A stretch of 64,000 bases of DNA from Apostichopus japonicus. Lineage: Eukaryota > Echinodermata > Holothuroidea > Aspidochirotida > Stichopodidae. The stretch is from contig NC_092562.1 in assembly GCF_037975245.1 (NCBI RefSeq), forward strand, positions 21,223,054-21,287,053. Direction: 5' to 3'. This document shows, in pieces, positions 1-64,000 of the stretch (its first letter is position 1; each line of letters opens with the position of its first letter). Made by a program: the position numbers and the translations under genes. The notes beneath the pieces were generated by a model. It did no database searches, was not told where the DNA came from, and worked only from the letters and a program-made list of their open reading frames with translations.

Positions 1-3000
1 CAGGCAGTCTGGCTGACATAGCTCACATAGCTAATATACTGCAAAAATTCCGAAATATTCGACCTGGTTACCTTTTAACACTGTGCGCCCTCTATGACAA
101 GACGGTCAACTCACATCCCGAATCGCTCTGTGTACCCCGATTAAGCCTTACAACCCCTAAAGTTCCCCAAACCAAACCAAACCATCCCAAGTCTGCACAC
201 GACAACTGACCAGATTATTCTAAAACACTCGACCGGTAGGTTTTGTTTGAGTACATTTGTAATGCAGGTTAGTACATCAGTCCCTGTCCCCCTCCACTTT
301 AACTCAACCCCCCCCCCCCGCTTCACGGGCTCTACTAGTACGGAATTACTGACACAGGGTGACAATAACTCCTCAAACTCATTATTTTTACCTGTGACAG
401 ATACTATAGTACTACTGTCACTAGATGGAGAAATATTATTCAATGCCTTCATAAAATTATACTGCCAAGTTCAATCTTCCTACAAAACAGAAACATTCAT
501 CTTTCATATGATCAGCAAACCCACATACCATGCTTAATTGCTAAATAGAGCTTTATTAATGATATTGAAACCCTCCTCTGTAAAGGGTTGTTCCTCACAA
601 TATAAAATAATACTATCTTTGTCACAATAAACCACTGCAACAGCATACCAGGATGCATTGCCTAGCAACCAAACAAAATTAATAGTATCAGCCTCAAAGT
701 CAAAGTGTTCATAATGACCTCTAAAGCCTCATAAAAGAGTTGTGGTTCCCAAATACTGTAGTGTATTCATGAGAAAAACAATGACATTAAATAAATCCAT
801 CAGGAAGTTTGAAGTGAAACAGAAAGGAGTGAAGAAACATCTCAGGGACAAGTTCAAGAGAGTCGTACACTGTTAGTAATGAGACACGGTAATGTAACAT
901 GATCACCTCAACCGATAATAAACAGCACATGAACCATTGGGTAACCTGATTCCAAATGAAATGAGACATTTGAATCTCAAGTTGTGTTTCTTCTGCTAAG
1001 GGCATCACTAGTTCAAGTTCAGTTTGACAGACTATTGCATGCAGAATTAGTACTGAGATTATGCAATGCACTGTAGTAGAGTAATAAGCACTATCTATTG
1101 TATACTGCAGCACAATGAGGTGAAGTATGTCTCATCTTGTGTGTAGTACTATGTAGGAGTTGTGCAATCCCCTTTCACTTCTTACTCTGTACATACATGC
1201 AGTGAAGGTGTGTTCTTCTGTGTAGTGTTGTGTATAGTGTGCACTACTCTACTGTGCATACTGTACTGTGTAGTCAAGCATGTATTTTGCAGCTCTATCA
1301 ACCTTTTGGTTATTTGTATAAAGAGCATTAGAACTATAGCCCCCAAATATGCTAGAAAGTCCAGCAACGGTCACACATGTTCCAGCGTCCACATGCATTT
1401 TACTAAGTACTGTACCACTCTCAAAGTTTTTGGGTTTCTTTCCTGACTGAAACATGTATTTGCCTAATTCAACAAACCTCAATGTCTGGAAGAAACTTGG
1501 GCATGCATCTATGCAGAACTGCCAGGAAAGAATATTGGAATAACTGCTAGCAGTTTGACCATGTTTTGCTAAAATTTGGGGCCAATACAAGGCCTCTCAT
1601 CTAGAGGAATGGTCATGAATCAATGGTTATCGTACGATACAAGATTATGTTATTACTGTAATGATCTTAGTGTGTACACGTTGCATGGCATTTTTGAGGT
1701 GATCGAACATCATTTTTGTTCCCTATAATAACATCAAAAACTATTAAGATTCAGTGTAAAACAAGAGCTATACATCTGTTTATTCGTGTAGCAGCTTCGC
1801 CATTGTGTAAAACATTGTTCTAAGCTAAACCTGATTCAAAATTTAATCCCTGAATTAAATCCTATGAGTAGCCTGGGTACACTAAGTGACTCACATGATA
1901 AAATAGTAATCTTACCATAAAATAAACTTGATTAAAAAGACGATGAAGCTGTTAAAGCTACCAAATGAAATTACAGGAACACTGCAATCTTTCATATTAC
2001 AAGTCTTCAGGTCATTTGTCAACATTTATATTTACCTGAGGGCTGTTGTCATTAGTCACCGAGGCTATAGGGATGGTTTTAATTGAGTATTAGATTCGTG
2101 CCATTGGCAAGAGATGAGATTGCTTTTCATAGTTACCTCAAGCACAGTTCAGTGTTCACACTGTTTTGAAGGAATACATTGTTACTTTGTTAGTCATAAG
2201 AAGGGACACAAAACAATACATCTTTGCAAAAATGCCTCTTTTGAGCAAAGACTTACTGTGAGACTGGACTCTCCAAAGTGAAGAGCACAGTATTCCAGTC
2301 CTGTTTGTAAGAGCTTTGAATTAAATGTCACTTCCCAATAGATACCATTGAAACTTGCTACTGTAGGTTCCAAAGGAAGAGGTGGGGGGGGGGGGGGGGA
2401 CTTGACCCGAAGAGTGTCGGGGAGGGTGGGGGATGGGTGGGTGCTGGCAGGACATAGTTAGAAATGCTACCAGTTAATACAACATATCTGTAGTTGGGAA
2501 AGCGAACTAGTAAAGTGTATGTGTATGTAAGGGTAAAGACGAAATGCAGTAATTTCACTAGAATTATGCAACTGTGCTGAAGCTAGCTGGTAATATCAGC
2601 AACTCTGAATGACAATAACAGCTCCAAGCTAGGCTATATGACAATGTGGTAGGGTCTGACATTACTGTTTATGAGGTCCGTTGTTGAGAGGCTGTCTTAT
2701 TGATTGCTTACACTGAGTTTGTTATATAGCGGTAAATAAACCTTAACATAAGGGGTATGTTAGTTCAGTCTCTAGACCTAGAACAACATCCTCTTATACA
2801 GACTTCATAGCCTGAATGGCACAAAGCCGCCAGCTGGGAGACTGGAATGTATAAATAAAGCAGTCTGGGAGGGAAACTTCAAAGGGTTGATACCTTCATT
2901 GAAAAATACTATGATACTCTACTTCTAATCATTGAAGTGCATATAGTGGATACATATTACACATCTCTTATAGTGGAGGTGTAAACACTCCAGTTCAGTA

Positions 3001-3334
3001 CTAAGGCCAGGACACAATATCTGAGCCTTAACAAAACATTTTATAAGTATTACTACTGAAATAAAGTCAAAGCTTGTGCAACCTTGAAGTTCGGTCAACC
3101 CTCTTAAAACTGTTCTACCCTACTGCACCTATCAGAAAAAGGAACATCTATATCTACTGCCACAAAACATTCTTTGGCAAACTAAGCTTCGGTTTTTATA
3201 GCACTTGCTTAGCACATTATTGAAACAAATATTGTTATTACACAGAGAACTAAGCTCCCCCTCCCCCCTTATCTTTATTCTTGTCTTTTGACAATAATCT
3301 TGTGAACTTGTAGCCTTACAGGCGTACTGAATGT

Positions 3335-3412
3335 ACCGCCGTTGACCTCAAATGACCTTTGAACTTCACACAAAAGAATATAGGGTTCTTGTACTCAATA
3401 AGATGGATCCAT
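3335..3412 (+). repeat. Dispersed copy of the 143-bp repeat family
   Basis: This stretch carries the words 'TTGACCTCAAATGACCTTTG' and 'TTCTTGTACTCAAT'. The same words recur in the tandem array at about 29755-30470. It is therefore a single diverged copy of the same family, about 26 kb away. Confidence 0.6.
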
Positions 3413-4762
3413 TTTCCAAGTATAAAGTTAATCCGTCACAAAACCTTTTTGAGTTACCATCATTTACAAGCAAGTGTAACATACAGAGACAAGCCGGCTA
3501 TCACCACTGCATAGACTCCTAGAACTGCCTTCGGCAAGGACTCAACAATAATCAGGTCAATTGTCCACATCCGTTGTCTATTTCTCTTAATGAGTTCTTT
3601 GTTTAAGGTCATGTCCAAATGATGGTGGAACGTGTACCTGACTTCCTGTTCAATACCATTTTCTTTAATTCTCTAATTGACGTATTTTCTTAAAAGTATG
3701 GCGTGGTATTATGGCACAGTTAACAAGTTTAAACCAACAAAAATTGTACTCATTATGAAATGAATTCCATCCATTAACAATAAACAATTAACTTCCTGAG
3801 TGTGTTTTTTTTTCTTTACGGAATTATATACCTAGGTAAAGTTATAAGTATACTCTAATGTTACAATCTACTACAATCTGGGCAATTTCTATTGAAGTAC
3901 AAGTATCTTCACCAACATTAGCACAGTTGTTGTCTAGTTACTAGAAAACAGCAAAAGTCTCAATATTAAGGCTATGCCAATGGATTTTGCTGTTTGCCAT
4001 TGTCTAGAAAAAAAGGCACAGTTGGCATTTTTCTGCCAGTGCTAACTTAATATTGCTTTTGTGTTAATTCCTGGAAAATGCAAATGGAAATTTAACTTTA
4101 GCCAGTAAATGTTTTATGGACCAGTTGGCATTTTTTAGTGAGGGGTTACAATTGTGAAATTAATAGTATAATTATATATACCTTAATAGTTGACACATCT
4201 GAAAACTTATGTGGTCAGCGTCTGAAGAGTTCTGAATGATAGACATACTGTACATGCTCTATTGCAAATTACAAAAGGACCTCCTATGAACAATATGCGT
4301 ATTGTTTGTTTGTTTATTATTTCTTTCCTTTTTTTTCGATCTTGACAAAGGACACAAACATCAGTTGCACAGATATATCTAACCTAGCACATAGACATTT
4401 ACTAAATCACTACCACTTGTTACAGTACAACTGTAACACACTACTGCTGACCAGATAAATTTCATACACTTTTCAAAAACTGACCACAGGGATATACTGT
4501 TGTCCTGACCTTCACAAGGAAGACAAAGAACTAGTCAACAATCAAACCAGACCTCTCTATTGGTATGTAAGCCAATATTAGTGACCTGCCAAGTGCCAAA
4601 CCTATTATTCAGTATGAATCAGTCAGTAATCTATCTCATCAAAATCTTTAGAATGATTAACTTGCCTCTGGACTTGAATAGCTGCTACCTACAGCAGAGG
4701 GATGTCAAATTGGTTTTCATGATAAACAAAATGTTGTCAAAAATTTCCAAGAACCTACTGGT

Positions 4763-4850
4763 AAAAGGTCAGGCTTTGTACCTATAGAAGGTCAGGCTAT
4801 CATACCTGTAGAAGGTCAGTCAGGCCATGGTCAGGTAGGCTATCAAACCT
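4763..4850 (+). repeat. Short minisatellite built on AAGGTCAGGCT
   Basis: About three imperfect copies of a unit of roughly 28 bp containing 'AAGGTCAGGCT' followed by 'ACCTATAG' or 'ACCTGTAG' lie head to tail. There is no coding signal. Confidence 0.6.
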
Positions 4851-7800
4851 GGTTTGGTCATGCTGTATTGCATGCACACTAACTGTATAGTGTGTAGCAC
4901 TGTAGGTACTGTATGGTATTCTACATGGGTTATGGTACACCACCCCTGCACACAACAAACAGTGCTGCACTCAGCAAATTAAAGGTTCACTTGTGCTTGA
5001 GGTCAATCTAAAAGGAATGTGGACAAGACCATACAAGATATAGACAATTAACCTTTGTCTTGTTGCAGTAGAGGGTAAATTAGTCTACTTAAATTATGAT
5101 TGGCAGGTACAAAGGAGCTATTGTACCCTGAGTACTGTAACATACACTTAGAACTAAGTACTGTACAACAACATGCTCAGTTTTTGAGTATAACTGTGGT
5201 GTGTCATGGATAAATTTTCGGTAAGTTTTAAGCCTTGTCGTAGAAGAGAAAGTCGCAAGAACTGTAGCTGGGTTTCTAAATTCTGACCTACAGTCACTCA
5301 CTCTCTCTGAAAACTGTTCAGTTCCCACCCCCACCTCCCTGGAACCAGTACCGTTCAACTTCATTCCCCTATCAAGTGGTCGTAATGATAAATTATGTGG
5401 TAGAATTGGACAATTAGGAATTGCATTACTTTGAATCTTAGTATAGAACAGAGATTATTGTAAACTCTATCATGCTGACTCATTCCTAAAATTGCTCTTG
5501 AATTCCTGTTTTCGTATCCCTATGACCTAACCCTAAACTAAACTAAGGTGTAAGATTTGGTTTCAATATTCAGATTGCAAAACTATTTCGAATACATATA
5601 AACTCTTATATTGCTTCCTCAATGATTTGAATGCAAGAAGTATTTTCATAGAAGTATCTCCTTGTTGCTACATCATGTCCTGGATAAACTTGCAAGAATT
5701 GTCCTCTTTGCAAAAAGAAAGAAATGGGAAAATCCTGGGCAAATACTTAGAACAAGTAAAGAAATGAGGGTAATAATCGTCTCTTACAAAAACAACTTTT
5801 AGTTATGGTTTCCAACAAACAGGAAACAGTGGTTAACATCTGTAACATCAATGTATAGTAGATTGATGGTTGCTAAGGCACTCCCTTTGCATAAATAGTG
5901 TATGCATTGTGAAATCCACACAGTGATCAATGTTATTAGCACACTACCATGTGGCATAGCATACTCTTTTAATTCCCCCCATCCCCCCCTCTCCCTGTGC
6001 CCACGAACATCACTTAATTATGGGAAAATCGCAACCTTTGTCAATACATCATTTTTAAATCTCTAGGACAATCTCGCGGGACGGTATCTGTGGGATATCT
6101 CCTATCGTGTAACTTGCTTACAGTATCAACACTACAAAACAAGTAGCTCTGCTGTTTACTAAGTATGTGAAGACCACAATTACTAATACCGAAATGAAAA
6201 CTGAACAGACAACAGTACATTGATACTAGGACTCATCTTGAGTCTCTCTCTACCTCTCTCTCTCTCTTATCTCACAATGGATAACAGCTTCCAGCTAACA
6301 TATAAACCTCTTTATCATCTGCAAACTGTCAAATGGCTAATGTTCCCATTAAATTCTTTCTACTGAAGAAGAAGAGTTCTTCTAATCAGGAGGCAGGGTA
6401 ATTTTGGCATTCCTGTGGAGACTGCTCCAGGGCTAAGAATAACAAGAATCTGCCAGTAATTACCCAAAGTTTCAAACTACATACTTTCCAAAGGTTTGTT
6501 TATTGACTCAAACTGGAACTTCAATCACAATCTAACAATGGACTGGAGTTTTTCTAGAAGTTTCCTCATGGCATTCCAATCACGCAGTAATATAACCTGT
6601 TTTCTCAACACATGTGGGAGATGGACCTATTTGTCAGATTTCTGCTCTGAAAAATCTTCCCCAAACGGATTTCAGATCCACTGAGCATTGACCAACCTGG
6701 TGTGAATTGGAAGCTTCAATGAGTCCCATACATCATCCACTTGAATCTTTAGAACCTAGCTGCTGGTGACCCAGGTTATACTGTCAATTCTTCCACATTA
6801 TCACAAAACAGAAACAAGGCCATTTCACGATCATTGTATTAAAGGTGTCACTGTACACACAGGTTGTATAATATCAACTTTGTTATCAACTTAACTTATC
6901 AAACAGATGCATTGGGTGAAGATTTAATCACTTAACTGTTCAAACAATGACATTCAAATACAAAGTTCAGCAGGGTATAATTTATCCGGTATAAGCATCA
7001 TCGCAAAATGCTACCGTTGCTACACAAATTTGGTCAAATATTGCTATACAAGTCCAATGATCTTGTGTACTAGCAGTCTTGTTACACAGGAATCACATAG
7101 TATTGTACAACAGAAAAAGTCCAGAGCCTTTCAAAACTGCTACACAAAATTTGAATGCTAAATTATTCAAATTACAAACGAGTACAAATAACTGTACAGT
7201 AGCGTGATAATTATTTAGCCAAACTCAAAAACTCAGGGATTACAGGAAATAATTTTAGTGTTCGCATTTTTTGGTAGCTCAGTGTTTCAGGTTCGTGAAC
7301 TTTATTTCTTATAAAGTACTGAAAATGGTGCACTGGAACAGTGTACAAAAACTTCTATTGATATTTTCATTTGTGAAGTAGCAATTTGACTATTTCTCAC
7401 AGCAGTTTTGCTATATAGGTACTTTGACTGGATTTTACCCTGGGATATTTTACTAGTGAAACAGAGAATATTATACATACATCAACCCCTTCCCCTTACT
7501 CTAGGTTCACCATTACAATCCCCAGGTATTAAGTCCTTCTACATCACTGTTTCCCAGAAAAGCAAGCCATAAACATAATAACATACTCTTCCATCTTAGT
7601 CCCAGTAGAATAATTACACTTTGACCTCCACTTTAACACTCTCACAACAGAGACCTTACACCTGTCTGGGCAGCTAATATCTATCCTAACACACATATCT
7701 CTACCAAGAAAGCAACCTTGATCATGACCTCACTGGTGATGTCAGAGTGCTGTTTCTCAGCAGCCTTGCCTCTGTTACCTAGGAGAGAGTGTAAACACAA

Positions 7801-8227
7801 GGACAGAGTAACTTCCTGTCTGGCCAATGTTGGTCCTTGCCGGAAGTATTTCAGATGTACGTTTTCTCTCTTACAAGCCAGCTATAAGTAGCAGTAGCGG
7901 TAGTAGTAGTGGTAGACTTGCCATCGTCCAAAGCAAGCAATATGTAGTTGGTTATATTATATAGTGTTGCAGTAGGTTTAAACTTAGCGTATACCATCAT
8001 GTAGCAGTTAACAGTTAGCGTAAAAGTAGCTTGTCGATCAGCCAGCAAACTCCAAAAAATCACGAATGCACCATCTTAAAATATATATATTATCGCATCT
8101 CTTTCTCGTGTGTTTCTGTTTGCTCACACACCTAGAGCTGCAACAAATAAATGGAGGACCCCTGTGACACTAGGAGTAATTTGTCATGCAGCTGAACACA
8201 GGTTATTTCATATAACTCCACCTAGTA

Positions 8228-8284
8228 AAGACATCCCCCACACACACGACATCCCCCACACACAGACATCCCCCCCATCCGCAC
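8228..8284 (+). repeat. CA/CCCC-rich minisatellite
   Basis: Repeats of 'ACATCCCCCACACACA' type lie head to tail. The overlapping open frame is low complexity and is not a gene. Confidence 0.55.
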
Positions 8285-11240
8285 ATCCTTAACTGATAGA
8301 ATAATATCTGCATATCCATGGCCTGGAGGGTATTTCAACATTTTCATTTGTAACACCAGAGATAAAAACAGCACACTGACACAATCACAAGTGTAGGCCT
8401 TTACAATATTTATAAAGCAAAGAGTGATTAATATAGTGCCACTGATATGATATCAGCTACTCCAATAAGATGTTCCCAATAATATGTGATTTTAAGTGTA
8501 TGAAAAGTTGATTTCAACGTTTAGATAACTGACAATCAAGTACGCTTTTCCCAGGGTTCTCTTGACCCTTAACGATTACATATAGCCACTCAAAATATGC
8601 AAGCAAAAGTCAAACCAAAGTGAATATCAAGTAGACTGTTATAGGTTAAGTACTGCAGTTCTGTACATGTGTCAATTTTCTAAGAGATACTTACGGCAGG
8701 TCCTAAGGTTCAATTTTAAAAGCAATTATTTTCAAGGATATTCAGTCCAAGTTGATTCCAAGAGCCGTTACACGACAATAATCCATTACTTTCTCTTTCA
8801 CTTTGTGTTCTCCCTCTTTACAGATTCAATCACTCTTCTAAGTGATGCGTGTACATAATTCTTCTAACATCCTTCATACTAGTAACATCGATTGTTATCG
8901 CCACTGTTTTCACATTTACAATATTACACAGGTGTATCTATATACTACTAATCTCTAATAATATATTACTATACTATCTATCATTTTTAATGCACTGGAA
9001 TTAATGATCCAAAAAACATGATGTTAAAAGAGTCAAAACGTATCAAAGTCATTAGAGTGTACCATTAATGACATCAGTTTGGTATTGAGAAAGGCTCTGT
9101 GAACCAATGCAAAAGACAGGTCACCACTATAGATATCACAGATGTAGCAACTTAGGCAATATTGACTGTTTAAACACACTCACTGTAGAGTAGCTTGGAG
9201 CTTCATGAATTATGCATCATAGCATTAATAGTGCAGGGATTACATTATGCCATAATATGTACATAAATTACCTCCACCGAGTCCACCTACACAATTAGTC
9301 TATTTTTTTTTTTTTCTTTCTTATATCTTGTATTTCTACTTTTGTTCATCAATAGTGATAAAGAAAATGTGCTGAACCTCAAAAAGTACTATGTGACTTC
9401 AAATGGGTACATACACATATTGTACTCTGTATAGTAACAACACTCAGGCCTGTTAACGATACAGGATAGTTACAACTAGTTACAAATTTAAGTTCTTTTT
9501 GTCTATATCTTTAACAATTTGGTCAAAATGTTACAAGGTAAATTACTTAGCATTCTCTTAGGCGATACTTAGATCATAGATGAAACATTTCCTGGCTAAA
9601 CATTAACATAATATTTATTAAGTTGTAAGAGCTAGTAAGCAGAAATGACCATTTTATAACTAGATCCAAAATTCACTGAGTACATCCCTCACACACTATC
9701 AACTAAACCCAACCTTTAATCAGGACTATAATTGATCATTAAAGAGATGATGCTATCAGCAATAAACAACCTTGTGATTGGTCATTAAACATGATGACAG
9801 GCAGGTCTGTCTGACCTTTCCTATATATAGTAAATGCAGTCCCATTAGCTACAGCTATTTAGGAAATGGACATTATAAGCAAATCAAGGGATGTCAAGGT
9901 TATCCCTGGCAACTGTCAGAGTATGTACACAGAAGTAGTTCAATGTCACTAAATGTTTAATCTAGCTTAAGTCTAGTTCAAGCATATTACATTTCAAATG
10001 CAGTTTTCCTAGTTTCACTGACAGTTATATGAGTGACTATTGTCTATAGGTCTGACAGCTGATCATGTTATTGATAAATCCTCCAGTTTCCATCCATCTA
10101 TTGTAGGAAATATAGGGATCCTAACATAAAGGATAGAAATTTTGAGGCAAACACTATTCTCACCAATGACAAAAAAAACCCACAACATATAACATTTCAA
10201 TGCACATTGATTTTATTAAAGCCTAATGTGTACAGGATTGTTACAATATTCAACATATCGAGTTGTCCAACGTTGCCAGTTTGGCATTTTAAATGCTGAA
10301 AATGACCAATTTGGCATTTTTCAAATTGGATCTGAAACACCCCAGACAAACAGCATTTTGTGACCTTTATCGTAAATGGCTAATTACCAATTTTGCAATG
10401 GCTACAACCCTACCAAAAAGGGAAATAGTTGTTGATATTTGTTAAATTCCCCCAAACCATTTGATGTTGTTCAGTCAAAAGTCAGGGCCTACCTGTCGGT
10501 AAAATCATTGGAATTTCTTAACAAAGTTTCATAATTCCCACACAATTCCTACCCATATACAGGGTCAGGGTACCCATGCATATACCTGTGAAAAGTTGCA
10601 ACCCTGGTTGCAAGTTGTCCCCATATGCCTGCCTATTGTACAGCAGGTGAGTTTGTGTAATATATATGTTTACTAAATATCAACTTACATGCTGCCAATG
10701 AATAAAGGCATTTCCCATGAATTAAATGCACAGGAAGACTTCCTTCATTAAAATATAGCAAAAAATTTGACCAGGAAATTTTACAATGTTGGTTTTGATT
10801 GAGTTTTAGAATTACATTGTATTCACTCATATTAATGTCAATGGAATAAGGATCAAAGTTACACTCATCATGTAGTTCAAACTTGCTAGCTACTATTGCT
10901 ACTAACTACTAACTACTATACTCACTTCATAAAGTCTATAATAAAAGTACAAGGCTACTAAAAACAACCTTCATGCATCAAGTGATATATTCAATTAAAT
11001 TATTTAGTAATTAATTAGTGTAATGTAAGGTTAATAGCTACTGTTACTAGTTGTTTGCCTTAACTAGCCTAGAAGTCTAACATCTTTGTTGTTGCTAAAT
11101 TAGCCTAACTTAAAGTAGTTCAATGCCCAACTGATTACCAGTAAGGCCATTCGTTAACTTGTTTAGGCAATAGCCTAACTTATCGTAACGTTACGTGTTA
11201 AAGTAAGTTGAAGGGGAAAATGTATTTAACATAAACACAC

Positions 11241-11294
11241 CTTTCTCTGAGCCTCCCGGCTAAGTCCGGATTTTTCTGCGCGGTTGGCAGCCAT
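11241..11294 (-). CDS. Transgelin/calponin-family protein, first coding exon only
   Basis: The 18-codon exon reads M-A-A-N-R-A-E-K-S-G-L-S-R-E-A-Q-R-K on the minus strand and is followed directly by a GTGTGT splice donor in phase 0. The NRA-KSG-EAQRK pattern matches the start of muscle and cytoskeletal transgelin-like proteins (for example the insect CHD64 type). In these proteins it precedes a single calponin-homology domain and a C-terminal calponin repeat, and the family binds and stabilises actin filaments. Only this leader is in the window; the CH-domain exons were not found to the left, so the gene is partial and its first intron exceeds 11 kb if the model is right. It is transcribed divergently from PLK1. 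The assignment rests on 18 residues, so it is probable rather than certain. Confidence 0.72.
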
Positions 11295-13568
11295 CTTTGA
11301 AGAATATGAATTAAACTGACGCAGGTAAGCTTAAAAAAGAATAGTGTGTCTCTTCAAGTTCTTCGAGCGAAGTTTCAACACCCGTAAGTTGTTCAACCAC
11401 AAACTACTGTCGAACACAATATATAGTACAGAACTTGTGCTGTGATATTGAAATGTGGATTTACTATATAGCGCACAATTTGATCCTTATGTTGAAGTTG
11501 ATAACACGATTGAGAAGTGTGTACTCGAAGGTGCACCGATTTCCACCCCTTGTCGTTCAGTTTGTTTGCGTTCAGGTGTTTTTGCCTCTACCGTTAAGTC
11601 TCTCTGTAACATGTGCCCATGTGTGATATAACTTTCCCAATTTTGTCTTGTCCCGCCGCTACGTTCAATCTCAGTATAACGTGTGGCTATTGTATGTAGT
11701 ATGTACTGAACTTCAACAAGGGACACGCCCATTTTAACACAGAAAGTCAATGAATGTCGTTCTGTATATATATTTATAATATAAATACCGTTAGAATGGC
11801 GTCGTGCATATGCATTGTAAATATTTGAGACATACGGAAATTCCATCAAATAAAATTTGGCATTACATAAAGCTTGTAGGAAATAGGGTTATACGGTTAA
11901 GTATTTTTTGTGTAACCGCAGTAGTCTAGTGGTTATTACAAATTCATTACGTCACGGATAGAGAATGTCTCCCCGGATGTTAATTTACGGGAAAAGCCCA
12001 TATATGGTCAATACTATTTGCAGTTTGGTTTCCTTGGTTACAAAGAAGTAAACAAACTTTAATCCACGCAAAAAGCACGTGCTACATTCCACTCCTAACG
12101 TAACTCATGTCATTCACACTTTTACCCAAAAATAATGTTTGTGCCATTTACGAGAAGATTTTCCTGCTACCCTAATGTGTTATTTCAGGTGACTCATTGG
12201 ACTGTGCCAAATGAATTAAATCCACTTCGTTCCAAAGAGTGGGGAATTATTGCTCTCTACCTGTGCTTCATCAGTCCCGGTAAACCTTCTCTCCAAGCCA
12301 TCAAGTAACTCTGGCCGAAGTTACCATGTAACACTATAACACATAGGCTTCATCACGTTCGCCATTATCTTGACCTCCTGAACATCAAATAAATCTAGAT
12401 TCACTGAAAAACAACAACAAATCGTTCAGTTATTCGCTTTCAGTGTACATTATTAGATTAACATTGATTATATTAAATAATGATGTGATTGTGTCAGTGT
12501 TGAAACGGATAGTAAGATAGCTATCCAATACACTGTCTTTTAACATCATTTTATCTGTACATCTAGGCTTGAATGGCGTCAGGTAATGTGGAAAACAAAC
12601 GTAATATATCTCCAGATATAACGCAAGAACTTTGCTGTAATGTTTTCAGAAAAAAATGCAGGAACGCATAGCGTACTTGAAATTACACTTACATTCCAAA
12701 CGGCTCTATACAAAATGTCCCCATCTTTTAACTTAGATATTTATCTGGGACCAGATAATGTGACTCTAATCTCTTAAATGAGGTAAAACTTTTCTGTTTC
12801 CTGTATCATTTCATTTGAAAAGCTCGCTAAAGAAAACTAATTTTGATAATAAAGTTACATCAAGTGATGGAAACAGTCTCGCAGTATTAGCCCCTCAAAG
12901 CTTGTACTTTTACATAAATTATTCAGGAAAAGACATAATATATATCCAATGTAATAGTACAAAAACTGAAACCCTCAGTAACTTTCGTCAAGTTGAAGTA
13001 TGTGCTTATATATATCTTGAAAATACAATTTATCTTATCTAGCACAATAAATCATTCAAATCAAATCGAGGAAACAAAGTGACTTTTTGTAAATAGATGG
13101 CGCTCTAACATAATATATGACAGAGCCGTATATGACTGAGCCGTTTCCCTATATACAGCTCCGACATAGCCGTGTATGCGTCTCAGATATAAATTATGAC
13201 TGAGTCGTATCTCTCTGTACGGCTTTGATTCAACGGCGTAACGCCTATGGGCTCGGGCCAGGGGCCCCGACCAAAGGGCCCGCTGCACTGATGTAAAGAA
13301 CTTAGAATAGGGGTACCTTTATTTTCTTCTTTTTGAAACGGCACGTTTTCGTTGGAAAAGAAACTATAAACGAGACAATGGACATATTTTAATGTGCGTG
13401 AATACGTTCGTCATATATCATATGCCCCTGCAACTGCAAATCTCGTATCCTTCTTTCCGCACGACTGACTCAAGAGCCTGAGGTACACACTGGAACTTGA
13501 TAGGCTACGCTGGTACATATTATAGCGAAATAGCGCCTCTAATTTCAATGAATTCGCTCTCGGTGAGG

Positions 13569-14300
13569 GTTGCCACCCAAGGGCGGCGGAACCAGGGGGG
13601 GGCACAGGGGGAACGTCCCCCCACTTTTCCTCAGGTTTAAAATGTGCCCTTTTTCTACATAAAAATTGTACCCTTGATCACCTTATTAGGTCAGCGATAT
13701 TTCAGTAAGAAACCTAATCCTAATTTAAAACTATCAGGGGCGTAGCCAGTATGTAGCACTGTTTCCCCAGGCCTATTGTTGATTAACAGACTTTATATCT
13801 ATAGAGCTGCAGCACTTTGAGGCCAGGGAACCAGAATGAACACTAGGGAAGGGCTGATACCGGCCATCTGGGGGGTTTTATAGTCGTGCCTACAACTTTG
13901 CAAATCCTGGCTACGCCCTGAATATTAATGAATCACTATGGGTCAAAGTCAAAGCTATTTCGAATGGATTTTTTTAAGCGCTTAACAAGAAATAAACTCT
14001 AATTCGGCAGATTCCTACTTTAGCAATTAGCATGATTTCATCTAATTTTGTCTCGAAAGAAAACTTGTGCCTTGTTTCCCAATTTCCACATTGGATATCG
14101 TAGTGCTAGTATGCATTTTTTTCTTGTGGGGGGCGTTTGAGTGATGTATACGCAAATAAGATAATACAAATTGGAGTTAAAAGGGTACTAAATATCAAGC
14201 TGCAAAAATTCAATCGAATTTCTGCAAAGTGCCCTTTGACGTTGGTGCCCCCCCCCCCCAAATTATGTAGATAAAGTGCTTCCGCCGCCCTTGTTGCCAC
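13569..14300 (+). mobile_element. Non-autonomous hAT-like DNA transposon with 8-bp target duplication
   Basis: The element runs from 13577 to 14292. Its ends are inverted repeats: AAGGGCGGCGGAA near the left end and its complement TTCCGCCGCCCTT at the right end. It is flanked on both sides by the same 8-bp word GTTGCCAC (13569-13576 and 14293-14300), as expected for hAT-type integration. There is no transposase frame. A second smaller element is nested inside. The terminal inverted repeats are seen directly; the superfamily is inferred from the 8-bp duplication. Confidence 0.75.
13735..13920 (+). mobile_element. 186-bp nested MITE with CAGGGGCGTAGCCAG ends
   Basis: The left end CAGGGGCGTAGCCAG (13735-13749) is matched by the inverted right end CTGGCTACGCCCTG, which closes at 13920. 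Such CAGGG ends are typical of hAT-derived MITEs. It lies within the larger insertion 13577-14292, so it inserted later or was carried along. I could not recognise a clean target duplication. Confidence 0.7.
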
Positions 14301-15571
14301 ATGACATTGGCCGATAACTGGCCAAGTGACACAAATTTGGCATATTTTGAACCCCTTTGGCTGATGCTTTCCTCAGCTATTGGCCAAATCGCCGATGCCT
14401 AAGATTTGTGTGTGGATTTGTATGTTTCCGTATCAGACAGTAAATCGAATTTGGCATATTTTCCACCGTTTTGCTGAGAGGGCCCTAAGGCGGGCCCTGG
14501 ACCCACGCCTTTGGGACATCGCGCACATCGGTTGATTCTCCGCAGCAGCCAGGGGGGCCTTCCTTCCCTGGACCCAGGGCCCCTAGACTCATCTTTACGT
14601 CACTGCTTTGATTCATTTTTTGATTCTGTTACGATTATACCCTACAAAAGAAATTAATCGTTTGAAACCCACAAGTGATTACACATAAAATTTTATGTAA
14701 GAACTTTGACCCAATTATATTGTTAATTTACACCATATGTAAGATTAGACCCTTAGCCTTCAAAGCTTTTGGCGCCGCTATCCATACCCGTCTGTGGTCA
14801 GTTTGGCGTTTTAATAGCAAACTTTCACGAATATTGTGTTTTTCATATTTCAGTTGCCGGCCAATCAGCATTTATTCGCGTCACATAAAATCTGGCAACG
14901 GCGACCTTCGCAGTAGTACAAGTACATAATTGCATTGTCTCCGTTAAACTGCCTTTTGTTTGCACAGTTTGCGTGATATGATTTTGCAGATAATTTTGCT
15001 ATTACAATATGAAGGCGATTTAATCATCGTAAAAAAAAGTGGAGAAAACGCTTTGCACAGTGAAACAAAACTACTTGAATCACAAAGTTTTACAGAAATA
15101 GTGATTAAAAGATGTCACCGGGCAACAAATTAAATTTGTACTCCACCCACGTATAGTTAAAGTGATAGAAATGATAGCACCATCATGCATGTAATTTCCC
15201 ATATCCAGCCCCAAAATTCCGTCAAATTTCAGGAAAACGTCTTTATATGGATAAGCCTGTGCCAGCCTGAGGAAGCTCGTCATTATAACGTGGTTGCCAA
15301 CGACAATTTTGTTCTGTCGCATTCCTATCTGCTTTATTCGTATATTACTTCAGTCTTTGTCCGATAATTTTGTCATTCATTTTTATGATTAGCTGTTATT
15401 CCAAAGTGAATTCCCTCTCTGCTACTATCATTCAAATGGTGTTTGAGTAGTATTGTTCATAGATTCCATGCAATCATTACCTATTTGCGAATTTACGGAG
15501 ATGAACATGGCTAATACAGTGTTCCGTATCCCTGATGCAGTTTAAAGCTCTAATTTGAATACTGCTCTAAT

Positions 15572-15765
15572 CCAATTGTGTGACAGGACAGAAATGAAAT
15601 GAACCAATCACAGCTTTAGTATTTATTGAAAGTCCTTTTAAATTACGTACGTCCCTGTAGGTAGTGCGTGCCATGTATACAAATATTACAAGTTGAATTG
15701 TTGGCAAGCCTACGTGCACGTGAATGCATTTACATTGAATTTGAAACCGACATCGGTAGTTTGAA
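15572..15765 (+). promoter_or_regulatory. Putative PLK1 cell-cycle promoter module
   Basis: Two CCAAT boxes (15572-15576 and 15604-15608), an E-box CACGTG (15717-15722) and two CHR-type TTTGAA words (15740-15745 and 15760-15765) lie 113-306 bp before the PLK1 start codon. In vertebrates, genes expressed at G2/M, including PLK1, are controlled by NF-Y at CCAAT boxes and by the DREAM/MuvB complex at a CHR. The words are seen; their function here is inference, and TTTGAA is common in AT-rich DNA. Confidence 0.4.
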
Positions 15766-15877
15766 ATTGAATTTGATTCAATAATTTTAGATTTCTGAGA
15801 GAATTGTTTTGCGAAATTTTTGTGAACGTAAAGCTGGATCTGAATTTTGCCCAATACTTTTGTAGTTTTGTCCAAAA

Positions 15878-27306
<11,429 letters not shown>

Positions 27307-28106
27307 TCGGTGGACAGGGATGTGAATCCTGTTGTAAATATTCGGACCTTTCTTGGGAAGCTTGTTTTGTCTATAAGCTAAATGGGATTACATGGCAGCT
27401 TACATCACAAATCATAATGTATGCCACTTCTTAATCCATTTCTCATTCTGCTACTAAAAGCTGGTAAATTAAGGGGGTCGTGCCGGTTCAACAATTTGTC
27501 TGTTATAGGTCAACGGTAGCACCGTAGGAAGAATATAACTTGAAAAGTTTCACTTGTTTAACTCGACGGTACATTTTTGTGAGAAGTCCATCATTCATGC
27601 TGAGTTTGAAAAACTGGCAGGTTCAGTTTTAACCAAACCAAGAACTTTCTGGAGAGAGTTTGTGAGAGAGAAAAGTAACATGTTTCTTTTTTTCCTCAAA
27701 TTCTGAATGAATTGTTTTCAGAAGGGATTAGAAAAAGAGTTCAGGGATTGTCTGCATTTGTGAATTACGTGTTTGAAATCAGCAGGCTATATACTTTAAT
27801 TGTCTGGGGGTCTGTATCCATTTGGAAAAATATTGTATCCATTTGGAAAAAATTCTACCATTGAGGTACGATCTAGTTCCAGGTACTTGCCTTTTATATT
27901 CTATAATGGATTCATCCTTTGAACAACTAAGTCATTCTGCTTCTATGATTCTGTATCAAGTTCTTCCACTCTTGTGTGCAAAGCTCCATGCATTTATACG
28001 CCCCCCCCCTCCCCATGTAGGTCAAAGTTTGTTAGCTTTACCCCTACATGTAACTTAAAGAAACATATAACGCTAATTTAAAATTAGCATTATTAATTTG
28101 ATTTGA

Positions 28107-28112
28107 AATAAA
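28107..28112 (+). terminator. Probable PLK1 polyadenylation signal AATAAA
   Basis: A canonical AATAAA lies about 800 bp after the PLK1 stop codon and is followed by T/G-rich sequence. Another AATAAA-type word near 29024 could serve as an alternative end. Confidence 0.45.
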
Positions 28113-29754
28113 TGCTTGCCTCAGTCTGACGACCTATTTCATGTTCTTGTTTTGGGCCCCAGTGGATAGAGGAACTGATAAATACCTAGAAGTAACTTCA
28201 AGTTTTTTTTCGGGGGTACTTTGTTGTATGAGCATGTGTCAAATTAATTTTAGTGTACATAATTTCAGAGCTTTTGTCTTTGTCTTCCTTCCTCAAATTA
28301 ACTCATTCTTAACATAAGATCGAGTGTTAGGATCAAACATTAATGAATGAAAAAAATCTTTGTTTATTCTTTAAAACCATGTGAAGATAACTATTTATTA
28401 TATTAATAATTCCCCCCCCCCCTACAGGGGCATAACATACATCTTTGAACTATTGGGAGGAGGGGAGGGGAATATAAAAGTTTGGAAAAATTTAGGGAAC
28501 TTTTTGTGTAATGGAGGATGCATATAAATCAAAATGGTGCAAAATGTTGCAAGTTTTGAAACAATGTTAAAGAATTGTCGTTAGGACACTACAATTTTTC
28601 TTATATTCTGTCTGGTTGTGGGGGAGGGGTGAGGCAGACCCCCAGAAGTATACATAGTCCTCCGTGGCCAACTATACTGAATATATAAGTACTCTATGAG
28701 ATGTAAATGTATGTATTACCAACTCTCAATATTCTTATACTTTCAGCTTTTTGCTGCCAAATATGAAAGTATTTGTGAAAAAAGTGCGAGCATAATATGT
28801 GATTATTATACAATTGCTTAAAGAAGTATATTGGTTTGTAGGGATGGACTTAGAAGCAGTGTACATTTTATCAAGCAAAATATACAAATGTAGTAATCAA
28901 AGTCAGACATAAGTTGTATTGGCTTTAAATTATTAATGTCAGTGCAAGTATTAATGTATTCACAAAATAGCAAGGAGACGACAGAGGTAAAAGTATACAT
29001 GATCATTGCTTACAGATTATTTTCAATAAATTTCCATTTTTCCAAAGATTTTAGCTTGTTTTACCTTAATTTTTAGGTCATTGCAATGAATGCAACTTAA
29101 GCATTATGGCCTCCTTGGATCAATCAAACTGCAGTAAGATTTGGAGACATTTTCTTTTTTGAACGTGTATCATTTTTGTAATTCTCGTCAGTTGACTTGA
29201 ATTAAACTCCCCACTTAGTTCTCTCTATGTCAGTCAAAATTCGAAGTGCAATTTTGTATTCAAACACAGACACTCATATTTTAGAGACAGATTGTTAATG
29301 AAAGATTATGACTTAAAACATCGCAATTTAAAAGTGAACGTCACATTTTCAAGATGGAATGTAGAAATATTTTTTTAGACGGAATGTGAATATTTCACGA
29401 TATAACATTGATACATAGCTCAACTAAAACATCAGATTTTTTGGGTGTAACTTCTGGTTGGTAGGGGGTACACCCCTCCTTTCCCACTTAGTGACGGGCC
29501 CTGTGTATATTCTACAAAATTGGAGTCGAATTCAGCGCTGTCTTACACCAATGAACGCAAGAGTCATAATAGTAATAATAAAAATAAAACAGAATGCCAA
29601 AAAAGGCATTGTGGTTTCGATGATGAAACAAGCAGTTTTCTTCATGAATCTGATGTTATGTATAGTGAGGGTGTACAACATACTTGATCTTAGAAATACA
29701 GTGAAAAGCAGTGTCATGTGACAAACAATTATGCACAATGACAATGCTGTCCTG

Positions 29755-30470
29755 AAATGACCATGATTGACCTCATCAACAGGCTTCTTGTACTAAATGT
29801 GATACATCAACATACTAAATACGACATCTGTACTTGTTGCGATATTGTGTGAAACATGGTTTTCACAACTTGACCCTGGTGAACTCAAATGACCATTGAC
29901 CTCCGCCCAAAAACAGGCATTTTGTACTCAATGTGGTACAATTACATACCAAATATGCGATTTGTACAAGCTTCCCTTGTGATATTATGTTTAGGAAGGT
30001 GCGTTAGTGTAGAGAGACAGTTAAGGGGGAAGTGAAGTAAATGTTTGGCATTTGTTGACTTCAAATGACCTTTGACCTCCACCAAAACAATAGGCTCCTT
30101 GTACTCAATGTTGTACTTCTACACATCAATATGAGGTCTGTCCAAGCTTCCATTCTTTAGATATTGTGTTGACAAGGTTTTCGCAATTTGACCATTGGTA
30201 AACCATAATGACCTTTCACCTCCACCAAAAACAATAGGCTTCTTGTACTCAATGTGGTTCATATAAATATTAAATATGAGATCTGCCCAAGCATACCTTC
30301 TTGAGATATCATGTTTACAAGGTTGTTACAATTTGACCTCTGGTGACCCCAAATGACCATTGCCCTCTATGAAAAGAATAGGCTTCTTGCACTCAATGTG
30401 GTACTTGTACACTTCCGATATGAAATTGGTCCGATCTTCCATTCTTCAGATATCGTGTTTACAAGCTGGG
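29755..30470 (+). repeat. Five-copy tandem repeat, unit ~143 bp
   Basis: The phrase AGGCTTCTTGTACTCAATG or a close variant recurs at about 29779, 29913, 30090, 30233 and 30377. Between copies there are conserved GACCTCCACC, AAGCTTCC, GATAT-TGTTTACAAGGTT and CAATTTGACC segments. Spacings are about 134, 177, 143 and 144 bp. The copies are well diverged, so the array is old. A single relative lies near 3340. Confidence 0.8.
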
Positions 30471-31265
30471 CGTCACAAACGCATACACATCATGAATTCA
30501 TGCAAAGGTTACGATTTTCATCGAAACCAAAACACGAAGAAAAATTGTTCTCTGTTCTTACCTTATGTCTATATTTCCCAAATTTGGATATCATTCATGA
30601 AACCTGTTCACGTGGACCCTCTCTTTCAAATATTTTTTTCTAAAAATGCTGCAGCTTTCGGTGGCTTCGCCCACCCCTTTACCAATAGCAATGTGCGATT
30701 GTTGTTATAAAATAAATTGCCGCTTTTGTTGGGTTTAACATTCGAAATGTTGCTCAGCCAGTAAGTGAAGTCGGTCTCAAAAAGCTAGCCGGTCGCGAAA
30801 TCGATCTACCTTCCAACCCACCCCACCCCTTTTAAAACCTTGTAAATGGTGCATGTACGCCCCTGTTTACAGATAGCTTTTTTTAAGATAATCGAATAAG
30901 AGATTTCTTCAAGAAATAAATTGTCCTTATATTCCTATAGAGATACATATATCATTCCTTTATAAAGATATCTTGAAGATGTTTTACTCGAAATCTTTAG
31001 TTTGTGAATAAAGACCAAAATGGCCTACCATACAAATTCTATCAAAACGTCTATCTCTGGGAATATTACCTTTTATTATAATGTAAACTGTGAGAACCTT
31101 CCACTGAAACTGTACACGTATTTTCATCGTGGTTAGGCTAGTGGGTGTATTCGAACGAAAAAGCATCACGTACGGCAAAATATGCCGATAGGCTTAGGTT
31201 GCACAGTCACTACACAGAACTCACAATACAGACTCGAAACATAACGTGTAAGAAATTCCGTCAAA

Positions 31266-34200
31266 ATGACGGATTTATTCCGTTCTGCGTTAGGTTACCT
31301 ATCAGGCGGACAAAATGAACGAGGAAGTGAATTTGTCGGTCAACTGGTCGAGCTTGGAAAGATGAAATTGAAAGTCAAACGCATCATCGCAGAAGGTGAG
31401 TAACGTAACTACCCGTTAGGCTCACGCAGAGTACTTAGCCTAGGAATACAATATTTTTGAGGATGGTAAATTGGTCGGCATAACTAAACGTTTATTTGTT
31501 ATGGTTAAGTAAAGTCATTGAAGGGTTTCATCTATTTCTATTGATAAAGATATAATATGGGAAAAAGTTCATTCTAGGATAGATATTGAAACACAGTCTT
31601 ATAAGTTTTAGTGCCTGCAGGGAGTGATTAATTCGATATCAATATATCCAGTATCAGTATCACATTGCAAAATGAGCACAAACTTTAATAATGTTAGGCT
31701 ATGCAAAATGATAAAATTGTTATAGTTAAAAAGAGAAGTCTACCCCTTAAGGCACTAATAATGATTCAAGTTGTTAAACCATTCCACCGTGACTCCGAAT
31801 CCAGCCAAAAATACCGTTAGGAAAATGTGTGCTTTTCAAATGCATTTATTAAGTAATCAAGGCCTACTGTATCTAACCTGTATCTTACCTGTCCGGAAGA
31901 TTACTTTCTCTAAAGCTTTTATAGAGTAATATATATCTCATAATGACTTCTCCACTGCGACACCATTAACAGATAGAACCATTTCCAAGTTGCTAACAAA
32001 TTTGCAGAGACAACTGCAAATGCAAGAGCGATCGTCTGAGAGTGAGACACCCATATTTTAAGGGCGTTGGATGGACCACTTGTTTCAGAATATGCTATCA
32101 AAAAAATTTGACAAAGTATGCCAAAATTTATCATTCTTGCATGATCAAACAAAAGTAGAAGCTTTTCATAGATTAATTCAATAACAAAATATTTCAGCAT
32201 TAAGAGGTAAAGTGTGTGATAATAATGCAGCATATTTCACTGAAGTTTCAATCACCGGCCTAAACAGATCATATTGCAGAGATTAGTTATAAACAGTTTC
32301 CAATGATTTGATTGGTTTGAAGTCATGGTACACAAAGCTCCTTGTGGAAGCTTCGATCACAAGTTGTAACATTACTTTCACGTATAAAGACTGTAGTCAG
32401 CGTAGAAACATTTGGCCATTTTGTCCCACTCCTGTCACATAGCTTGTTAAATGATACCACAGTATCAGTAGCTGCAACAATTTCTCAAAAAGTCATATAT
32501 AGTGCTATCAGTTTGCACAGTATTTTTATGACTTTTTGGGGGGCAAATTATGTAAAGTCTGGTTTGTTTATATGCTTTCCTTAATATGTTTGCTTTCCAT
32601 CCTGCTGTTGCATAGTTTCGTCTCTGAAACTTTACTTGCCAACAGTTAGGGTATGTGCTTATCACATGCTACAGTTGGGGTGTTTCCGTACCTCTTTTTT
32701 TGTGTGTATAAATTTGAAATGTGTTTAGTAATTGTGCATTTCCCGTTTGTAAATATCTAACATGGAATAGGGACCCTTGGTATTGAAACATGTGTGCAAT
32801 GCACTGATAGCCCAGAGTGAAAATCATGTCAAGGATGAATCCTGTAGTGCTATTAGAGCCGGAGGGGATATACTGGGAAGCAACTGGGGTGTGTAAATGT
32901 GATTAAATGCAAAGACTGCTAAATAGAATAGAACTGTAAGCTTATACTTTCAGAACATAATTTATGGACCCTGAAGTGATTTCCTTCTGGCCAGGGAAAA
33001 AAGTGAGACATGAAGTAAAGTAGTAAAATACATCTTTCTGTTAGCTTACTATTAATTGACTGACAAAGAACAAGAGAAAAATGAGCGGCAAGCTCTTGAT
33101 GGATGGCTAGCATTGCTGTTCAGACAACCTAAAGTTAAAAGTAAAGTGGGGACATTGAGGAAAAAATATTTAAGGATGACTTTAGGCACAAAATTAATTG
33201 TTTACATTGTACATTTGAGAAATGACCCTGGAAACAGCTGAGCGTTCATCAAATTTCTTCAAGTATGTAAGTTTTGAGCATATCCAGGGTACATAGAACA
33301 TTGAAACTATTCCTTCACGGTGAAAAGTGAGTGTAACAGTGATAGCCATCTAGTACTACAACACATGCCAAATATTTTATAGTTACAGTTCAAAATAAAG
33401 AGTGAAAATGGCAAAGTGACTTTGCTTATCTTTGGATGCACTCCAAACAGTGCAAGAAAGAGGCAAGAAACACCTGTTGCCAATATTGCTTTCCAAAATA
33501 AGTAATTTTGGCATCAACTCAACTGGGTGAACTGACCTTAGACTAAAATGCAAAACTACAAGTGGTATTAAACAAGATCTTGGAATTGGTCCATATTTAC
33601 ATGTCATTTCATCGGTAAATATGATCAGAACTCTTGAAGTAAACACTTTGTTGTCTTGGAACGGTATACAGGTAGACCTGCTTTTCATGTTTGGAATGAA
33701 CTGTATCATTGAAAGTACAAAATTGTTTTCCCTGACTAAATTTTCAGGCAGTACTTCCTGCAACCTTTTAAGATGCTCATTGCTTAGAAATTCCTTTTCT
33801 CTGTTACAGGTGGATTTGCATTCGTATTTGTGGCAGAAGATCAGGCTACTGGCAAAGAGTATGCCCTCAAGGTAAATCATTTAATTTTTTTTTTTATATT
33901 TAAATATTGTAATTTTTTTGGTTTTTTGTTTCAGGCTTTTATAAGTTCTACAATAAATTATTTTCAAGAAAAGCCTTAAATGTTTTCTTTCTAATCACAG
34001 GTAGGTCTCTGTACTTCTTTCTCAAGTTTTTTTCATTGCTTTGTCGTCTTCATTTGTGGCTAAAGCCCCTCCTACCTATAGTTTCTGTTACGTTTTCTTA
34101 GGTATCCAGAATTTGCCAAGGTTTCTCCAAAACATCCTCTCTAGTTTCATTCATTTCAGTGACAAAGTTAATGTTCTGTATTCTCACACATTTTATGTGT

Positions 34201-37200
34201 TCTTTTTTGTTAGTTTAATATGAATTCTATTACTATAGATCTATTTCCTCTCAATTTATTTTGTACTGCACCACTGATTTGATAAATAAATTAATTGGTA
34301 AAATGAATACAAAAAAATTAGAAAAAATATTAATTACAAGTGCAGAGTTTCCCTGAAGGTTTGAATCAAACAGCATTTAAGCTCCCATTCTAGGATATAC
34401 TATATCTGTTTTATGAAATATAGTAAGAAGCTGAATAATATTTAAAATATGGAAGAAATTAAATATTGGCCATACGAGTATGAAGCAATGTTAGTCTTGT
34501 TGCAGATGAAGTTCAAAGCAGTATTTCAATTGGGCATAAATTGAGATTTGTGCCCAGACCTATGCATAGAAGGTTGTCAGCTGTTGACCCCAAAATTTCT
34601 GTGTACTAAAAACTTTTAATGTGAGAACTGTAGTTACAATATATAATTTTGTTTGCTTTCTTTTTTTCTTAATCCTTACAGAGATTGCTAGCAAATGATG
34701 ATGAGAAGTCAAAGGCTATTCTTCGTGAAATAACGACCCTGGTAATTAATTCATTTATATATATTATATGAACACACAGTATTGCAGCTGTCAGATTTTC
34801 CAATGACTTCTAGTCAGTAACGTGCCAGGAATTTATCAAACCAAAGGGGCTTCATAAAAGATGTCTGAACCAGTATTCCATGGCACAGTATGCCAGGATA
34901 GGGGCAATTGAGGGGCTATGTAGGGTGAGCAGGTACAGCATATGTTAAAAATTGTACCTACCATTTAGCTTTTAATATTTTGTACACACTTTTTTTTTCC
35001 AGTTTCAATTAATAACTCTCTCCGTTCAACGTATGCACCTAAGTTGACCAAGCTCCCCCCCCCCCAAAAAAAAAGGAAGAAAGTGTTATTGTTCACAAAC
35101 ACCTAAGTTATAACCAAGACCAGTGTGTTTTGAGGGTTTCTACTTTCTGACAAAAGGAAGGACAGGTTAATATACAAAGCATGACTTGTTAAACTTGACT
35201 GATAATTTATAGACAATCTCACCTTTTGTCTTTGCATGATTTCAGTTATTACACCGTCATGTTAGCAGAGTGTTAGTTAAAGACCTCTGTAAAAAAAAAA
35301 ATTATCAATATTAATCAACTCTCAATCACTTCTACACAGAAAAAGCTAACCGGTCACGCAAACATTGTACAGTTTTATGCTGCCGCATCGATTGGCAAAG
35401 AGGAATCGGATCACGGCCAGTCAGAGTACCTTCTCCTGATGGAGTACTGCTCTAAGGGACAACTGGTGGACGTACTGGCCAACAAGCAAGTCCCTCTCAC
35501 ATGCAATGAAATCTTACCGGTATTTTACCAGACTTGTCGAGCCGTGGCCCATATGCACAGTCAGAGTCCACCCATGATTCACAGAGACCTAAAGGTGAAC
35601 TTTCAAATTTATTGTTAATTAATAAAATAAATAAATAAAATAAACAACAAATGTGGTTTTTATAAAATAATTTTACTTAATGCTCTGGTATCCAAAATGC
35701 TCTTGTTTTACAAATAGTAAAAGAAAAAGGTAGCCTGGCACAGGTAAAAACTCTTTGTTTAGTAATGTCAATGGTGGAGGATCTCTTCAGTCCCTCTGGA
35801 TACAGTTCTTTGGGATTACGTGTAAACTTAATCGTAAACTGTGTAAAACTAAATCATGAACCTGTCAACTTCACCATTGTGTGTCTTGTTTATTGCTGTG
35901 CCATTCCTTTGTCAGTAAACAATGCAGGTGTAGGTTAAATTTTTGTTGTTGTTTTGCCCATGACATGTACAGTATGAGCCAGGCCTGGGATTTTCATAGT
36001 TTCACCATGGAGGTAAAAACAGTTTCTACCTCCATGGTTTGACATCCAGGATGGGACATTTTCATGGGCAGCGATGTCACTCACAGCGCTGACGGAAAAA
36101 CGTCATGCCTGATGGGGAATGTGACTATCCAATGCTGTCATGCAAATGCCCAGTAAAAACATCAAACCTTACTGAAAGCAATCATTAATAGTGTGAAGGA
36201 TCTTCCTTCGGTATTTACAGTAATTAGTCATTCAAGTACATCCTGGGAGTTTCACTGTAAATTAAACAGTGATTAAGTATGACTTAAATGAAACATCCTG
36301 CATATCAGCCAGGAAAGACTCCCAGCAAATTTTTTTCAAAATATTATTAGATTGTGCAGCACACTTTATTTGTTTCAAAATGTTGTTTCATTTGTGAAGA
36401 TGATCCTCTAAAATGTGGTTTTGACAATTGACTTCTGTCGATTGTAAAAGAAGGACATTCATCTCTCAACTAAGTAGGGCTGTGAGTTTTCGTTTAAAGA
36501 CCTAAACGTTTAAACGGCCGATTTTTCGTTCGTTTAAACGTTTAAACGTTCGCGAATATCGCGAGAAAACGCCGAGTATAAAGGCGTGGGGTCCAGGGGA
36601 CCGCCCTAGGGCCCTGGTGGGGCGAAGACCCTGGAAAAGGAAAAGGAATTTTTTGCGTGTCTGGCGATAAAAAAATTCGCAGTTGAGGATGCAAAATACT
36701 GACAACTTTTGAATTTAAATTGTCACGAAGCTGATGAAAAATTTTAAATGACAAGTTAGAGTAGCTGTATTATGTTATAAAATGAAAAGAGATTTAATCT
36801 GTTTTACAATCTTTAAAAAGTTTAACTTACAGAACCTCCGATATTATGAAACAAAAAACGTTCGGCAAAGCCCCGTTTCTAGAATGCCTAACAATGAATA
36901 GCGCGCAATAAACGTACATCAGTTTACAACTGCAGTACGGTTTAACCTAACTTAAATACTACGGTAGGATACTGTATATGTGCTCAGAATTTTCCCAGGT
37001 ATCTTGCCAAACAACTGCGCGCTCATCCCCAGTCTAACACCTGTTTGTTAACATTTTTGGCACGTTTCCAAGAAACGTTTCATAGAGTATTCCGAATGAT
37101 ACACGAGGCACAGTTCATACACGCAGCACAAGATATCAAGCTATGGTCATCTTTATTAAAGTAAACCTTGTAATAAAATATGTTTTAGGCCACACGGCAT

Positions 37201-40200
37201 GATTAACTAATGCTTAACATTATTTCCATGTTCTTGTAGAAAACGTCAAGTTCGCAAAATACAATTGGTTGTTTTTGTAGTTACGTGAGATCCGTAACAG
37301 ACGAGGTGGTTAGGCTATTTGTTATACACTTAACTGTGGTAGGACATTTTTTCCGTATTTTTGGAAATTCTAGAAAATACTTTCTTTCCCCCCCCCCCCC
37401 CCGCATAACACCAGATGTGGTCTTACGGTTTATTCATAAATGGGTGTACTAGAACCTTGTATACATGACATTAGTTGCATTTAGCACGATTTGCCAGTTT
37501 CGCGTGAATTTGTCGAAAGTGTTTTGCTGGATCTTTCGTAAAATTTGAAAGGTGTACCAACTTACTTTTCGTACACAATTGGTAATTTCTCTACTGATTT
37601 TCAGAGTTTTTTTTTACGATCTCCAATCGATACATTTCCTTTGATCATGTATTTGAACAACTATTACCAAGTTGAGTATTCGACCCGGTATTGTCTGGTC
37701 GGAGAGTTCAAAGTGATGGACAGGGATTGTAATCATTTCGATCGAACATGCATTGACTGGATTATCTGCGCCGCCGCTGTTGGCTCGATATAAAGTACAC
37801 TTGTGCCGCGAATCAGGAAGTTTTCACAAAAGGATAACAGCGTTCAAGTTTAAGCCATTCATATCGCCGGATACATCGGGGGGGGGACAAAAGTGGGATT
37901 ACGTTCGCGGTTTATGATTCGACTGATCGTAAGTTGTTTTGTTATTTCGCGTAATAGACAAAATAAACACGGGAATTGATACGCGATTTTTGCCAATAAT
38001 TTAATTTTCAGTTGATATCATAATTTCGTTTAAACGTTCATAAGGTTTTATTAAACGTTTAAACGATGTTTCGTTCGTTTACACGTTTAAACGTGTAAAC
38101 AGCACAGACTAACAAAGAAGGTATCTTCATTACAAAGTTTGCACTTTCTGTGGTGGAAAACTTGTCCCAAAACTATTAAGTAATTATGTGATATTTGAAG
38201 CATTGTATTGAGAATGATTACAGGTAAGTAGTTAAACCTTGAAGTTAGGATTTTCTCAACAGTACAGCAGTATAGCAGGCGTGATTATATCACACATTTA
38301 GACATGTTTTTTTTATGAAGTTTCATGTTTCAGAATTATTGTTAAGTGCCCACAAATTTATGCTATTTACATTTTCCTGTTATTTTCTGTGTAATATTTC
38401 TATACAAATTATGCTCCTTTTATTCTCTACCATATATAATTCCATGCCAAAATACTCCTTTTATTCTCTACGTAAATATTGTTATGTTGCAAATTGCTGT
38501 AATGTCAGTTTATATTGTGTGTATGCACTATGCAGTGATAACTTATTCAAATCCTAGTATGTGTTTAGTATGTTGCTATGGTAACCCTTTGTATCTCAGT
38601 AAAGAACCCTGCATTGTCAAACAGCCTGAGTGATTACCGATTGGCTTAGAGTACCTTGCATATATGCATATTGCTACTGTAGTTACACTGCTGTATAAAC
38701 TGTATACTGTACACTTTATATATTTAGTGTGTACATATGACAGTAACTTAATGCAACAAACAATATGGAAAAGGGATTTTAATATCACACGGTAAAAGTT
38801 ACAAACTTTCACACATTGACTAAGATGTACTTCTTTTTTTCTTTTCTTTTTTTTTAAATTCTGTGCAGCTTGAAAACTTGCTGATTAGCTCCAATGGCCT
38901 AATAAAACTCTGTGACTTTGGAAGTACAACCAACAAATCTCATCAGCCAGACGAAACTTGGACTTCTTTGAAGAGGAATGTGGTGGAAGATGAGGTAATT
39001 TGAGATGACCTACTCGATGAAAACTTGACGGTTAATTATTACTAACCAGTATTTGTCAAGTTTATATGTGGTATACGTACTCAAATATCTCAAAGAAAAA
39101 ATACAGATAAATAATTTACATAAAGTTAAATGTATGAAGGGATAAAGATATGAGTCAGTCAGTCAGTCAGTCAGTCAGTCAGTCAGTCAGTCAGTCAGTC
39201 AGTCAGTCAGTCAGTCAGTCAGTCAGTCAGTCAGTCAGTCAGACAGACAGTCAGTCAGTCAGTCAGTCAGTCATTATCCTTAAGCTTTAAAACTCTCACA
39301 CCTAAATGTTTATAAGAAGGAGCCAGAAGAACCATGGTCAGAATGAAAACTCCTGATCGAGCCGTGTAAGGCATGGCTCCTGCAGGTTAATTAGAATTTT
39401 TAGTTTGAGTAAAACAGACAATGGCATTTTGGTGAAATGAGTGAAGTTGAAGAGAGCAGTAAAAATAATGAGAGGTTGCTCCAGACCTGGCAAACCCACC
39501 CTGCCAGGATGTACCCTTACGCTAAGAAAAAAGAAAATAGTTCCCGGTGACTGGGCTGTTCCCCAGAGGAGGACTATTCTTCTGGGGTTTTACTCACAAA
39601 CTCCTGTCTCTTACTCTGCTCCCCCATCCCCTCCCCCTCAAACAACAAATAAGCAGGAGAAAAATGGGCTATAAAGAGACTAAATGTTAAACAAAAGAGC
39701 TACCTCAAAGAAGATCTTCAACCATTCATATTTTCTTGGTACACTTAAGCAACTTGAAGCCTGTCCCTGTAAATATTCACCTAGAGATATTCAACCCTCT
39801 GATCTGCTAACCTTTAAAAGTCGTGACCTTTAGTATAAACAACTAAAGCATCTGTCTATTTGTACAACTCACTTGCCAGGTAAAGAAAATGAGCACAAAT
39901 ATATATTGTTTATGAATCTTCATTTCTCAATTTGCGCCAGATTTGTTCTCAAACTACTCCTATGTACAGACCGCCAGAAGTATTGGACCTTTACCTTAAC
40001 TTTCCAATCAATGAGGCAATGGACGTGTGGGTAAGAAGTACATTATGTACATTAATGAGCTAGGAAGGGTTGTATCCACTGAACGATGTGGTACCTTTGA
40101 ATAATGTTATCTGCAAGGTTTCAAAACAGAGGACTTTAATACTAATGTACAATGTAGGGTTATCATATTGCTTTGATTATTTCGTTACTAAAGAATGTTC

Positions 40201-43200
40201 AGTTGCAGTCATCTACAATTCAAGACTTGTTCAATGATCAAATGTTTGGTGGGAAACAGCTGTGACACAGAATTTCCGCCAAGCTGGTAGAGTTAATATG
40301 AGGCCTCCAATAATGTTTGTGTATTGAAAACAATTATGTTATGCATCTGAAATGATCACGTATAGTGTGATGCATTCTACAATTGTACATTTATTAGTTT
40401 GTGTATCGTAAAGACAGTCATATATGCACATCACCAAGACCTTGATAAAATCTAAATAGAAAAAGGAAAATAAGAGTAGAAAGTCAAGAGCTGTTCGTTG
40501 CAATGTCTGCAATTAGTGGCTTACTTGTATGTATGTATGTATGTATGTATGTATTTTAGATCCTCCTGCAAGCAGGAACTCGCGAAGAAGCCTCATTGGC
40601 TTATCAAAGCCGCAAGCTGACCGAAGTCAGTCTCTTACATTCATATTTAACGTCCATGATTATGAATTGTCAATTGTCAACAAGTCTGTAACTGGACAAC
40701 ATACATTAATCTTGGAGTGACTCGAACCGGGTCGGTTTACTTTATCTGTTTTTCCTTCCAAAAGGCTTTAGGCTGTACATTGTTCTTGCTTTGTTATGGC
40801 TTCCATCCATTTGAGGACTCGGCCAAGCTTCGCATTCTGAATGCTAACTACACCATTCCCGAGACGGACAGGGAGTATGTCGTCCTCCATGATCTAATAC
40901 GTAAGTATAATACTGTAGGAGGAGACTGTCACAATATGTGTTGCTATGGTGAACAACCAATGGGAGTTAGTTATTTGGGTATCCTCTGTTTGGTTGACAG
41001 TCTCTTTGTTTATATCTTTACTAATGCATATTCAGTTGCAGGTCATTTACAATTCAAGACTACTCAGTGACATTGTCAACGATTTCTCATCTTTCTTTAA
41101 AAGGTAGCATTTAGCATTTGGTCATCAGTTTTGAGGTAAATTGTACCAAACCTAGAGAGCAAATGCTCAAAGTTAGATTGATCAAACCTGGACAGTATTC
41201 TAGATTTTTTATCATCTGTGAAGTGGGATGAAACTAATTATTCCTTTTGACACCTTTTCATTTAAGTATTAAGCATGTGCATTAGTATTTAGACTGGAAT
41301 TGAAGTAGCCAAGTGCTAAATTTATTGAAACTACACTGTTAAAGGATTTTTAGCGTCACAAAATTTCCCTGAAACAATGACACAACAATCTGCCATCTTA
41401 GTTGGATATTAGAACGGCGAGAAATTAAATTAAATAAAACTTCGAAAATTGGTGCATGAAAATGGACAGTATTATATTAAACTTGTGGGACACAAAAATT
41501 TTCTGTATTGAATTGAAATGTTTAACATTTTGATAGTTGGGAGAAACCAAATTATTGAAACCGCATAGATCTCTTGCTCTGATGCAAGCATATTCTTCCA
41601 ATTGAATTGCTTATTCAAAGTAAATTCAGAGCTAAAACTAAAGGTTAAAATGCTTTAACAGTTGACTTGACCAAGTCTGTTACCAGAGCAACGTATGCAA
41701 CATTTGAATGATAAGTAGTAGTGCTACCTTTGTCTGTCAAATGTTAGAGAATTCCTTCCTTTAGAGGCATATTTGCAACTCTTTCGCTGAGTTTTCTGCA
41801 CAGGTTGCTTGCTTCAAGTCGTTCTCTTCACAGTAGACTTGATCAAGTCTTTTAAACGAGAGCAAAATATGCGACACAGAGGATGTATCAGTACTGCCTC
41901 TTTGTTCTGTTTGACAGGTGCAATGCTTCAGGTTAATCCCAACGACAGACCTCCCCTGACAGTCATCTTGGCGCAACTTCAAGAGATTGGGGCTGCCCGA
42001 GGAGTGACCATGAAGACCCCCCTGAAGATAGCTCAGGAATCTCCGGACAGGAACACAGATTTACCGAGGGTGAAACAAGATGCCCAAGGTGAGGTTTAAT
42101 GCCATACTGAATGGTTTATGCCTGCTCGTTGTTCACATTACTGGAATGATCGTAAATATTTTGTCTCTGGTAGATCTCACCGCTGTAGTGTGTTTTTTCA
42201 CATCGGTAAATATATTATATAACACTATCATTTCCATTTTTCTGGAAAATATGAAGTCAGAAATCTAAATTCACCCCCACCCCCGCCCCCCCGCCCCCCG
42301 CCCAAATAATAACAAATAATGCATGCATGAGCACTCCTTAATTATCACAGTATTATGATAAAGCTTAATTTAAGGATATACATCCTACAGAAAGTGCATT
42401 AACCATGAAGAAATGAACACACTTCCAAGGCTTATGTCCTTCACAAAAACAATACTTTCCTATGGATATTTCCTAGCCAGGGTGTGGATAATTGGTTGAA
42501 AGAGCAAAGGAAAGGATGCATAGTCAGTGCTTTCATTAGCTGAAAAAGACAACTTGTAACAGAACTTTGATGCAAGCATGGCCAATGTTTGAAAACCATT
42601 GATCCAGCTTTGGGGAAGAAGATCATTTGAAGTTTACAAAGGATAAGACTGAATTTAAGCATAAGAATATATTGAAGAAAGAGAAGTGGGTTATGGACAG
42701 GAATTGAGTCAGTGTGGGGGGTGGGGTGGGGTGGGGGCAGTTGGGCACAGGGGCACAGGGGGAGGGGAAGAGATGGGCACAGCGGGGTTAAACCCTAACA
42801 GTAACCAATTTCTGCAGATTAGACAGATAGGGCAGTGCATGGTTTTCAGTGAAGACAAGTATTTTCTTTTGTAAGTACTCAAACCACTAACTTATGTGGA
42901 ATTTACGACATCAAGTTTCACTCTCCCCCATTCCGTGGTTCTCCTACTGTCTGTAACACCTTGACTCTCACACTCTAAACGCCTTCAGATCCAGCAGCCG
43001 ACAGTGCTGATGCACAGGACGCTGGTAACTTCTTTGGGATGGTGAAAGGAGGGGCAGGCAACTTCTTCAGGAATGTGAAGGACACTACCAGTAAAGTTGC
43101 TCAGTCAGTGGCTAGGTAAAGTATTTAAGGAATTTGTATGCTGCCCTCTAATATGCTATGTTTGTATGTATGTAATGCTTTGACTGCTAATATGAGATAA

Positions 43201-46200
43201 TGGACATCATATGCTAAACACTAGTGGTCGCTCATGTACCGTTTTCTTGTTATGTTTCGGGGGTTGAAGCTTGCTCTTGTAAGGTTTAGACTGTTCTGGT
43301 AGCAATTATTTCATATCATCGGTTAAAAGATTAATCATATATTTTAAATTCTGGAAGGTTGAATTTTTAGGATCATTTTGTTTACTGAATTGAGGTAAGA
43401 GTTAGGGTGGGGTTAGAGGAGGGGAAGGACTACTGATAAACTTTTTGAGTAGCGAGGGATCGGCACAGGGCACTGAACACTGCAGAAAATTAATAGGAAG
43501 AAGATACTCATAGCTTTGGTTGAAACTTTGCTGTCTGTTAGCAGGTAATTTTTCATTTGGGGGGGGATGGTGATGGCAGGGGGGTGGTGAGGGCAGGGGG
43601 GTGGTGAGGGAATTTTAAAGTTATTAATCAACTTCAGGGTGCTTGTTCAGACTTTCTGTCTCATGATAAGCACTGCACAATGTCTAGCCATACAACTGCA
43701 TCACAATATTCCAATTACCTCTCCTCTTCCTTTGTAGCTATGCGAAAGCTGACCTGGATCTGTCGTACTTAACATCTCGCATAGTCGTGATGTCGTATCC
43801 ATCGGACGGCATCGAGTCTGCATACAAACATCACATCGACGACGTCAGGAACTACTTAACATCCAAACACGGAGGGCGCTATTACGTCTTCAACTTGACG
43901 CAGAAGAAGTATCGCTCTGAAAAATTTGACAAAAGAGTAAGTTATTCCTAATCATGTGAGAAGAAATGAAAAGGAAACCTCTATTTTCAATTGTTTGATG
44001 TTTGCAATTTTCAAAATATTCCTCATGCTATCTAAAGGCATCTTAGCGTGTTATCTGGTCATAGGCTTGTTCATTAGAAACTTTCTGTAAGTATGGGAGG
44101 ATTCTGTAAGCCAGGGTAGAAAGTAGTCCATATCTCTAGCTAGTGGCTTTATCAGATCTAATAAATATTGATAGTTTGATTTTTAAGATTTTATTACAAA
44201 TTTTCCCATACATAGGGATGTTAAAAATCTGCTGCTAGAACTGTTTTTGAAAAATATGGAGAATATAAAGTTAACTTTTGATGTTTCTTGTTGGACATAA
44301 AATCATGAACAGACACTTAAGCAGTGCTGTAAAACCTCTCCTGGAATTTTTGTTTTGCTACAAAATTTTTATGATTGTGAACTAAATATTCTTCTTTGAT
44401 TCTATCAGTGTATGTAAACATGCACTGGGATGTATGTATAAAGTTGTCACTCTGTACAAATATTTTCACAGGTACTTGATTGTGGTTGGCCGACCAAGAA
44501 GGCACCAACGTTGGCTTTATTGTACACAGTTTGCAGGAACATGTATCTTTGGCTACAGAAGGATCCACAGAATGTCTGCATAGTCCACTGTACGGTAAGA
44601 ATTGTACACATTAAGCCATAACATGTATCTTTAGCTACAGTAACACATACATAATGTCTGCATAGTCCACTGTACGGTAAGAATTGTACACAGTAAACCC
44701 TAACATGGGATTTAGGCTACAGAAGCACATACAGAATGTCTGCATAGTCCACTGTACGGTAAGCATTGTACATAGTAAGCCATAACATGTGATTTTGGCC
44801 ACAGAAGGACTTCTCAGGACTTTTTTGCTTAAGGAAGCATGAACTCCTTGCACACAGGAAGCCCTAACATGTCTTTTTGGCTACAGAGGGACCCACAGAA
44901 TGTCTACTTAGTCCACTGTACGGTAAGAATTGTACACAGTTAACCCTAACATGTGATTTTGGCTACAGGAGACTTCACAGGACTTTTTGCTTAAAAAGCA
45001 CATACAGAATATCTGCTTTGGTCATTGTATGGTAGGGATTGTACATAGTAAGCCCTAACATATGTCAAACAAAGGACCCATGGAATGTCTGCTTAGTTCA
45101 CTGTAATTTAAGAATTATACACAGTAAACCCTAACATGTGCTTTTGTCAACAGAAGGAACATGTATGGAACGTATGTCTAGCTTCTCTGTACTGCAAGAG
45201 TTTACACGTAATGTTAACCTGTAATTAACTGCACAATAATAAACTTTAAAATTTGATGTCATACTTTCTCTCTGTGGATGCTGCTATGAATTGTGTTGTG
45301 ATGCAAATCTTGTTTTGATATTTACTTACGGTAAGACGAAAATAATTTGTAATAGTTTTGTAATTTCATGACTCTAAATCACTAACTGCCATGGATGAAA
45401 TTATAACTTCCTTGCAATAGCAGCCATATATCTCTACTTCCTAGAAATATCCCTGTTTATAAATCTGGTCACATCTGCTGTTTTTTGTTATCATTACTCT
45501 GGCAGCCATTTTACAGTAAATCTCTCTGTTCTGTTTCAGGATGGGAAGGCCTCATCAGCTACAGTCGTTTGTTCTTTTCTATCCTTCTGCCGGCTCTTCC
45601 AATCCACAGAGGCGAGTCTCTATCACTTTATAGTAGCCCGCGGCCCTCCATCCATCAGTCCATCGCAAAAGAGGTAAAGTCAGGTTCTGTTCCATGGTAA
45701 AATACTTTTCTTGCTTTTTCATCTCCCTTCAACATTTTATGAAAAAAATAAATAAAATGCATTTTGCACCTGGCAACCCAGCTGAGAAAACACTGTTCAT
45801 ATCTTCACTTGAATTTTTCTCACGTGTGACATTTCTCTCTTTTTTTTCTCCTACCTCTCCTTTTCCCCTGTTGGTTTCTTTCTTCTCTCCATTTCTTGTC
45901 TACTAATCCCCTTACATCTATCTCTTTGTGTTCACCATGCTCATTAACCTGTCTGTATTCTGTGCGTGTTTTTGTCCCTTCTGTTACTGTAACTTGTCAT
46001 TTGGCCTTTGAAGAAGATCCTGCTAGGATCGAAACGTCAGGCCAACTTACTTTTACACATTCTCCTACACAGACTCTCTAGTGGATAAGCAGTTTGCTAA
46101 CAGTTTTATTTTATTTTTATCTTCTGTCAGATATATGGACTACATCAGGAAGATGTTGGCTCCAGAGAAACCAATTGCACCTCATAAAAACATCATCTTT

Positions 46201-49200
46201 CTGAAAAGACTTAACCTCCTACCAGTTCCATTGTACAACAAACAGAGGTAACAGTTGTAATCAATTTGTATTTGTTTACTCCATATGTTCCTGTGGGAGA
46301 CAATAAAAAACAAAAAAAAATCTGGTTAAGGCTAATGTATAAAAATTAAGAGGGCAGACGTTTCTATCATAGCAGTATCTACAGAAGCATCCCTTACAGA
46401 TGACAAAACATACTCAGTTATAGGAATGGAGAGGACAGACTGGTTAATTGGTGAGGCAAAATAAATAAGTCAAAAGATAAAAGTAAGCTGTTGGAGTAGG
46501 AAGACAGTGGAAAACATTTGAAAGATAATGAGAAGATGAAAGGACCCCAAGAGATGAAACAGGAGAAAAGAAATAAACAAATGGAAAGAAATTAATAAGT
46601 GAAAAAGAGTGAAGGAACAAAGCAAGATAAAGGGAAAGATGGAATGAAAAATATGTTTTTGTCTGCACAGGTCACTTTAGAAGAGTTGAAATAAAAAGTT
46701 AAAAAATTGCTGGTTCATATCTATCACTATACTAATATCGCTCCTTTCCTTGTTTGAATAAAATGCAATAATGAATTGTAAAAATAATGTACAACTGAAT
46801 GTGTTTATATTTCGTTTGCTGTAACTATTGTAGAAGTGGATGTCGTCCATTCTGTGAAGTGTATCAAGGAGAGGAGAGAATTCTATCCACATCACAAGAA
46901 TATGAGAAAATGAGGTAAACAATCCAATTATGCTATTATTAATGAGGTCACATGATCATGTGTGGTTCACTTGAGCAGTGGGATTAGCATGTTAATAATA
47001 CTGTACAATGCAGTGGCCAGGCAAGTCCCATAAGGAATAAATTCGACCAGTCGCATTGCAAAAATTGCTGTGCCAAAATTGGTCAAATTGGTACCCAAGT
47101 TCTAAGATGTATTATCATCCACAGGAACCAACGTATTTTAGACTTTTTTTATGAGAAATAAAATTCATAAACCTGAGAAAATGCAACATGAAATGTGAAC
47201 ACTAAAAGATTCCTTGTCCTGTAATTGATAATGCATGTATGTCTTTTGAAATTAAGCACTTCAGTGTTAAAGCCAAATTCAAGATGTGTCCATTACTCTG
47301 TTCAATGCATATGGGTGGGTGGGGGGGGGGGTAATCCAAATTTGTGGCAGACAGTATTGTACAAAAATGATGCATACACTTTATGCTTTAAAATCAGGGT
47401 TGGGCTAAATTTTCAATTTGGTCAAGTTATCAAATCACAATGACAGTATTAGGAATGTATTCTGTATTCAAATGACAGAAAGTTTTCACAAGGCTTTGAA
47501 GAAGCGAAGAAACAATGAAAGACCCTGTTGCTGTTTGTTAGATTAGATCAGATCAGATCAGATCAGATCAGATCAGATCAGATCAGATTAGATCAGATTT
47601 CCCAAATAATGCAGAAAATATTGCCATGTATGAATTAGGAAAGCTGAAATCATATGACGACTAGCACAGAAAGTCAATTTCACAATTCTGGACAAACATA
47701 ATTATTCTCCTAAAATTATTTTTGTGCAATGACTTTTTTTTAATTCCAATTTTGCTCAAAATGATAAGGGTAAGCTTTGATGCATCTTCATTTATTTGAT
47801 AGTCTTCAACTCATTTAGACTAGATGCTGCTGGTTTGATTTACGAAAACCAGAAAATATGACCAGATCACCCGAGTTTTGAGAGAATAACATTGGCTGCC
47901 AAATTGTGCCAATTTGGCAGATTCAAAATTTAACATTAATTTTGTGAAAGACTTTGCATGGCCTGGTGCCGGCCTTCTCGGATGAACTTTTGACCGGGAA
48001 AATGCGGTTTCAGATAATATCTTTTGTTAAGCACTATCCAGTCATATTAAATTCTTCTTCTTATAATTGTTATTATTATTATTATTAGGGGCTTTGAGGT
48101 TGAAGACGGAACGGCATTTGTCGATCTGAACACCACCATCGCTGGTGATGTCACCATCATTGTATACCACGCCAGGTCAACGTTTGGTGGTCGAGTCCAA
48201 GGAAAGGTATGGCCCAAGTAAATCACACAGAATTTTTTTTGAGCCAATCCATTCAGTTATTGATGTGTCTGCCTTAACCAAAAGAAATTTTTTTATGTCA
48301 CAGCGGTGTCACATGTAATGTAACTCATAGAGGTCATATTTATAGTATGTTGTTATAATAGCTTTGTAATGTATTATTTGTTATAGACTCAATTTGATTA
48401 ATTTCTTCCAGTTTCACCGTGTGTCTATGGCACAAGTGCAAAATAAAATGTGTACATCCATCAAATGCCTCCTGGATCCTTATTTAGAGACACACACAGT
48501 GACATCAATGTTAAAGCAAGTTGTTGCATTTGGTCCAAAACGTTTTGCCCAACCTACTTTCTGAGCTATTTTAATGATTTGAAGTTAAGTGAGAGACTTG
48601 ATGAAGTTGATTCCATCAATATCTCATGGCACAGACACTTTACCTATTAGATTTATGGATATGTAGAATGCAAATTAAAAAAAACATCGCATAGTTAATG
48701 TTTGGAATCAGTTATAATCGTGCGTGACAAGATTCCATCTCCATCTGTTTTAGGTCACTGCTCTTCGGATGTTCCAGCTGCAGTTCCACACAGGGTTTGT
48801 TAATCCTGGAAACAAACAGCTTTGCATCAAAAAGTGAGTATGAAGATCCGAACCATCGTTCAGGCCAGATGGATTTACAACAAAAATAATACTGAGCAGA
48901 GCATGACATGTACTCCTATTGTTTCAAGAGATCATGTCTTCAAATCTACAGAGCATTACCATCGTTATTCCCGTCAGAATGTGAAAGAGAAGCGAAGCTC
49001 AAATATTAAAGAAATGCTCACCTTATGAATGTTAAGACTGTTTCCTAAGAAAGCAGTTGCTCTAGAAAAGAGTCGTGAATAAAAATGAAATCAGAGGATT
49101 ATTCATCAGTTGTTATTTCATCGATTTTACAGTTAGTCATCGATTGTCAGTCATTTTTACATTTTCACTGACAAAAGATAAGAGAATTAAAAAGCGTTTC

Positions 49201-52200
49201 TTCTGTCAGGATTTATTTCTTGAAAAAGAAATGCCATTTTGTTGCTGTTTCAATCAGTGTTACAGATCAATGTTAGAGATCAGTGTTACAATCAGTGTTA
49301 CAATCAGTGATGGTTGAAATTGATGAGCAGTTTGCTTTTCTTGAATAGCATGTCTCACAATGTCACATGTTCTTCTCCAGTGTCAAGAGATCACAATTCA
49401 GTCTTTGATTTAACTCTCGATATAACTTAAACTTAAATGAAAATTAAATGACTACAGAAAAATTATTGTCATCCTAAGGTCACTGGTTCGAAATCCTCTT
49501 TCCCAAGCATATTTTGCTCTTTTTGCATTCAATTCGAATTTGAATCCTATGGCGGGACACTTGTTTCACAGACTGACTTCGCTGGTAATTCATGTGCTTG
49601 TTTTCAATTACAGGAATTACTCCCTCACAAATTTTATCTCGGAGCTTTGAAAGCAGAGAAATTAGAGATAATCTTTGTTTGCTGCATATATGTTATCCAG
49701 CCAGAGTTATAATTGGAGAGGTGTTTTTTAAGGTCCAGTATTTTCCTACTTTGTAACCCTCTTTTTGAGTTATTACCTAAGACAGTGAAATGCCACTTCT
49801 CAACAGACCTGAAGACAAATCTTTCATCTTTCTTTTCACTCAGGTTTGAGCTGGACTTTCTGGAACAAGCTGACAAATTCTCTGATAACTTTCATATCTC
49901 GATTGATCTCGAGGTCAGCCAAGACAAAGCTCAGTCGATGAGAAGTGCACCCTGGGATACCTTTGAAACCCAGAGAATAACTCCAAAGTACTGTTTCTCA
50001 AACCAAGCTGAATGGGACCGAGTGCTTACTCAGTATGGTAAGTAACTTGTTAGCAGGATAGAAACAAAGAAATGTATTACTTGTGTCTTCATCAGTCCAG
50101 TCATAGTTAGCAACGACTTTAGCCTAGTGACAGTTGCGAGTGGTTTACTTTTCGACAGTTCACAGCCAGCATTTCGTTTTTATAATTGTCAGCATGTTAT
50201 TTTTGCCTGTCTGTTACTTTATCTCTGAACTGCTATCAAATTTGAAATGTTTTTTTTTGCCCTTTTAAGTTTTAAAGCAGCTGCTTGTGTGTGCAAAGAA
50301 AGGCCCCTCACAGTTCAGTGTGATGTCACAGCCAATGTGTCAAAGTCCCAAGAAAGTATACCCATTCACAGCAAGTAGTAACTCCAAGCTTAGCCCTACA
50401 AAGATAACAGATGCACCTTGACTTAGCCTAATTTGCATATAAGAATCTTGGCAGGGTTGCTATTTTCATCAAATTAGTGCCATCCTCTTTGGTGAGACAA
50501 TGTAAGTCGTTGCATTTATAGAGCAGATTACACTTGGTTAATAAATAAAGATGATGGAAAGTGGAGTCATTTTTAGGTAAGATCAGTAGATGATATTTAA
50601 CCAGCTGCTTATCAGTTTTGATAAGTTTGGTAATAAAGTGACAGTAGTGCAGTTTAGTAAGTTAGGATAAACTCTCTTGAAGGAGTAAGTTAGGATAAAC
50701 TCTCTTGAAGAGTATCCGTGTTTGGTAACGTCATCTTACGATCAAGATGAATGAAGAATTCAAGGGAACGTCAATCTTTCTGTCTTTTAAAACAGGTCAC
50801 CTGGACAAGAAGGCCAGGGAGAGGCCTGATTCACCCGAAATGCCTTCTTCTTCTTCTCCTCATCCTCCTGCTCCTCTCCCAAACATGCAAAACCTGCAGC
50901 AGCGAGTAGCAGAAGAAGAACAGCAGGAGCAACTCTTGGACGACGACGACGATGATGATGACGATGATGACAATGCAATCTTTGCAGATGATGAGTTTAA
51001 AGCATTCCAGGCCGAGCGGGCGAAAGCTCCTCCGAAGGTAGTCAAGGAATCAAAGAGTAACGGCATCGGAAACTTGTTTGGTGACGATTCCTCCCAGGCC
51101 CAGACAGGTGCTCTGTTTGACGCAGATTTCACATCGATGCATTCCTCTGCATCCCAGAGGCAGGAGGACGCAAACCAAGGAGCGGAAGAGCAAGATATAT
51201 TGGGAATCGGATCCCAGCATAATGTGAACGGGGACCAGGACCTACTGGGGGGCGGCATTGATCATAGCAACCCGAGCAACGTCGATCTATTGTCAAATTC
51301 TTCGTTAGGGAACGGTGTCTTTAATAGTCAAGCCACAAGCAGCGGCGGCAGTTTCGATCCCTTCGAGAAACACAAGTCTAAAAACCATGTAAAATCTGAT
51401 CCCACTTTGTTTGATCCCTTCCAGCAAGCCAATCCAACCGGCTCGTTTGATCCATTTTCTTCCACTGGTCAACCTACCGCCAAAGAGGAGGTTCCTCCCC
51501 AGACAGAGAACCACTTTGCGGACGAAACGTTCGATCCATTTTCCGCAGGCGGCGTTGAAACGTCTACGAAGGGTCGACCGAAGCAAGACAACCTCTTTGA
51601 TCCGTTCACATCATCGGCGAGCGCGAACCCTCAGTCGAGGGCCTCTCAGAAGCATGATGTTGATCCGTTTGGGTCAAAGGTCAGTGGTGCAGGCAGTCAC
51701 AGTACGGATGACCTGCTGGGATCGTCAGATAACCAGGCAGGGTTTGGAGCATTCAGTCCCAACAGCCTCAACAGTCCTCAACATGGAAGCTCTGTTCCCC
51801 TCCGACAGGTATTAACAATTTATTGTCAGTGTACATCTGCCCCAGTCCTGCTATTGTTGGGGGGGGTGGGGGGGACTGTTAATGATGATTTTTGTTTTTG
51901 GTCAGTGATGTTACCTAATAATAATAAGGCATTTATATAGCGCCATAACTAAAACGATATTCTATGACTCTTTACTAGGGAAAAAAAAAACATACAAATG
52001 AACAAAAACAGCAACAAGACAGAAAAAAGAACAAAGAGGATTACATAACAGCCTAATTAAAGAGAACTGTCTTCAGAGCTTTATTGAAAGAGAGAAATGT
52101 GGATTGTTTAGCAACCGAAGATGGCAGGTCGTTCCACATCCTGGCCCCAGTTACAGAAAATACACGGTTGCCAAACTGTTTTGTGCGGGTGGCGGGAACG

Positions 52201-55200
52201 ATTAAAGTAGTAACAGATATACTTCTTATACGGTATGACGAAACAGGCGGCTTAGTAAACATCTTACACAAATAATCGGGGGGGGGGGGCCTGTTTATTA
52301 ATACATTTATAAATCAAACAAAGAACCTTGAATGTAATGTGTTGCTCAATGGGGGAGCCAGTGTAAAGTGAAAAGACAATCCCTGGTACTGTCATATTTT
52401 CATCTGCTAAGAGTCAATTTTGCAGATTGGTTTTATATAGACTGTAAGGGAAACAGGGTAGAGGCAGGTAAACCGATCAGTAAAGCATTACAACAGTCAA
52501 GATGAGATATTACGAGACCCAAGACCACAGATTTACAACGTTCACAATCAAGGAACTTCCGATTCTGTCTGATTTTGTTAAGGTTACCACTAGCAATCCT
52601 GCATTTCTCAGAAATATGTTTTTTCAGAGACAAATTAGTGTCAAGCTGAACCTCAATAGTTTAACAGAGACAACAACGTCAACAATATAACTTGTCTCAG
52701 TCTTGTTGTACTAACATACCGAGTAGTACTCAAAATAGGATTAACGAAGGGCAATCCTTATTCATTTTTATACCAAATTGTCTTTAGATGTGCAAGTCAG
52801 TGACGGATCTGATTCATTCTTAGACATTTTAGTCGCCCATACACTTTCCCAGATCAGCCGTAACCACATGTAAAAAATCAATGTGGAATGTTCTGCATTG
52901 TTTTAAGTTTTCTTTGCATTTTTCTGGAATGAAACTTGACCAGTCAAATTATCATTGGATGTTAGCATTTTTTTCTGTAGAATTGAAAAATGAATCAAAA
53001 TCCACTAAAAAATCCACTTTAAATTGGCAAGAGGGTAGTCAGAGACAGAAGTGTCACCAAACATTGGGATGTCCTTTGTGGTAATGTTCATCGCTCGTTT
53101 AATCGTTTTCATCTCCGCAGAGCCACAGTGGACCCGATTTGATGGCAGGATGGGGAAACACCCCTATCAGCGAAATCCAGAGGTCCCAGACACCTCCCAT
53201 GAGTACGGAACAGCTGAGGTTTGATCCATTCGGAGATCTCACAGGTAAGTCGACATACGGGGTGGCTGATAAAAATCTGCATATTGTAATTTAATTTTTC
53301 ACAATCTGGTGGTAACCATACATAGTGGTTATAGGAAAGACAAAGAACCCACTATACATAAGCTGATATCGCATGTCCATTGGCATTCCAACCGGAATGA
53401 TGAAACTATCAAGGATGGCTTCTATATATTAACTAACTATGTATTTTGTTTTGAGAAGGAAACAGTAATACCTCAGTAACTTAGTAGCCATATGATTGAA
53501 ACAACATGTACGGCTTAGTTAGATTGAAGAGTATCCAGTTATGTGGGGTTATATTACATGTTAATACAACATCATGCAAAATGAATTACATGGCCTGATC
53601 AGAATGACACAGAGTTAAATACAACTATATGCAAAATATGAAATGCATTGAAACTTCACTGCTTAGAAGCAATCAACCTGGTGGTAACCACACTTATCTC
53701 TTAGTCAGAATGAGTGGTATCCAGTTGTGTGTGATTATATTACATTGCCTGGTCAGAATGACACAGAGTTAATACAACTCAATGCAAAATGTGAAATGGA
53801 TTGAAACTTCACTGCTTAGAAGCGATCAAACTGGTGGTAACCACACTTATTTATCTCTTAGTCAGAATGAGTGGTATCCAGTTATGTGTGATTATATCAC
53901 ATTGCCTGGTCAGAATGACACAGAGTTAATATAACTCGAAGCAAAATGTGAAATGGATTGAAACTTCACTGCTTAGAAGCGATCAAACTGGTGGTAACCA
54001 CACTTATTTATCTCTTAGTCAGAATGAGTGGTATCCAGTTATGTGTGATTATATCACATTGCCTGGTCAGAATGACACAGAGTTAATATAACTCGAAGCA
54101 AAATGTGAAATGGATTGAAACTTCACTGCTTAGAAGCAATCAACCTGGTGGTAACCACACTTATTTATCTCTTAGTCAGAATGAGTGGTATCCAGTTATG
54201 TGTGAATATATCACATTGCCTGGTCAGAATGACACAGAGTGAAATCAACTTAATGCAAAATGTGGAATGCATTGAAACTTCCACTACTTAGAAGCAATCT
54301 GTTAGACACAGAGTTACAACCTCAGTGCAAAAGTACTAAATGACGAAAGCTTTGAAGGCCACTCGTTGGGAGTGATCCACTCCACAAGAGCTACTCTGTA
54401 TGTCTCAAGCAAACTCTAATCAAACCGTTCTGGTAGGATTACTGGTGTTTGGTTAGATTCAAAGCAACACAGTCTGTACAGCCAGTGAGCCAGGGAATGT
54501 GTGGACTCAAACTTGATCATTCCTAAATGAGATGGGTATTCGTTTCATGTGCAATTCTTATTTCTCCATCCATCCCCAAGTTGTAGAGTTTCTCCGTGAA
54601 CTTATTGACTATCACTTCCTAGCAAGAAATTTAAACAGGTGGAAGTACGAACCAATTATCCCATCCCATACTTCCAGCTGCTTTAGTTTCCTTGGTTACA
54701 GTCGTTCTCATGAATATTGTTGTTTCTTTGCCATCTGTGCGCTCAGGAAACTTCAAGAGTAGTCTGCCATCCGCTGCTCCCAGCAAACAGAAGCAGCAGC
54801 CCCAACCACAAACATCTAGCTCCCCCCAACATCACCAGCGGCAACCACCACCACCACGGCAGGGAACATCTGCTCCTCCTATGGCACAGGCAACCAGACC
54901 AAACTATTATGGAAGCAGCTTCTCATCAGTCATTGGGGGTAGAGGGACAGGAGGGAAAACTTTTACCCCTGGACCTAGAGGTAATGTACAGTCATGAGTC
55001 ATGGGGGGGTTACAGTCATCAGTCATGGGGGGTAGAGTGGGTACAGTCATCAGTCATGGGGGGTAGAGTGGGTACAGTCATCAGTCATGGGGGGTAGAGG
55101 GGGTAGAGGGACAAGAGGGAAATATTTGACCCCTGGACCAGAGGTAGTGTGAATGGCTCTGTGGATGAGTGTGAAGGTGACATTGTGAGGCAGTGTGGAT

Positions 55201-57792
55201 GACAGTGCCAGAGTTAGTGTGGATGACAGTGTGAGGCAGTTGGAGGAGAGACTATCATTTAGAACAGGGTTGTCCAACCTACGGCCCGCGGGCCACAGTC
55301 CGGCCCGCCGCAGGGTTGCGTCCGGCCCGCCAGAGATACTCTACGGTGAGAAATTTTAGTGAGCAGATTTATTGATAACAATTTGAAGCTATATAATCAA
55401 TCATTTGAACCTTCTGGGTCCAAAAAACTGCATACAGGTCAGTTTGTGTGACACTCTCAGCGGAGGGGGGAGGGGGGGCGGCTGGACTTTATTCATCTGT
55501 TTTATCAGGAAGGAAAATAAATCAGTGCGCTCCGCGCGCAGTGCTCACATTTTGTTGCCCTGGGCTTCGGGCAAAAAATCGAAAAATCGAGCGTAGGGTT
55601 CATGCGGCCCCCTCCTTCATCATACTCATTCCATGTGGCCCTCCTCTGCAAAAGGTTGGACAACCCTGATTTAGAAAGTGTTAGAAGATCGTAGCAGGCA
55701 GTTTCAAAGAAACTGCAGCAGGCAGTTTGAGGAACGAGGAATTATGATGTGCAGTCTGGGCAGATGCATGAAACAAAGTGATATTAAACAATGGATGAAG
55801 CAGGTGAATCACAGAATTGTCCAGAGACTGAAGTGGTACCTTATTCAAATTTGTATTGTCAAGATCATCCATACAGCTCGTTAACTATTAGCAAGGTTGA
55901 TATCCTGTGTCCTTATAACATGGACGAAGAGATCCTGTTAGTCCAAACTATGTCCATATATTTGGATTTACAAAGAAAGAAAAAAACTCAAAGTTGCCAT
56001 AAAACATTCAGAAAACTTGTTACATTTTGCTTCAAATCCACTCCACGAGATTGGAAGACAAACATGAACCATTAATTAAAAACCTAACATTTGTGATAGA
56101 TTATGATCTTTTTGAAGAACATGTTTCTGTTTTCTTTCCCGGTAGTTATGAAGCCAGGAGCAAGAGACAAGGACTTTGGAGATTTACTGAGTGGACACGA
56201 GTTTACCTCCCAAGCCGAGGAACAAGTCCCAAAATCAATCAAACAAATGCGACGGAAGCAGTTAGAGGAATCCACAGATCCAGAGGTTTTGAAGGTACGT
56301 TTTTGGTCGTCGTAGGCCAGATTAACGTAACATCTCCGTAGCGTGAAACGTGCATCGTGTTTTAGTCGCTGGAGTTTGCTGTAGATGTTATTGAGATATG
56401 TCAGAGTAAACGTTTGAACCTTGAAGGTTTCGATTGTCCAGGGAATAAATTCTGGATATTTACAGTTTTTGATGTTTATGGAGATTTCATCTATTATAAA
56501 ATATTGAAATGTTAACGATTTCTATGTACCGAAGCTGTCATGCAGGGTTTGTAGCAGTTTGACCATTTTATATAGCAGGATGGTATGGGATAACAGAACA
56601 ATTATTCCCCGTTGCCATTAGCAACCAGCTCAAGTTACGTGAGTGTTTGGTAATACCCCAACTACCAGTAGTTGCCAATTCTAGTTTGAAATTTGTGCCA
56701 TACCAAGAAGACATATATGGAAACAATTGCACAGAATCAGTACTCAGTGAAAATTGTGCCACTCCCACAGTGCTGTTCTTGTCATTGGTTTGTGGGCTGT
56801 GTGCATACAAGGCATTAGAATTTGATATAAAAAGCACTTTGAAGTATAAAGTTTAGGCAAGATGACAAGACAACCTCCAATCTTTTAGACATTAAAAAAA
56901 TATTAACCGGGATCTAATTTGATACCAACAGGTCAAAGTTAATCCATGTTTTTGAGGTGGATGTGTGACGTTATAAATATCACCATAGCAACAAAGTTTT
57001 ATCTTAAAAATGGAAGCGATGTTTGGTACTTCATCATTACCTCATCTCATTATCTGTAATGTTCATCTCTGATAACAGGTGCGTGACTGGACCGAAGGCA
57101 AGGAGAATAACATCAGAGCTCTGCTATGTTCTATGCACACTGTCTTGTGGGAGGGAGAAACAAGGTGGAAACCAGCAACGATGGATAAATTAGTAACGGC
57201 TGATCAGGTTAGTAACCTACAAGGCGGGTCTGTTTCGGTAGAGTTGATATCCAGTAAGATGGGGGTGGGGGGTGGGTGGGGGCTGCTTTGATTGGTTAGT
57301 CATTGGCAGTAAAGAGCTTGTAATTTATAGTTGAGATGTATAGTTCTGTGTTATAAACTGATATGCTAGTCAAATGTTTACTTGTTGTGGAGTTGGTTAT
57401 TTACGTTTACCAAATTGTCATTCGTAAAATTCTTGTGATCGTCATGTTATTGGGGGTGTTTTCTAAACACTTCTAGGTTAGTTGTTGTACTTTAACTGTT
57501 GTGTGTGACACTTTTTATCGCTTCTTTTTATAACTGTCCGTTAAAAAGTAGAAAGAACACCGAGCCGTATAACTGCGCATTTGTGAGTAAACAACGCTAG
57601 CTTTCAAGGCGTCTTATCACTTTCTTTACTTTTGAATTGCAGGTGAAAAAATGGTATCGCAAAGCAGTTCTCTCTGTACACCCTGACAAACTGGTGGACA
57701 CACCGCAAGAGTCGCTGGCGAAATTAATATTCATGGAATTAAACGATGCCTGGGCGGAGTTTGAAGACAGCGGCAGTAAATCTCTCTGCTAA
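31266..57792 (+). CDS. GAK: Cyclin-G-associated kinase (auxilin-2), complete, 23 exons
   Basis: Exons: 31266-31395, 33810-33871, 34682-34741, 35340-35594, 38869-38994, 39941-40030, 40765-40900, 41918-42088, 42989-43115, 43738-43936, 44472-44594, 45540-45673, 46131-46247, 46834-46914, 48089-48206, 48754-48833, 49844-50037, 50796-51808, 53121-53244, 54747-54980, 56146-56294, 57079-57207, 57643-57792. They join in frame to 1333 codons plus stop (human GAK is 1311). Order: NAK-family kinase (~30-325), PTEN-like domain (~390-550), C2 domain (~560-715), disordered adaptor-binding linker (~735-1190), J domain (~1245-1333). GAK recruits Hsc70 to clathrin coats and drives uncoating at the trans-Golgi, endosomes and plasma membrane; it also acts in mitosis. 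The start [15 protein letters not shown] leads into [11 protein letters not shown] as in vertebrate GAK. AAK1 and BIKE share the kinase but lack the PTEN/C2/J parts, and neuronal auxilin lacks the kinase. Confidence 0.96.
36475..38111 (+). mobile_element. ~1.6-kb insertion bounded by CGTTTAAACG palindromes
   Basis: Both ends of this segment carry clusters of the palindrome CGTTTAAACG or AAACGTTT, at about 36490-36555 and 38025-38100. The outermost bases are similar when inverted: TAGGGCTGTGAG on the left, and TAGTCTGTGCTG as the complement of the right end. No long reading frame is present. It lies in GAK intron 4, the largest intron of that gene. It looks like a non-autonomous DNA transposon with subterminal palindromes; the exact boundaries and target duplication are not resolved. 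Confidence 0.5.
39153..39272 (+). repeat. (CAGT)n tetranucleotide microsatellite
   Basis: About 30 CAGT units, interrupted only by two CAGA variants near 39241, lie in GAK intron 5. The near-perfect purity suggests it is polymorphic. Confidence 0.97.
40526..40735 (-). mobile_element. tRNA-derived SINE, truncated at its tRNA head
   Basis: On the minus strand the segment begins with a B-box-like word GGTTCGAGTC (40719-40728), continues through a non-tRNA body and ends in a (TACA)n tail at 40526-40555. This is the order expected for a tRNA-related SINE whose A-box half is missing. It ends only about 30 bp before the acceptor of GAK exon 7 at 40765. The family assignment is from pattern memory; no name is claimed. 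Confidence 0.55.
42989..45673 (+). other. GAK PTEN-like domain exon block (exons 9-12)
   Basis: Exon 9 encodes the amphipathic lead-in NFFGMVKGG ... [18 protein letters not shown]. Exon 10 begins the tyrosine-phosphatase-like fold ([20 protein letters not shown]). Exon 11 ends in VCIVHCT and exon 12 continues [14 protein letters not shown], so the P-loop is split by intron 11 right after the cysteine. The loop reads HCTDGKASS. The arginine of the active CX5R motif is replaced by serine, as it is by alanine in vertebrate GAK and auxilin. The domain is thus expected to bind phosphoinositides without phosphatase activity. Confidence 0.9.
44541..45215 (+). repeat. 82-bp tandem array derived from the 3' end of GAK exon 11
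   Basis: Units start at 44541, 44623, 44705, 44787, 44869 and 44951 with an exact 82-bp period, then at about 45060 and 45136. The first unit is the last 54 nt of coding exon 11 plus the first 28 nt of intron 11. The later units therefore carry copies of coding sequence plus the GTAAGAA splice donor. Units 1 and 2 share 40 identical bases across the donor. Units at 44787 and 44951 are more diverged and have lost the donor. Confidence 0.92.
46001..46045 (+). other. Conserved-looking double hairpin with GAAACGTC loop
   Basis: The outer stem TTGGCCT (46001-46007) pairs exactly with AGGCCAA (46039-46045). The inner stem GATCC (46016-46020) pairs with GGATC (46026-46030) around TGCTA. The internal loop is TTGAAGAA opposite GAAACGTC. 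The TGAAGA...GAAAC arrangement recalls a hammerhead ribozyme core (CUGANGA...GAAA), as known in Penelope-like elements. The first C is replaced, one A is extra, and only two stems are visible. It lies in GAK intron 12, 86 bp before exon 13. Confidence 0.5.
47541..47599 (+). repeat. (GATCA)n pentanucleotide microsatellite
   Basis: About eleven AGATC units, with two AGATT variants, lie in GAK intron 14. Each unit contains a GATC site. Confidence 0.95.
49259..49312 (+). repeat. CAGTGTTACAAT minisatellite
   Basis: Four to five imperfect 12-18 bp copies containing TCAGTGTTACA lie in GAK intron 16. Confidence 0.7.
50649..50715 (+). repeat. Short tandem duplication before GAK exon 18
   Basis: The phrase AGTAAGTTAGGATAAACTCT plus CTTGAAG occurs twice, about 31 bp apart, in the last 150 bp of intron 17. 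Confidence 0.75.
51918..52690 (-). mobile_element. Decayed non-LTR retrotransposon (LINE) 3' end
   Basis: On the minus strand, 52433-52633 encodes a reverse-transcriptase C-terminal segment of the type [24 protein letters not shown]-like stretch follows with a stop and frameshift. Then 52053-52271 gives [18 protein letters not shown] and [11 protein letters not shown], the usual end of CR1/L2/Jockey-like polymerases. The element ends with GGCGCTATATAAATG and a short (TTA)n tail near 51918. It is 5'-truncated and broken by stops. It sits antisense in GAK intron 18. Confidence 0.85.
53681..54305 (+). repeat. Tandem repeat, four copies of ~157 bp, in GAK intron 19
   Basis: The phrase GTGGTAACCACACTTAT recurs at 53681, 53834, 53991 and 54148 (spacings 153, 157, 157). 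The middle two units are almost identical. A degenerate first copy begins near 53309 with GGTGGTAACCATACATAG. No coding potential is seen. Confidence 0.92.
54987..55143 (+). repeat. Tandem copies of the 3' end of GAK exon 20 inside intron 20
   Basis: A ~31-bp unit TACAGTCATCAGTCATGG... repeats at 54987, 55011, 55042 and 55073. The last copy continues into a 66-nt segment (55078-55143) that closely repeats the last 58 nt of exon 20 (54923-54980), including the end CCCCTGGACC-AGAG and a following GT. So the end of the coding exon and its donor region have been copied into the intron that follows. Confidence 0.85.
55257..55676 (+). mobile_element. 404-bp hAT-type MITE with perfect TIRs and 8-bp target duplication
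   Basis: The element occupies 55265-55668. Its ends are perfect 16-bp inverted repeats, CAGGGTTGTCCAACCT and its complement. Both flanks carry the same 8-bp word ATTTAGAA (55257-55264 and 55669-55676), the mark of hAT integration. The interior is GC-rich and has no transposase. It sits in GAK intron 20. It is intact at both ends, so it may still be mobilisable by a transposase elsewhere. Confidence 0.92.
56146..57792 (+). other. GAK J-domain exon block (exons 21-23)
   Basis: Exon 21 encodes the acidic/basic lead-in [12 protein letters not shown] and [19 protein letters not shown]. Exon 22 gives [24 protein letters not shown] and the following helix. Exon 23 contains the HPD tripeptide in LSVHPDKL, which stimulates the Hsc70 ATPase, and ends [14 protein letters not shown]...SLC with TAA at 57790-57792. 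HPD is intact, so the uncoating co-chaperone should be functional. Confidence 0.94.
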
Positions 57793-58116
57793 CGGGTGGA
57801 AAGCGGACAAATCCGTGATTTGTATAAAGTCAAGAAGATAAAAAAGTATTTAAATTGTTTACCAACTCATCCATTCATACCAGCCACTTTCAGTGTGTGA
57901 TTCCTAGTATTAATATTGACAAGACCATTCCCCACTAATAAGAAGAAACCTCATCCTTTTTTGTTCCTGTAGAAAGAAAGTCATTCCATGTTGTGACCCT
58001 GGTAACATTTGAGTGCGTATAAATAGGTGTTAAACCCTTATATCTAATAACGACCATCTCCAGAGTAGAAGGTTGTGTTTACTAGAAATAACTGCCTGCC
58101 TGCCTAACTAACCCTA

Positions 58117-58390
58117 ACGTCTCCCATGATTCGCAGCTTTGGGCTAAGATCGTGTGTAGTGTTTGCTCTTTTCGTGGGGGCATCTGTGATAGCTTGATAG
58201 GTCTAACACGGTCATGATATTTTCACATTTGGAATGCAGGACTGGTGCTGACATCTCCCATGATTCTCAGCTTTGGGCTAAGATCGTGTGTAGTGTTTGT
58301 TCTTTTTGAGGGGGCATCTGTGATAGCTTGATAGGTCTAACACGGTCATGATATTTTCATAATCACATTTGGAATGCAGGACTGGTGCTG
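58117..58390 (+). repeat. Tandem duplication of ~137 bp in the GAK 3' region
   Basis: Copy one (58117-58250) and copy two (58251-58390) both run from CTCCCATGATTC to GGAATGCAGGACTGGTGCTG. They differ by a few substitutions and a 6-bp insertion. The copies probably lie within the GAK 3' untranslated region. Confidence 0.9.
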
Positions 58391-58685
58391 TGGAGTGTAC
58401 CAATTCAGTGAAATTGGTTTGCTTTTTTCTCGCACAGGCTATCTCCGGTGTCTTGTCTTGATAAGTAATGAAGATCTCCCGTCACAGCAGTCGTCGGTAA
58501 TTTGTTGTGGAGTTGTGCAACAACAAGTTTAAAATCTTCCAAAAGAGAGTCACAATGAAAAACAAACATTAATGCTTAACCTTCATGGTGTATATATTTG
58601 CATATACAAATCTGAGCTGCAATTGTTAGGACTAGTTTATTGAAAAGTTATCATATAAAAACTAAAATCTTTTGGTGATACTAAC

Positions 58686-58691
58686 AATAAA
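58686..58691 (+). terminator. Candidate GAK polyadenylation signal AATAAA
   Basis: This is the first canonical AATAAA after the GAK stop codon, about 900 bp downstream. A second, at 60031-60036, would give a 2.2-kb untranslated region. Confidence 0.4.
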
Positions 58692-59122
58692 CTCCTTCAG
58701 CTTCCTTCAGTGTGAAAAGGTAATAAGTTGAGCATATTTTAATGTCTTAATGTTATTTTAAAATTGATCTTTGCTTTTAACCCCTATGCAAACATTTGTT
58801 TTTAGTTGGGTATTTCTGTAATACAGAGGGAGTTTGTTATTGTTTTCAAAACTGAGGACAGTGTATCATTGTCACCCGTTAAATGTGTCAACTTACTCAT
58901 TGGTGGTTCTGTTAACAAGGTGAGAGTCTTACTAAACAAGGTGAGAGTCTTACTAATTTAAGACACCAAACCAAAGTTTCTCACAAAATTATTTAAAAAG
59001 CTTAACCTTACCCTCACATTACGTGCCGAGTCTATTTAGTAAAAGTTTTAAGATGATGACCTTTTTTTTTTACCAGGTTTTAACTGTTGTAAAAAAAAAC
59101 ACTTGGATCATCTGTGTCCATC

Positions 59123-59515
59123 TGCAGAATGGATTGAATATTTATTGACACACCTGACATGCTGTGTCTAATTCTATATATATATATACACACATATATA
59201 GATAAAAATAGTATTTCTATCCCTACTGGGGAAGATATGAATATTCACGAACATTAAGTAAATATATAAGTACCATCTGGCAGTATCAGATCTTGGTGAG
59301 TCCTTATGCAGAATGAATCAAATATTTATTTGACACACCCAAAGTGCTGTGTCTATTCTATATATATATATATACATATAAATAATTTTTCTATCCCTAT
59401 GGGGGAAAATATATATTCATGATGATTACTGATAAATATTCATGATGATTACTGTTATCATGAATATTCAGTAAAGATGTAAGTATCATCTGGCAGTATC
59501 AGATCTTGGTCAGTA
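59123..59515 (+). repeat. Imperfect tandem duplication of ~190 bp with TA-rich cores
   Basis: Both copies run from TGCAGAATG-ATT/C-AATATTTATT through a (TA)n core and TTTCTATCCCTA to CATCTGGCAGTATCAGATCT. The second copy begins near 59310 and has a small internal duplication of ATTCATGATGATTACTG. Confidence 0.85.
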
Positions 59516-60145
59516 TTCATGTCACAAACTTTCATACTAATAAAAAACAAGAGCATATTCCTAAACGAACAATGATAATAATACTGTTTTATCTCTGCTG
59601 TGGCATCTTTATCAAGGTGTTAAAATATCTACTGGAAAAAAATAAAATAATAAAATGCCCCTCTTGGAATGTTGATGTAAATTGTTAAATATACAGCCAT
59701 CCATATACACTATTCCACAATAAGACAAGTGGTACAAAAGTGGTTGCTATGTTAACAGTTTGCTACACATCCAACACTCGACTATACTGCCAGACATCAC
59801 TAACTAGAGTGAACTACATATATGTTTGAATGTCTATCAAAAGATTGATGTTTTTATTACAATTATTATAATTATGTGATTATATTTATGACATAAAAAT
59901 GAGATAACTTTAAAGCAATAGTAGTAAATAGCAAGAAAGCATCATGTACCATTAAGATTGAGAAGAGATCCCAAAGAGGAACTGCCAATGTTAGAATGCT
60001 TGGTACTGTTTCATCTCCTTGTCACTCTTTAATAAAACCTGTTATTATGTATCTCTTCTGTCAGTGTTCTTTTCTCCATGTCATAATATCTTCTTCGGAA
60101 GAATTAATATTCCCAATGAAATTAGGAAGAAATATATATAATATA

Positions 60146-60371
60146 TTATACAACACCTAATTATATTCCGGCCATTTGATTGGTCAATTGCTCGTCGATT
60201 GCATGCAAAATCCGCTCTATTGCACGCTATGATGATAGAACCATGCGTTATACTTTTTTGGTAGCACTTTTTTCAATGGTAAGAGAGCAGAGAAACCTGT
60301 CTGTTCAAAACAATCTGTTGCATGAGTGCATTTTACATCCAATTATATCCAAATTTGAAGGTGTTGTATAA
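60146..60371 (+). mobile_element. 226-bp MITE-like element with 13-bp inverted ends
   Basis: TTATACAACACCT at 60146-60158 is perfectly inverted as AGGTGTTGTATAA at 60359-60371. The sequence between is open in one frame over about 60 codons but shows no known protein. It is probably a short non-autonomous DNA transposon. It directly abuts the inverted repeat at 60374-60480. Confidence 0.7.
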
Positions 60372-60373
60372 AA

Positions 60374-60480
60374 CAAATAATGAATGGTTTCCATTCGCGC
60401 CTCGTTGAATGGAACAAATTACATCTTTCAACGAATGAAATATTTGCACTATTGCACGAATGGAAACCATTCATTATTTG
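60374..60480 (+). repeat. Perfect 24-bp inverted repeat
   Basis: The arms 60374-60397 and 60457-60480 are exact inverted copies that begin CAAATAATGAATGG. The spacer is 59 bp. The right end continues into TTGTATAA, matching the TTATACAA at the left end of the neighbouring MITE. The two structures may therefore form one compound element from 60146 to about 60485. Confidence 0.8.
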
Positions 60481-60931
60481 TATAATATCTCCTTGGGGAA
60501 AGCACAGGCTGTTTTGGTTTTAGTTTCAAGTTTGGTTTGTGACCCTGATCCCTTGCATCATTTCACCGGAAAGGCTTTTGATGAAAACCACCACTGATCA
60601 AGTTGATTTCCATTGCAAGGTAAGATCTTGAACGGTTTGGAATATTTGTCATTATCACACGTACCAAATTAGTTGGACATTGAATGCAATAGCTGTTGAG
60701 TTAATGTCACTAGCCAGTTTGAAGTCAACCTTTGTTCCATCCTGGATGTAACAACAGTTCACTTGAGGGAAAAATCTAAAGGTTGTCCAAGTTTAGTCAA
60801 GTGCAATTATCTTTCGAACGAAACACAGTGGGTATGATATTATCACGTTCATCGACGGTTGGAGTGAGTTGACGGTTTGAGTTGACGATTGGAATGAGTT
60901 GATTTAATGGAGATGAATTGCTTTCTACAGA

Positions 60932-63918
60932 TCAAAACTGAGGAAATGTTCTTGTCGGTTTGTAGTATTGATCAGTGTTACCAAGCTTGAGTCGAAGGTT
61001 GTTAATTTCCTCTCTGTACCTGTTAAGAAAAGAGAAATAGTTGAGACATTTAACCATTTGTATCGTCATCAATTCCATATTCTATCGGTCATCCATCAAG
61101 GATATCAAGTTGACATGTTTGTCTTAAAGCTAAGGAACTAGAAACATTTTTTTTAACCTTTTCTCACAAATGAAGTCACACAAAGGTTTGTTTGAGCACC
61201 ACATGAAAATGGCCTCTCACTCGACATCGTCGAAAACTGTCAAATACATTGAAATCAGTTTGAAAATACTAAACTTAGCAACGAAAGGTGCATAGTTAGT
61301 GCAGAGAATTTATGTAACCTAGTCATACTTAATTGATATATTGAAAAAGTTCAATCCTTAGTTGCCAGATGATTTGTGAACTTACCTAGGAATTTCTTTC
61401 CTGATGTATCTACTGCTCTCTGCTAGTTGTTCTTCCAGGAGGGCATTACTGGCTAGTAATGAAGCTCTCTCCTTCTCAATCTCCTCCTATGTCAGGGAGA
61501 AGAAGAAGAAACTACTGTCTGATTGATTCAAATGTAACCAGTAATTGCTGAGTACATTATAATCAGTAACTTCAGACTGAAGTTACAATCTGCAACTGAT
61601 CGCCGGTTTATAATTCTAACTGATAGAAATACACAGGAAGAATAAAGAGGTATAATCTTTACAAATGTTACTGTTTCATACAATTACTGGTTCATGGTGG
61701 GCAATTTATCAACCAGTTCTGTTTGTCAACCCACTGTGCCACAATCGCAACCATTCCGATTGCAAACTTGATTATAGTCTGTATAAGAATCATGGAGCAA
61801 TCACCAACCACATAGCCAGCACACATAATACAAACACTGGACTATCAAACTACCGATCAATCTTGAGTATTATATATAAGACTGGAAAACTATAAACTTC
61901 AGCTTGTATGAAGCAGTGGGCAAACCTGAACAGAAAATCAGACACAATTAGAAGTAAAGTACCCATTCCATAGCATGCCACTTTAAACTTCAAGAGAATA
62001 CTCTTATGAGCTATGGGAATCCAATACAAGGATCCAAATTTGAAAATCAAAAACTTTTATTTTTCAGCCAAATTGTTTTGTATGATTTTTTCAATATTTC
62101 AATACCCTTTATGATTTTTTCAAATTTTGGCCAAAATCATGACTTTTTTATTTCTTTCCAAAATAATGCGTGGAATCGGTGACACCCTTCTGATGACCTG
62201 CCAGTCAACAATAATCTCATAATCCGTCCCCATTTTGAAAATTGGACCAAGTTTTTGACAAAATGTCAAATATCATTTTCATATTTTGAGGCTTAAAATT
62301 CCATAGAATGCCATTTTTAATTTCAAGAGGATACTCCTATGAGCTATGGGTATTTCAAACGAGGATCTAAATTTCAAAACTTTTATTTTTTGGCCAATTA
62401 TTTTGTAAATTTCAAAAATGTTTAGAGGCTTAAACTTCCATAAAAAAACACTTTTAACTGGATTAACTCACCTGTTGTTCTTGAAACTTGGCCTTCATAA
62501 CGTCCAATGACTTATCACTAACTCTGAAATAAAATAAAACAACCAAAAGTTTCTTCTTGTTATTATATTGAGATCTGCTCAAATAGAATCTTGCTATACC
62601 TTTGCCAAATGATTGAGGGAATCAGGACTGTAGCCAGGTAGCCATTACAATGTCATATTTACTGTATTGAGCAACAACACATATTCCGGCTATCCATAAA
62701 GACCTCTGGTAAAATCAGAAAGCAGGCTCACATCTGAGACAGCAGAGACAACTTAACTAATCTTCAATCACACATTATTTTGGCCAATCATAAAGACCTA
62801 GGGTTTAGTCAGAAAGCAGGCTCACATCTGAGACAGCAGAGACAACTTAACTAATCTTCAATCACACATTATTTTGGCCAATCATAAAGACCTAGGGTTT
62901 AGTCAGAAAGCAGGCTCACATCTGAGAGAGCAAAGATATCTTAACTAATCTTCAATATTGATTTGTCAAATCATCCAAAACTTCAGGTAAAGTGATGCTA
63001 TATTTGACTATTTTTTGGGCCTTAGGCAATCAGGGAGACATAAATTTGCTTCATGCAAGTGTTAGATGATTTCACACTTTAGGAACACAGGCAAGCAAAC
63101 GATTGCATTTATACAGACCGATGGAAATATCTACTAGCAGTGTATATTTAAATTTAAGTAGGAGAGAATCATTGATTGAATCTGGTGGCATTAGTACCAC
63201 AAAGAGATAACTGGTTGCAAGCTTTGCTCACTTAATATGGAAAGATACTAGAGCAGTGTCCTAAGCGGTCTGTTCTGTCAAATGACATCGCCAAGAAATA
63301 AACAACAAATTGAAAATTACATACAAAAATTATGCAACAGCACTGCATGCAACAAATCTTTTAAAATAGTTTTATTTTGATTGTGATGCTATAGTTATTT
63401 CAACAGACATCATTTCATATCTCAAAAAATTACATCCCTGTGTCTTCACTTATATCTAACATTCTAAAAACACACCAGTTGTGAAATCTGTATGTTTGTC
63501 TTTGTTCTTGCAAATGCTGCAATTAGGATACTATTCTTAAGTCACCTTAAACATTTAATAGATTGTACAAAATAATTTTAAAGTGTCGACCCTGCACACA
63601 CTTTCGAGAAGTATAGAGTAAACTATTCTATCTGAATGGAGATTCAGTGATAATCTCTGGTCCTGATACCTTGGATACATGTCCAGAACATTCCATACTT
63701 TGATTGTTTTACCAAAGAGATGAATATGCAAAAAAATCTAAACTCACCCATCTGCTTTCATCTTATTCAGTTCATTTGTCACAGACTGGAGTTTTACTGC
63801 CAACTGTGTTAATTCTTTCCGATTACTGGATTCAAGACTGGCCTCTGATAAACTCAATTCGTATTCCTCTGGTCCAAGATCAAAGTCATTGAAATCTTCA
63901 ACCTGTTTCTTGAGCATT
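60932..63918 (-). CDS. Coiled-coil protein of unknown identity, last four exons
   Basis: Exons in transcript order are 63748-63918, 62472-62523, 61386-61486 and 60932-61019 (stop TGA at 60932-60934). Each has AG/GT ends on the minus strand and the phases agree at every junction, giving 136 residues after a split first codon. The sequence is charged and helical: MLKKQVEDFNDFDLGPEEYE, then LAVKLQSVTNELNKMKADG, VMKAKFQEQQEEIEKERASL, LLEEQLAESSRYIRKEIPR and YREEINNLRLKLG. Heptad-like spacing indicates a C-terminal coiled coil, and the last residues are TRTFPQF. I do not recognise the family. Cytoskeletal or centrosomal/ciliary proteins often look like this, but that is not evidence of function. 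The gene is convergent with GAK and its 5' exons lie beyond the right edge. Confidence 0.75.
61964..62409 (+). repeat. Two diverged copies of a ~115-bp repeat in the coiled-coil gene intron
   Basis: Copies at about 61964-62082 and 62299-62409 share CCATAG-ATGCCA, CTTATGAGCTATGGG (CCTATGAG in copy two) and AACTTTTATTTTT. They lie in the intron between 61487 and 62471. Confidence 0.7.
62716..62950 (+). repeat. Three-copy tandem repeat, unit 94 bp
   Basis: CAGAAAGCAGGCTCACATCT recurs at 62716, 62810 and 62904, exactly 94 bp apart. The first two units are nearly identical and the third is incomplete. It lies in the first intron visible for the coiled-coil gene. Confidence 0.92.
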
Positions 63919-64000
63919 CTGAAATAATAAAATAAAACATGAATTAAAAATCCGCAGACAATGCTCCCGCCACCCATTGCATGATGTTAATGCTATCTGA

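Follow-up and report, generated by a model that had tools for sequence, protein, structure and literature searches.

An 82-bp tandem array of an exon end and its splice donor in an intron of the GAK/auxilin gene of Apostichopus japonicus

The minisatellite of the human gene 6-16 (IFI6/G1P3) has a 12-bp unit and reportedly provides multiple splice donors, and its alternative donors are said to be really used. In lancelets, minisatellite-like tandem copies of exon–intron boundaries, termed "mirages", have been described in Adh3 and in the globin genes BflGb6 and BflGb9, in the parts of the two accounts available (PMC3087553, PMC3902484). The available part of the later account adds TnC and PGBD5 as further lancelet cases, PGBD5 with similar repeats (PMC3902484), and RT-PCR results in that of the earlier one suggest that lancelet mirages are spliced normally (PMC3087553). 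Human tandem repeats at exon–intron boundaries have been associated with new introns and with alternative transcripts, as far as the accessible text goes (PMC2812944), and tandem genomic duplication is described, within the same limits, as a source of introns (PMC3443670, PMC4974935). An echinoderm-specific literature query returned no paper combining all its terms, which is not proof of absence. Here we describe an array of this kind in the echinoderm Apostichopus japonicus.

The host exon and the units of the array

The window is the whole stretch of DNA that was analysed (64,000 nt; NC_092562.1, positions 21,223,054 to 21,287,053). When the gene was read exon by exon, exons for a kinase, a PTEN-like domain and a J-domain were found in this order, as is characteristic of GAK/auxilin. 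The kinase match (Pkinase, E = 7e-4, 38824–39000) and the J-domain match (DnaJ, E = 6e-6, 57601–57789) each come from a single exon, and lie under the Pfam cut-off. The PTEN-like domain was recognised with a peptide joined from three exons (44472–44594, the one starting at 45540 and the one after it), which matched the PTEN-like domain of auxilin (3n0a) with E = 9e-26. The translation of the exon at 44472–44594 continues in the same frame into DGKASS... at 45540, across an intron of 945 nt (44595–45539).

Analysis with TRF detected a tandem array at 44519–44968, with a period of 82 and 5.5 copies. Searches with nhmmer and local alignment carry the array on to about 45224, the last piece being 45115–45224 (E = 2.5e-10), and it occupies about two thirds of the intron. 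After unit 1, about eight further units follow, which keep an 82-bp register to 44929 and are then irregular and decaying. The exon, the units and the rest of the intron are listed below, with a slash marking the exon–intron boundary or its copy.

44472–44594, + strand: exon of the PTEN-like domain of the GAK/auxilin gene, 123 nt long, starting and ending in phase 0, based on its translation and the auxilin 3n0a match
44519–44600, + strand: unit 1, the final 76 exon nt and GTAAGA, with the authentic donor GT at 44595
44601–44682, + strand: unit 2, donor copy ACG/GTAAGA, GT at 44677
44683–44764, + strand: unit 3, donor copy ACG/GTAAGC, GT at 44759, with a candidate in-frame 36-nt cassette at 44723–44758
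44765–44846, + strand: unit 4, first half alone recognisable, donor lost
44847–44928, + strand: unit 5, donor copy ACG/GTAAGA, GT at 44923, with a candidate in-frame 36-nt cassette at 44887–44922
44929–45037, + strand: unit 6, with a 27-nt insertion, donor altered to ATG/GTAGGG, GT at 45032
45038–45113, + strand: unit 7, decayed, donor lost
45114–45225, + strand: unit 8 (to about 45199, donor altered to ACT/GCAAGA) and a partial unit 9, the most decayed
45226–45539, + strand: remainder of the intron after the array, 314 nt, without a unit by local alignment, with the acceptor TCTGTTTCAG at its end

Units 1, 2, 3 and 5 are 82 bp each, with pairwise identities of 65–69 out of 82 positions (79–84%), and all four retain CACTGTACG followed by GTAAG at the boundary (that is, ACG/GTAAG). 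When delimited in register with unit 1, units 6, 7 and 8 measure 109, 76 and 86 bp, respectively. By eye, a stretch related to the insertion of unit 6 is also present in unit 4. The exact donor is gone from units 4, 6, 7 and 8, corresponding to four of the seven intronic units 2–8.

These results bear out much of the preliminary description of the locus. It had proposed that the first unit consists of the exon end, the donor and the first intron bases, which is the composition found (76 exon nt plus GTAAGA), and that units 2, 3 and 5 keep the donor, which was confirmed as ACG/GTAAG in each. Alignment of the units to the exon, on which it had made its proposal depend, was obtained, and it was right that the array originated by tandem amplification of the exon end and donor. 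The extent given earlier, 44541–45215, describes a real array, but the start lies 22 nt further into the exon, at 44519, and the end reaches about 45224. An exact 82-bp period with at least five more units holds for the starts of units 1 to 6, which are 82 apart, but unit 4 is half-lost and the later units are irregular.

Unit 1 crosses the donor at 44595, such that the repeat unit spans the exon–intron boundary, and many of the units, not all (1, 2, 3 and 5), keep the splice signals. The GAK array fits the structural definition of a mirage.

Origin of the array and age of the intron

A dispersed repeat or transposon was considered as the source of the array and rejected, because the unit region has no match other than this locus in the 671.6-Mb genome searched, in which the counts are lower bounds. 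A retrocopy, which would reveal the junction in use, was sought indirectly, and a DNA search with 44400–44640 returned this locus alone.

Intronic units 2–8 share changes at exon positions, with CAGGAAC changed to CC[A/C]TAAC. The exon encodes CRNM at these positions, as auxilin does. The shared changes, and the retention of CRNM in the exon, suggest that the exon is likely the source, and that the intronic units come from a diverged copy. Incompatibility with one tree was seen for 15 of the 28 informative site pairs in units 1, 2, 3, 5 and 6. This would fit exchange or conversion among the units, and could also be produced by repeated mutation or constraint.

A paralogous PTEN-like exon is present on contig C23 (L021:2955–3077), in a PTEN-like gene that may be tensin-like. 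It is 46% identical to the GAK exon, is also 123 nt long and in phase 0, and has matching borders, starting with VLD and ending with HCK/GTAAG. In comparison with structures, PTEN and auxilin match it about equally (E = 0.002), and an NCBIfam search with it gave nothing useful for finer naming. No copy of its tail was found within the 8,001 bases fetched, in which the best other match was 13 nt. The presence of the same exon ends in a paralog without an array suggests that the intron is most likely older than the array.

Two other accounts of the array bear on its history. The tandem duplication itself could have made this intron, according to the tandem genomic duplication model, which is well supported for other genes in the available text of the source (PMC3443670), and exon-derived repeats do fill two thirds of the intron. 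However, no ungapped repeat of at least 20 nt is shared by the downstream exon and the intron (44001–46200), the duplicated segment already contains GTAAGA, which is missing from the joined coding sequence, and the single paralog ends its exon at the same codon with GTAAG. With a prior intron indicated by this one paralog, and no copy of the downstream exon at the 3' end of the intron, intron gain by tandem genomic duplication is highly improbable and was rejected. The array could instead be an assembly artefact, since tandem arrays are prone to misassembly, but units 1, 2, 3 and 5 show 13–17 differences from one another over 82 positions, and private indels occur in others. This degree of divergence, with units 79–84% alike, together with the private indels, argues against assembly stutter. 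In addition, the published A. japonicus assembly, if it is the one used here, was made from PacBio HiFi reads, by the portion of the report available (PMC10344927). We regard an artefact as exceedingly improbable.

The history of the array may be reconstructed as follows. Tandem duplication at the beginning of the intron took in the final 76 exon nt and the first 6 nt of the intron, a step that can be read directly from the repeats; the paralog indicates that the intron was most likely already present by then. The shared changes and the incompatible sites suggest that one diverged copy within the intron was next amplified, with unequal exchange or conversion reshuffling the units. Decay has gone furthest on the 3' side, where the most decayed units lie. 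The spliceosome most likely takes the exon's own first donor, which would remove the whole array with the intron.

Donor strength and the consequences of inner-donor use

The predicted U1 pairing energy (duplexfold) is −8.2 kcal/mol, and identical, for the four ACG/GTAAG donors. The same value was obtained at the altered donor of unit 6 (ATG/GTAGGG, 45032), and outside the array for ACGGTAAGA at 45331. GTs this strong make up about 1.5% of the 3914 on the + strand of the window. Up to four near-identical donors had been counted before, and these four do have equal U1 energy, but the count leaves out the two additional GTs that equal them. Because the four donors are equal in predicted strength, U1 pairing does not guarantee exclusive use of the first. 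The isolated ACGGTAAGA lies inside TTACTTACGGTAAGA (45321–45336), in the same intron beyond the array, and is possibly a relic or a chance occurrence.

Use of the inner donors of units 2, 3, 5 and 6 would add 82, 164, 328 and 437 nt, respectively, and in each case would lead to a stop after VRIVHIKP (8 codons). The conserved HCTDGKASS is obtained from the first donor only. Of all these donors, it alone preserves the reading frame of the conserved domain, and normal splicing is reported for the lancelet counterparts. On these two grounds, we consider the array to be most likely a passive splice-boundary minisatellite, or mirage, with the exon using its own first donor.

The invariance of the donor end is the finding that tells most strongly against a purely passive array. 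Units 1, 2, 3 and 5 vary in 27 of their 82 columns, but in none of the final 19 nt, donor included (shuffle p = 0.004, uncorrected). Two further groupings, out of three in all, were evaluated, also without correction: the intronic units alone gave p = 0.025 for the invariant donor end, and units 1–3 alone gave p = 0.00015 for an invariant run of 29 nt. Donors held under constraint could account for the invariance, as could local conversion by the exon, itself a constrained sequence. The human boundary repeats associated with alternative transcripts (PMC2812944) also weigh against a passive reading, as does the IFI6 minisatellite with its reported multiple donors.

The preliminary description had suggested that the array may shift donor choice, generate cryptic exons or act as a decoy, roles to which the sequence analysis lent no direct support. 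As a decoy for unproductive splicing, it would have its extra donors used some of the time, giving exon versions of at least 205 nt that carry a premature stop and undergo degradation, such that the GAK level is lowered or tuned. The donors of units 2, 3 and 5 equal the real donor in predicted U1 energy, every donor tested (units 2, 3, 5 and 6) introduces a stop, and no invariant stretch in units 1, 2, 3 and 5 is longer than that at the donor, all of which this reading would accommodate. The loss of the exact donor in units 4, 6, 7 and 8, however, speaks against a general constraint, and lancelet mirages are reported to occur without splicing disturbance, in the text available from the two sources (PMC3087553, PMC3902484). 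We consider such a decoy unlikely. A self-renewing version, in which conversion from the exon keeps the inner donors functional, the competing sites lower productive splicing or yield in-frame microexons, and the strength of the effect follows a unit number that varies among individuals, is quite unlikely.

The candidate cassettes of units 3 and 5 were considered as nascent exons, spliced as microexons that would lengthen the P-loop region. Each consists of an AG after CTACAG, 36 nt of open frame and a donor in place, with a branch-like CCCTAAC upstream. The pyrimidine fraction before the cassette is 0.63 in unit 5, the same as at the exon's own acceptor (44471), so the acceptor of unit 5 cannot be dismissed on this measure; that of unit 3 is just 0.42, compared with 0.74 at the intron's acceptor (45539). 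The open frames, however, are expected, because the units derive from coding sequence, and the corresponding cassette in unit 2 opens with a stop. By eye, five of the six changed codons in the cassettes of units 3 and 5 alter the amino acid, and we therefore make no coding claim for the units. An insertion here would, moreover, land in the conserved HCxDG loop, and use of the cassettes as exons is very unlikely. The passive array, removed with the intron from the first donor, remains our preferred reading.

A second boundary duplication and comparison with known systems

The same gene contains another duplicated exon end, further downstream:

54923–55148, + strand: second exon-end/donor duplication, with the donor at 54981 and a copy carrying a donor-like GT at 55144

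The copy of the exon end and donor is 53 nt long, matches at 89%, and lies 163 nt downstream of 54981. Between the donor and its copy is a 31-bp minisatellite built from TCATCAGTCATGGGGGGTAGAG. The array at 44519 had been called unusual, which overstates the case, with mirages known from several lancelet genes and a second boundary duplication in the GAK gene itself.

Minisatellites are common in the sequences studied, with 24 arrays in 272 kb (the window and 21 loci) that have a period of at least 30 and two or more copies. One of 157 bp (53588–54299, 4.5 copies, 94% matches) lies between recognised exons of the GAK/auxilin gene, and starts 343 nt past the donor at 53245. An array with several tandem AAGGTGGGT donor-like sites (L021:4588–4945) is located close to the paralogous PTEN-like exon of contig C23. 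Elsewhere in the genome, five COX1 fragments were found on contig C29 (G000:C29:14745–31219), besides one on the mitochondrial contig C35; the former are either copies of mitochondrial DNA in the nuclear genome or the result of misassembly of a mitochondrial piece. Read by eye, the mitochondrial contig follows the echinoderm code, with AAA as N and ATA as I at conserved COX1 sites, and carries the genes cox1, nad4L and cox2 in this order.

Boundary duplications were found at two of the 16 candidate donors of the GAK/auxilin gene (the 44595 array and 54981), the 16 having been chosen by eye from the sequence. For comparison, the 208 kb of L001–L021 (both strands) contain 636 donor-like GTs, of which 16 have a downstream copy spanning the site; these 16 fall in five loci, with nine of the 16 in one L021 array. 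On the + strand of the window, seven of 121 donor-like GTs have such a copy, comprising four in the 82-bp array, 54981, and two past the last recognised exon of the gene, at 58920 and 59296, with tandem copies downstream. The counts are too small for us to claim an enrichment of boundary duplications in the gene, and the two out of 16 are compatible with minisatellites arising regardless of exon ends.

The GAK array extends splice-boundary minisatellites from lancelets to an echinoderm, with two boundary duplications in one gene. It is a clean natural case of several tandem donors of equal predicted strength, and RNA-seq data that already exist could show directly how the spliceosome selects one of such near-identical donors. 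Should the array be passive, it exemplifies intron growth by the copying of exon ends.

The GAK array has in common with introns attributed to tandem genomic duplication that exon sequence and splice signals were duplicated together in tandem; unlike them, the GAK intron most likely predates the array, which lengthened it and did not create it. The array resembles the repeat of IFI6/G1P3 in being a tandem repeat at an exon end that offers several donors, here predicted ones, but differs from it in its 82-bp unit, against a reported 12 bp, and in that the extra donors, said to be used in the human gene, are predicted in ours. The closest likeness in structure is with the lancelet mirages, which also consist of tandem copies of an exon–intron boundary, many of them with splice signals. 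In the available parts of the lancelet accounts, the 3' exon end is duplicated in BflGb9, as it is here, the units of BflGb6 are 81–100% identical, compared with 79–84% for the 82-bp units 1, 2, 3 and 5 of the GAK array, and the lancelet units show signs of exchange (PMC3087553, PMC3902484), which the incompatible site pairs of the GAK units may likewise reflect. Unlike the lancelet mirages, the GAK array occurs in an echinoderm, and has an 82-bp unit and about nine units, the most decayed of which lie at one end.
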